The notes under the pieces: generated by a model
Database searches by the model: none
Told to the model about the DNA's origin: nothing
The model's input: the letters and a program-made list of their open reading frames with translations, nothing else
Source of the DNA: Halichoerus grypus
Taxonomy: Eukaryota; Chordata; Mammalia; Carnivora; Phocidae
Length of the DNA: 64,000 nt
Direction of reading: 5' to 3'
Assembly: GCF_964656455.1 (NCBI RefSeq)
Contig: NC_135715.1
Coordinates: 82,748,414-82,812,413, forward strand
Made by a program: the position numbers and the translations under genes
Part shown: one piece after another, positions 1 through 64,000 of the stretch
How positions within the stretch are numbered: position 1 is the first letter of the stretch
Layout: every line of letters starts with the position of its first letter

Positions 1-1400
1 AGCCTGACATTTAACTCAGAAGCAGGAAACAGAAGGATTCATCTCCAGAGAAACGGAGTGATCTCAGACACTGTGGGAGTATGGGCATATGGGTGAGGAG
101 GCATGAATAAGCCATCATGCTGCACAGTCACCCTATAGTGGATGCCCACCAGTTAACAAGAACTAGACAAGAACAACACGCATCTTCTCATTCACTTTCA
201 ATGCCTCACCCTTAAATAAAACAAAAACCCAAGAATCCCCAAACTTTTGGGGGAAGTTTCCAAAGTGCAACATAGAGATCAAAACAAAGTACTTCAGAGA
301 AAATAGGACCGCAGAAGAAAATAGACAATGCAGAAGCATAAGAAAACTTGAATTTCTATAATTTATACAACAGAACTAATAGAACATACAGAATCCATGA
401 TGCAAGTAGAGGTGCTATAAGAAAAGGAACAGTGTCAGAAAGCACTTCTAATATCTGTTAGGAGCTCTTAGAAATAAAAAAACAACTATGGTAATAGAAG
501 TTAAAAGTTCAATAGAATGCAAAGATAAGTTTGAGAAAATCTATTAAGAAGCAGAAAATATAATGAAACTAAAGCATCAATTCATGAATTTTAACTTATG
601 ATACTTGGAGTTCCAAAAAGAGAGAAAAGAAAAGGAATTATTTTCTTTAACTCAAGAAAATTTCCCAAAATTTAGTTTTCTGATTTAAAGAGTCCACTGA
701 GTGTTCAGCACAACAAATGAAAACAAAACACCAAGTTTTATTATCAATGCATTTCAGAATCACAGGAATAATGCTAAAAATTTCCAGAGAGAAAGAAATA
801 AACAGGTGCCTAAGGATTTGAAAATGAAAGAAACAGGAGCAACACCTTTATAATTCTGAGGGGAAATGTTTCAAACTATCAGTCAAGCCTAAGAGTGGAA
901 TAGGATTGTCTTAGACATTCAAAGTCTCAAAAATCTACCTAAGGAAGCTATAGCAGTATGGATTTCAGCAAAACCAGAGAATTAACCAAGAAAGAGGAAA
1001 ATGATCCAAAAAAGGAAGGAAACCAAGGGAAATCTCCAGATGATGGTGAGAAAAAACTCTTGGACAAGGTTTGAGCAGCAGGCCTAAGGTGAAGTCAGGT
1101 CCCATAGGAGCAGAAGAGTGAATACCAGGGGCGAGGTATCCAAAAAAGAAAAAAGGAAAGAAATTGATAGACTAGAAATGCATTTGAACATGTGGCAAAT
1201 ATATGGAGAAGGTGTTTCCGTATTCATTGAAGAGTCTGGCAGTAGCAATAGATACATGGAAAATTAGACAGAAAAAGAAGCAATGATTAATACCAGGAAA
1301 AATGAAAAGTTATACAAGGAAGGAAACATAAACATAACACAATATGGGGCACATCAGTGAATAATGTTTACATAATTACATAATGTGAATTCAGTATTGA
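1..1400 (+). mobile_element. Ancient L1 / HAL1-like ORF1-region remnant
   Basis: A-rich sequence with no usable reading frame. Phrases such as the stretch near 780-930 (fragments reading 'ggatttgaaaatgaaag', 'tctgaggggaaatg', 'tcaaactatcagtcaag') and 'gatgatggtgagaaaa' near 1036 resemble the ORF1 and following region of old mammalian L1M/HAL1 elements read on the + strand. The call rests on recalled consensus only. Boundaries and subfamily are uncertain. No intact ORF remains. Confidence 0.45.
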
Positions 1401-1445
1401 TTCAACAAAATAAAAGTAATAGAAGAGAGCTCATTCCTCATATTC

Positions 1446-1562
1446 AAAGATGGGCACTGGGTGTTATACGCAACTAATGTATTGTTGAACACTACGTCAG
1501 AAATTAATGATGTATCATATGTTGGCTAATTGAACATAAAAAGAACCCCCCCCCCAAAAAAA
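1446..1562 (+). mobile_element. Short L1 3'-end fragment (carnivore L1)
   Basis: The sequence matches the last ~100 bp of the young carnivore L1s found elsewhere in the window: 'gggcactgggtgttatacgc', a run of near-repeated TAATGATGTA words, then an A-rich end. The tail is interrupted by a C homopolymer (about 1545-1555) before the A run. It is severely 5' truncated and non-coding. Confidence 0.7.
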
Positions 1563-2204
1563 AATGTTTGGAAGTGTCTTTGTTGGAGCAGGGATAGATT
1601 TACCGAGAGTCCATATTCTCTGCCTCTTTTGCCTATGAACTAAAGCAGTGTGTGTGTGTGGGGGGGGAATCTCTCACTAGGATGGGCAGCTCAGTCTGGC
1701 TCTATGAAAAAGGATTTCCTCTAAAGTCTGAAAATCTGGTTACAAATCTGACCGATGACCCAGGCCTAAGTGGCCAGAATTTAAGTCATAGAGGGACAAC
1801 CAAGGTTGTCTGCACATCCTTACAAACAGCCTTCCTAATTCTTGAGGAGAGTAGTGCAGTGGAAACATATATATTTGGGGTGCAGTGGTAAAAAAAAATC
1901 TAGACTCTAGATTCTGTTCTGCTAAGAATAAACTGCATGACTGATTTTTTCCTTTTGCTTCAGGCCCAAAAATGACTCAGCATACCACTGGAGGAAAGCA
2001 CTGAAAGAAAAATGAGCAACAAGAAGTGGAAATAAAGGTTTTAGAAGGATTAAAAGGAAAATTATGGAAACTGATGGTAGTTATTGCATCTCAAAGACAA
2101 AAAAAAGAACGCTTCGAGCAGCCAGGACAAACAATGATATAGCAGCAAAGAACTTCAGTCTTTTTTTTTTTCTCTTCAAGAATTTTTTTTCCTTTTTTTC
2201 TTTT
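1563..2204. other. Intergenic stretch, no gene seen
   Basis: It holds a short (GT)n run followed by a G homopolymer at about 1650-1667 and a T-rich stretch at 2160-2205 that probably belongs to the 3' tail of the following - strand L1. I see no conserved coding signal. Confidence 0.5.
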
Positions 2205-2641
2205 TTCTTTTATTATGTCAGTTAGCCAACATATAGTACATCATTAGTTTTTGATGTAGTGTTCAACGATTCATTAGTTGCATATAACACCCTGTGCTCA
2301 TCACAACACATGCCCTCCTTAATACCCATCACCCAGTTACCCCATTCCTCCGCCCCTCTCCCTTCTGTAACCCTGAGTTTGTTTCCCAGAGTCCATAGTC
2401 ACTCATGGTTCTTCTCCCTCTCTGATTTCTTCCCATTCAAATTTCCCTCCCTTCCCCTACGTTCCTCCCTGCTATTCCTTATATTCCACATATGAGTGAA
2501 ACCATATGATAATTGTCTTTCTCTGCTTGACTTATTTGACTTAGCATAATCTCCTCCAGTTCCATCCCTGTCGATGCAAATGGTAGGTGTTCATCTTTTC
2601 TTATGGCTGAGTAATATTCCGTTGTATATATGAGCCACATC

Positions 2642-2848
2642 ATTTTTTTTTATTTTTTTAAAGATTTTATTTATTTATTTGACAGAGACAGAGACAGCGA
2701 GAGCAGGAACACAAGCAGGGGGAGTGGGAGAGGGAGAAGCAGGATTCCCGCTGAACAGGGAGCCTGATGTGGGACTCGATCCCAGGACTCTGGGATCATG
2801 ACCTGAGCCGAAGGCAGCCGCTTAACGACTGAGCCACCCAGGAGCCCC
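2642..2848 (-). mobile_element. Carnivore tRNA-derived SINE (CAN-SINE)
   Basis: Reverse-oriented SINE: an A/T tail (TTTAAAGATTTTATTTATTT) on the left, a CT/GA-rich body, and a box-containing head ending GAGCCACCCAGGAGCCCC. The insertion is flanked by an 11-bp target-site duplication TGAGCCACATC at 2631-2641 and 2849-2859, and it splits the 3' part of the host L1. It is non-coding, moved by L1 machinery. Confidence 0.93.
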
Positions 2849-3480
2849 TGAGCCACATCTTTTTTATCCATTCATCTGTTGAAGGGCATCTTGGCTCCTT
2901 CCACAGTTTGGCTATTGTGGACATTGCTGCTGTGAACAAAGAAGGTGCAGGTGCCCCTTCTTTTCACTACCTCTGTATTTTGGGGGGTAAATACCTAGCA
3001 GTGCAATTGCTGGGTTGCATGGTAGCTCTATTTTTAATATCTTGAGGAACCTCCATACTGTTTTCCAGAGTGGCTATACCAGTTTGCATTCCCAACCAAC
3101 AGTGTAAGAAGGTTCCCCTTTCTCCATTCCTCACCAACATTTGTTGTTTCCTGTCTTGTTAATTTTTGCCATTTTAACTGGTGTAAGGTGGTATCTCATT
3201 GTGGTTTTGATTTGTATTTCCCTGATGGCTAGTGATGTTGAACATTTTTTCATGTGTCTGTTAGCCATTTGTATATCTTCTTTGGAGAAGTGTCTGTTCA
3301 TGTCTTCTGCCCATTTCTTGAGTGGATTATTTGTTTTTTGGGTGTTGAGTTTGAGAAGTTCTCTATAGATCTTGGATACCAGCCTTTTTTCTGAAATGTC
3401 ATTTGCAAATATCTTCTCTCATTCCCTGGGTTGCCTCTTAGTTTCATTGACGGTTTCCTTTGCTGTGCAGAAGGTTTTAT

Positions 3481-4502
3481 CTTGAAGAAGTCCCAAAAGT
3501 TCATTTTTGCTTTTGTTTCCCTTGCCTTTGGAGACGTGTCTAGCAAGAAGTTGCTGCAGCCAAGGTCAAAGAAGTTGCTGCCTATGTTCTCCTCCAGGAT
3601 TTTGATGGAGTCCTGTCTCACATTTAGGTCTTTCATCCATTTTGAGTTTATTTTTGTGTAAGGTGTAAGAAAGTGGTCCAGTTCTATTCTCCTGCTGTGG
3701 CTGTCCAATTTCCCCAACACCATTTGTTGAAGGGACCATTTTCCATTGGATATTCTTTCCTGCTTTGTCGAAGATTAGTCGATCATAAATAGAGTTGAGG
3801 GTCCATTTCTGGGTTCTCTATTCTGTTCCATTGTCTATGTGTCTGTTTTTATGCCAGGACCATACTGTTTTGATGATCACAGCTTTGTAAAACAGCTTGA
3901 AGTCAGGCATTGTGATGCCTCCAGCTTTGGTTTTCTTTTTCAACATTCCTTTGGCTATTCAGGGTCTTTTCTGGTTCCATACAAATTTTAGGATTGTTTG
4001 TTCCAGCTCTGTGAAAAATGTTGATGGTATTTTGTTAGGGATTGCATTGAATGTGTAGATTCTTTGGGTAGCATAGATATTTTAAGAATATTTGTTCTTG
4101 CAATCCATGACCATGGAATGTTTTTCCATTTCTTTGTATCTTCCTCAACTTCTTTCATAGGTGTTCTATAGTTTTCAGAGTACAGATCCTTTACCTCTTT
4201 GGTTAGGTTTATTCCTAGGTATCTTATGGTTTTTGGTGCAATTGTAAATGCGATAGATTCCTTGATTTCTCTTTCTTCTGCCTCATTGTTAGTGTATAGA
4301 AATGCAACTGACTTCTGTGCATTGATTTTATATCCTGTCACTTTGCTGAATTCCTGAATGAGTTCTAGCAATTTTGGGGTTGATTCTTTTGGGTTTTCAA
4401 CATAGAGTGTCATGGCATCTTGGAAAAGTGAAAATTTGACTTCTTCTTTGCTGATCTGGATGCCTTTTATTTCTTTTTGTTGTCTGATTGCTGAGGCTAG
4501 GA
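3481..4502 (-). repeat. Left arm of ~1.02 kb near-identical inverted repeat
   Basis: I compared this tract line by line, in reverse complement, with 5880-6920. I found about three single-base differences (two of them transition-type) and one 18-bp insertion in the right arm. Identity ends abruptly at both edges: beyond 3481 and beyond 4502 the two L1s drop to ordinary family-level similarity. The partner arm is 1377 bp away. Confidence 0.95.
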
Positions 4503-5432
4503 CTTCTAGCACTATGTTGAACAATAATAGTGAAAGTGGGCATCCCTGTCGTGTTTCTGACCTTAAGGCAAAAGCTCTCAGTTTTTCCCCATTGAGACTG
4601 ATATTCGCTGTGGGCTTTTCATAGATGGCTTTTATGATATTGAGGTATGTTCCCTTTATCCCTATACTTCGAAGAGCTGTATTTTGTCAAATGCTTTTTC
4701 TGCATCAATTGAGAGGATCATATGGTTCTTGTCTTTTCTTTTACTAATGTGCTCTATCATGTTGATTGATTTCTGAATATTGAACCACCCTTGCATCCCA
4801 GGAATAAATCCCACCTAGTCATGGTGAATAATCCTTTTAATGTCCTGTTGCATCCTATTAGCTAGGACCTTGTTGAGTATTTTGGCATCCATGTTCCTCA
4901 GGGATATTGGTCTGTAATTTTCCTTTTTGATGGGGTCTTTTTTGGGTTTTGCGGTCAGGGTAATGCTGGCCTCATAGAAAGAGTTTGGAAGATTTCCATC
5001 CCTTTCTATTTTCTGAAACAGCTTCAGAAGAATAGGTATTATATCTTCTTTAAATATTTGGTAGAATTCCCCTGGGAAGCCATCTAGCCCTGGACTCTTG
5101 TTTTTTGGGAGGTGTTTGATTACTGCTTCAATTTCCTTACTGGTTATTGATCTGTTCGGATTGTTTATTTCTTCCTGTTTCAGTCTTGGTAGTTTATAAG
5201 TTTCCAGGAATGCATCCATTTCTTCCAGATTGCTTAATTTGTTGTCATATTGTTGCTGGTAGTAATTTCTAATAATTGTTTCTATTTCCTTGGTATTAGT
5301 CATGATCTCTCCCCTTACATTCATGATCTTATTAATTTGGGTCCTTTCTCTTTTCTTTTGGGTAAGTCTGGCCAGAGGTTTATCAATCTTATTAATTCTT
5401 TCAAAGAACCAGCTTCTAGTTTCATTGATCTA

Positions 5433-5562
5433 GACTGCTTTTTATTTAGAAATATTTCATGAGTATTTTCCCAGGTTAAAAAATATGTTGTCCAATATAT
5501 TTTCAACATCTATATATTTTCCCACTAAGGAAATTGAATCAAGACTCAGAAGGTTCCCAACA
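5433..5562 (+). mobile_element. Gap between inverted L1s with a slice of ancient L1M
   Basis: Mostly AT-rich sequence. The words 'aaggaaattgaatcaagact' (about 5527-5546) match the ORF2 region of the ancient + strand L1 that resumes at 8206, so the right-hand L1 was inserted into that older element. The copy AAGGTTCCCAACA (5550-5562) is the left target-site duplication of that insertion. Confidence 0.6.
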
Positions 5563-5879
5563 TTTTACTCCTGGACTGCAAGGGTAGTTCAACATCCACA
5601 AATCAATCAGTGTGATACACATTAGTAAAAGAAAGGACAAGAACCCCATGAGCTTCTCAATAGATGCAGGAAAAGCATTTGACACACTAGATCAACTGTT
5701 CTTGATAAAAACTCTCCACCATGTGGGATAGAGGGAACAAACCTCAATATCATAAAGCCACATACAAAAGACCCACAGCAAATATCATCCTCAATGGGGA
5801 AAAACTGAGAGCTTTTCTCCTAAGGTCAGGAACGTGACAGGGGTGTCCACTCTCACCACTGTTGTTCAACACAGTACTA

Positions 5880-6920
5880 GTCCTAGCCTCAGCAATCAGA
5901 CAACAAAAAGAAATAAAAGGCATCCAGATCAGCAAAGAAGAAGTCAAATTTTCACTTTTCCAAGATGCCATGACACTCTATGTTGAAAACCCAAAAGAAT
6001 CAACCCCAAAATTGCTAGAACTCATTCAGGAATTCAGCAAAGTGACAGGATATAAAATCAATGCACAGAAGTCAGTTGCATTTCTATACACTAACAATGA
6101 GGCAGAAGAAAGAGAAATCAAGGAATCTATCGCATTTACAATTGCACCAAAAACCATAAGATACCTAGGAATAAACCTAACCAAAGAGGTAAAGGATCTG
6201 TACTCTGAAAACTATAGAACACCTATGAAAGAAGTTGAGGAAGATACAAAGAAATGGAAAAACATTCCATGGTCATGGATTGCAAGAACAAATATTCTTA
6301 AAATATCTATGCTACCCAAAGAATCTACACATTCAATGCAATCCCTAACAAAATACCATCAACATTTTTCACAGAGCTGGAACAAACAATCCTAAAATTT
6401 GTATGGAACCAGAAAAGACCCTGAATAGCCAAAGGAATGTTGAAAAAGAAAACCAAAGCTGGAGGCATCACAATGCCTGACTTCAAGCTGTTTTACAAAG
6501 CTGTGATCATCAAAACAGTATGGTCCTGGCATAAAAACAGACACATAGACAATGGAACAGAATAGAGAACCCAGAAATGGACCCTCAACTCTATCTATGA
6601 TCGACTAATCTTCAACAAAGCAGGAAAGAATATCCAATGGAAAAGAATATCCCATGGAAAATGGTCCCTTCAACAAATGGTGTTGGGGAAATTGGACAGC
6701 CACAGCAGGAGAATAGAACTGGACCACTTTCTTACACCCTACACAAAAATAAACTCAAAATGGATGAAAGACCTAAATGTGAGACAGGACTCCATCAAAA
6801 TCCTGGAGGAGAACATAGGCAGCAACTTCTTTGACCTTGGCTGCAGCAACTTCTTGCTAGACACGTCTCCAAAGGCAAGGGAAACAAAAGCAAAAATGAA
6901 CTTTTGGGACTTCTTCAAGA
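5880..6920 (+). repeat. Right arm of ~1.02 kb near-identical inverted repeat
   Basis: Partner of 3481-4502. The shared tract includes private disabling changes, not just consensus L1 sequence: the altered RT box and the frameshifted segment read as '[17 protein letters not shown]' in both arms. That makes independent descent from a common active L1 unlikely. It starts just after a 3-bp difference at CTAG(AAG)TCC and ends at the 'aagataaaa' step before 'gcttctgcac'. Confidence 0.95.
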
Positions 6921-7054
6921 TAAAAAGCTTCTGCACACCAAAGGAAACTTTTGACAAAACTAAAAGACAACCTACAGAGTGGGAGAAGATATTTGCAATG
7001 TCTTATCAGATACAGGGCTAGTATCTAAAATCTATAAAGAACTTATCAAACTCA

Positions 7055-7249
7055 GGGCGCTGGGGTGGCTCAGTTGGTTAAGTGTCTGCCTTCAGCTAAG
7101 GTCATGATCCCAGGACCCTGGGATCGAGCCCTGCATTGTGCTCCCTGCTCGGCAGGGAGCCTACTTCACCCTTTCCTCCCAGCTCCTGTTTTCTCTTGCT
7201 ATCTCTGTCTCTCTCTCTCTCAAATAAATAAATAAAATCTTAAAAAAAA
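7055..7249 (+). mobile_element. Carnivore SINE
   Basis: Head 'gggcgctggggtggctcag', anticodon-like tRNA-derived part, (TC)n stretch and AAATAAATAAATAAAATCTT-A tail. Target-site duplications of 19 bp (AAAGAACTTAT/CCAAACTCA) lie at 7036-7054 and 7250-7268. It splits the right-arm L1 late in ORF2. Confidence 0.93.
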
Positions 7250-9451
7250 AAAGAACTTACCAAACTCAACACCCAGAGAACAACAAATCCACTCAAGAAA
7301 TGGGCAGAAGACATGAACAGACATTTCTCCAAAGAAGACATACAAATTGCCAACAGACAAATGAAAAAATGTTCAACATACTCGGCATCAAGGAAATACA
7401 AATAAAACCATAATAAGCTATTACCTGACACACTCAGAATGGCTAAAATTAGCAACTCAGGAAACATGTTGGAGAGGATGTTGGAGAAGGGAGAACTCTC
7501 TTACACTGTTGGTGGGAATGCAAGCTGGTACAGCCACTCTGGAAAACAGTATGGAGGTTCCTGAAAAAGTTAAAAATAGAGCTACCCTTTGAGCTAGCAA
7601 TTGCTCTACTAGGTAATTATGGAAAAGATACAATCATAGTGATTCAAAGAGGCACATGCACCCCAATGTTTATAGCAGCAGTGTCTACAATAGCCAAACT
7701 GTGGAAAGAGCCCAGGTGTCCATTGACTCATGAATGGATCAAGAAGAAGTGGTATATATATACAATGGAATATTTTCAGCCATCAAAAAGAAGGCAATCA
7801 TGCCCCTTGCAACAACGTTGATGATACTAGAAGGTATTATGCTAAGTGAGATAAGTCAGAGAAAGACACATAGCATAACATTTCACTCATATGTGGAATT
7901 TAAAAAACAAAACAGACAAATATAGGGGAAAGGAAGGAAAAATAAGATAAGACAAAATCAGAGAGGGAGCCAAACCATAAGAGACTCTTAACTATAGGGA
8001 ACAAACTGAGGGTTGCTGGAGGGGAGGTGGGTGCAGGGATGTGGTAACTGGGTGATGGGCATTGAGGAGGGCACTTGATATAATGAACACTGGGTGTTAT
8101 ATGCAACTGATGAATCACTAAATTCTATCTTTGAAACTAATAATACACTAATTAATTAAATTGGGGATTTTAAATAAAAACAAAAACAAAAAAAGGCTCC
8201 CAACAAACAAAAGCCCAAGGTGGTTTCACTGGTGAGTTCTACCAAACACTTAAAGAAGAATCAATGTCAATTCTTTTCAAACTCTTCCATAAAATTAAAA
8301 AGGAGGGAACACTCAAATAAGCACAATACACAAATGTTATACACCACATTAATAGAATGAAAAATAAAAATCATAAGGTCACCTCAATAGATGCAGAAAA
8401 AGCATTTGACAGAATTCAACATCCTTTCAGGATCAAAATGCTGAATAAATGGATGTAGAGGACTATACCACAGTATAATAAAAGTATGACAAGCACACAG
8501 CTAATACCATACTCAACAGTGAAAGATTGAAAACTTTCCTGCCAAGATCAGAAACAAGACAGGGTGCTCACTCTCTCCACTCCTAATTCAACATAGAACT
8601 GGAAATTTGAGGCAGAGCAATTAGGTGAGAAAAAGAAATAAAAGGAATCCAAACTGGAAATGAAGAAGTAAAATTGTCTTTGTTCCCAGATGATGTGATA
8701 TACATAGAATATGCTAAGACTCCACCAAAACACTGTTGGAACTAATAAACAAATTTAGTAAAGTTGAAGGATACAAAATCAACACACAAAAAAATCAGTT
8801 GCATTTCTCTACACTAACAACAATCTGAAAAATAAATAAATAAAACAATTACATTATCAAAAATAATGCAATACTTAGGAATAAATTTAACCAAGGAGGT
8901 AAAAGATCTGTACATTGAAAACTACTAGACATTGATGAAAAAAATTGAGGATGGAAATAAATGGGAAAATATCCCATATTTGTGGAGGAAGAATTAATAC
9001 TGTTCAAATGTCCATACTATTCAAAGTCATCTATAGATTTAATGCAATCTCTATCAAAACTCTAATGGCATTTTTCAACAGAAACAGAAATAATAATCCT
9101 AAAACTCCAAAGGTCCACAAAAGACCCCAAGTAGCCAAAATCCTGAGAAAGAAGAACACAGCTGAAAGCATCACACCTCCTGATTTCAAGTTTTATTCCA
9201 AAGCTATAATAATCAAAATAACATGGTACTGGCATAAAAACAGACACATAGATGAATGGAATAGAACTAAGAGGCCAGAAATAAACCCATGCATATACAG
9301 TCAGCTAGTATTTGACAAGGGGGCTAAGAATACTCAGTGGGGGAATGAATAATCTCTTCAATAAATGTTGTTAGGAAAACTGTATATTCACATGCAGAAA
9401 AAAGAAACTGGAGCCCTATCTCAGACGACTCATAAAAATTAACTCAAAATG

Positions 9452-9718
9452 AGAAGAATGTAGCAGGAGGGGAAGAATGAAGGGGGGGAAATCGGAGGGG
9501 GAGAAGAACCATGAGAGACAATGGACTCTGAAAAACAAACTGAGGGTTCTAGAGGGGAGGGGGTTGGGAGGATGGGTTAGCCTGGTGATGGGTATTGAGG
9601 AGGGCACGTTCTGCATGGAGCACTGGGTGTTATGCACAAACAATGAATCATGGAACACTATATCTAAAACTAATGATGTAATGTATGGGGATTAACATAA
9701 CAATAAAAAAAATTAAAA
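9452..9718 (+). mobile_element. L1 3'-end insertion, copy 1
   Basis: About 267 bp of carnivore L1 3' UTR, from 'agaagaatgtagcagg' to an A-rich tail. It is flanked by an 18-bp target-site duplication (AAAAATTAACTCAAAATG) at 9434-9451 and 9719-9736, so it is a true retrotransposition event into the ancient L1M. A second copy with the same 5' break lies at 12649-12919. Confidence 0.9.
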
Positions 9719-9762
9719 AAAAATTAACTCAAAATGGATTAAAGATTTAAATATAAGACCTG

Positions 9763-9905
9763 GGGGCACCTGGGTGGCTCAATCAGTTGAGTGTTGGACT
9801 CTTGATCTCAGCTCAGGTCTTGATCTCAAGGTCTGTCTTGAGTTCAAGCCTCAGGTTGGGCTCCACATTGGGTGTGGAGCCTAGTTTAAAAAAAAAAAAA
9901 AAAAG
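9763..9905 (+). mobile_element. Carnivore SINE, first of a tandem pair
   Basis: Head 'ggggcacctgggtggctcaa', a shorter and more diverged body than the other SINEs, ending in an A tract. A short duplication AAGACCTG (9755-9762) matches 10107-10114 on the far side of the second SINE. Confidence 0.85.
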
Positions 9906-10106
9906 AGGGGCGCCTGGGTGGCTCAGTGGTTGAGTGTCTGCCTTCGGCTCAGGTCATGATCCCAGGGTTCTGGGATCGAGCCCCACACTGGGCTCCCTGC
10001 TTGGCGGGAAGCCTGCTTCTCCCTCTCCCACTCCCTCTGCTTGTGTTCCCTCTCTTGCTGTGTCTCTCTTTGTCAAATAAATAAAACCTTAAAAAAAGAA
10101 AAAAAA
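9906..10106 (+). mobile_element. Carnivore SINE, second of a tandem pair
   Basis: Full-length element: 'gggcgcctgggtggctcagt' head, CT-rich body, AAATAAATAAAACCTT-A tail. It sits directly on the A tail of the preceding SINE, and only one outer AAGACCTG duplication brackets the pair. The likely order is insertion of the second SINE into the tail of the first. Confidence 0.9.
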
Positions 10107-10865
10107 AAGACCTGAAATTATAAAATTCATAGAAGAAAACACAGGGGATAAAGCTCCTTGACGTTGGTCTTGGCAATGATTTTAAAATATGACACTAAAA
10201 GCACAAGCAACAATAGCAAAATAAAAAAGCAGAACTACATCAAACTAAAAATCTTCTGCAATGCCCTGCAAAAGAAATAATCAACAAAATGTAAGGCCAC
10301 CTATGGAATGAGAAAAAATATTCTGTAACCCTCTATGTGATAAGGGGCTAATAATATCCAAAGTATATAAAGAATTCATACAACTCAATAAAAAAAATAA
10401 ACAATTGATTAAAAAATGGGCAAAGGAACTGAATAGATATTTTTCCAAAGAAGACATCCAAATGGCCAACAAACATGAAAACGTGTTCAACATCACTAAT
10501 TATCAGGAAAATTCACATCAAAACCACAAGATATCACTTCACACTTGTTAGAATTGCTATTATCAAAAGACAATACACAGCAAGAGGAGAGAAGAGAGGA
10601 TGTGGAGAAAATGCAACCTTTGTATACTGTTGGTGGGAATATAAATTATTGCATCCACAATGTAGAAGAGTATGAAGGTTCCTCAAAAAAGTAAAAATAG
10701 AATTTCATATGATCCAGCAATTCCACCTCTGGGGTATGTCCAAAGGAAATGAAAACACTATCTCAAAAAGATATCTGCACCCCATTCCAGCATTATTCCA
10801 GCATTATTCATAATAGTCGAGACATGGAAACAACCTTAGTGTCCATAAATGGATGAATGGATAAG

Positions 10866-10930
10866 CAATATGTGTGTGTATATATATGTACACACACATA
10901 TGTGTATATATATATACATATAAACACAAT
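10866..10930. repeat. TG/TA microsatellite inside old L1
   Basis: Alternating TG, TA and CA dinucleotides ('tgtgtgtgtatatatatg', 'acacacacat'). It falls where L1 ORF2 sequences usually read 'tatatatacaatgg', so it has grown from an AT-rich seed in the element. Confidence 0.8.
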
Positions 10931-11247
10931 GGGATATTATTCAGCCATAAAAAGAAGGAAATTCTGCCTTTTGTGTCAACATGGATGGATCTTGAGGGCT
11001 AAGTGAAGTAGGTCAGACAAAGACAAATACTGTATCATTTCGCCTGTATGCAGAATCTCAAAAAGCTGAATTCACAGAAGTAGAGAGTGGAAGGGTGGTT
11101 GGCAGGGGATGGGAGGGTGGAAGAAATAGGGAGTTGTTGGTCAAAGGATACAACCTTCCAGCTATAAAATGAATAACTTTGGGGATCTAATGTACAGTAT
11201 AGTGACAATAACTGACAATATGATATTATATACTTGCAAGTTGCTCA

Positions 11248-11514
11248 GAAAGTGGTCCAGTTTCATTCTTCTGCATGTGGCTGTCCAATTTTCCCAACAC
11301 CATTTGTTGAAAAGATTGTCTTTTTTCCATTGGACATTCTTTTCTGCTTTGTTGAAGAAGCATTTTCATTGGCCATAAAGTTGAGGGTCCATTGCTTGGT
11401 TCTCTATTCTGTTCCATTCACCTATGTGTCTATTTTTGTGCCAGTACCATACTGTCTTGATGATTACAGCTTTGTAATAGAGCTTAAAGTCTGGCATTGT
11501 GATGTCACCAGCTT
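11248..11514 (-). mobile_element. Inverted 5' segment of a twin-primed L1
   Basis: 267 bp of L1 ORF2 in - orientation that, when reversed, ends '...gaccactttct'. The + strand L1 beginning at 11515 reads 'cttacaccatacac', the very next bases of the element. The segment is therefore the upstream part of the same L1 flipped in place, the classic product of twin priming during target-primed reverse transcription. Confidence 0.9.
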
Positions 11515-12648
11515 TCTTACACCATACACAAAGTTAAACTCAAAATGGATGAAAGGAATCCATCAAAATCCTAGAGGAGAACATAGGCAGCAAACTCTTT
11601 GATCTCAACACAGCAACTTCTTACTAGACATGTCTCCAGATGTAAGGGAAACAAAAGCAAAAATGAACTTTTGGGACTTCTTCAAGATAAAAAGCTTTTG
11701 CACAGCAAAGAAAACTTTTGACAAAACTAAAAGACAATTGACAGAATAGCAGAAGATATTTGCAAATGACTTACCAAATAAAGGGCCAGTGTCCAAAATC
11801 TATAAAGAACTTACCAAACTCAACACCCAAAAAACAACAAATCCAGTCAAGAAATGGGCAGAAGACATGAACAGACATTTCTCCAAAGAAGACATACAAA
11901 TGGCTAACAGACAGATGAAAAAATGCTCAACATCACTCGGCATCAAAGAAAATACAAATCAAAACCACAATGAGATACCAACTCACACCAGTCAGAATGG
12001 CTAAAATGATCAACTCAGGAAACAACAGATGTTGGTGAGCATGCAGAGAAAGGGAAACACTCTTATACTGTTGGGGGGGGGTGCAGCCACTCTGGAAAAC
12101 AGTATGGAGGTTCCTCAAAAAGTTGAAAATAGAGCTACCATATGATCCAGCAATTGCACTCCTGGGTATTTACCCCAAAGATACAAAAGTAGGGACCCGA
12201 AAGGGTACGTGCACCCCGATGTTTATAGCAGCAATGTCCACAATAGCCAAACTGTGGAAAGAGCCAAGATGTCCATCAACAGATGAATGGATAAAGAAGA
12301 TGTGGTATATATATACAATGGAATATTATGCAGCCATCAAAAGGAATGAGATCTTGCCATTTGCAACGACGTGGATGGAACTGGAGGGTATTATGCTGAG
12401 CGAAATAAGTCAAACAGAGAAAGACATGTATCATATGACCTCACTGATATGAGGAATTCTTAATCTCAGGAAACAAACTGAGGGTTGCTGGAGTGGGGGG
12501 TGGGGTGGGAGGGATGGGGTGACTGGGTGATGGACACTGGGGAGGGTATGTGTTCTGGTAAGCGCTGTGAATTGTGCAAGACTGTTGAATCTCAGATCTG
12601 TACCTCTGAAACAAATAATGCAATATATGTTAAGAAAGAAAAAAAAGA
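11515..12648 (+). mobile_element. L1 ORF2 3' part and 3' UTR (body of twin-primed L1)
   Basis: It continues from the inverted segment through ORF2 (pieces at 11789-12004 and 12081-12452) and a 3' UTR ending 'ctctgaaacaaataatgc' plus an A-rich tail near 12645. The sequence between about 12070 and 12090 lacks a short stretch normally found between 'actgttgg' and 'gcagccactctgg'. The same deletion appears at 13105-13120. Confidence 0.88.
11891..12139 (+). repeat. Direct repeat copy A (249 bp) within nested L1s
   Basis: About 97-98% identical to 12920-13167 and carries the same private internal deletion, whereas the sequence after each copy diverges at once into two different L1 subfamily types. 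Confidence 0.88.
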
Positions 12649-12919
12649 AGAAGAATGTAGCAGGAGGGGAAGAATGAAGGGGGGGAATCGGAGGGGGAGA
12701 AGAACCATGAGAGACGATGGACTCTGAAAAACAAACTGAGGGTTCTAGAGGGGAGGGGGTTGGGAGGATGGGTTAGCCTGGTGATGGGTATTGAGGAGGG
12801 CATGTTCTGCATGGAGCACTGGGTGTTATGCACAAACAATGAATCATGGAACACTATATCTAAAACTAATGATGTAATGTACGGGGATTAACATAACAAT
12901 AAAAAAATTAAAAAAAAAA
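12649..12919 (+). mobile_element. L1 3'-end insertion, copy 2
   Basis: About 98-99% identical to 9452-9718. It begins at the same base of the L1 3' UTR and differs mainly by three CpG-type transitions and a 1-bp G-run indel. It joins the A tail of the preceding L1 to the next L1 fragment. No clear target-site duplication beyond A/G-rich sequence. Confidence 0.88.
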
Positions 12920-13790
12920 GACATACAAATGGCTAACAGACACATGAAAAAATGCTCAAAATCACTCGGCATCAAAGAAAATACAAATCAAAACCACAAT
13001 GAGATACCAACTCACACCAGTCAGAATGGCTAAAATGATCAACTCAGGAAACAACAGATGTTGGTGAGCATGCAGAGAAAGGGAAACACTCTTATACTGT
13101 TGGGGGGCGTGCAGCCACTCTGGAAAACAGTATGGAGGTTCCTCAAAAAGTTAAAAATAGAGCTACCCTTTGAGCTAGCAATTGCACTACTAAGTATTTA
13201 TCCTAAGGATACAAACATAGTGATTCGAAGGGGCACATGCACCCCAATGTTTATAGCAACAATGTCCACAATAGCTAAACTATGGAAAGAGCACAGATGT
13301 CTGTCGACAGATGAATGGATAAAAAAGTGGCATATATATATACAATGGAATATTACTCAGCCATCAAAAAGAAGGAAATCTTGCATTTGCAACAAGGTGG
13401 ATGGAACTAGAGGATATTATGCTAAGCGAAATAAGTCAGTCAGAGAAAGACAAATACCATATGATTTCACTCATATGTGAAATTTAAGAAACAAAACAGA
13501 TGAACATAGGGGAAGGGAAGGAAAAATAAAATAAGATAAAGACAGAGAGGGAGGCAAACCATAAGAGATTCTTAACTCTAGGGAACAATCTGAGCATTGC
13601 TCTAGGGGAGGTAGGAGGGGGGATAGGGTAATTAGGTGGTGGGCATTAAGGAAAGCACTTGATGTAATGAGCACTGGGTGTTATATGCAACTGATGAATC
13701 ACTAAATTTTACCCCTGAAACTAATACTACACTATATGCTAACTAACTTGAATTTAAATAAAATTTTGAAAGGAATAAAAAAGAAATTTG
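12920..13790 (+). mobile_element. L1 fragment with second 3' UTR type; starts with direct repeat copy B
   Basis: It opens at 'gacatacaaatggc' immediately after an A tail. The first 248 bp (to 13167) duplicate 11891-12139. The rest is late ORF2 and a 3' UTR of another subfamily, ending 'aacttgaatttaaataaaat'. After it, the ancient L1M resumes ('aaatttgctaagagag'), matching 'caagttgctcagaaag' left of 11248, so the whole 11248-13790 block occupies one insertion site in the old element. Confidence 0.82.
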
Positions 13791-14830
13791 CTAAGAGAGT
13801 AAACCTTAAATGTTACTACTACACCCTAATATTGTGGAGGGATGTTTTGCCATATATACATGTATAAAATAATCAGGTTGTACACCCTAAACTTCCATAT
13901 AGATGTGTCAATAATATCTCAATACAGTTAGGAAAAAAAGACAATACAATTTAAAAATCTGTAAAGGACTTGAATAGACATTTCTCCAAAGAATGTATAC
14001 AAATGGCTGATAATTACATTAAAAATTCCTTAATATCACTAATCACCAGGGAAATGCAAATCAAACCATGATGCGATATCACTTCATGCTCATTAGGATG
14101 ACTATTATTAAAAAACAACAAAAACACAGAAAATAACAAATAATTGGTACAAATGTAGAGAAATTGGAGTCCTTTGGCAGTGCTTGTGGGAATATAAAAT
14201 GGTGTAGGAAAAAGTACAATGTAGAAAAAAGTACAATGGTTCCTCAAAAAATTAAACATAGAATTACCATTATGACCCAACAATTCCACTTCCACGTACA
14301 TACTCAAAAGATATGAAAGCTGAAACTTGAACAGATATTTATACACCAATGTTTTATAGCAGCATTATTCACAATAGACAAAAGGTAGAAACAACTCAAA
14401 TGTCTATCAAGGGAAGAATGGATTAAAAAATGTGGTATATACATACAGTGTAATATTATTCAGCCTTAAAAAGGAATGAAATTTTGATAAATACTACAAC
14501 ATGGATGAATCTTGAAAACCTAATGCTAAGTGAAATAAACCAGACACAAAAGTACAAATATTGTATGATTCCATCTATATGAATTACTTAGAACAGTGAA
14601 TTTCATAGAGGAAGAAAGTAGAATAGAGGTTACCAGCAGCTAGGGGGAGAGACAAATGAGGAGTTTTTTCTTAATTGGTAGAGTTTCTGTTGGGGTCATA
14701 AAAATATCTTGGAAATAGAGATGATGGTGCATTAACTATGGGGATGGACTTAATGATACTGAATTGTACACTAAAAAATACTGGAATGGGAAATTCAATG
14801 TTATATATATTTTACCAGAACTTTAGAAAA
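13791..14830 (+). mobile_element. Ancient L1 remnants (3' end of the split L1M, then another L1)
   Basis: Bases 13791-13935 look like the 3' UTR of the L1M split at 11247. From about 13940, late ORF2 to 3' UTR of a further old L1 follows ('gaatagacatttctccaaag', 'cagccttaaaaaggaatg'). No reading frame survives. Confidence 0.7.
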
Positions 14831-14892
14831 GAAAAAGCAACAAACTATTTGTTTCTTTTTTAAGATGGAAGTTTTAAAATATAGGTAATTTT

Positions 14893-14999
14893 GTGCTCAC
14901 TTCTGTAGGACATATACTAAAATTGGAATGATACAGAGAAGATTAACTTTGCTCCTATGCAAGGATGACATGCAAATTCATGAAGTGTTCCATATTTTT
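14893..14999 (+). pseudogene. U6 snRNA pseudogene
   Basis: A 107-nt match to the full length of U6 spliceosomal RNA: it starts GTGCTCACTTCTGTAGGACA, contains 'catatactaaaattggaa' and 'gatacagagaagatta', and ends 'gttccatattttt'. It differs at many sites, including the ACAGAGA-proximal and 3' stem regions ('aactttgctcctatgc' in place of the normal 'gcatggcccctgcgc'). Upstream there is no snRNA-type PSE/TATA pair, only A/T-rich L1 sequence, so it is a dead retrocopy rather than an expressed gene. Confidence 0.93.
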
Positions 15000-15583
15000 A
15001 AAACTAAATTTTTAAAATAAAACAAAATACAGTTACTTTTGAAAGAACAAGAAACCACCCAGTCATTGCAGTAGGCCACATCATGTGAATGTATCCCTAA
15101 TGCTAGTTTGTTTGAGATTGTGGAGGACATCTTTCTGCAGGGGAACTAGCCTGAGTACTAGGGTGCCTCTTGCCACACCCATCCTTGGAGCCATCACCCC
15201 TCCTCCCTACCCAGCCACCTACTCCAAATTGTGGCTCTTGAAGTCTTTCTTCTCCAAGTTGAGAGTCCTAGCCCTTTCATCCTTCCTTGGGGGCAAAGGA
15301 TCCCTCTGCCTCACCTGCCAGTCTTCTCTGAGGATCTACTGAGTTTAGGCTGCAAACCTGGATTTTTGCACCCTGACTGATGCAGTTAACAGGCTACTGC
15401 CATATTTGTGCTCACCGTCAGGTGAAATCCTTTGAATTTGTCAGAAAGCAAAGGTTATGGCCAGAAGGTCTGAGACCCACTGGTCAATCAAGTAACCAGG
15501 GAGCAAGGTCAGAGAACCCTAAGGGCCCACCCCAGGAAAGAAAAGGGTTAGAGCCACAGCCCCAAAATGTTGTGAGTCCCGAT
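15000..15583. other. Unique non-coding sequence
   Basis: Moderate-GC sequence with no repeat signature that I recognise and no convincing coding frame. It marks the left edge of the low-repeat island around AMER3. Confidence 0.5.
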
Positions 15584-15599
15584 GAGAAAACTAAGTGTA

Positions 15600-15846
15600 A
15601 TATATATATATATATATATTTTAAAGATTATATATAATATATATATATATATATATATTTTAAAGATTTTATTTATTTATTTGACAGAGAGAATAGCGAG
15701 AGCAGGAACACAAGCTGGGGGAGTGGGAGAGGGAGAAGCAGGCTTCCTGCTGAGCAGGGAGCCCGATGTGGGACTCGATCCCAGGACCCTGGGATCATGA
15801 CCTGAGCCGAAGGCAGACGCTTAACGACTGAGCCACCCAGGCACCC
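15600..15846 (-). mobile_element. Carnivore SINE with (TA)n-expanded tail
   Basis: Reverse-oriented SINE bracketed by a perfect 16-bp target-site duplication GAGAAAACTAAGTGTA at 15584-15599 and 15847-15862. The region between the left duplication and the SINE body (15600-15658) is a (TA)n tract in which the tail word TTTTAAAGATT occurs twice, so the microsatellite arose from the element's own tail. Confidence 0.95.
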
Positions 15847-15862
15847 GAGAAAACTAAGTGTA

Positions 15863-17030
15863 TTATAAAAATAACATAAAGCAAGTTTACAGTAGAACAC
15901 TATTAAAAATCATTCAGTAATATCCGAACTGGGAAATCCTGGTATGAAAGCTCTTTCCAGGGGTCCTTGGAGAAGACCTGATCCCATGTCTTTGGGGAAG
16001 AAAAAAATATATATTATAAATTATACATATAGTTTGTTTTGTTTCTTAAAAATCAAGGATATTTTAAAACTCTTTGAAAGGATGAAAGTAGATGGCTTAG
16101 CATAGTTCTCAATGGCCAAAGGCTGACAATTTGGAATGAAAAAGAGCACTAATTATCCTCAAAAGGGGAAAAGTTTAAGAAAAATATGAAGTCCTTCTAA
16201 TGCAGAAAAGGGAAGACCATAATAGAAGAAACTAATGTTTATTAACTTTAGTAAGCACTATGGAGTCTGTGGGAGTCCTATTCTTGATTCAGGGTATATG
16301 TCGCAATGAAACATAGATCCGCCTTTGTTTCTACCTAATAGGGGAAGAATTGACTAAGGGAACTCTGATGGCCAGAAACTGACAGGAAAGGTCAGGACTA
16401 CACCACCAACACCGGGAGAGGGGACACCTGGGGTCATGCATGCTGCATCAGTCAGCAGGTAGAAAAACTCTTCAAATGCAAGAAATGGGCTCATCCAAAG
16501 GCAGTGGAAGATCCTCTCCGGGGGAGGGGACATCAGTGGAAACCTCTTGACTCTGGGGTGAGGCAATCTCAAGGTGACTATAAAGAAGGTTGATGGGTTA
16601 TGACAAAGACAGCCCAACCCAACGTGGGACACCCTATGTCTAGGGTCTTTTTGGACGTGGGGACAGGGAGGGAGCCAATCAGGCAAAAGGAAGTCATGGC
16701 CTTTGCCATTTGCCCTAGCCCAGACCTCTTTCTGGCCTCAGTTCAAGCCTGGACTGGGCGACCCTCTGTCCTTCTTTCCATCACTCACTGCCTGCATTCA
16801 CCCCTGTTGTGTGGGATCAGCCCCTTACGACCACCCCCATCTCCAGCCCCCTCCCCCCACCCCCACCTCCGAGGAATCGGCACCTTCCTCAACACCAGCT
16901 GTGTGCTCCCGCCCCTCTCCACCCCACACCCCTTCCCCCACTTGGCACTGCTCCCAGAGCCATCCAGGGGTTACTTAATCCATACTTTATTCCTTTCCCC
17001 TAGCATGCCGGCTCTCTGTCCTCGGCCCAG
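15863..17030. other. Unique sequence upstream of the CpG island
   Basis: Open frames here (16600-17100) are proline-rich readings of C-rich DNA, with overlapping frames on both strands and no recognised domain. A TATA-like word 'cataaataatataatcc' sits at about 17095-17111, just ahead of the CpG-dense zone. I treat the region as 5' flank and possible regulatory DNA of AMER3. Confidence 0.45.
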
Positions 17031-17269
17031 CGGGGAGAGAGTTCCCACAGACCTCACACAGCGAGTAGCCCTAAAGGAAGCGCCTTGTTTGTTCCCATAA
17101 ATAATATAATCCGGTCCAAGGAAGGCACTCTGTAAAGAAGGTTCTGTAAGACTCTGCCCTGCATCCCGAGATTGGCCAGCTCCTTCTTCCAAGCCAGCTC
17201 TGAATCCTGCGTAGGAATCGAGACTAGGCCCCATGTGACGGAGCCCTTCCGAGACGGTTGGGGTTAAAT

Positions 17270-17900
17270 CTGCCTGGACCCTACGAGCTGCGGAGATCAT
17301 CAGGCGACGCACACCTGCGCGCTCTAAAGCTTTCAGATCACTGCGCAGGCATGCGGTCGGGAGCTGGGGCAGACCACTGCGCCGCTGTACGTCACGGCAG
17401 CACCCGCAGCTGGGCATGAGGGATGCAAAACCACAGCCTTACGGGGAGACAGGGACAGAGACGGGAAGAAATACTAACAAAGCGAGACCCACCGAGGTCC
17501 GGGTGGCACCGAGGCTACAGTTCTCCGGGAGCAGCCACCACCCCGGCCCAGCGCATTTCACCTCGCCCCCTGCTGTGCGGGGCCGCCTCCGCAGCAGACA
17601 GGCTCCGGGCCCCGCCCCTACCCCGGGGCCCTCCCGCGGCTTAACCCTTGCCTGCCCGCCTCCTGCCACAGCGGCCCGCCCCTCCAAGCCGCGGCGAGCG
17701 GGCGCGGGCCCTCCTCCTCCTCCACCCCGCGGGGGCGCGCGGCGCCAGGAGCTGACCGTGGTGCTGAGCTCGGCGCGCGGCTTGGGCTCGGGCGCGGCTC
17801 CCGGCCCTGCCAAGGCCGTGTATTGCGACACTCCCGGCCACCAGGGGTAAGTCGCGAGGATTTAGACTTGGGGAGAAGGGGGATGATTTGGGAATTTTTG
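17270..17900. promoter_or_regulatory. CpG island, probable AMER3 promoter
   Basis: CpG dinucleotides are frequent from about 17270 and very dense at 17490-17850, in contrast with the CpG-poor rest of the window. GC-box-like words include CCCCGCCCC near 17610 and CCCGCCCCT near 17675. It is the only CpG island in the window and lies 5.3 kb upstream of the AMER3 coding exon on the matching strand. The several overlapping frames here on both strands are side effects of high GC. The transcription start cannot be placed from sequence alone. Confidence 0.8.
17416..17846 (+). other. AMER3: Probable non-coding first exon of AMER3
   Basis: The 3' boundary is supported by a consensus 5' splice site, CCAGGG|GTAAGT, with the intron starting at 17847. 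The 5' boundary is not determinable and the given start is only a placeholder in the CpG island. The + strand open frame here (17416-17850) has no recognisable domain and runs through the donor site, so I treat the exon as 5' UTR, in line with the two-exon layout known for human AMER3. Confidence 0.5.
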
Positions 17901-20589
17901 TGCATTCTTTCGCGCGATGGACAGGCTTAGTGGAGGAACCAGCGTCTGCACCCTCTCCACCCCACAGTGTCCTGCGCGGATGATGGGAGTCTGGGGTCTG
18001 GGGGCGACGACCCTTTTAGGTCTGGGCTAAGGAAGAGGAGAGACCCCTTGTGCGCGGATAGCTGGAAAAAGAACAGATAAGACTGGAGACCCATTTTCTT
18101 TCAGCCGGGCAGCTCAGGAACACCTAGAGGAGGTGGGCCAGAACCTTTGCTCCCCAAAGGGCCCTTTGTCTCTCCAACGTGGGGGTTGGGTAAATTGGTG
18201 ATGTTCTCACTGCAGATTCTATTTCTGCTTCATTCCCCACCCCACACCCACCCCATAACACGAGGCTTTCTCTCCCCACAATAGCCTTCACTCCATCAAT
18301 CCTGAAGGTTTTGGCTTAGACAAGGCACACTCTACAGAGATAAACTATTGCCCCTACATAGCCTCCCACTCTGACCCCAGTGTCCAGGAAGTCCCTTGGT
18401 GGGGCTCCCCTCTGAGGCCTCTGCTTTCTTATCACCATTCACCTCTTTGTATTTCAAGGCTTGTGGTTTTATTGGATGTTGGGGGCGGGGCAGGGAAAAG
18501 CATGGCAAATGCCAAAACTATTAGTCAAAATTTTTATATCTCCAAACCACTTCTATTATATATGTGTACCTGCAAGGTTATTTGCTCCGTTATATACCCA
18601 ATCGCTTTCATGTTAAAGAAGGAAAGAAGCTCACAGAATTACCTTCCCAAAGGGAAAAGAAAATCCTAGGCAGTCGAGCTAAAGTTATTCATCTTGTAGA
18701 AAAGCAGCCAGTAGAATTACTTCATATTCTCAATTTGCAATAAATCCATATGCAAGTGCATACTCTGTGTAAGGCACTGAGAGGAAAGGTTAGCATACAT
18801 GGAAAGTCTCTGTCACTACTTACTCTCCACTAGGCCCTCCTCTGACTCCTAATCTGCCTTCTTGCCTCCACTCTTGAGCCTGCTTTCCATCCTCATTTAC
18901 AATTGATCTATTAAAACTGAAAACTGGCCCCTGTTACTCACCCTTGATGGCTGTCCCTGCATGGTTCATAGCATAAGAGCCGAGACCCAACTTGTGACCT
19001 CAGGCCTGGTGCCGTCTGCCCTGCCGATCTCCAGACCTCATCCCACTGGCTTGCTGCTCTGGCCACCTGGGCCTGCTTTCAGAGCTTTAAATATTCTTCA
19101 TCTTTTGCTCTGCAAGGCCTTTCTGAGGGATGTTCCCTCTGCCTGGAATATGCTTCCCACATCTTTTGCCTGGTTGTCTGCAGCTGTCTTTTAGATTGGT
19201 TTAAATACCACATCCCTGAATCAGAGTTGATTAAATAAATACATGGTGTGGTCCCTGTTCTCATGGAATTTGGAAGTTAATTTTAGAGATGCAAGACTCA
19301 GTCCAAGGTCTTGGTGTCACTGAGACCCTTCTCAGAGAATGATGTGCAAAACTATAGAATTAAAAATGTCAGATTCTGCATCCTATTTAGGAAACTTAGA
19401 TGTAAATATATGGCTAAAATGTCTCAAAAACATAAATATTTCATTTAAATAAGCAGTGGCTCACTGTCAACCACAGTTGGAGTCCTGAATCTTAGAGACT
19501 TTTTCAACCTCACGGGGGAGTGAGAAGACCAAACAAACAGCAGAATGAGGAGTCAGTGATTACTGAGTGCTACAGACAAGAAGGCACCAAACCAGGGAAG
19601 GGACAGGGCTACTTTGTCCTTTGGGGAAGGATGTGGCACATGGTAGAGGATTCCCTCTCAGGTTTCATGCTGAGCTCCACTGGAGGGGTCTTTAGCCAGA
19701 GGGTTACAAAGCAGAATGTGCATTTTTCAGATGGGAACCCGGACATATTTGGCCTCTGCCCTCAAGCAATGACAGTGTCAGCATCTGGCTGTCCAGATAA
19801 ATTCCATTCTGTCCCTGAGAACTGTCATGGAAGGTGACTGCTCAGCTTTTCTCCAGTTGGGCAGCAGGCCCTCTGATTCCCCAGGAAGATCCCACCCATG
19901 TCACATACAGGACCCACATTTCTAGAGTCAGGCTCTGATAAAATATTTTAATGTAGAATCTGAACTGAACATACACTGAATTTCACATAATTGCTCCAGT
20001 ATTTTGCAAGTCTCTCAGTCATTATTCTGAATCTTAGTGCTTATTGCCCTATCAATGTGCCAAAGTGTTAAATGAACTCAGGAAACAGAGTTGGCAACAT
20101 TAGTGACACTGAGTCCAGCCATCTGTAGAAATGACTGTTATTTTGAGACATCAGTTTTCAAGTTCAAAATATAGTGAAATATCCAGTTCTTCGTGATTTT
20201 AAATCAGTTAACTGAATTCAGAATTAAGAAATCAGTTTTATTTATAGAGATCAATATCAGGTAAACCATCTTAGTTCTTATAGTTGCAATTTCTGCTTAC
20301 AGTGAAGTAATCTTTGTCATGCTCACTTCAAGTTATTTCTAAGAGTATGGTAATAAAAAGATTTTTTAAAACATAGAAAAGAGATCTCATAATAAATAAT
20401 CTCTAAATTTCTTGTCATAGAAATTATATTATCTTCAATTACAATTTTTCTAAATTTGTGTGAGCCATACTTTTGATTTTAATCACCATTTTCATTGTGC
20501 TTTCCAAAATTCCTCATAAAAACACATTTATTATTTGATTTTTAAATTTCCTATGAAGAGGAGTTTGGGCTATTGGTTTATAGAATGTC

Positions 20590-20752
20590 TACTGTGGTTA
20601 AGAGCACATGATCGGAATCAGATGGGCTTGGTTTCAAATCTTAGTTCTGTCACTTACCACATGTGCAACCTGGGCCAATCTATTGACTTTTCCGGACCTT
20701 AATTTCTCCTTTGTAAAATGGAGGTTACAGTAGTATGTCTCATAAGGTTATA
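20590..20752 (+). repeat. MIR SINE
   Basis: It follows the MIR consensus in order: 'gtggttaagagcacatg', 'cttggtttcaaatcttag', 'cacttaccacatgtgcaacc', 'tctcctttgtaaaatgga' and 'cataaggttat'. An ancient mammalian tRNA-derived SINE, non-coding. Confidence 0.85.
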
Positions 20753-20784
20753 GGCCAAGCTGTCACCTGATTAGGTAGATGCAA

Positions 20785-20846
20785 CCAAGACTCAAATCTG
20801 GGTTCTTCAACTCCAAAGTCCTGATAGTAACCACTATGCTGTGTAT
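20785..20846 (-). repeat. MIR fragment, opposite strand
   Basis: 'actcaaatctgggttcttca' and 'taaccactatgctgtg' are the reverse complement of the MIR head region. It lies about 30 bp after a + strand MIR, giving a head-to-head arrangement. Confidence 0.65.
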
Positions 20847-22844
20847 AGTAAAACCCATCAGACCTGGGAAAGGACTTATGTAGGCCACAAAGGACTGTGG
20901 GGAATGAAAATGGGATCTGCAGATACAGGGTAGAAAAGGCTTGGGGACATTCCACCTCACAGGAGGCAGAAAGGCAGCTTGAAGCACTGTCCCACTGTCT
21001 AGGATGCTGTCACCAAGAGCTGAGCTGCCACCAGAGCCAAGTCTGGTCTGTGGTTTTCCCTGGCACAGTGCTGACTCCTCCTATCCTCCAGCCAGAAGTC
21101 CCACGTGTCCCTCTGCAGGGGAGGAAGCACTGCCTATAGGTGGGAGTAGGGTGGAGGCTGGTCAGCTTGCCCCTGTGAGCCCCCGAAATGGCAGCCTTGT
21201 CACCCTTTCTCATCTTCTTCAGCTTTAATGTTGTCAACTGGGCTGTGAGGCAGCCCCTCTGCTCACCTCCAGGTCCTCATGGCTAAGCATTTGAGAGACT
21301 CCAGAACTGACCTGGATAGCTCATATCTGTCAAGTAGTTTTCTGAAGGTAGCTGTAAAGCTTTGTGGGCAGTAGATCTGAAAGGCATGCAGGCTGACAGA
21401 GCCACTTGCTTTTATACCCACTGCATCCCTCCCTCACAGACTGCGAACTGTGGGGGAGTGAATTCAGGTGCTCCCTATGGAGAGTCAAAGAAACCCAACT
21501 TTCTCCTCTGATCTTTCCTTGGCCAAACTGACAGGATGGACTAGCAGGTTGCTCACCACCAAGGAGAGGAAGAGCTGCTGGAACAGGCTGAGCTGTGAGC
21601 TGGGTGCCTGTGAGGATACAGAGAGGGAGAGTCCAGGGAAGTTCACAGGTGGTTCTCTTGGGCATCACCTTCTTTTGGTCCACTCTTGTAGGTCTCTAAA
21701 CTCGCCCCAAAGGCAACATGTTTAAAACCTTAGAGTCTTGCTTCTGTCTCTCAAACCAGCTCTTAGCACAGGCCCCTTCCTTGCCTTCACTCAGTTTCTA
21801 CTTCCTTACCTTTTCCCAATTCTGGGTCAGTATTTACTGCTTCCTCATTGTTGATGACTTCTCTTTCTTTATTCAGTTGCTGGGTCCCAGCATTTCTGCC
21901 TTTGAAAGGCCTTATAACTTCACCTCTCTTTTTTGTCACTTATGACTACGGCTTCCATCTGGATCTTATCTTCACATACTCAACCCACTTTAGTTGCCTT
22001 TTGTGAATCTTCTCTGCTCAAAATTTCTCTCCTAATTTATTCTGTCCTTCACTCAGATATCAGATAAATGGTCTTAGACCACCAACTTTATTATGCCACT
22101 GTTTCTACCCACCCACTCAATCAGAAGACTTTTATAGCTCTTCATTGACCTCAGAGGAAGGCCACACTCCCCAGTTATGCAAAAATGGTCAAGATAACAC
22201 TCTTACTGTCTTCCCCCTCCCACACCCAGGACAGACATCAGTAATCAATGCCAACACCCTTTCCCATTGGACTCAGACTGGGCATCCGTATGTGGCACTG
22301 TGGATGGCACTCCAGGCATCAACACCTCTCAGGATGTGCACAGAAAGTGATACCTGCCTGCTCTCCAGCCCATCATGTGCTGTGTCTATCTAACCTGCCT
22401 GGTCCTGGCCTAATGCCTGACTCCTCACTTTTGCCTTCTACCATGATGCTGTCTCTCTTCTCGGTGCTCAAACCCAGCATGCACCATTAGATGCTTTGTT
22501 GTGCCTTGCCCTGATGGCCTCTGTGTAGACTGAGTCTTGCCTCCTCAGACAGATGCAGTAGCCCTGGAGGGCAGTGTTTGTGTCTTCCCTTCCAACTGAT
22601 GAGCACCTGCGTCCATCCCAAAAGGCAAGCTTAGGTTTCCCTTTGAGCTTTGTCTCTTAGATGAAGGCAGGAACTTATTTATTGAATCCTCTGCTCCACC
22701 ACTCAGAAAGGCTGTGATACTTTCCCTGTAAGGATGTGGTGCTATTTGTAGAATGCCTGGGCCTGGAAATGGGAATCTGACTTGGCCAGATAAACTCTGA
22801 GAGGATGCTTGGTTGAGTTGAGAGATCACAGACACAAGAGCACC

Positions 22845-22930
22845 AGACTCTAGTCTGCTCTCAATTTGGCTCCTACTCTGTGACTTTAAGCATGTGACTT
22901 AACTTCTCTAATATCAGTTTTCTGTGGAGC
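22845..22930 (+). repeat. MIR fragment
   Basis: 'ctcctactctgtgacttta' followed by 'catgtgacttaacttctct' fits the MIR core on the + strand. Only the core is left. Confidence 0.6.
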
Positions 22931-23131
22931 AGTGGGTAGCCCTGGAGCAGTGAGCATGGGTGAGGCCATTCTCATCTCCCTCTCCCTGCCTCTGTGGAGG
23001 ATCCAGGTTTAGATGTCAGAGCTCAGCTCCAAAGCCACTGTGTAAACAGAGGTCTTCTAGAGCCATAGGCGTACATCTTGGATACTAAGTGCCTCCTACT
23101 TTCCTTCACAGCAGCCTGGGGCCCTGGCAGC

Positions 23132-25567
23132 ATGGAGCTGAAGAGAGGAAAGACCTTCATCAAATCCAGCCTGCAGATTTCCCATGAGAAAGCCCCAGAT
23201 CCAGCAGCCGCCACTCTGGCCAGGGAGGATGCAAGTCCCTGGTCAGTCTCACCAGGAGGGCAACAGAAGCCCCAGAGTGAAAGGGCCCCGCAGGTTAGTC
23301 CCAGCGCCCAAGGATATGACAGATGGTCCAACAAGGAAGCAGAGCCAGAACCTGAGGTGGGGGCTGCAGCCTTTTGTGGGGCCACCTTCAAACTGGTACG
23401 AAAGAGCAAGACTCATGACAGTGTGCCTGGGGCTGGCAGGGTGAGCACAACCACAGGGCAACTGGTGGGCAGCGCAAGCTTCCCAGGGCCCCCCAGCAGC
23501 CAGCGCATGATTGATTACCGCCACTTTGTGCCCCAGATGCCCTTTGTGCCCGCTGTGGCCAAGAGCATCCCAAGGAAGAGGATATCCCTGAAACGACCTA
23601 AGAAGTGCTTTCGGAACCTATTCCACATTCGCAGAAACAAGACTGAGAACTTGGCCTCACTGGTGACCAAGGGGGAGAGCCTGTCTTCCCCTGGGGGCCC
23701 ATCAGAGGCTAGTGGGCAGACAGGCAAAGCCTTCTTCCCCTTAGGTGAGGGACTGGGGCCAGACAGCCTGTTCCAGGACCTATCTGACAGTGAGCTCCCG
23801 CCTGACTCTTCTGTTGACCTCTGCAGGGCCCTGTGTGAGGATGTGGCCTCACTCAAGAGTTTTGACTCTCTCACGGGCTGTGGGGAGATCTTTGCAGATG
23901 AAAGTTCAGTGCCATCCCTGGAACTGAACGAGGGCCCGGAGAGCCCAACCCAGGTATCACAGGCCCTTGAAAGCAAGGTTCTTAGGGGCCCCTTCCAGGG
24001 CAGTGTGGAACAGCCGGCATCACCTGCCCAAAACGAGTTGTCTGACTTTGCCAAGTTCTGGGACAGTGTGAATCACTCTGTGAAGCAGCAGCACCGTGCC
24101 CTACTGGGGCCATGGCTGGGGGGTCCCCAGGGCACAGACACAGACCGGCCCAGGCTGGATGCAGCTGGGCTTGCTGAGCTACCCCTGTGTCCCTGTAGGG
24201 ACCCCCACAGTGGCTCCAAAGCCAGCTCCATAGACACAGGTACGCCTAAGAGTGAGCAGCCAGAATCCGTGTCCACGAGTGATGAGGGCTACTATGACTC
24301 ATTTTCACCTGGCCTTGAGGAGGACAAGAAGGAGGCTTCAAGTCCAGGCACACCAGCAGCCTTCCCCCGGGACAGCTACAGTGGAGATGCCCTCTACGAG
24401 CTCTTCTATGACCCCAGCGAGGGCCCTGTTGGCCCAAGCCTGGATGATGACCTATGTGTGTCTGAGAGTCTGTCAGGGCCAGCCCTAGGAGCACCACTGT
24501 CCATGTGCAGCTTCCATGTGGGGGCAGAGGAGAACTTGGCCCCAGCACCAGGCCCAGACCTGCTCAGCCAGGGCTTTTTGCAAAGCTCCTGGAAGGGCAA
24601 GGAGTGCCTGCTAAAACTCTGTGACACCGAGCTTGCCATCACCATGGGCATTATCAACTGGCTTCGCCGTGGCCCTGAACTCCGCACCCCACCTGCCTCA
24701 GCCCCTGGAGAAACTGCAACCTCACCCAGGGGACAGGCAGAGAAGGTGGGAGCTGACTCCGAGAAAAAGGGCCCACATCCAGTGAAGCTGGAGGGCAGGG
24801 GGGCTAGGGCTTCAGATGCAGGTAGGACCGCTGTGGGCTCAGCACCCAGCAGGCGGAAGCTGTGGGCACATTCGGGTCCCGAGGGCCTGCTTGCTGGAGA
24901 GAGCAAGGTCCTAGGAGGGCCCGAGCAGGGAACCAGCACTCTGTCCAGGGACCCATCTCTGGAGTGTGTGCAGGTCTCTGGGGAAGGAAGGATGCAAGGC
25001 TGCCATGAAGGCTTGTTCTCCTCTGTGGGGTCTGCAGCCTCTGCAACAAAAGACACCTCTAGCAAAAATAAGGTCCCAAACCCTTGGCCTGGCTTCCAGG
25101 AGCCCAGGCCTCCTGGGAATCTGGAGTGTTTCCAAGGTCCCTGGAGGCCAGGTCCTGGCAGAAGCACCCTCAATGTAGAGCCCACCCTGACAGGCTGTGT
25201 GGCCCAGGTTGCAGCCCTGCACATCCACCCAGACTGCCAGCCCCCTACTACACAGTCCCCAAGGCAGGACACAAGCAGTGAGTTCTGTAGGCACCCTCAG
25301 GCCAGAGGCTCTGATATTCTCCAGCAGAAACAGACTAACAGCTTCCCTAGCATGCCGATTGTGTGTGGCCTGCCCTCCCTGGCTAGTCCACTCCACAGCC
25401 CACAGGACCAGAGGTGCCCAGGCCATGTCCTGGGCCTTAGCCAGCTCAGGGTGGAGCCCACCAGGATGGATGCCCAGGCTCATCATGCCTCTATGGATGA
25501 CCAGCCCCTGCAGCTCAGTTCAAGGGCTGTGGAGCAGGCGATACATAGGGGCCAGCTGGATTTGTAG
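23132..25567 (+). CDS. AMER3: APC membrane recruitment protein 3
   Basis: AMER family proteins bind the armadillo repeats of the tumour suppressor APC and can bring it to the plasma membrane, affecting Wnt/beta-catenin signalling. The family role is known; the membrane role of AMER3 itself is less studied. The chosen ATG (23132) starts MELKRGKTFIKSSLQ, the known AMER3 N-terminus, has A at -3 and G at +4, and lies 20 bp after the splice acceptor. The frame also opens 18 codons upstream at 23078, but that crosses the acceptor. Conserved blocks: a basic block at residues 127-172 (YRHFVPQMPFVPAVAKS, then IPRKRISLKRPKKCFRNLF), FDSLTGCGEIFADES (244-258), SVSTSDEGYYDSFSPG (379-394), DSYSGDALYELFYDPSEG (414-431) and KECLLKLCDTELAITMG (490-506). 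The rest is low-complexity and Pro/Ser-rich, as in relatives. Length is 811 residues against 861 that I recall for human; the shortfall is at the C-terminus. Confidence 0.96.
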   Translation: MELKRGKTFIKSSLQISHEKAPDPAAATLAREDASPWSVSPGGQQKPQSERAPQVSPSAQGYDRWSNKEAEPEPEVGAAAFCGATFKLVRKSKTHDSVPGAGRVSTTTGQLVGSASFPGPPSSQRMIDYRHFVPQMPFVPAVAKSIPRKRISLKRPKKCFRNLFHIRRNKTENLASLVTKGESLSSPGGPSEASGQTGKAFFPLGEGLGPDSLFQDLSDSELPPDSSVDLCRALCEDVASLKSFDSLTGCGEIFADESSVPSLELNEGPESPTQVSQALESKVLRGPFQGSVEQPASPAQNELSDFAKFWDSVNHSVKQQHRALLGPWLGGPQGTDTDRPRLDAAGLAELPLCPCRDPHSGSKASSIDTGTPKSEQPESVSTSDEGYYDSFSPGLEEDKKEASSPGTPAAFPRDSYSGDALYELFYDPSEGPVGPSLDDDLCVSESLSGPALGAPLSMCSFHVGAEENLAPAPGPDLLSQGFLQSSWKGKECLLKLCDTELAITMGIINWLRRGPELRTPPASAPGETATSPRGQAEKVGADSEKKGPHPVKLEGRGARASDAGRTAVGSAPSRRKLWAHSGPEGLLAGESKVLGGPEQGTSTLSRDPSLECVQVSGEGRMQGCHEGLFSSVGSAASATKDTSSKNKVPNPWPGFQEPRPPGNLECFQGPWRPGPGRSTLNVEPTLTGCVAQVAALHIHPDCQPPTTQSPRQDTSSEFCRHPQARGSDILQQKQTNSFPSMPIVCGLPSLASPLHSPQDQRCPGHVLGLSQLRVEPTRMDAQAHHASMDDQPLQLSSRAVEQAIHRGQLDL

Positions 25568-25769
25568 CCCCTCTTGGCCCTACTATTCAGCTGAGCCCCT
25601 GGGGCCAACTGCCAGGAATCCTAGACATCACTTCCAACAGCCAGTACAAGTGAGCCCCCTCTGCAAGTGCCCCAGAAAGTTGCTACAGTTTCCTGGCCCA
25701 TGAAGGCCTCCTCTGCAACCAACCGGAAATAGGAGCCCCCAGACCAGCATGGCTGAGCCTCACCTATAG
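25568..25769 (+). pseudogene. AMER3: Relic of the lost AMER3 C-terminal tail
   Basis: After the stop TAG at 25565-25567 the DNA still resembles the human C-terminal coding sequence, in shifting frames. A frame starting at 25660 reads SASAPESCYSFLAHEGLLCN, close to the human tail. Another frame from 25749 reads MAEPHL and then stops (25767-25769), exactly the human ending. The stop falls where human AMER3 has a glutamate codon (DSEP against DL-stop-P), so GAG to TAG is the likely nonsense change, followed by small indels. This stretch is now 3' UTR. Confidence 0.8.
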
Positions 25770-26197
25770 CATGGGGCCTCACTCACCAGAAACTGTGTCT
25801 TTGTGGCCACATTCAAGAGAACCTAACACCCAAATATCCACCCTTTGTCCCTGATGTAAGGATTGTTGGGGGGTGGGGGTAGCAGGACACAGGCAAGTGG
25901 AGCAAAGCATTTTAATGTGGAACAGCCATGCCTGAACCAGCTCAGCCAGACCAGGTACTGGGCAGCCCAAGGCCAAGGACAGCTGCACAGCTGCTGTTGC
26001 TCTCAAAGTGTGCCTCACTGATTTCCCCACAAAGAAATGAAGACTTGAATCCCAGTTGGCTGTGAAGTGGCCACACCTGGCTTCTCATACAGCATGTTAG
26101 AGAGAGGAGCTCAGGCTTGAAACTGATGGGACAATAACAGTACATCTTATAAATGGGAAGTAGAGGGAGCCAAGAAGTCTGCATAGGGCTTGAGAAA

Positions 26198-26203
26198 AAT
26201 AAA
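26198..26203 (+). terminator. AATAAA polyadenylation signal of AMER3
   Basis: A canonical hexamer 630 bp after the stop, followed within 30 bp by a G/T-rich stretch ('gtgtagtctaagg', 'ggggtgggaggcagggtg'). It is the first good signal downstream of the coding region. The true cleavage site needs transcript data. Confidence 0.6.
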
Positions 26204-26224
26204 TGTGTAGTCTAAGGCTTAGGG

Positions 26225-27214
26225 GTGGGAGGCAGGGTGGGAGACAGGCAGGATGGGGTGCTGTGGATGAGCTCAGGAATGTCCACTGGCCCCACACCAG
26301 CCTGCTCTCTACCCCCAGGACAAGTAGCCACAATGTGCTGGGGCCCTGAAGGACTTCTCGTGGGAATGAGAAGCAGGACCAGCCTCATCTCATTAAGGCC
26401 TTTAATCAGCAGACAACAACCCTGCCAGGGCTAGACCCTGCAGACCCTAGTCAATGGGTGTTAGTGAATTCTCTATTACAAATCAGACCAATAATTTTCC
26501 CCAACTCCTCTAAATGAAGCCAAGGATGTTCTCAGGGCAGAAGCTGATTGATTGTCCACAACTCTGCCATTCTCACCCCTCCACACGGTCAGCATCTTTG
26601 CCTCCCCCTTCAGGAAAACTTACCTCGGAATGGAGCTATAACTCTCATCTTCCTGAAAGCCACAACAACATGCACAGTACCAAATATTCAGAATCGTGGA
26701 GGGGAAAGGTGGCCCACAGCCTCGGGAAGGGCAAGAGTCAGGACGTCAGGCACAGTGACAGACCATGCCTCGAGTTTCTCTATGATTAGATCCTACCTCA
26801 CCCGACATGCTGCAGTGAGATGCAAAGGATGGTATGCCACAGACATGAAACTGTTTCTAGAGGAAAGGTCATCGTAGAAAGGGGTAGGTCAGATGGTGGG
26901 GGAGAAATTCCAGCCAGAGGGATACTGTCTGACAGCTGACCACAGGCTGGTGCCTCTCCTGATTGAGGCTTCATTTCAGACTAGAAAGGGCTCTGTAGCC
27001 CTTGTTAACAACTGTTTACTTGGGCCTACTGTGTGCTCCTATAGGCTCCTGACCAGGCCCATCCCTGAAACACTGAGGGAAGGTCAGGGCCAGTCTTCCT
27101 GGAAAACCACACGTGATTCCCCCTCCCAGGACTTCCACAAATGATTAGCATTATAGAGCTGTGCCAGGAGCAGGTTATACATGGAATAGTTTACCTCATC
27201 CCTGTATCAACCTG
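26225..27214. other. Downstream flank of AMER3, unique
   Basis: Moderate-GC sequence without young repeats. The open frames at 26514-26789 and 26548-26877 overlap one another and show no domain or codon pattern that I trust. No RNA gene seen. Confidence 0.45.
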
Positions 27215-27366
27215 AATGCAGTTGTCTTCATTTTTCAGATATGGAGACCAAGGCACAAAGTGCTGATATGACTTGCCCATGAACACACGCAGCTAGTATG
27301 TGGGGTCGATGGGGTTTGAATCCCACCCATTGGCTCCTAAGGCCCAGCTCTTCACGAGGCTATAGA
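27215..27366 (-). repeat. MIR SINE, - strand
   Basis: Reverse-complement MIR: 'ttcatttttcagatatgga', 'acttgcccatgaacacacgc', 'ggtttgaatcccaccca' and 'gctcttcacgaggctat'. Confidence 0.75.
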
Positions 27367-28320
27367 AGTTCTCTTGCTGAGCTCCTGCAGTGAACTGTTT
27401 CAAAGCCTTCACTACTCCCTTCTTCCAGGGCACCCTCTGGGTACCAGCTGCCTGTTTCCCTGTAAGCAACCTGAGTGCCTGAGGGCAGGGGGCATCCCTC
27501 ATTTAATCATGGTCCTTATCACTTTGTACGGTACCTGAGCAGAGCAAGGGCTCAGTACATATTTACTTGTTGAAAGAATGAAATATCAAAAGGTTCCTCA
27601 TGGTTTTCTGATATCTTATTGAATGTGAGCCTGTGTCTAAAGAGTGGCAGAGTTGTTTTTACCTTGCAGGAATTCTGAGGGAGTGTTTCCTTGATGTGAC
27701 ATCGTGACTGGTGGGGAGAATCCAGCCAGTCCCAAGAGTGCTGGTAAAGGTAGAAACCAAGGAGGTCCAGGACCCAGAGGTTATGGTGAAGGTAGTCTGC
27801 AGTGACCCAGCAACAGAGCAGCAGAGAAAAGGAACTGAGGTCATGCCTGCCTGAGTGGAACCACCAGCGCAGTGGCTCTCACTATGGGAAGCATCTTAAG
27901 CAATCCTGACGCCCTAGAAATTTTCATTCTCTGCAATGTGGTGGGAGATTACAGCAGTGGCCTACCAGGCACCTTGCTGAGAGAACAGAGGAGGGCCTTC
28001 CCTTTCTCTTGTGTCCAGTGGGTCTGAGGAAGCCTCAGACCATCTCTTTCTTCATCCCACCTCTTGGGATGCCCTCCCCTGCAAGAGGGGTACAGGCAGT
28101 GCCAGTCTGATGGGGCATGTTCTTCAGGTGACCCAATGAGAGGAAAGAATGGAACTGCTGGGCCAGCTCCTGGGATAAGTGCCTAGCCCGGTGCTGGGAG
28201 TAGCAGAGGCCTGTGGGGTATTTTCAGAATTCTGGTCATTTCTAACCCTCTCATTTATACATGGCTATAGAAATTATAGGAGGTTGTTTCTCCCATATAA
28301 AGTAAAACTCCAGCTCATAG
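27367..28320. other. Unique sequence, no gene seen
   Basis: No young repeat, CpG cluster or coding frame with recognisable content. Possibly regulatory or simply flanking DNA. Confidence 0.4.
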
Positions 28321-28430
28321 ATGTCTCACAGAGTCTAAGTGACTCCCCAGGGTCACACAGTGACAAGCAGAGGACTGGGGTACACCCTAAGGCCTGTGCA
28401 CTGTGCCTTTCAATCTTCCAGCCTTCCAAG
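28321..28430 (-). repeat. MIR-like fragment, - strand
   Basis: 'gactccccagggtcacacag' and 'ggcctgtgcactgtgcctt' fit the reversed MIR core and head. Weakly conserved. Confidence 0.55.
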
Positions 28431-28939
28431 GTTGCACTGGATACTGAGAGGTGCTGGGAGGGGGCCAAGCAGCCTCCCAGCCTGCCCTAATGGTGGGGGT
28501 GGCCTGGGCCTATAGTAGGGTGGCCTGGGGTGCACCAGGAAGGCTGGACAGAGATCAGGAGGGAGGTGCTGAAAAGGGGTAAAGGCCAGCACGTGCTGAG
28601 GAAGACCTGGTGAACTACATCGGGGGGTACATCTTACCTTTCCTGGTTTCTTATTTTCTTTTATTTTACTTTTTATGGAATGGGGATAAATATAGGATAC
28701 AAAACTCAAAAGACACAGAAAACAATAAAAAGTGAGTCTCCTTCCTTCTTTTATCCTTCTGTTGTTTTGATTACAAAACTAATTCCCATTTACTACAACC
28801 AATCCAAACTATGTGAAGTGCTGAGCCTCCACTTCCCTGACCTTCTCAAACACTAGATGTGTCCTCAGACCCTTTTTGCGTCTGTGACATAAACACACAC
28901 GAACTTTAATCCTTTTTACTGCACGGCGCATCACAGACA

Positions 28940-29265
28940 TCTTTTTTATTTAAAATCAATTAACATATAGTGTATCATTAGTTTCAGAGATAGAGTTTAG
29001 TGATTCATCAGTTGCATATAACACCCACTACTTATTACATCACATGCCCTCCTAATGATTATCACCCAGTTACCCCATCCTCCCACCCACCTCCCCTCTG
29101 CAACTCTGTTTGTTCTTTATATTTGTCTTATGGTTTGCCTTCCTCTCTTTTTTACCTTATTTTATTTTCCTTCCCTTCTATGTTCATGTGTTTTGTTTCT
29201 TAAATTCCACATATGAGTGAAATCATATGGTATTTGTCTTTCTCTGACTGACTTATTTCACTTAA
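28940..29265 (-). mobile_element. Young L1 3' UTR segment, - strand
   Basis: It matches the - strand 3' UTR of the other young L1s: 'gattcatcagttgcatataa', 'atgccctcctaatgattatc', 'cacatatgagtgaaatcata' and 'tctgactgacttatttcact'. It ends abruptly at 'cacttaagcatct', where it turns into SINE sequence. Confidence 0.85.
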
Positions 29266-29430
29266 GCATCTACCTTCAGCTCAGGTCATGATCCCGGGGT
29301 CCTGGGATGGAGCCGGCATCTGGCTCACTGCTCATTGGAGAGTCTGGCTTCTCCCTCTCCTGCCCCTCCCCACTCTGCTCCTGCCTGCTGTCATTTTCTC
29401 TCTCTCTCTCTCAGCTATCTTCTTAGCAGG
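29266..29430 (+). mobile_element. Headless SINE fused to an L1 end
   Basis: The SINE body starts at 'aagcatctaccttcagctca', lacks the usual GGCGCCTGGGTGGCTCAG head, and ends in (TC)n without the AAATAAATAAAATC tail. It is joined to the L1 3' segment at a shared CTTAAG-like hexamer. A broken SINE or a template-switch chimera are both possible. Confidence 0.75.
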
Positions 29431-29740
29431 TACCAGCAGCAAGCAGTTTCTCCATTCTCTTGAACACCTCCACAACAGTCTCCTGTAGGTAACAATTAAT
29501 TTAAACATTCTCCTATGGATATTCAAGTTTTTTTATTTTTGCTGTTACAAACAATGCTGTGCTCACTTCTTTATTCCTTAAGTCCTCTTTGTTAAAGTCC
29601 TCTTAAAAACTGTAAAAATGAAACTTAATAATGAGAAGATGCATTTTAAAAATGAACAACACATCCTGTTTCCTGTACCCACCCAAGGCCCAACTGTCCT
29701 GAGGCTCTGATGTTAATGCCCTAGGCTCCATGGTGATAGG

Positions 29741-30600
29741 GACATATCACCCACACCCATATTTGGGAGGGGAAAGGTGGTTTTGTTGTTGTTGTTGTTA
29801 TATGTAAGATCTTGAAAATTGTCATTCCTATCCTTACAACAAGAAAAACCTGGACAAACAAAATGAATGACTTTTCTTGATCCATCATAAAACAGGGCAA
29901 ATAACTTCCTTGAAACATGGAGAAACAGGTGCATTCAGAGAAATACAACAACCAAGACCTGGAGCAGAAGCTGCAAAATGACAAAAACTGGTAGGAAGAG
30001 TTAAAAAGTAATTTTGACAAGCTCTTGCAGGGTGAGTAAGAAGCTGGGGGGTTGGACAGTAAAGGGGGGGCATATGCTTTCATAGCCCTTTCCTCTAGGA
30101 ACCACATCAAGTTTTCAGGGTGAAGATAGGCATGGCAGAGGGGATGGAAAAGTAGCTACTGTAAAACCCTCCAGACCCTTCTCCTAGCAGGTCTACCTCA
30201 CAGGGGAGGGACTTCTCCAGAAGGCTATTCTGTAACTTTTCCAAGCTGAAGGAAAGGAGTTCCACAAACTCCAGTCCTCTCCAACCTTCCTGTCTCATGT
30301 AAGAGTGAGTAAGTGAATAAGTAAATAAATACATAAAGTAAGGTATAGTCATTTGGGAGGGGACTGCAAGAAAATAGACTGGAAACAGAAAGTCTTCTGA
30401 AGGTTTAACCCCACCCCTGAGGCACAAGCCCAAAAATTACTGAGACTTATTTCGAAGCTTAAGAGATAAGGGAACATCCCTTTCTTTCCCACCCTACCCA
30501 CTCACCCTACCACAACACTAATAGCATCCAGCAATAATAACAGTGGGTTACAACTAAAAGAGCTGCAAGACAAAGATTCCATCTAAGGACCAGAACAAAG
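29741..30600. other. Unclassified, probably old repeat; no gene
   Basis: Contains a short (GTT)n run at about 29783-29799. The A-rich words around 29800-30000 may belong to an ancient L1 5' or ORF1 region, but I cannot place them. No coding signal. Confidence 0.35.
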
Positions 30601-30608
30601 GGAAGCCA

Positions 30609-30721
30609 GAAGAAGAAGGAAAAGGAGGAAGAGGAAAAGGAGAAGAAGGAAGAGGAGGAGGAGGAGAAGACAGTGACAATGGAGAAGAAGGAAAAGGAGG
30701 AGGGGGGAGGAGAAGGAGGGA
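30609..30721 (+). repeat. Polypurine (GGA/GAA)n tract
   Basis: About 110 bp of almost pure purine on the + strand (units such as GAAGAAGGAAAAGGAGGA), broken only once near 30670-30680 by 'cagtgacaatgg'. Confidence 0.9.
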
Positions 30722-30839
30722 TGTATAGATATCCCTCCTCTAAATATACTAGAGTAATATGAAGCCTTTGGTGCTTAGCTATGACAAATATTAAAACAGA
30801 CTAACACTTAGCCAGATTAGTTTAATTCCTTACACTAAA

Positions 30840-31562
30840 AGTCTATTTCCCTCAGTACCTATTACCCTATACAACATGTCCAGCTTTCAACAAAAATTTA
30901 TAAAGCTGGCTAAAGTCAAGAAGAAACAAAGTCAGAAGGACAAAGCCATCATCAGAACCAGACTCAAAGATGTTGGAATTATCAAATAAGTATTATAAGT
31001 ATTGTTAATATGTTAAGAGCTCTAATGAGAAAAAGTAGACAAGATGCAATAACCCGTGGTAATATAAACTTAAAGAATTGTAAGAAAGAAATCAAAATAA
31101 AATGCTAGAAATAAAAAATACTGTAACAGAAATGAAGAATTGGACGGGCTCATTGGCAGGTTCAACATGGCTGAATAAAGAGTCACGAAGCTTTATTAGA
31201 AAATACCTTGAGACAAGTAAAAATGGAACTCCATATACCCAAACATGGGATGCAGAGAAAGCAGTATGAGAGAGAAATTTATATATCTGTAATCCATAAA
31301 TTAAAAAGGAAGAAAGATCTCAAATCAATAACCTGATTTTACACCTTAAGAAATTAGAAAAAGAAGAGAAAACTAACTCAAAGTCAGCAGAAGGAAGGAA
31401 ATAATAAAGCTTAAAATAGATATAAATAAAATGGAGAATAGATAAATAATAGAAAAAGTCAATTTGGTTCTTTGAAAAGATTAACCAAATTGACAAATCT
31501 CTAGCTAGGTTGGAAACAAAAAGTATACTCAAAGTACTAAAATCAGAAATGAAAGTAGGATA
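30840..31562 (+). mobile_element. Ancient L1M: ORF1 remnant and start of ORF2 region
   Basis: 'atgtccagctttcaacaaaa' and 'caaagatgttggaattatc' (ORF1 area) are followed, after a deletion, by 'ttggttctttgaaaagatta' and 'aaattgacaaatctctagct' (ORF2 connector region). A young L1 is inserted at 31563 and the old element continues after 33812. Confidence 0.7.
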
Positions 31563-33812
31563 GAAGGAACATACCTCAACATCATAAAAGCCATATATGA
31601 AAGACTCACAGCTAGTATGATCCTTAGTGGACAAAAACTGCATTTCCCCTGAGGTCAGGAACATGACAGGGATGTCCACACTGTTGTTCAACATAGTTCT
31701 GGAAGTCCTAGCCTCAGCAATCAGAGAACAAAAAGAAATAAAAGACATCCAAGTTGGCAAAGAAGTCAAACTTTTCTTCTTCATAGACAATATGATACTC
31801 TATGTAGAAAACCTGAAAGACTCCACCAAAAAATTGCTAGAACTGATACAGGAATTCAGCAAAGTGGTAAGATATAAAATCAACATACAGCAATCCATTG
31901 CATTTCTATGCACCAGTAGTGAAGCAACAGAAAGAGAAATAAAGGAATCTATCCCATTTACAATTGTATCAAAAATCATAAGATACCTAGGAATAAACCT
32001 AACCAAAGCAGTAAAAGATCTGTACTCTGAAAACTATAGAACACTTAGGAAAGAAGCTGAGGAAGACACAAAAAAATGGAAAAACATTCCATGCTCATAA
32101 ATTGAAAGAACAAATGTTAAAATGCCTATGCTACCCAAAGCAATCTACACATTCAATGCAATCCCTATCAAAATACCATTGGCATTTTTCACAGAGCTGG
32201 AACAAACAATTCTAAAATTTGTTTGGAACCAGAAAAGACCCTGAATTGTTAAAGGAATGTTGAAAAAGAAAACCAAAACTGGAGGCATCACAATTCCAGA
32301 CTTCAAGCTGTATTACCGAACTATAATCAACAAGACAGTATGGTCCTGGCACAAAAACAGACACATAGGCCAATGGAACAGAATAGAGAACCCAAAAATG
32401 GATCCACAACTTTATGGCCAACTAAACTTCAAAGCAGGAAAGAATATCCAATGGAAAAAAGACAGTTCCTTCAACAAATGGTGTTGGGAAAACTGGACAG
32501 TAACATGCAGAAGAATGAGCCTGGACCACTTTCTTACACTCTACACAAAAGTAAATTCAAAATGGATGAAAGACCTAAATGTAAGACAGGAATCCATCAA
32601 AATCCTAGAGGAGAAAGCAGGCAGCAACCTCTTTGATCTCAACACAGCAACTTCTTACTAAACATGTCATCAGAGGCAAGGGATGCAGAAGTAAAAATGA
32701 ACTATTGGGATTTCTTCAGGATAAAAAAGCTTCTACACAGAGAAGGAAACAATCAACAAAACTAAAAGGCAGCCCACAGAATGGGAGAAGATATTTGCAA
32801 ATGAGATATCAGATAAAGGACTACTATCCAAAATCTATAAAGAACTTATCAAACTTAACACCCCAAAAAACCAATAATCTAGTTAAGAAATGGTCAGAAG
32901 ACATGAATAGACACTTTTCCAAAGAAGACATCCAGATGACTAACAGACACATGAAAAGATGTTCCACATCACTTGACATCAGGGAAATAAAACTCAAAAC
33001 CACAAAGAGAAACCACCTCACACCTGTCAGAATGGCTAAAACGATCAACTCAGGAAGCAGCAGATGTTGGCAAGCATGTGGAGAAAGGGGAACACTTACA
33101 CTGTTGGTGGGAGTGCAAACTGGTGCAGCCTCTCTGGAAAACAGTATGGAGGTTCCTCAAAAAGTTAAAAATGAAGCTACCCTATGACCCAGCAATTGTG
33201 CTACCAGGTATTTATCCAAAGGATACAAACATAGTGATTCAAAGGGGTATGTGTACCCCAATATTTATAGCAGCAATGTCCACAATAGCCAAAACATGGA
33301 AAGATCCCTGATGTCCATCGACCGATGAATGGATAAAGGAGATGTGGCACATATATATAATGTAATATTACTCGGTGATCAAAAAGCATGAAATCTTGCC
33401 ATTTGCAATGAGGTGGGTGAAACTAGAGAATATTAGGCTAAGCGAAATAAGTCAGTAGAGAAAGAAAAATACCATATGATTTCACTCGTATGTGGAATTT
33501 AAGAAACAAAACACATGAGCATAGGGCAAGGAAAGGAAAAATAAAATAAGATAAAAACAGAGAGGGAGGCAAGCCATAAGAGACTTAAATATAGAGAACA
33601 AACTGAGGGTTGCTGGAGGAGGGTCGGGGGGGGATGAGCTAAATGGGTGATGGTCATAAGGAGGGCACTTGTTGGGATGAGTACTGGGTGTTATGTGTAA
33701 GTGATGAATCAATAAATTGTACTCCTGAAATCAATACTATATGTTAACTAACTTGAATTTTAATTTTTAAAAAAGAGAGAAAGAAAATTCTCCCTGACTA
33801 AAAAAAGAGAGA
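31563..33812 (+). mobile_element. 5'-truncated L1
   Basis: A + strand L1 beginning in the RT domain ('agaaggaacatacctcaaca') and running to a decayed A-rich tail. ORF2 pieces: 31627-32100, 32257-32661, 32633-33187 and 33078-33311. The RT box reads FIDNM in place of FADDM. The flanks read AAAGTAGGATA (about 31552-31562) and AAAGTAGGGATA (from about 33817), consistent with a target-site duplication in the older L1M. Confidence 0.88.
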
Positions 33813-36800
33813 AAAGAAAGTAGGGATATTACTGCCATTTTACAAAAAAAAGTTTATAAAAGAATGCTATGAACATTTATATATCAACAAACTGGACAAC
33901 CTAAATAAAATGGACAAATTCCTAGAAACATACATCTACCAAAACCAGGTTATAAAGAGACTAAAAAAACAAAGCAATAGAACAGATCAGTGAAACCAGC
34001 AGTTGGTTCATTGAAAACATCAACAAAAAAATGATAAAGCTTAGAAAGACTCATCAAAAAAAAAAAGTGAAGATTCAATAAATACAATCAGAAATAAAGG
34101 AGAAATAACTGACACTACAGAAATACAAAGGATTATAAGAGAATAGTATGAAAAATTATATGCCAACAAATTGGACAACCTAGAAGAAATGGTTAAATTC
34201 CTAGAAACTTATAACTTTCCAAAACTGAGTCAGGAAGAAATAGAAAATTTGAACAGGCCAATTACTAGCAATGAAATTGAATCAGTAATAAAAAACAAAA
34301 CCCAAGAAAACAAAACAAAACCCTCTGAAATAATAAAAATCCGGACCAGATAGCTTCACAAATGGATTCTACCAAACATTTAAAGAATAATTAATACCTA
34401 TTCTTCTCAAACTATTCCAAAAAATGGAAAAGGAAGGAGAGTCTCCAAATTTATTCTATGAGGTCAACATTACCCTGATACTGAAACCAGATAAAAACAC
34501 TACAAAAAAGAATACTATAGGTCAATGTCTCTGATGAACATAAACGCAAAAATCCTCAACAAAATATTAGCAAACCAAATCCAACAATACATTTAAAAAA
34601 TCATTCACCATGATCAAGTGGGATTTATTCTAGGGATGCAAAGGGGTTCAATATTCACAAATCAATTAGTCACAAATCATCACATCAACAAGAGAAAGAT
34701 GCAGAAAAATCATTTGACAAAATACAAATTCAGTCATGATAAAAGCTCTCATAAAGCAGGTTTAGAGGGCACATACCTCAATATAATAAAGGCCACATAT
34801 GAAAAACCCACAAATAACATACTCAATGGTGAAAAACTGAGAGCTTTTCCTCTAAGATGAGGAATAAGACAGGGATGTCCACTATCATAACTTTTTAAAA
34901 AAGATTTTGTTTATTTGAGAGAGAGAGAGGCGAGCAGGGGGAGTAGCAGAGGGAGAGGGACAAGCTGACTCTGCACTGAGCACAGAGCCTGACACGGGCT
35001 CAAACCCATGATGCTGAGACCCTGACCTGAGCTGAAATCAAGAGACAGATGCTCAACCAACCAAGCTATGCAGGCACCCCTCTCACAACTTTTATTCAAC
35101 ATATTAATTCAACAAGACTAGCCACAACAATCAGACAAGAAAAAAGAAATAAAAGGCATCCAACTGGTAAGGAAAAAGTAAAACTCTATCGGTCGATGAC
35201 ATGATACTACATATAGAAAACCCTAAGATTCCACCAAAACTACTAGAACTCATAAATAAGCTCAGTAAAGTTTCAGGATACAAGATCAATGTACAGAAAA
35301 CAGTTGCATTTCTACACACTAATAATGAAGTAGCAGAAAGAGAAATTAAGAAAACTATCCTATTCACAATTGCACCAAAAATATTAAAATACGTATGAGT
35401 AACCTTAACTAAGGAGGTGACAGAACTGCATCCAAAAACTATAAAACCTTGATGAAAGAAATTAAAGATAACACAAACAAATAGATATTCCATGCTCATG
35501 GATTGGAAAAACCAATATTGTTTAAATGTACATACCGTCCAAATCAATCTACAGATTTAATGTAATCCCTATCAAACAGCAGCAGCATTTTTCACAGAAC
35601 TAGAACAAATAACCCTAAAATTTGTATGGAACCATGAAAGACCCCAAATTGCTAAAGCAATCTTGAAAAAGAAGAACAAAGCTGGAGATATCACAATCCC
35701 AGATTTCAAGGTATAATAAGCTGCAGTAATCAAAAGAGTATGACCAGCACAAAAGTAGACACATGTATCAATAGAACAGAATAGAAAGTCCAGAAATAAA
35801 CCCATGCTTTTATGGTCAATTAATCTACAACAAAGGAAGCAAGAAAAAGACTGTCTCTTCAACAAATGGTGTTGGGAAAACTGGGCAGCTATGTGCAAAA
35901 GAATGAAACCAGACACTTTCTTATACCATACACAAAAATAAGCTCAAAATATATTAAAGACCTAAATGTGAGACCTGAAACCATAAAATTCTTAGGAGAA
36001 AACATAGGCACTAATTTCTTTGACATCAGCCATAGAAATCTTTTTCTAGATATGTCTCCTCTGACAAGGGAAACAAAAGGAAAATAAACTATTGAGACTA
36101 TACCAAAATAAAAATCTTTTGCACAATGAAAGGAACCATCAACAAAACAAAAAGGCAACTTAATGAATAGGAGATTTTTGAAATGATATATCCAATAAGG
36201 GTTTAATATCCAAAATATATAAAGAACTTATACAACTCAACACCAAAAAACCCAAATAATCCAATTAAAAAGTGGGCAGAATACCTGAATAAACATCTTC
36301 CCAAAGCAGACATACAGATGGCCAACAGACACATGAAAAGATGTTCAACATCACTCATCACAAGGGAAATGCAAATTAAAACCACAATGAGATATCACTT
36401 TATACATGTCAGAATGACTAACATTAAAAACACAAGAAATAACAAGTGTTGACAAGGATGTGGAGAAACAAGAATCTTCATGCACTGTTGGTGGGAATGC
36501 AAATTGGTGCAGCCACTGTGGAAAACAATAGACTACCACATGATCCAGTAATTCCTCTGGTAGGTATTTCCCCAAAGAAAATGAAAACACTAATTTGGAA
36601 AGACACATGCACTCCTATGTTTATTGCTGCATTATTTACAACAGCCAAGATATGGAAGCAACCCAAGTGTCCATAGATAGATGAATTGATAAAGAAGATG
36701 TGGTTGTACATACAATGGAATATTACTCAGCTATAAAAAAGTGAAATCTTGTCATTTGCAACAACATGGATGGAACTAAAGAGTATAATCCAAGTGAAAT

Positions 36801-37088
36801 AAATCAGTCAGAAAAAGACAAATACCATATGATTTCACTCATACATAAAATTTAAGAAACAAAACAAACGAACAGACAAAGAAAAAAGAGAAAAAAAAAA
36901 AAACAAAACTCTTGAATATAGAGAACAAACTGGTGGTTGCCAGAAGGGTTGGATAAAATAGGTAAAGGGGATGAAGAGTATGTTTATCATCATGAGCACT
37001 GAGAAATGTATAGAATTGTTGAATGATTATACTGCATGCCTAAAACTAATGCAACACTGTATGTTAATTATACTTAACAAGAAAAAAC
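33813..37088 (+). mobile_element. Ancient L1M: ORF2 and 3' UTR
   Basis: Continuation of the element at 30840. It carries recognisable but broken ORF2: fingers region near 34171-34353, RT box region near 35190-35230 ('[13 protein letters not shown]'-like reading) and later parts to 36676. The 3' UTR ends at about 37085 ('tgtatgttaattatactta'). A SINE splits it at 34896-35080. Many stops and shifts; not functional. Confidence 0.8.
34896..35080 (-). mobile_element. Carnivore SINE
   Basis: Reverse-oriented and more diverged than most others ('gagagagagagaggcgagca', head 'tatgcaggcacccc'). Imperfect duplications TATCATAACTTTT (34883-34895) and TCTCACAACTTTT (35081-35093) flank it within the L1 RT domain. 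Confidence 0.88.
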
Positions 37089-39264
37089 AACAGAGTCACA
37101 AAGAAATAGAAAATCTGAATAGACTTATAACTAGTAAGAAGATTGAGTTAGTAATAAAAAATTTCCCAGCAACAACAACAAAAAAGTCCCAGACAAGATG
37201 ATTTTACTGGTGAAGTCTATCAAACATTTAAAGAAGATTTAATACCAATCCATTTCAAACTCTTCCAAAAAAAGTTGAAGTGTTGAGGACCCTTCATAAC
37301 TCATTTCATTAAGCCAGCACTGCCCGATACCAAAACCAGATACAAAAATACTACAAAGAAAAACTACACACCAATATTCCTTATAATATATAGGTATAAA
37401 TATCTTCAACAAAATACTAGCAAATTGAACTCAGCAGCATATTAAAAGAATTACACACCAAGACCAAATGAATTTTATTCTTGCAGTGTAAGGATGATTC
37501 AATATACAAAAATCAAACAGTGTAATGCATCACATTAATAAGATGAATTTTAAAAGCACATGATCATCTTAGTTGATGCAGAAAAAGCACTTGAAAAATC
37601 CAACATTCTTTCATGATAAAAAATGCTCAATAAACTGGGTATACAAGAAAACTTCTTCAATATGATAAAGAGATTTTATTAAAAACTCACAGCTAATATT
37701 ACCCCTAATGGTAAAAGACTAAAAGCTTGTCCCCTATTATCAGGAACAAGACATGGATGCCACTTTTACCCCTTATTTTCAATGTAGTATTGGAAAACTT
37801 AGCCAGAGACATTATGTAAGAAAAATAAATGAAATACATCCAAATTGGAAAAGAAAAATTTATTTCTGTTCACAGATGACATGATTTTATATGTAGAAAA
37901 TTCTAAAGACTCATGAGATAACAAAACTAATAAATTAATCCAGCAAAATTACAAGATACAAAATCAACACATGAATATCAGTTCCATTTCCATATAGTAA
38001 CAATGAAAAATCCAAAACAGAAATTAATAAAATAATTCCATTTACCATAGCATAAAAAATAAAATACTTAGGAATAAATTCAACCACGGAGGCAAAAGAA
38101 TTGTATAGTGAAAAACTACAAAACATTGCTGAAAAAAATTTTAAAAGACAACATTTTTCTAGATATATCTCTAGAGGCAAGGGAAATAAAAGCAAAAATA
38201 AATTATTGGGACTCCATCAAAATAAAAAGCTTCTGCACAGTGAAGGAAACAATCGACAAAACTAAAAGGCCACCTACTGAATGGAAAAAGATATTTGCAA
38301 ATGACGTAACAAAAAAGGATTGTTATCCAAAACATAAAAAGAAATGATAAAACTCAACACACCCAAAACAAATATTCCAATTAAAGAATGGACAGAAGAC
38401 ATAACAGACATTTCTCCAAAGAAGACACACAGATGGCCAACAGACATGAAAAGATGCTCAACATCACTCATCATCAGGGAACTGCAAATCAAAACTACAA
38501 TGAGATATCACCTGACATCTGTCAGAATGGCTAAATCAACAACATGAGAAACAACAGGTGTTGGTGAGGACGTGGAGGAAAAGCAATCCTCTTGCACTGT
38601 TGGTGGGAATGCAAACTGGTGCAGCCACTCTGGAAAACAGTATGGAGATTCCTCAAAAAATTAAAAATAGAACTACCCTATGATCCAGTAATCACACTAC
38701 TGAGTATTTACCCAAAAAATACAAAAACACTAATTCAAAGGGATACATGCACCCCTATGTTTATTGCAGCATAATTTACAATAGCAAAATTATGGAAGCA
38801 GCCCAAGTGTCCATGGGTAGATGAATAGATAAAGAAGAAGTGGTATATATGGACTATGGGATTAAAATCGACTATTACTCAGCCATTAAAAAGAATGAAA
38901 TCTTGCCATTTTCAACAACATGCATGGAGCTAGAGAGTATTATGCTAAGTGAAATAAGTCAGTCAGAGAAATACAAATACCATATTTTTCACTCATATGT
39001 AGAATTTAAGAAACAAATGAGCAAAGAAAAAAAATAAAAGAGAGAGAGAAACAAACCAAGAAACAGACTCTTATTATAGAAAACCGATGGTTACCAGACA
39101 GGAAGTGGGAGGGGGGCTGGGTGAAATAGGTGATGGGGATCCAGAATACACTTACCATGATGAGCACTGAGTAATATATGGAATGAATCACTATATTGAA
39201 CAACTGAAACTAATATAACATTTGTATGTTAACTATACTGGAATTAAAATTAAAAACTTAAAGT
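37089..39264 (+). mobile_element. Second ancient L1M, internally deleted
   Basis: It begins near 'gtcacaaagaaatagaaaat' in the RT fingers region and runs to a 3' UTR ending near 39255. Around 38120-38150 the reading jumps from the post-RT region straight to the late ORF2 segment ('ctctagaggcaagggaaata'), an internal deletion relative to the other L1s. It follows the previous element tail-to-head in the same orientation. Confidence 0.8.
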
Positions 39265-39529
39265 TTTTTTTTTTCATGGACACTGAAATACACATTTCAT
39301 AGAACAAACAGGGTGAGGTTGGGGGAGGGCTGTCAGGCCCATCACAGTAGTATCATACCCCAGAATACAGATCTCTAATCCCAGAGGGACCAGGTTGGGG
39401 GGGGGGGGCGGGAAAGGGGTAGGAGAAACATTCACAGCAACATTGACCCTCTGGCAGCACAGGAAACAGAAGCAAAGAACTGCTGTCCGTCCAGTTCCCA
39501 AAACTTAATAAAAGTTTAAAAAATGAACA
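39265..39529. other. Short unique stretch with a G run
   Basis: Contains 'ttggggggggggggcgggaa' at about 39396-39413. No gene or clear repeat. Confidence 0.5.
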
Positions 39530-39720
39530 GCTATGGCATGGATGGAACTGGGGTGTATTATGCTAAGCAAAATAAGTCAGTCAGAGAAAGACAAATATCA
39601 TATGATTTCACTCATACATGGAATTTAAGAAACAAAACAGATTAACATAGGTGAAGGAAAGGAAAAATAAAATAAGATAAAAACAAAGAGAGGCAAACCA
39701 TAAGAGATTCTTAGCTCTAG
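39530..39720 (+). mobile_element. L1 fragment (ORF2 end and early 3' UTR), no tail
   Basis: 'atggatggaactggggtgta' to 'accataagagattcttagct' matches the ORF2 end and start of the 3' UTR in the young L1s. It stops short of the 3' end and has no A tail. Confidence 0.8.
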
Positions 39721-40184
39721 AAGTACACAACATATTAATCCTTTTTTTTCACTCTCTCAGGTTTTGTCTTTAAATATTACTATGACCTTGCATTTCTATG
39801 CACTAACAATGAAGCAAAAGAAAGAGAACTCAAGGAATAGATCCCATTTACAATTGCACCAAAAATCATAAGATACCTAGGAATAAACTTAAACAAAGAG
39901 ATTTATCGTAAATAAACCTAAGGATCTATACTCTGAAAACTATAGAACACACATGAAAGAAATTGAGGAAGACACAAAGAAATGGAAAAACATTCCATGC
40001 TCATGGACTGGAAGAACAAAAATTGTTAAAATGTCTATGCTGCCCAGAGCAATCTACACGTTCAATGCAATCCCTATCAAAATGCCATTAACAATTTTCA
40101 CAGAACTGGAACAAACAATCCTAAATTTGTATGGAACAAGAAAAGACCCCAGATAGCCAAAGGAATGTTGAAAAAGAAAACCAA

Positions 40185-40388
40185 GGGGCGCCTGGGTGGC
40201 TCATTTGGTCAAGCGACTGCCTTCGGCTCAGGTCACGATCCTGGAGTCTCGGAATCGAGTCCCGCATCAGACTCCCTGCTCAGCAGGGAGTCTGCTTCTC
40301 CCTCTGATCCTCCCCCCTCTCATGTTCTCTCTCTCTGTCTCATTCTCTCTCTCAAATAAATAAATAAAATCTTTAAAAAAAAAAGAAA
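40185..40388 (+). mobile_element. Carnivore SINE
   Basis: 'gggcgcctgggtggctcatt' head and AAATAAATAAATAAAATCTTT tail. Target-site duplications GAAAAAGAAAACCAA (40170-40184) and GAAAAAGAGAACCAA (40389-40403). Confidence 0.93.
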
Positions 40389-41063
40389 GAAAAAGAGAAC
40401 CAAAGCTGGTGGCATCACAACTCTGGACTTCAAGCTGTATTACAAAGCTATAATCATCAAGACAGTATGGTCCTGGCACAAGAACAGACACATAGATCAA
40501 TGGAACAGACTAGAGAACCCAGAAAAGGACCCTCAACTCTATGGTCAACTGATCTTCAACAAAGCAGGAAAGAATGTCCAATGGGAAAAAACTGTCTTTT
40601 TTTAAACTCAACATGCAAAAAGAAATGGGCAGAAAACATAAACAGACATTTCTCCAAAGAAGACATACAAATGGCTAACAGACAGACGAAAAAATGCTCA
40701 ACATCACTTGGCATAGGGAAATAGAAATCAAAACCGCAATGAGATACCCACCTCACAGCTGTCAGAATGGCTAAAATTAACAAGTCAGGAAATGACAGAT
40801 GTTGGCGGGGATGCGGAGAAAGGGGAACCCTCCTACACTGTTGGTGGGAGTGCAAACTGCTGCAGCCACTCTGGAAAACAGTATGGAGGTTCCTCAAAAA
40901 AGTTAAAAATAGACCTACCCTACAATCCAGCAATTGTGCTACCAGGTATTTATCCAAAGGTTACAAACATAGTGATTTGAAGGGACACACACGCCCTAAT
41001 GTTTATAGTAACAATGTCCACAATAGCCAAACTATGGAAAGAACCCAGACGCCCATCAACAGA

Positions 41064-41152
41064 TATATATATACATACATATATATATATATATATAATC
41101 TATATATATGATATCTATATCTATATCTATATACATGTATACACACACACAA
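41064..41152. repeat. (TA)n / (CA)n microsatellite
   Basis: TA-, TATC- and CA-type units ('atatatatatatatatataa', 'tatctatatctatatctata', 'acacacacac') expanded at the L1 site that normally reads 'tatatatacaatggaa'. Confidence 0.9.
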
Positions 41153-41505
41153 TGGAATATTACGCAGCCTTCAAAAAAATGAATTCTTGCTTTTGCAACG
41201 AGGTGGATGGAACTAGAGGATATTATGCTAAGTGAAATAAGTCAGTCAGAGAAAGACAAGTACCATATGATTTCACTCATATGTGGAATTTAAGAAACAA
41301 AACAGAGGAACATAGGGGAAGGGAAGGAAAAATAAAATAAGGTAAAAACAGGAAGGGAGGCAAACCATAAGAGACTCTTAACTATAGGGAACAAACTGAG
41401 GGTTGGTGGAGGGGAGGTTGGTAGGGGGATGGGGTAATTTTGTGATAATCATTAAGGAGGGCACTTGATGTAATAAGCACTTGGTGTTATATGCAACTTT
41501 AACAG

Positions 41506-41837
41506 GGCTTCCTGCCTTTGGTTCCGCCTTCTTCAGTTCATCTCTCTATTTCAGCTTGGGAGATTTCTCAACATTACTCCCCTGAATAGAAACTTTCAAT
41601 GACTCTCTCCCAACAGCCACAGTAACTTGGAATGCTCAGGTTTGGGCTAGCTGTACTAGTATCTTGGGGAACTAATTAGGAGCCAAGATGCCTCAGCCTC
41701 ACCTGGGCCTCCTGGTTAGACCTTAGGTAAAGGAGCCAGATAGTTCTTGACTTAACAAACTGCTCCGAAGAGCCTGTTTTTCAGGCCACTTTCTGTGTGG
41801 TCCACAAACTAAGAATGGCTTTTATAGTTTAATTTTT
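41506..41837. other. Unique sequence between L1 blocks
   Basis: No gene or recognisable young repeat. It separates the + strand L1 stack from the - strand L1 stack. Confidence 0.45.
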
Positions 41838-43417
41838 TTCTTTTTTCTTTGCTCCTGATAATTTTTTTCTAGTTATATAGAAATACAAATGACATATTAC
41901 ATTGTGTAACTTTAAGGAGTACAATATGTTGATTTGATACACTTATATATTGCCAGATAACTACTACCATAGTGGTAGCTAACACCTCTATCACATCACA
42001 TAATTACCATTTATTTTCTGTGGTGAGAATATTTAATATCTGATCTCTTAGCAACTTTGAAATATATAATACAGTATTATTAACTATAGTCATCATAGTG
42101 CACATTAGAGCCCCAGAACTTATTTATTTTATAACTGGAAGTTTGTACCTTTTTTACAACATCTCCCTATTTCCTCCAACTGCCAGTCCCTGGTAACCAC
42201 ACCATTCTACTCTCTTTCTGTAGGAATTCAACTATTTTAGATTCCATATATGAGTGATATCATACAGTATTTGTCTTTCTGTGTCTTATTTCATTTGGCA
42301 TAATGCCCTCAAGTTTTATCCATGTTGTCACAAATGGCAGGATTTCTTTCTTTCTTGTGGCTGAAGAATATTCCATTGTGTGTGTATATATATCACAACT
42401 TTATCCATTCAACTCAGGTTGTATCTGTATCTTGACTATTGTGAGTAATACTGCAATGTACATGAAATGCAGCTATCTCTTTGAGGTTCTCTTTTCAATG
42501 TATAAAAAAGTAGGATTGCTGGATCGTATGGTAGTTCTATTTTTAATTTTTTGAGAAGGCTCCATACTATTTACCAGAATGGTTGCACCAGTTTGCATTC
42601 CCACCAACAGTGGGCAAAAGTTCCCTTTTCTCCATATCTATACCAACACTTGCTAACTTTTTTTTTTAATTATAGTACAGCTGCTATCTCTTTGTGGTTT
42701 TGATTTGTATTTCCTTGAAGATTAGCAATGTCAAGCACTTTTTAATGTACCTGTTAACCATTTGGATGTCTTCTTGGAAAAATGTCTATTCAAGTTGTTT
42801 GTCCATTTTTTAAATTGGATTATTTGTGGGGATTTTTTTCAACTGAGTTGTATGAGTCTATATATTTTGGACATTAATCCCTTAACAGGTGCATGATTTA
42901 CAAATATTTTCTCCATACAGAGAATTTTAGTTTGATGTAGTCTCACTTATTAATTTTTGCTTTTATTGCTGGTGCTTATGTTTTTTTCTAAGAGTTGTAT
43001 GGTTACAGGTCCTACATTTAAGTCTTGAATTCATATCATTTTTAATTGTTGTGAGTGGTGGAAGATAGGAGTCCATTCTTCTGCATGTGGTTATCCAGTT
43101 TTCCCAAAACTGTTCATTGAAGAGATGAACATTTCCCCATTGAGTATTCTTGGCTTGTCAAATATTAGTTGACTGTATATGCAAGGCTTTACTTCCGGGC
43201 TTTTGGTTCTATTCTATTGGTCTACATGTCTATTTTTATGCCATACCACACTGTTTTGTTTACTATAGCTTTTAGTATGGTTTGAAGTCATGAAATGTGA
43301 TATCTTCAGGTTTGTTCTTCTTTCTTAGGATTGTTTTGACTATTAGGGGTCTTTTTCAGTTCCAACAAATTTTAAGATTTTTTTGTCTATGTCTATGAGA
43401 AATGTCATTGGAATTTT

Positions 43418-43612
43418 TTTTAAAGATTTTATTTATTTATTTTGACAGAGAGAGAGACAGCGAGAGAGGGAACACAAGCAGGTGGAGTGGGAGAGGGAGA
43501 AGCAGGCTTCCTGCCAAGAAGGGAGCTGTATGCAGGGCTCGATCCCAGGACCCTGGGATCATGATCTGAGCCAAAGGCCGATGCTTAACCAGCTGAGCCG
43601 CCCAGGCACCCC
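43418..43612 (-). mobile_element. Carnivore SINE
   Basis: Reverse-oriented, with perfect 16-bp target-site duplications ATGTCATTGGAATTTT at 43402-43417 and 43613-43628. Confidence 0.95.
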
Positions 43613-44118
43613 ATGTCATTGGAATTTTGATAGTGATTACACTGACTCTATTGATGGCTTTGAGTAATATGGACATTTCAATATTAATTCTCTGATTTGT
43701 GAACACAGGATATCTTTCCATTTGTTTGTGTCTAGTTCAATTTCTTTCTTTGGTGTCTTATAGTCTTCCGTGTACAGATCTTTTACATCCTTGGTTAAAT
43801 TTATTCCTAAATATTTTGTTGCTTTTGATGCTATTGTGAATGGAATTGTTTTCTTTCTTTTTCAGATGTTTCAATGTTATTGCATACAAATGCAACTTAT
43901 TTTTGTATGTAGATTTTATATACTGCAACTTTACTAAATTCATTGATTAGTTCTAACAGTTTTTCGGTGGAGTCTTATGAATTTTTTAAATATAAAATCA
44001 TATCATCTACGAGCAAAGATGATTTTATTTCTTTCTTTCTGATTTGGATGTCTTTTATTTCTTTTTCTTTTCTGATTTCTCTACAAGACTTCTAGTACTA
44101 TGTTGAAATAGAAGTGGG

Positions 44119-44834
44119 TGTAGGGGGAACCCTCTTACACTGTTGGCGGGAATGCGAGTTGGTACAGCCACTTTGGAAAACAGGCTGGAGGTGCCTTAAA
44201 AAATTAAAAATAGAGCTACCCTATGACCCAGCAGTTGCACTACTGGTTATTTACCCTAAAGACACAGATGTAGTGAAAAGAAGGGCCATATGCATCCCAA
44301 TGTTCATAGCAGCAATGTCCGCAATAGCCAAACTGTGGAAAGAGCCGAGATGTCCTTCAACAGATGAATGGATAAAGAAGATGTGGTCCATATATACAAT
44401 GGAATATTACTCAGCCATCAGAAAGGATGAATACCCAACTTTTACATCAACATGGATGGGACTGGAGGAGATTATGCTAAGTGAAAGAAGTCAAGCAGAG
44501 AAAGTCAGTTATCATTTGGTTTCACTTATTTGTGGAACATAAGGAATAGCATGGAGGACATTATGAGAAGGAAGGGAAAAATGAAGGGGGGGAAATCGGA
44601 GGGAGAGATGAACCATGAGAGACTATGAACTCTGAGAAACAAACTGAGGGTGTTAGAGGGGAGGGGGGTGTTGGGATGGGTTAGCCTGGTGATGGGTATT
44701 AAGGAGGGCTCATACTACATAGAGCAGTGGGTGTTATATGAAAACAATGAAGTGTGGATAATACATCAAAAACTAATGATGTATTGTATGGTGACTAACA
44801 TAACATAATAAAATAGAATTAAAAGAAAAAGAAG
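44119..44834 (+). mobile_element. 5'-truncated L1 (ORF2 end + 3' UTR)
   Basis: The last part of ORF2 is open for 142 codons (44114-44542, '[18 protein letters not shown]' to 'VSLICGT'), followed by a 3' UTR of the same subfamily as 9452-9718 and an A-rich tail. It is flanked by GAAGTGG-type direct repeats at about 44112-44118 and 44835-44841, and it lies opposite to the host L1M. Confidence 0.88.
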
Positions 44835-45436
44835 AAGTGGTGAGAGTGGACATCCTTGTCTTATTCCTGACCTTAGAGGAAAGGCTTTCAATTTTTCACT
44901 GTTGAATATGATGTTAGCTGTGGGTTTGTCATATGTGGATTTCATTATGTTGAGGTATGTTCTCTCTATAGCCATTTTTTAGTGTTTTTTTTTTATGAAA
45001 AGATGTTGAATTTTGTCAAATGGCTTTTTGCATCCATTGAGGTAATCATAATTTTTATCCGTCATCATATTAACTTGATATATTACATTTATTGATTTGC
45101 ATATGTTAAAATATTTGCATCCCAGAGATAAATCCCACTTGATCATGGTGTATCTTTTTATTTTTTTAATTTTTTTATTAACATAGAAAGTATTATTTGT
45201 TTCAGGGGTACAGGTCTGTGATTCATCAGTCTTACACAATTCTCAGCACTCACCATAGTACCTACCCTCCCCAATGTCCATCACTCAGCCACCCCATCCC
45301 TCCCACCCCGCTCCTCTCCAGCAACCCTCAGTTTGTTTCCTGAGATTAAGAGTCTCTTATGCTTTGTCTCCCTCTCCAGTTGCGTCTTGTTTCATTTTTC
45401 CCTCCCTTCCCCTACGATCCTCTGTCTTGTTTCTCA

Positions 45437-48400
45437 AATTCCTCGTATCAGTGAGACCCTATGATACTTGTCTTTCTCTGATTGACTTATTTTGCATCCC
45501 ATAATACCCTCCAGTTCCATCCATGTTGTTGCAAGTGGCAAGATTTCATTTTTTTGATGGCTGCATAATATTCCATTGTATATATATACCACATCTTCTT
45601 ATCCATTCATTTAGTCAATGGAAATCTGGGCTCTTTCCATAGTTTGGCTATTGTGGACATGGCTGGTATAAATATTGGGGTGCACGTGCCCCTTCAGATC
45701 ACTACATTTGTATCTTTGGGGTAAATACAATTGCTGGGTCATAGGGTAGCTCTATTTTTAATTTTCTGAGGAACCTCCATACTGTTTTCCAGAGTGGCTG
45801 CACCAGCTTGCATTCCCACCAACAGTGTAGGAGGGTTCCCCTTTCTCCGCATCCCTGCCAACATCTGTCTTTTCCTGACTTGTTCATTTTAGCCATTCTG
45901 ACTGGTGTGAGGTGGTATCTCATTGAGGTTTTGATTTGGATTTCCCTGATGTCAAGCGATGTTGAGCACTTTTTCATGTGTCCGTTGGCCATTTGGATGT
46001 CTTCTTTGGAAAAATGTCTGTTCATGTCTTCTGCCCATTTCTTGATTGGATTATTTATTCTTTGGGTGTTGAGTTTGATAAGTTCTTTTTTTTTAAGATT
46101 TTATTTATTTATTTGACAGAGAGAGACACAGCGAGAGAGGGAACACAAGCAGGGGGAGTGGGAGAGGGAGAAGCAGGCTTCCCATGGAGCAGGGAGCCCA
46201 GTGTGGGGCTTGATCCCAGGACCCTGGGATCATGACCCGAGCTGAAGGCAGATACTTAATGACTGAGCCACCCAGGCACCCCTGATAAGTTCTTTATAGA
46301 TTTTGGATACTAGCCCTTTATCTGATATGTCATTTGCAATTATCTTCTCCCATTCTGTCATTTGTCTTTTGGTTTTGTTGACTGTTTCCTTAGCTGTGCA
46401 AAACCTTTTTATCTTGATGATGTCCCAATAGTTCATTTTTGCTCTTGCTTCCCTTGCCTTTGGTGATGTGTCTAGGAAGAAGTTGCTGTGGCTGAGGTCG
46501 AAGAGGTTGCTGCCTGTGTTCTCCTCAAGGATTTTGATGGATTCCTGTCTCACATTGAGGTCTTTCATCCATTTGAGTCTATTTTTGTGTGTGGTGTAAG
46601 GAAATGGTCCAGTTTCATTCTTCTGCATGAGGCTGTGCAATTTTCCCAACACCATTTGTTGAAGAGACTGTTTTTTCCATTGGACATTCTTTCCTGCTTT
46701 GTCAAAGATAGTTGACCATAGAGTTGAGGGTCCATTTCTGGGCTCTCTATTCTGTTCCATTGATCTATGTGTCTGTTTTTGTGCCAGTACCATATTGTCT
46801 TGATGATTACAACTTTGTAATAGAGCTTGAAGTCCAGAATTGTGATGCTACCAGCCTTGCTTTTCGTTTTCAACATTCCTTTGGCTCTTCGGGGTCTTTT
46901 CTGGTTCCCTACAAATTTTAGGATTATTTGTTCCATTTCTTTGAAAAACCCTGCTGTTATTTTAACAGGGATTGCATTAAATGTGTAGATTGCTCTAGAT
47001 AGCATAGACATCTGCACAATATTTGTTCTTCCAATCCATGAGCATGGAACGTCTTTCCATTTCTTTGTGTCTTCCTCAATTTCTTTCATGAGTATTCTAT
47101 AGTTTTCTGAGTACAGATTCTTTGCCTCTCTGGTTAGATTTATTCCTAGGTATTTTATGGTTTTGCGTGCAATTGTAAATGAGATCTACTCTTTAATTTC
47201 TCTTTCTTCTGTCTTGTTGGTGGTGTATAGAAATGCAACTGATTTCTGTGCATTGATTTTATATCCTGCCACTTTACTGAATTCTTGTGAGTTCTAGCAG
47301 TTTTGGGGTGGAGTCTTTTGGGTTTTCCACATAAAGTATCATATCATCTGCAAAAAGTGAGAGTTTCACTTCTTTGCCAATTGGGATGCCTTTTATTTCT
47401 TTTTGTTGTCTGATTGCTGAGGCTAGGACTTCTAGTACTATGTTGAATAGCAGTGGAGATAGTGGACATCCCTGCCGCATTCCTGACCTTAGGGGCAAAG
47501 CTCTCAGTTTTTCCCATCAAGTATGATATTCACTATGGTTTTTTCATAGATGGCTTTTATGATATTGAGGTATGTTCCCTCTATCCCTACACTGTGAAGA
47601 GTTTTAATCAAGAAAGAATGCTGTACTTGGTCAAATGTTTTTTGTGCATCTATTGAGGATCATATGGTTCTTGTTCTTTCTTTTATTAATGTATTGTATC
47701 ACATTGATTGATTTGCAGATGTTGAACCAACCTTGCAGCCCAGGGATAAATCCCACTTGGTCGTGGTGAATAATCCTTTTAATGTACTGTTGGATCCTAT
47801 TGGCTAGTATTTTGTTGAGAATTTTTGCATCCATGTTCATCAGGGATATTGGTCTGTAGTTCTCCTTTTTGATGGGGTCTTTGGTTTGGGGATCAAGGTA
47901 ATGCTGGCCTCAAAAAAGAGTTTGGAAGATTTCCTTCCATTTCCATTTTTTGGAACAGTTTCAGAAGAATAGGTATTAATTCTTCTTTAAATGTTTGGTA
48001 GAATTCCCCTGGGAAGCCATCTGGCCCTGGGCATCTGTTTGTCGGGAGATTTTTTATTACTGCTTCAATTTCCGTAGTGATTATGGGTCTGTTTAGGTTT
48101 TCTATTTCTTCCTGGTTCAGTTTTGGTAGTGTACACATCTCTAGGAATGCACCCATTTCTTCCAGATTGTCTAATTTATTGGCATATCGTTTCTCATAAT
48201 ATGTTCTTATAATAGTTTGTATTTTTTGGTGTTGGTTGTGATCTCTCCTCTTTCATTCATGATTTTATTTATTTGGGCCCTTTCCCTTTTCTTTTTGATA
48301 ACTCTGGCCAGTGGTTTATCAATCTTATTAATTCTTTCAAAGAACTAGCTCCTAGTTTCGTTGATCTGTTCTACTGTTCTTTTAGTTTCTATTTCATTGA

Positions 48401-49435
48401 TTGCTGCTCTGATCTTATTATTTCTTTTCTCCTGCTGGGTTTAGGCTTTATTTGCTGTTCTTTCTCTAGCTCCTTTAGGTGTAGGGTTAGGTCGTGTATT
48501 TGAGATCTTTCTTGTTTCTTGAGAAAGGCTTGTAGTGTTATATACTTTCCTCTTAGGACTGCCTTTGCTGCATCCCAAAGATTTTGAACAGTTGTGTTTT
48601 CATTTTCATTGGTTTCCATGAATTTTTTAAATTCTTCTTTAATTTCCTGGTTGACCCATTCATTCTTTAGTAGGATGCTCTTTAGCCTCCATGTATTTGA
48701 GTTCTTTCTGACTTTCCTCTTGTGATTGAGTTCTAGTTTCAAAGCACTGTGGTCTGAAAATATGCAGAGAATGATCCCAGTCTTTTGGTACTGGTTGAGA
48801 CCTGATCTGTGACCAAGGATGTGATCTCTTCTGGAGAATGTTCCATGTGCACTAGAGAAGAATATGTATTCTGTTGCTTTGGGATGGAATGTTCTGAATA
48901 TATCTGCAGTCCATCTGGTCCAGTATGTCATTTAAAGCCTTTATTTCCCTGTTGATCTTTTGCTTAGACGATCTGTCCATTTCAGTGAGGGGGGTTGTTA
49001 AAGTCCCCTACTATTATTGTATTGTTGTTGATGTGTTTCTTTGATTTTTTTTATTAATATGCTTATATAATTGGCTGCTCCCATATTAGGGGCATAGATA
49101 TTTACAATTATTAGATCTTCTTGTTGGATAGACCCTTTAAGTATGATATAGTGTTCTTCTTCATCTCTTATTATAATCTTTGGTTTAAAATCTAATTTGT
49201 CTGATATAAGGATTGCCACCCAAGCTTTCTTTTGGTGTCCATTAGCATGGTAAATGGTTTTCCACCCCCTCACTTTCAATCTGGAGGTGTCTTTGGGTCT
49301 AAAATGAGTCTCTTGCAGACAGCATATCAATAGGTCTTGTTTTTTAATCCAATCTGATAGCCTGTGTCTTCTGATTGGGGCATTTAGCCCATTTACATTC
49401 AGGGTAACTATTGAAAGATATGAATTTAGTGCCAT
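45437..49435 (-). pseudogene. L1 ORF2 (endonuclease-reverse transcriptase), broken
   Basis: ORF2 encodes the APE-type endonuclease and reverse transcriptase used for target-primed insertion. It starts at ATG 49435 with 'SYLSIVTLNVNGLNAPIRRH' and carries the endonuclease box 'LLICCLQETHFRP'. RT pieces follow: '[18 protein letters not shown]' (47893-48156), '[19 protein letters not shown]' and the intact catalytic box FADDM (47274-47498). The C-terminal part lies at 46295-47089 and, past a SINE at 46089-46282, at 45702-46025 ('[19 protein letters not shown]', Cys/His region). Stops and frameshifts separate these pieces. Confidence 0.93.
46089..46282 (-). mobile_element. Carnivore SINE in ORF2
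   Basis: Same orientation as the host L1; perfect 13-bp target-site duplications TGATAAGTTCTTT at 46076-46088 and 46283-46295. It is younger than the L1 it interrupts. Confidence 0.95.
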
Positions 49436-49499
49436 TGTATTGCCTGTAAGGTGACTGTTACTGTATATTGTCTGTGTTCCTTTCTGGTCTATGTTACTT

Positions 49500-50396
49500 T
49501 TAGGCTCTCTCTTTGCTTAGAGGACACCTTTCAATTTCTTGTAGGGCTGGTTCCGTGTTTGCAAATTCCTTTAGTTTTTGTTTGTCCTAGAAGCTTTTTA
49601 TCTCTCCTTGTATTTTCAATGACAGCCTAGCTGAATATAGTATTCTTGGCTGCATATTTTTCTCGTTTAGTGCCCTGGATATATCATGCCAGTGCTTTCT
49701 GGCCTGCCAGGTCTCTGTGGATAGATATGCTGCCAATCTAATGTTTCTACCATTGTAGGTTACAGACTTCTTGTCCTGAGCTGCTTTCAGGATTTTCTCT
49801 TTGTCTCTGAGACTTGTGAGTTTTATTATTAGATATTGGGGTGTGGACCTATTTTTATTGATTTTGAGGGGCATTCTCTGTGCCTCCTGGATTTTGATGC
49901 CTGTTTCCTTTCCCAAACTAGGGAAGTTCTCTGCTATAATTTGCTCCAATATACCTTCTACCCCTCTCTCTTCTTCTGGGATCCCAGTTATTCTAATGTT
50001 GTTTCGCTTTATGGTATCACTTATCAAATTCTCCCCCGTGATCCAGTAGTTGTTAATCTCTTTTTTCTCAGCTTCTTTATTCTCCATCGTGTGGTCTTCT
50101 AGATCACTAATTCTTTCTTTTGCCTCATTTATCCTAGCAGTTAAAGCCTCCATTTTTTATTGCACCTCATTAATAGCCTTTTTTATTTCGACTTGGTTAG
50201 ATTTTAGTTATTTTATTTCTCCATAAAGGGAGTGTCTAGTATCTTCTATGCTTTTTTCAAACCCAGCTAGTATCTTTATAATCGTCATTCTGAACTCTAG
50301 TTCTGACATCTCACTAATGTCCGTATTGATTAGGTCCCTGGCAGTCAGTACTGCTTCTTGTTCTTTTTTTTGAGGTGAGTTTTTCTGTATTGTCAT
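49500..50396 (-). pseudogene. L1 ORF1 (broken by in-frame stops)
   Basis: L1 ORF1 encodes the RNA-binding, trimeric chaperone of the L1 ribonucleoprotein. One frame, about 298 codons, can be followed from ATG at 50396 to a stop at 49500-49502. In-frame stops occur near 50208 (after 'RHSLYGEIK'), just before 50153 and near 49587 (after 'LKIQGEIKSF'). The RRM and C-terminal domain region is recognisable ('NNIRITGIPEEERGVEGIL', 'RILYSARLSLKIQGEIKSF'). It is not translatable as a whole. Confidence 0.9.
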
Positions 50397-50519
50397 TTTG
50401 TCCAGAGGAGAATAGATGAATGAGAGAACAAAGTACTAAAAGGGCAACAATGACCCCAGAAAAATATACACTAAAAAAATCAGAAGAGACCCAAAACTGG
50501 GGGGAAAAGAAAGAGGGGG

Positions 50520-51240
50520 GAAGAATATGATCAGGCTGGTGAATAGAACAGAGCCACACACTAGATTTTGGGTGTATTTTGGCCTGTTAGAAGAAATTGC
50601 CTCCCAAAATTTTAAAGAAAGAAAAACATATATATACAAAAGGGTAAATATGAAGTAGGGATGGACTATTACTGTAAGGATGACAATTTAAAAAGATTTT
50701 TAAAAAGGAATTGATAAGACAAGAAGTGGTTTGAAAAAAGAATGAAAAAAATTAAGAAAAAAAAAGGGAGAGAGGGAATGTGATCAGGCGGAAGACTAGG
50801 ACAACGTCATACACTAGATTTGGGGTATATTTAGGTCTGTTAGAAGAAACTGTATCCCGGGCACCTGGGTGGCTCAGATGGTTGAGCATCTGCCTTCAGC
50901 TCAGGTCATGATCTCAGGGTCCTGGGATCGAGTCCCGCATCAGGTTCCCTGCTCAGTGCAGAGCCTGCTTCTCCCTCTCCCTCTGCCACTCCCTCTGCTT
51001 GTGCTCTTCTGTCTATCTCTCTGTCAAATAAATAAATAAAATCTTTAAAAAAAAAAAAAAAAAGAAGAAACTGTATCCCAAAATTTTAAAGAAAGAAAAA
51101 CATATATATATACAAAAAATAAGGTTAAATACAATGAAGAGATAGAATATGACTGTAAAAATGAAAATTAAAAAAGATTTTAAAAAAAGGAACTGATAAG
51201 ATATTGGTTGAAAAAGGAAAGAAGAAAAATGCAACTAAAA
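50520..51240 (-). repeat. Two tandem ~240-bp units in the L1 5' region
   Basis: Unit 1 (about 50520-50760) and unit 2 (about 50765-51240, less the SINE) share an ordered set of words: 'tgatcagg', 'acactagatt', 'ctgttagaagaaa', 'cccaaaattttaaagaaaga', 'catatatatac', 'aaaaagatttt' and 'gataaga'. They lie between the GC-richer 5' UTR and ORF1. Confidence 0.85.
50859..51062 (+). mobile_element. Carnivore SINE in L1 5' region
   Basis: Head 'gggcacctgggtggctcaga', long A tail (17 A). Perfect 17-bp target-site duplications AGAAGAAACTGTATCCC at 50842-50858 and 51063-51079. The uninterrupted A tail and perfect duplications suggest a recent insertion. Confidence 0.96.
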
Positions 51241-51299
51241 AAATAGAAAAAGAAAAAAATAGAGAAATTTTTAAAAATTAACTTTGAAAGACTAAAGAA

Positions 51300-52350
51300 T
51301 CATGGGAAAAAAACCATGAATTCTATGTGCTCTATTCCCCTAGCGCTGGAGTTCTGTCATTCTCATTGATCGGTAAACTAGGTCTTGGCTGGATGTTCTT
51401 GCTGATCTTCTGGGGGAGGGGCCTGTTGCAGTGATTCTCAAATGTCTTTGCCCCGCCCTTGCCAAGGACCAGTGTAAGTAATCTGCTTGGGTTTGCTCTT
51501 GGTAGCTTTTGTTACCTGAACGCTTTCTTTACAGCCTTCAAGGATGAGAATGAAAATGGCGGCCTCTCAATCTCTGGCCCCTCCAAGAACTTGGGGCCGT
51601 ATTCTTCAGTGAGCCCTCAGAGAAAAGCAATCAATCACTCCTGTCTCCCCGGTCTCCAGCCCCACTCCGTGCTCACCCAGCCTGTGACTGAGTTTTTTTA
51701 TCTCTGGCACACGACCCCATTTGGAATCTCCAAACCCAGCAGATTCCTGTCGTGTGCTCCCGCACTGCTCCTCCCAGGGGAGGAAGGGGAGTCTCCCCAG
51801 ATCTGCTGCTTGTTGGGTCCCTGCTTGAAGAGTAGTGGCCGGACTGTGCCACAGATCACAGTTTACGGCACCCCGAGCTGAGAGCCCAATCCTCGGCTCC
51901 GTCTCTGCAGCTGGCTTCTCCAGTCTGATACTTGGGGGCTCTGCTGCATTCAGGCACCCCTGGTCTTTCTGTGACCCCCAGGGTCCTGAGACTACACTGT
52001 CCCAGCGAGGGTTCCACCTCCGCTTAGCTACTGGAGCGATGTCCCTCAGTGGAGCAGACTTCTAAGAGTTCCGATTTTGTGCTCCACTTCTCTATCACTT
52101 GCTGGTAGCTGGCTGAAGGAGGCTTCCTCCCCCTGTGATCTATCTTCCCAAATATCGCCTCGGATTCCCTTCTCTGCATGTCCTACCTTCCAGAAAGTGG
52201 TTGCTTTTCTGTTCATTGGATTGCTGCTATTCTTTTCTTCAATCTCCTGTTGAGATTGTAGGTGTTCTGAATGGTTTGATAACTATCTAGCTGAATTCCT
52301 GGGACCAGACGAAATTTAGGTCTCTTACTCCTCTGCCATCTTGCTCCTCC
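51300..52350 (-). promoter_or_regulatory. L1 5' UTR (internal promoter region)
   Basis: GC-richer than the rest of the element and ending in the canonical L1 start. By family knowledge this region holds the internal RNA polymerase II promoter. On the opposite (+) strand it carries an open frame of 140 codons (51459-51881), discussed in the findings. Confidence 0.7.
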
Positions 52351-52373
52351 CTTGATCATGGTGTATCTTTTTA

Positions 52374-55020
52374 ATGTGCTACTGAATTCAGTTTTCTAAT
52401 ATTTTGTTGAAATTTTTTGCATATGTACTCATCACTGAAGTTAGACTGTAGCTTTATTTTATTGTAGAGCTCTTATCTGGCTTTGGTGTCAGGGTAATGC
52501 CAGCCTTGAAAAGTGAGTTCACCTCTTCTTCAATTTTTTGGACGAGTTTGAGAAGGAATGTTATGAGTTCTTTAAGTGTTTGGTAGGACTCCCCAGTGAA
52601 ACCATTTTGTCCTGGGCTTACACTAGAGTTTAATAGTTAACACAACACCATATTACAGCATTAGAGTATTCTGAATCTGCTTGAATCTGCTTGCCTTTAA
52701 CAATGTGTTGTATATTTTCATGTAAATAATTAACATCCCTTTTTTTTAGCTTGAAAAACTCCTTTCAGCATTTCTCATAGGGCAGATCTAGCTGTGATTA
52801 ACTCTCCCAGCTTTTGTTTGTTAGGAAAAGTCTTTATCTCACCTTCGTTTTTGAAGGACAACTTTTCTGGGTAATATATTCTTGGTTGGCAGTTTCTTTC
52901 TTACCACATTTTGAATATATCATCCCATATCTTCTAGCATGCAAGGTCTCTGCTGAAAAACCCATTAGTAGCCTTATGGAGTTCCCTTGTATGAGAGAAT
53001 TGTTTTTTCTTTTTGATTCTCTATGTCTTTTAAAATTTTGTCTTTCATTTTAGACAATGTGATTATAACATGTCTTGGAGAGGATTGTTTTGGAGTGAAA
53101 TTTTGGGGTGACCTTTTAACTTAATGAACTTGGATAGCCACATCTCTCCCCAGGTATGGGAACATCTCAGGCTTTATTTCTACTACTTTTTTTTTACCTC
53201 TCTTCTCTTTCTGGAACTCCAGTGATGAGTACATTATTTCTCCTAATGGTGTCCCATTAGTACTATAGGCTTCCTTCATTCCTTTTCATTCTTTTTTTTC
53301 ATTTTGCTCCTCTTATTGGATAATTTGAATTGATCTTGTCTTCTAGCTCTCTAATTCTTTCTTCTGTTTGGTCTAATTGCTTTTGAACCTCTATGTTGAA
53401 TTCTTCAGTCATTGTATTCTTCAGCTCCAAAATTTGTTTTTTTTTTTTTTTATGTTTACTATCTCTTCACTCAACTTTTAATTTTGTTCTCATAGTGTTT
53501 CCTTGATATTATTAAATTGTTTATCTATATCACTTGTAGCTCTCTAAGCATCTTTAGAAATTTTATTTAGAATTCTTTATGGACAATTTCTGGATCTCTA
53601 TTTGTTTTTGGTGCCAGTTACAGGAAATTTACTATATTCTTTTGGTACCTGTTTCCCTGATACTTCATTACCCCTGTAGATTTGCATAGGTATCTGGACA
53701 TTTGAAAAAATAGTCACCTCTTCCAGACTTTATGAAATGACTCCAGTAAATGAGGACTTTCGCCTGCAGGTGGGGCAAGCTGGGACACACTGTATCCCTG
53801 GGTCTAGTGGTGCAGGGTGCCAAATGTGGGAGCATGTGATGGCACAGGTCCAAAGGTGTGTGCTGTCTCTTCAGCTCAGGCCACCGAGGTCCACAGCATT
53901 GACAACTATGTGGCCTTGATGAGCACAGGAAGGAAATCTGAAAGGGTTTTGGGGTCTTCAGCAGTACCTCCAGTTCCAGTGGTAGGCGGCAATGGTGGCT
54001 GGAGACAGTGATGTACATACACTTGGCTGCAGGGATCAACTGTAGGTGTCTGTGTAGTGGCAAGGGCTAATTGCAGAAACTAGTCGGGGGTGGGGGGAGG
54101 CAAGGAAGACAGAAAAGGCCAGAGCCAACTATAGGTTCACTGGCAGCTGCAGTTGCCCTGGTTGTTGGCATGCTCTTCCCAGTTGCTCAATGTCCCCCCA
54201 CCCAAGGCATGTATACAGTAATAGAGGCTGGTGATGTAAGTTAGGCTGCAGGCATGCAGGTACATAGCTGGAAGCGTTAGCTCTGAGCACATGCATAGTG
54301 GGGAGGATGATCAGCTATAAGAGTCGAGGCTGATGTCTTGCACTATGGAGCCACCGTATCCTGGTCTGTCTACCATTGCAGTTCTTAAGCTCTAGAGGTA
54401 AGGGGTTGAGGAAGTAGGGAGGGACTTAAGTGTCAGCAGACTTAAATACCTGTTGTGAAAAAGCTGGTGAAATCTGCAGACGGCCCAGGGTGGCTATGCT
54501 GACTGTTTTTTCAGTGAGAAAATCTACTGAGTTTGTCTATGGAGCAAGTCACTGTGAGCCATAATTGCTCCTGCAGCATGGTTGTTATTGGTAGCCCCTG
54601 CTTTTCTTCCTTATTCTTAGCTATTGGTAGCTTCTTCATTTTTTTCCTTGTTCTTAGACATTCCTATACATCTCAGCTTTGCCACTCTGGGTTGGATAAA
54701 ACTAAAGTAAGATTCAATCTGGATTGGATAAAACCTTCTTGGTGAAAGGAGATCTTTCTAGTGAGGAAATTCTCTCTTGGTGCTGAACAATGCTGACTTG
54801 GGGAATGGGATGATGCAGGCAAAATGAAACTGTCTTCCTTCTCTTCTTTTGCAATTATTCTCAGGCTTTTATCCTACTTTGTTGCTAAAGTTTCTTAAGT
54901 GGACTCCAGAGCTCTCCCTGAGTTGTTTATGTTAGTGGATATCTGTCTAATTATTGATCTTCATGGGAGGACAGAGCTGAAGTCACTTATGTCACTTGAC
55001 ATTTATATTGTTAAATGGCT
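52374..55020 (-). mobile_element. Ancient L1M on - strand, 5' half (ORF2 start, ORF1, 5' UTR)
   Basis: Resumes the element broken at 45137. RT fingers region to about 52620, then a deletion, then ORF1-region words ('catcccatatcttctagcat', 'ctctgctgaaaaacccatta') to about 53660, then a GC-richer 5' UTR-like part ending near 55010. Open frames in 53668-54063 on both strands are chance readings within it. Confidence 0.65.
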
Positions 55021-55059
55021 GAAAAAAGAAAAAGAATCTCTCCATGACACATGAAATTA

Positions 55060-55255
55060 TATAAAATTCAAATTTAAGGTCCATAATAAATTTTTATTGG
55101 ACACAGCCATGCCCATTTATTGACATATTATCTATGGCTGCTTTTGTTACAACAACAGAGTTGAGTTTTACAAGAGTAGACCATATAGCCTGAAAAGCCT
55201 AAAATATTTACTATCTGGCTTTTTACAGAAAAAGCTTTCTTACATCTGACCTAGA
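55060..55255. mobile_element. Ancient non-autonomous DNA transposon-like repeat
   Basis: 'tttttattggacacagccat', 'ctatggctgcttttgttaca', 'cctgaaaagcctaaaatatt' and 'actatctggctttttacaga' match a very common old mammalian interspersed repeat that I associate with hAT-type elements. The exact family name is uncertain. Confidence 0.6.
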
Positions 55256-56469
55256 AGACTTTGAAGCCCAAACTCCTATTTTTTAAGTGAGATTATCTAG
55301 AAAAGTATTGAGCCACACTGGGGTTCCCAGTCAGGATGCTGAAGTGAACCCCATGCCAGCAGCATCCCTTGCTCCAGCCATTCTCTCCCTTAATCTCCAC
55401 TCATCTCCACTCATCATGTAATCCCAGCTTCACTCCATTTTTCATCCATTTAAAACCTTCTCCTTCACTAAGGTTTCCTGGTTCTTTACAAACCAAATGC
55501 CTCCCCCAGATGCAGGTCCAATAGCATTTTGTTTAAAGCTGTTTGTAACTAGCGATATTCTGATTCACATGATTAGTATGTATTATTGTGTGTACATCTC
55601 TATGAGCTCCCTAAGGAAGAAGTAAAGTGTTCTTCAATTCCTTGTAGTGCTCCTGATATATAGTACCAAGCTGAGATAGTGTCCAGAAAATGGATATTGC
55701 ATGTCTGGGTGGATGGAGGGATGGAGGGATAGACAGATGGATGAATTGATGGATGGGTAGGTGGATGGTATTAGAAAATTCCAAACTTTAGTTCCTTGAG
55801 TACAGCCATCAGAAGTACACATAGAAGACACCTACCCAATCCTCAAGGAGGATACTTGGTGCTTTACTCACACATCTTTTTCTCCCATCAAGGAGATGGA
55901 AATGAATTTCACTAACCTTCTAGGAGCCCCAGTCTACCTTAAGAGGTCTCTTCCAGTTCCTGAATCCTTAGGTTGCTAGATAATGATAACAGTGGTGGGG
56001 ACTCAGAGATGGGATGACAAGGAAGAAGACTTAGAAAGTAATTCATCCCATAATTGCTATCTGTCCTTCCACACAGGTCACTTGAGTGTTTGAGGTACAG
56101 CACTAACTTGATTAATTAAAGGCTGATCACCAACACCTACTACTAGAGAAGGGGTCACAATCCAGGGGCAAATGGTCAAGGTCAGACAGAAATAAAATGG
56201 AAAGTAGCTGGTGCTGAGAGAAGGCAGAGAGCTCCAAAGAGTTTTGAGGTAGGTGCTTCTAAGCTGGAAGTACAAAAGCAAAAGACTTCATGGTTCACAG
56301 TCAACTTGAAGTCATGGAGCAGGGCAAGTCTTCTCCAACTTCTTCCACACACTCTCCTTGGTTTGAGGGCAAAGAAAATGGAACTTGAGAGTAAAGGTTG
56401 AAAAGACAAAGGAAACTAAAGACTAAGTTTTATGGAAACTCTGGTCTAAAAATAACTACTACCACCTTG
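55256..56469. other. Unique sequence with a GGAT-type tandem repeat
   Basis: A (GGAT/GGTGGAT)n tract occupies about 55709-55769. The rest shows no coding or RNA signal that I can support. Confidence 0.5.
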
Positions 56470-56625
56470 TGTATTGAGCACCAACCATCTGTCTGAGCCA
56501 GAAAATGTGTTTGCCCTCTTTAAACAACACTCTTGCAAAATAGCTGTGCTTATCTCCATTTTGAGCCCAGAGAGGTTGAGTGACTCAGGTCAGAGACATA
56601 CCTTAACACCTGATCCTTCCTTCAG
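56470..56625 (-). repeat. MIR/L3-like fragment
   Basis: 'cttatctccattttgagccc' followed by 'agagaggttgagtgactcag' resembles the conserved 'cagatgaggaaactgaggc... agagaggttaagtgac' segment of MIR-type repeats. Boundaries are uncertain. Confidence 0.5.
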
Positions 56626-57334
56626 CCAAGGAACACACAAGCTGGTGACCCAGCAACAGTGGTTCTGCTTCTGCTTGGTACCATGGGAATCAGTGGAGGC
56701 CTGGACACAACCATGCCTGAGTTTAGGTAAGTCAGGGGGGAAAGTTCCTTACACCATTTGGGAGCACTGAGGAGATAAGCCTATGATGTGGATGGCTCCT
56801 CATAGCTTCCTCTAGGGCTCACAGGGGGAAACAATAGGCCCCAGGGAAGCTGGTGCTATCATAAATGCCAAACACCATTGCCTGAGGTGGCACATGTCAC
56901 CATGGAGACAGGTGACACTTGTCCCTTTATGGTTATAAGCCAACAGACAATGCTTGGAGGGTGAAGTCACAGGAAACTGGGGCCATGGGCAGGTTCCTGC
57001 TGGACAACAGGTTCAAACCAACAGTCAAGCCAAGATTCCTACTGGTGAATTCCCCAAGCCATGGAGTCAGCAGTAAATGTCTGTTTATGGCCACCTACCC
57101 TCCTTCGAAGTTACCTTTAACCAAATGAGCCTGTTTACTTAAATGGAGTTGTAAAGTAAAAGCAAACATGCTCTGTTGGTAAGGAGGTATTAAGCACCTA
57201 ATTGTCTTGTTGGCCTGAGATGTACCAGATGGCTGCCTCAGCAAGACTCAGTAGCTGGGTCTGTGCAGGCCTTGTGGAACACTTAATGCCTGTCTCACAC
57301 CCTCCTGGCTGCTGCTCTGGCAGCTAATGTTTTT
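56626..57334. other. Unique sequence, no gene seen
   Basis: The open frame at 56919-57128 has no recognisable content. No repeats identified. Confidence 0.4.
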
Positions 57335-58720
57335 TTACAACAGCTTTATTGAGATATGATTTATACACCGTAAAATTTACCCTTTTAAAGTGGACAATTC
57401 TGTGTTTTTTTTAGTATATTCACAGAATTGTGCAACCTTCACATAGTTAGTTCTGATTTTAAAACATTTTTGTCCTTTCTATTAAAAACCCTATATTTAC
57501 TAGCAACCACTTAGTGTCCTATTTACTCTATTTTCTGTCTCTAAAGATTTTCCTATTCTGGACATTTCGTATTAATAGAATCATATAATATATGGTTTTT
57601 TGTGACCAGCTTCCATTAAGCAGTGTAATGTTTTCAGTTTCATCCATGGTGTCACATGTATCAGTATTGCATTCCTTTTTATGACTGAATAATATTCTAC
57701 TCTGTAGTCGTATCACATCTCATTTATTCATTCATAAGCTGATGAACATCTGAGTAGCTTTCACTTTTTCTTAGCTTTTACTTTTTGACTGCTATGAATA
57801 ATGTTGCTATGAATATTCATGTACCAGTTTTTGTTTGGATGTATGTCTTCATTTTTTTTTAGGTGTATACTTAGAAGTGGAATTCTAGACCATATGGAAA
57901 CTCTGTTTAACATTTTGAGGAAGTGTCAAACTTTTTCAAAACAGTTGCACCTTCATACAGTCTCACTAATGATGTATGAATGTTCCAATTTCTCCACATC
58001 CTTACCAACACTTTTTATTATAGCCATCCTAGTGGGTATAAAATGATATCTCCTTGCAATTTTGATTTGCATTTCCCTGATGACTAATGATGTTGAGCAT
58101 CTTTTCATATGCTTATTGATCACTTAGAGGAATACCTACTAAAATCTTTGTGCTTTTTAAATTTGAGTTTTATCTTTTTATTGCTGTAGTTCTTTGCATA
58201 TTTTGGATACTAGACCTTTATCAGATATCTATTTTGCAAATAATTACTCTCATTCTGCAGGTTGTCTTTTCACTTTTTTGATAGTGTTCTTTGAAGTGCA
58301 GAAGTTTTTCATTTTGATGACATCCAATTTATCTATCTTTTCTTTTATTATTGTGCTTTTGTCATCATATATAAGAAACCATTGCCTAACCCAAGTTCAT
58401 AAAGATTTACTACTATGCTTTCTTTTAAAGGTTTTGTTGTTTTATGCATTTATGTCTGTCATCCATTTAGAGTTAATTTTTACATGTGACATGAGGTAGG
58501 GATCCAACTTCATTCTTTTGAATGTGAATATCTGGTTGTCACAGTGCTGTTTGTTGAAAAGATTTTCCCTTATTGAATTATCTTGGCATGCTTGCCAAAA
58601 ATCAATTGACCATAAATTAAGAATTTATTTCTGGCCTCCATTTGATTCCATTTATTTATGTATCTCTACTTAATGCCAATACCATGGTGTCTTGATTACC
58701 ATGGCTTTGTGGTAGTTTTA

Positions 58721-58901
58721 AAGATTCTATTTATTTATTTATTTGATAGAGAGAAGGGGGAGGAGCAGAGAGAGGGGGACAAGCAGACTCCATGCTGAGC
58801 ACAGAGTCCAACGTGGGGCTCAGTTCCACGACCCTGAGATCATGACCTGAGCCAAAATCAGGAGTCAGACTCTTAACCAACTGAGCCACCCAAGTGCCCC
58901 A
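58721..58901 (-). mobile_element. Carnivore SINE
   Basis: Perfect 17-bp target-site duplications GCTTTGTGGTAGTTTTA at 58704-58720 and 58902-58918. Confidence 0.93.
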
Positions 58902-59059
58902 GCTTTGTGGTAGTTTTAGAATCAGGCAGTGTGAATCCTCCAAATTGTTTATTATCTTTCAAGATCTCTTTGGTTATTCTGGGTCCCTGAACTTCCATAT
59001 AAACTGTAGGATCAGCTTGTCAATTTCTGACAAAAAAAAAAAAAGAGCTGGGATATTTT

Positions 59060-59239
59060 AAAAGAGATTTTATTTATGTATTTGAGAGAGAGAGAGAGCA
59101 TGAGCAGGGGAAGGGGCAGAGGAAGAAGCAGACTCCCCACTGAGCAGGGAGCCCAACGTGGACCTTGATCCCAGGATCCTGGGATCATGACCTGAGCCAA
59201 AGACAGATGCTTAACCAACTGAGCCATCCAGGCGCCCAT
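59060..59239 (-). mobile_element. Carnivore SINE
   Basis: Near-perfect duplications AGCTGGGATATTTTA (59045-59059) and AGCTGGGATTTTA (59240-59252). The next SINE begins directly after the second copy. Confidence 0.9.
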
Positions 59240-59252
59240 AGCTGGGATTTTA

Positions 59253-59461
59253 AAAAAAAAATTTTTTTTTTTTTGAGAGAGAGAACGCGCATGCACGAGT
59301 GGGGGTGGGGGGTGGGCAGAGGGAGCGATAGAGAGAATCCCAAACAGGCTCCATGCACATCGAGAAGCCTGATGTGGGGCTTGACCTCATGACCCTGAGA
59401 CCATGACCTGAGCCAAAATCAAGAGTCAGATGCTTAACTGACTGAGCCACCCAGACACCCC
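59253..59461 (-). mobile_element. Carnivore SINE, diverged
   Basis: T-rich tail, then a body with unusual CpG-containing and G-run sequence ('gaacgcgcatgcacgagtgg', 'gggtggggggtgggcagagg') and the head 'gagccacccagacacccc'. More diverged than its neighbours; no clear duplication of its own. Confidence 0.85.
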
Positions 59462-59492
59462 CTGAGAGTTTGATAGGGATTGTGTCGAATCT

Positions 59493-59682
59493 TTTTTTTT
59501 TTTTAAGATTTTATTTATTTATTTGACAGACAGCAAGAGAGCACAAGCAGGGAGAGCAGAAGAGGGAAAGGGAGAAGCAGGCTCCCTGCTCGAGTCCAAT
59601 GCGGGGCTCCATCCCAGGACCCTGGGATCATGACCTGAGCCGAAGACAGATGCTTAATCAATTGAGCCACCCAGGCGCCCCA
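59493..59682 (-). mobile_element. Carnivore SINE
   Basis: Duplications GATTGTGTCGAATCT (59478-59492) and GATTGTGTTGAATCT (59683-59697). The single difference is a CpG transition. Confidence 0.93.
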
Positions 59683-59793
59683 GATTGTGTTGAATCTATG
59701 GATCATTTGGGGGAGTACGGACATCTTAATATTAAGTGTTTTAACTCATGAACATGGGCATCTTTCCATTTATTTAGGTCTGTAATTTTTTTC

Positions 59794-59974
59794 TTTTTTT
59801 AAAAAGATTTTATTTATTTGTTGAGAGAGAGAGAGCACAAGCAGGGGGAGTGGCAGAGGGAGAAGCAGGCTGCCCACTGAGCAAAGAGCCTGATGCAGGA
59901 CTCGATCCCAGGACCTTGGGATCATGACCTGAGCTGAAAGCAGACGATTAGCGACTGAGCCATTCAGGTGTCCC
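59794..59974 (-). mobile_element. Carnivore SINE
   Basis: Head 'gagccattcaggtgtccc'. Imperfect duplications TGTAATTTTTTTC (59781-59793) and TATAATTTTTTC (59975-59986). Confidence 0.88.
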
Positions 59975-60075
59975 TATAATTTTTTCAGCAATGTTTTGTA
60001 GTTGTCAGTGCACAGGTCTTGTGCGTCTTTTTGTTAAATTATCCCTGAGTATTTTCTTCTTTTTGATGCGAGGCA

Positions 60076-60955
60076 GCTAATTTTTAAGGAAAGAAAGCAG
60101 AGAGAGACAAAATGATTCTCCAAAATCTAAAATATAAAAGAAGCAAGGAGATGGGAAGAAATTCATTTTCACTACAATCATTGGAGTTTCATGATGTTGA
60201 CCAACCATAGGCTGGATTCTGGAATCCAGGTTGTCCGTGCCACCATCCTGCCCTCATCATTCAACATTTTTTCAGGGAATGAGAGGTCAGTTACCTGTGT
60301 CCTCCACCATATGGTTCATCATCTTACTCTCAAGCCAGGAAATACAAATAATTGTTTGATTTTTTAAAGAACATTTTAATTCCATTCCTTCATCATTTGG
60401 TGTATACTAAGTGCCCTATCTGTGCTAGGAGCTGATGGCACAACAAATAACTTCTAAATAGTCCCTGCCTTCAGGGAGCTGAGGGCCACTGGGAAGACAA
60501 CCACTGGGAGACAGTGATACCCAAGGAGGAAAGTGATTTGATGGAGGAATGCACACAGGGGTGCTGAACCTCCAGAACGGCACAGTCAGTGATACTCTTC
60601 AGAAGTTTCCAGGAGGTCCCAACCTACATCTTGAAGGATAAGGATAATAGCACTGGATGCAGGCCCAGGGATGTCAGGTCATGAGCCGAGGCATGGAGAT
60701 GGGCAGGCATGGCAGGTTGGGTTAAGGAAATACAAGTTCCTTAGTGCAGAGAAGATGGGGAATTGTGCACAAGAGCAGACAGTGAGGTGGGAGGGTCCTA
60801 TTTTCTCTGCTTCATTGGAGAATCTTCCTGTTTTCTTGAGGGGGTGGTGCCCATATGTTTCCTGAAACCTCATCTTGGGGTGGAAGGGACTGATCAGTGT
60901 AAAGAACTGATAAATTTCAGTTTTCCCAGAAGATAAATTTTTTTAAAGAGAATTT
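60076..60955. other. Unique sequence, no gene seen
   Basis: No repeat signature or coding frame that I can support. The overlapping + and - open frames at 60671-60873 are mirror readings of the same DNA. Confidence 0.45.
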
Positions 60956-62825
60956 TGTTTATTTGGTACTACTTAAAAGATACCAAAACACATAAAGATT
61001 GCACAGTTGATACCTGTGTGCCCACCACTAGCTTAAGAAATAAAACATTGCTCTCATATACTCCACCCCAACTGCCTATACCTCCTTCCATCCAGCGTAA
61101 CCACCATCCTGAATTTGGTATTTATTGTTAGCCCCATGCATCCCTTTATATTTTCATTCAATATAGATTAATTCTTAAACTATATTCTGTCCTTGTGGTT
61201 TGCAATTTGTATATTTTGCATATATGGCATCATTCTGAAGAAATTCCTGTGCAATTTGCTTTTCTCACTCAAATTTAAGTCTCTGATGCTCATCCATGGT
61301 TAAGTACACTTCTGGTGCATGTATTTCCCCTCTGTAATACCCCATTTTTAGAGTGTCCCACAATCTGTTCTTTGATTGCTGGTCCTTTCATTTGCTTACA
61401 ATTCTTTGTTCTTTCAAGCGCTGCAGGGAACAACTTGGCTGTTTCTGATGTACAGACAGCCATTCCTTCAAGATAGAGGCTTTCAAACAGTTTTTTACTG
61501 TGATCTGCAGAGGAATATTGGCTTTATATTTTAACTCAGTACACATAGGTTTACAAGAATTCTATGAAATAATGTTTGCTCTACCTTCAGTGCACTATTG
61601 ATACTTTTAATTCTATTCTATTTCATTTTTGGATGTTGGCCTTGACCCTTTGAACTAGGTTCATGACCAGAGGGATGCCTTATTCTCACTTTTCTATTCA
61701 TTGGACTGGAACTGCTGGGTGTGAGGAGTGTATCCCCCAATTCATCTGCCAAATGGCCCTCCTCTTGGCAGTGATGGGCCCTGCTTCCAACAGTGAACAG
61801 GACTTCCATATTGTCAGAAATTTTTGTTCGGGGCCATCTGGTGGGTATAAAATAGTATTTCATTGTGATTTTACTTGGCATTTCTCTGTGATTAATGAGA
61901 CAAAGCATCTTTTCACATTCTTCTGGGCAGTCCGCACTTCCTCTTCTGTGAAATGCCTTTTCATGTCTCTTACCCAAAAATTTTTCTATGTTTTTCTTAT
62001 TGATTTGTGCAACTTCATTATCCATTCTGTATACTAATCTATTCTTTTCTCCCTGTCGATGGGCTTTTTGTTTTTGTTGCTGTTTTTTATGATGTTGTCA
62101 AATTCCTATATGATTTACACTTTTGGGTTGTGTTTATGAAATCCTTACAGTAAGCTCATAAATATAGTCTCCTGCAAATTTTTCTAAAGTTTTAAATGTT
62201 TTATTTCCATTTTTAGGTCTTTAGCCCATTGGCAATTTATTTTTGTTTATGGTTTAAAACAAAGATCCAATTTTATTTCATTTTCCATATGGATAACAAA
62301 TTGCTCTGGCCAATTGATTTCTCAGCCCACACTTTGCCCACTGATCTGCAAGATCTGTTATAAAAACTGAATTTCCACCCATGGGAAGGTCTGCTGCTGC
62401 TGGGTGCACTATTACACTGCATGGTCAGTTTGTAATTCTCTGTACCAAAGCCATCCTGTTGTAATTATTACAGCTTTATGACATCTTGACTATTGGTTGG
62501 GCAATATTTCCTGTCTTCTTCTTTACTCTCATAATTGTCTTAGCTCACTGCTCTTCCATATAAATTGTACAGTCAGTTTGACAAGTCCATTCTCCCATTA
62601 CCCCTCCCTAAAGCTGCTCAGACTGTATTAGTATTACAGTGATTCTACATGAATTTGAGGAGAACTGACATTTTTCACATATATTACTCCATTTTCTTTC
62701 ATGTCTTTCCAAAATTTTTTCAATTTTCTCTGTTAGAGACTGCATGCATTTTACTTTTATTCATAGGGCCCTTATATATTTTGTCCCTATTATAAATGAA
62801 ATCTTTTAAAAATACATATCCAAGG
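60956..62825 (-). mobile_element. Ancient L1 (L1ME-like) 3' half
   Basis: 3' UTR words 'gtaaccaccatcctgaattt' and 'atatggcatcattctgaaga', late ORF2 words 'attgtgattttacttggcat' and 'tgtttatggtttaaaacaaa', and an end near 'agggcccttatatattttg'. Highly diverged; the frames at 61618-62037 are remnants or chance. Confidence 0.6.
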
Positions 62826-63748
62826 TTTTCTTGCTAGGGCGTTTTCATGTTAATAGGGCTCAAACGTTACAGTGTGAAGAACTGCCTGGTTTGTATGGCT
62901 GGGCAGCTCTGCCTCCTACTGCATTGGGAACCCAAAAGGCCAGGCCATCCTCTATCCCAGCTGCCATCCCTTCCTTCCTGCTCAGCCACCGGGGGCACCC
63001 TCCCAACAGCCTGACTGTTGACTTTTCTGAGCTGTAACTGGTTAAAAACTTTACATTGGGTCATTGATTCAGCATGAGGACTGCAGCTCCCCAATGCCTC
63101 CAGGTGCTAAGCTGTAATCAAGGGGGCAAAAGGCAGGTTTTCCAAGAGTGAGACAGGTTCTGGGAAGACAGTGCAGTCAGAGCCATCTAGGTGTAACCTC
63201 ACAGGCTGTGGGGCAGAGTAAGAACACTATGGGGCAAAGTGCCAACCAACAAGCTGTGTGCCCTTCCTACCTTCTCTAAGCAGAGGGCTAGGATCACCAA
63301 CATCCTGGTCTGACTGAACATAATGACATTTCCTAGGATGCAGAACTTTCAGTGCTCAAACTGGGAATTCTAGGCAAACTGGGACAAGCTGGCAAGTGGT
63401 GCCCCGACAAGGGACATATGCTGAACAAGATGAGTCCACAAGACTTGCTACAAAATCTGTGCAAAGCCTTGCAAAACGGGACCCTTTGTGACTGCTAGGT
63501 TGCACCCTGTAAGGTCGGCCCTGTTTGCTAGAAGTGTGTCAGTTCATGGGAGGTAGATGGGGTAGTGTAAACCCCACACTGAGATGAATGGGAGCAGGAC
63601 TGCAGAAAGAGCCAGTCCACAATGATGGGCCACAGGCAGCTGCAGCATGCCTCTCTAGAACCTTCACTGGCTCCTCATTCCTTCAGTCTACGCTTATCTC
63701 CCCAGTCCTTCCCACAATGTTCAGGCCTATCTTTTCATTTGCTAGGTC
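62826..63748. other. Unique sequence, no gene seen
   Basis: Moderate GC and no young repeats. No coding, tRNA or CpG signal found. Confidence 0.4.
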
Positions 63749-64000
63749 AGTGGTTCTCACACTTTAGTAAGCAACAGAATCAGAAGAATATATTACAGAG
63801 GCTGTATCTGGCCCCCAATTCCTAAAATACTTTCTGGTTCTTTGCAAAAAGTTTGCTGACTTTGGCCTAAGAGGTGGTTCAAACTTGAGCACATCAGAAT
63901 CTTCTGGAGGGCTTGTTACAGCACCATTGTTGGCTCCACCCTAGAATTTGAGGAGAGGTGGACTACCTGGTTAGCACTACATGCTGACCTTGGCCATCAG
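63749..64000 (+). mobile_element. MER5A-like hAT element with a nested old repeat (runs off window)
   Basis: 'cagtggttctcacactttag' at 63750 is the MER5A terminal motif and 'cttctggagggcttgttaca' (63901-63920) continues it. Between them (about 63800-63865) lies 'tgcaaaaagtttgctgactt', which resembles the end of the repeat type seen at 55060-55255. This suggests one old DNA transposon inserted in another. Confidence 0.6.

Follow-up and report, generated by a model that had tools for sequence, protein, structure and literature searches.

Within a window of 64 kb (i.e. the whole stretch of DNA that was analysed), two L1 copies lying head to head share, in inverted orientation, a sharply bounded plateau of near-identity about 1 kb long. 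We consider it probable that this plateau was left by a recent, non-crossover ectopic gene conversion, in which one inverted L1 arm would have been copied onto the other. The process itself is known, and what we describe is a new and rather long example of it; comparable conversion was not found in the literature (as judged by titles and the start of abstracts), and we do not claim that such events are unpublished. The case is a clean natural instance, in apparently mammalian DNA, of conversion affecting inverted repeats that had diverged: one sequence suffices to read its two edges, its probable lack of crossover and the later changes.

The inverted plateau and the L1 copies that carry it

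The outstanding inverted match in a self-comparison of the 64-kb window joined 3346-4808 to 7054-5564. The two elements involved, L1 A (2192-5431, minus strand) and L1 B (5563-8192, plus strand; the ends of both are approximate), are old, decayed copies of related subfamilies. Both are 5'-truncated and each is interrupted by a SINE-like repeat (about 2653-2851 in L1 A and 7055-7250 in L1 B), of a type that suggests a carnivore host, in line with the preliminary description. The plateau sits within a block of roughly 1.5 kb, from 5563 to the SINE-like repeat at 7055, over which L1 A and L1 B align without large interruption; the repeat in L1 B begins 130 bp past the plateau edge. The last part of the reverse-transcriptase domain and the sequence after it fall within the plateau, and the Pfam family RVT_1 (PF00078), which is not specific to L1, was recognised in L1 B at 5880-6380 (E = 3.8e-07, 30.4 bits against a cut-off of 29.6). 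In L1 elements, FADD is the catalytic box of this domain.

By base-by-base alignment, arm A of the plateau extends over 3475-4504 (minus strand, within L1 A, comprising the ORF2 reverse-transcriptase region and beyond; 1030 bp) and arm B over 5879-6925 (plus strand, within L1 B; 1047 bp). The inverted near-identity that a preliminary description had placed at 3481-4502 and 5880-6920 is thus real and slightly wider than proposed, and of the differences given there (about three substitutions and an 18-bp insertion) the substitutions stand, while the insertion measures 17 bp. The arms differ at 3 of the 1030 aligned sites (A 3788/B 6595, A 3769/B 6614 and A 3661/B 6739, all three of them transitions), and by the 17-bp insertion in arm B, a tandem duplication (6628-6644 and 6645-6661, plus strand) present as two units, with one mismatch between them, in arm B and as a single unit in arm A. 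What lies between these differences includes exact runs of 716 bp (5879-6594/3789-4504), 85 bp (6654-6738/3662-3746) and 186 bp (6740-6925/3475-3660). The spacer between the arms (4505-5878) is 1374 bp long, in agreement with the 1.4 kb first estimated; in it, a stretch of 131 bp (5432-5562) separates the 5' part of L1 A from the 5' end of L1 B.

Beyond the plateau the two elements diverge in the ordinary manner, as had been described: differences occupy 51 of 298 sites to the L1 5' side and 219 of 1035 to the 3' side, which amounts to 17-21% of aligned sites (79-83% identity), and the longest exact run that remains between them in the flanks is 38 bp. The edges proved as sharp as claimed when the proposed alignment check was run, since the windows adjoining them already hold 25/152 and 26/120 differences, i.e. 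flank-level divergence without an intermediate step. Up to 1032 consecutive sites hold no more than 3 differences, whereas the same differences, permuted 5000 times, never left more than 177 such sites, and a fixed-place hypergeometric calculation for the plateau gave about 10^-67. Hence, the pair displays what is taken as a mark of gene conversion, namely near-identity between paralogues with diverged flanks, beyond chance.

The only indels at the plateau edges are of 3 nt and 1 nt; the alignment is otherwise ungapped there, with no gap or duplication beyond those two. Both L1s run on in their own L1 coordinates past the plateau, so that the replacement is in register at both ends (another mark of gene conversion), and the event was therefore most likely guided by homology. 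Taking the outermost shared private substitutions as bounds, the minimum converted tract on L1 A is 3557-4456 (minus strand, 900 bp) and the maximum is 3475-4504 (1030 bp).

An assembly error, by which one arm would have been filled with the sequence or the reads of the other, appears to us very improbable. The window contains no N, and the three transitions and the 17-bp tandem duplication resemble real divergence, which one would not expect to see in a pasted copy; moreover, arms 17% apart should hardly be confusable by an assembler.

Private marks, gene trees and the source of the plateau sequence

The comparisons of shared marks and the trees were made among the L1 copies within the 64-kb window, not genome-wide. 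Arms A and B have 29 substitutions in common at sites that are present in 2 to 4 of the window copies C, D, E, F and G (the copies compared; copy H was left out), these copies agreeing on another base. Three 1-bp deletions (A 4062, 3834 and 3696) are likewise common to both arms and occur in none of the window copies in which the sites are covered; a TCTA duplication of 4 bp, also shared by the arms, is lacking in C, D, F and G. At the catalytic box the plateau has FQDAM, as against FADDM in copy C and FIDNM in copy D. The shared private damage noted earlier was in this way extended well past FQDAM, and the search for the private changes in other L1s, suggested at the same time, recovered them from none of the window copies covering the sites.

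FastTree phylogenies (built from 6 of the 8 aligned window copies, E and H being left out) placed A and B as sisters in the plateau with a support of 1.000, while in the flanks the division ran between A and C on one side and B, D, F and G on the other (support 0.881). The topology therefore switches between tract and flanks among these 6 copies, a further mark of gene conversion. The p-distances show the same: on the 5' side of the plateau they are 17.8% for A-B, 16.2% for A-C and 15.0% for B-D, and just beyond the 3' edge 20.8% for A-B, 18.3% for A-C and 12.3% for B-E. In gene conversion one copy should stay unchanged while the other is replaced, and the direction of transfer was sought in the sites shared with copy C only and with copy D only, which stand at 84:73 in the plateau, 65:48 in the A flanks and 89:87 in the B flanks; neither these counts nor the shared derived states singled out a donor arm.

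These data bear directly on the idea that the plateau needs no conversion at all and reflects a shared subfamily or a shared active master. Although both L1s do come from related subfamilies, their flanks are 17-21% apart and they are not sisters there, and no window copy covering the sites has the three common 1-bp deletions. As deletions of this kind in a coding region are unexpected of an active source, such a source does not explain the plateau. The reading is already largely contradicted, and we assign it a nearly negligible probability; the earlier dismissal of an active shared master is borne out by the shared coding-region deletions and by the sisterhood of A and B in the plateau but not in the flanks.

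The branch lengths hint that the plateau sequence may have come from a younger, third L1. In the plateau tree the stem leading to A and B measures 0.066, about half of the flank branches (0.121 for A and 0.110 for B). Of the other copies, G has an equally shortened plateau branch (0.063, against 0.110 in the flanks), C a less shortened one (0.095 against 0.114) and D one that is not shortened (0.123 against 0.121). On this reading a third L1 located elsewhere would have donated to one arm, which then converted the other. Private divergence agrees with this to some degree, being 57/899 in the A plateau and 151/1696 in the pooled A and B flanks (Fisher p = 0.02), but copies C and D together lean the same way (158/1808 vs 203/1950, p = 0.09) and part of the effect may be regional. 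Two conversions would moreover be needed, and the plateau's 1-bp deletions in the coding region imply that the donor was not an intact element, or that the deletions were gained later in the first recipient. We hold this two-step history to be very unlikely.

Edges, spacer orientation and age of the event

The two ends of the plateau coincide with its longest exact matches to the rest of the window. The block at the L1 5' side (4458-4504, minus strand) is identical over 47 bp to copy C (47384-47430), and that at the L1 3' side (3475-3523, minus strand) over 49 bp to copy E (11644-11692); in 8301-64000 these are the plateau's two longest exact matches, one per end, and the next one measures 32 bp. 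The match to other window copies serves here as a proxy for the lost recipient sequence, and it is suggestive only of an entry and exit of repair synthesis in long blocks of perfect homology, since matches of 47 and 49 bp are partly expected from the fact that an apparent end always extends to the next difference. One edge (4380-4530), folded as single-stranded DNA, had nothing special (z = -0.95).

The conversion that we favour may be pictured as follows. A break or a stalled fork would arise in one of the L1s, and the end would likely pair with the other L1, which lies inverted at a distance of 1.4 kb, or else with the sister-chromatid copy of that L1. Repair synthesis would then copy about 1 kb, the new strand likely leaving and returning through the long perfect-homology block at each edge. 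In yeast, inverted repeats that are separated by 1 kb and lie close to a break are reported to anneal mainly between molecules (PMC6103520), which makes an inter-sister event a plausible route.

A fold-back event during replication had been named as the alternative. In this account the strand being synthesised would move to the other arm, by folding back or by a jump, and would go back to its own template after some 1 kb had been copied, as a large-scale form of quasipalindrome correction. The outcome would be the same as that of conversion (arms homogenised in register), and the two cannot be told apart from the sequence by itself. Arms of inverted repeats are reported to be homogenised by template switches (PMC8604942). 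Such switching may need less homology than classic conversion, in which case it would suit flanks of 79-83% identity. The reported cases are, however, short and favoured by shorter spacers (PMC8604942), and another study models switches that lie no further than about 100 bp from a cluster of mutations (PMC7954356), while the present arms of 1030 and 1047 bp with their spacer of 1374 bp are neither short nor closely spaced. The location of the edges in conserved blocks of 47-49 bp also favours homology-guided entry and exit. On balance we find template switching unlikely. In the same vein, it is a more novel but unlikely proposition that switching between inverted arms lets close inverted retrotransposons rewrite a full kilobase at about 80-83% identity, bypassing the homology barrier of ordinary conversion and turning L1-rich stretches into local hotspots of self-copying. 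Should long tracts of low homology be common in inverted L1 pairs, they would provide a test of template switching against classic conversion.

When inverted arms recombine by crossover, the spacer between them is turned around. Because L1 B starts within the spacer and ends outside it, its target-site duplication can be used to test for such a flip. The 5' copy of this duplication lies at 5550-5562 (AAGGTTCCCAACA, plus strand) and the 3' copy at 8193-8205 (AAGGCTCCCAACA, plus strand), where an older host L1 resumes; 12 of the 13 bases match (score 10.5), and 1 of 500 shuffles was as good. The older host L1 is apparently collinear with copy C across both copies of the duplication, which on the upstream side is seen from a match of only 19 bp (E = 0.08) together with an alignment that is also short. 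With the duplication present on both sides the spacer has probably not been flipped; most likely it keeps its original orientation, pointing to a non-crossover outcome or to an even number of flips. A flip-type comparison (the 3' side of L1 B against the reversed 5' flank of L1 A) reached a score of 11.0, with 6 of 500 shuffles as good, and was rejected as a duplication, the match being A-rich and situated inside the L1 B tail (about 8167-8180), not beyond it. The other flip-type comparison gave nothing (352/500 shuffles as good), nor was a target-site duplication of L1 A found (251/500). A spacer flip by crossover was set aside, as the target-site duplication of L1 B argues against it. This duplication, the in-register replacement, the flanks that are not sisters and the private deletions together leave gene conversion, the preferred reading from the outset, as the best-supported one.

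Since the event, the arms have accumulated 3 substitutions over about 1025 sites, i.e. 0.15% per arm (95% Poisson interval 0.03-0.43%). Taking a neutral rate of about 2e-9 per site per year, the event would be about 0.7 (0.15-2.1) million years old, far younger than the insertions themselves. Comparison with the other copies suggests that C was changed to T in arm A at both A 3788 and A 3661; A 3769/B 6614 is located at a CpG. The 17-bp duplication is probably a gain in B, as the other copies covering the site carry one unit. Conversion tracts like this plateau distort divergence-based estimates of L1 age.

Other L1 copies in the window and a second tract

A second tract, in direct orientation, was found between 11885-12138 and 12914-13167, where 5 of 253 sites differ, as against 51 of 316 just beyond. 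Its longest exact run is 147 bp (0 of 5000 permutations had one as long), and the L1 pieces involved share an unusual run of G. It looks like the product of another, older conversion, with a local duplication as the alternative. Two tracts within 10 kb suggest that close L1 copies here exchanged sequence more than once.

The same region contains further L1 insertions. L1 B is apparently nested in an older L1, parts of which (5523-5562 and 8193-9458) now flank it; the end of the 131-bp spacer stretch (about 5523-5562) likely belongs to this older host. Two younger L1 3' ends (9446-9723 and 12642-12918) are 97.5% alike and are probably independent young insertions: the first has a target-site duplication of about AAAAATTAACTCAAAATG (read by eye), and the second lies between two older L1 pieces. 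The L1 at 11247-12642 has an inverted 5' part (11247-11518 on the minus strand and 11543-12458 on the plus strand, adjacent in L1 coordinates), as expected from twin priming. The sole Rfam match in the window is a complete U6 snRNA (14893-14999, 88.9 bits; gene or pseudogene). A phage collection and a set of viral contigs (the latter searched by one 23-base pattern) gave no match to the sequence, as expected of mammalian DNA.

Comparison with known systems

Ectopic conversion is reported to occur mainly above 80% identity, with human disease cases above 90%, a minimal processing segment that in rodents is about 200 bp, and a mean tract length between about 50 and several hundred bp; the estimate from one rodent data set exceeds 1 kb, though its interval is wide (PMC3924818). 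For human LTRs the maxima of conversion tracts are given as 14-450 bp (PMC4921805), and conversion between neighbouring Alu elements is described as acting within about 10 kb, where rates are higher (PMC8230782, PMC6598467). Set against these ranges, two features count against conversion in the present case: the flanks, at 79-83% identity, come close to the lower limit, and most reported tracts are shorter.

The closest likeness is to the ectopic conversion of Alu and LTR elements (PMC8230782, PMC6598467, PMC4921805), which likewise involves neighbouring copies of the same family within roughly 10 kb, an in-register tract and shared private variants; what sets our case apart is that the elements are L1s, that the pair is inverted, that the tract reaches 900-1030 bp and that the flanks are only 79-83% identical. 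The palindromes of the Y chromosome (Rozen 2003, as cited in PMC8604942) also have near-identical inverted arms across a spacer, whereas here two separate retrotransposon insertions carry one 1-kb patch, without an intermediate step at its edges. In template switching at short inverted repeats (PMC8604942, PMC7954356) one arm similarly serves as template for the other, but the arms considered here are 1 kb long, the spacer measures 1.4 kb and it is apparently not inverted.
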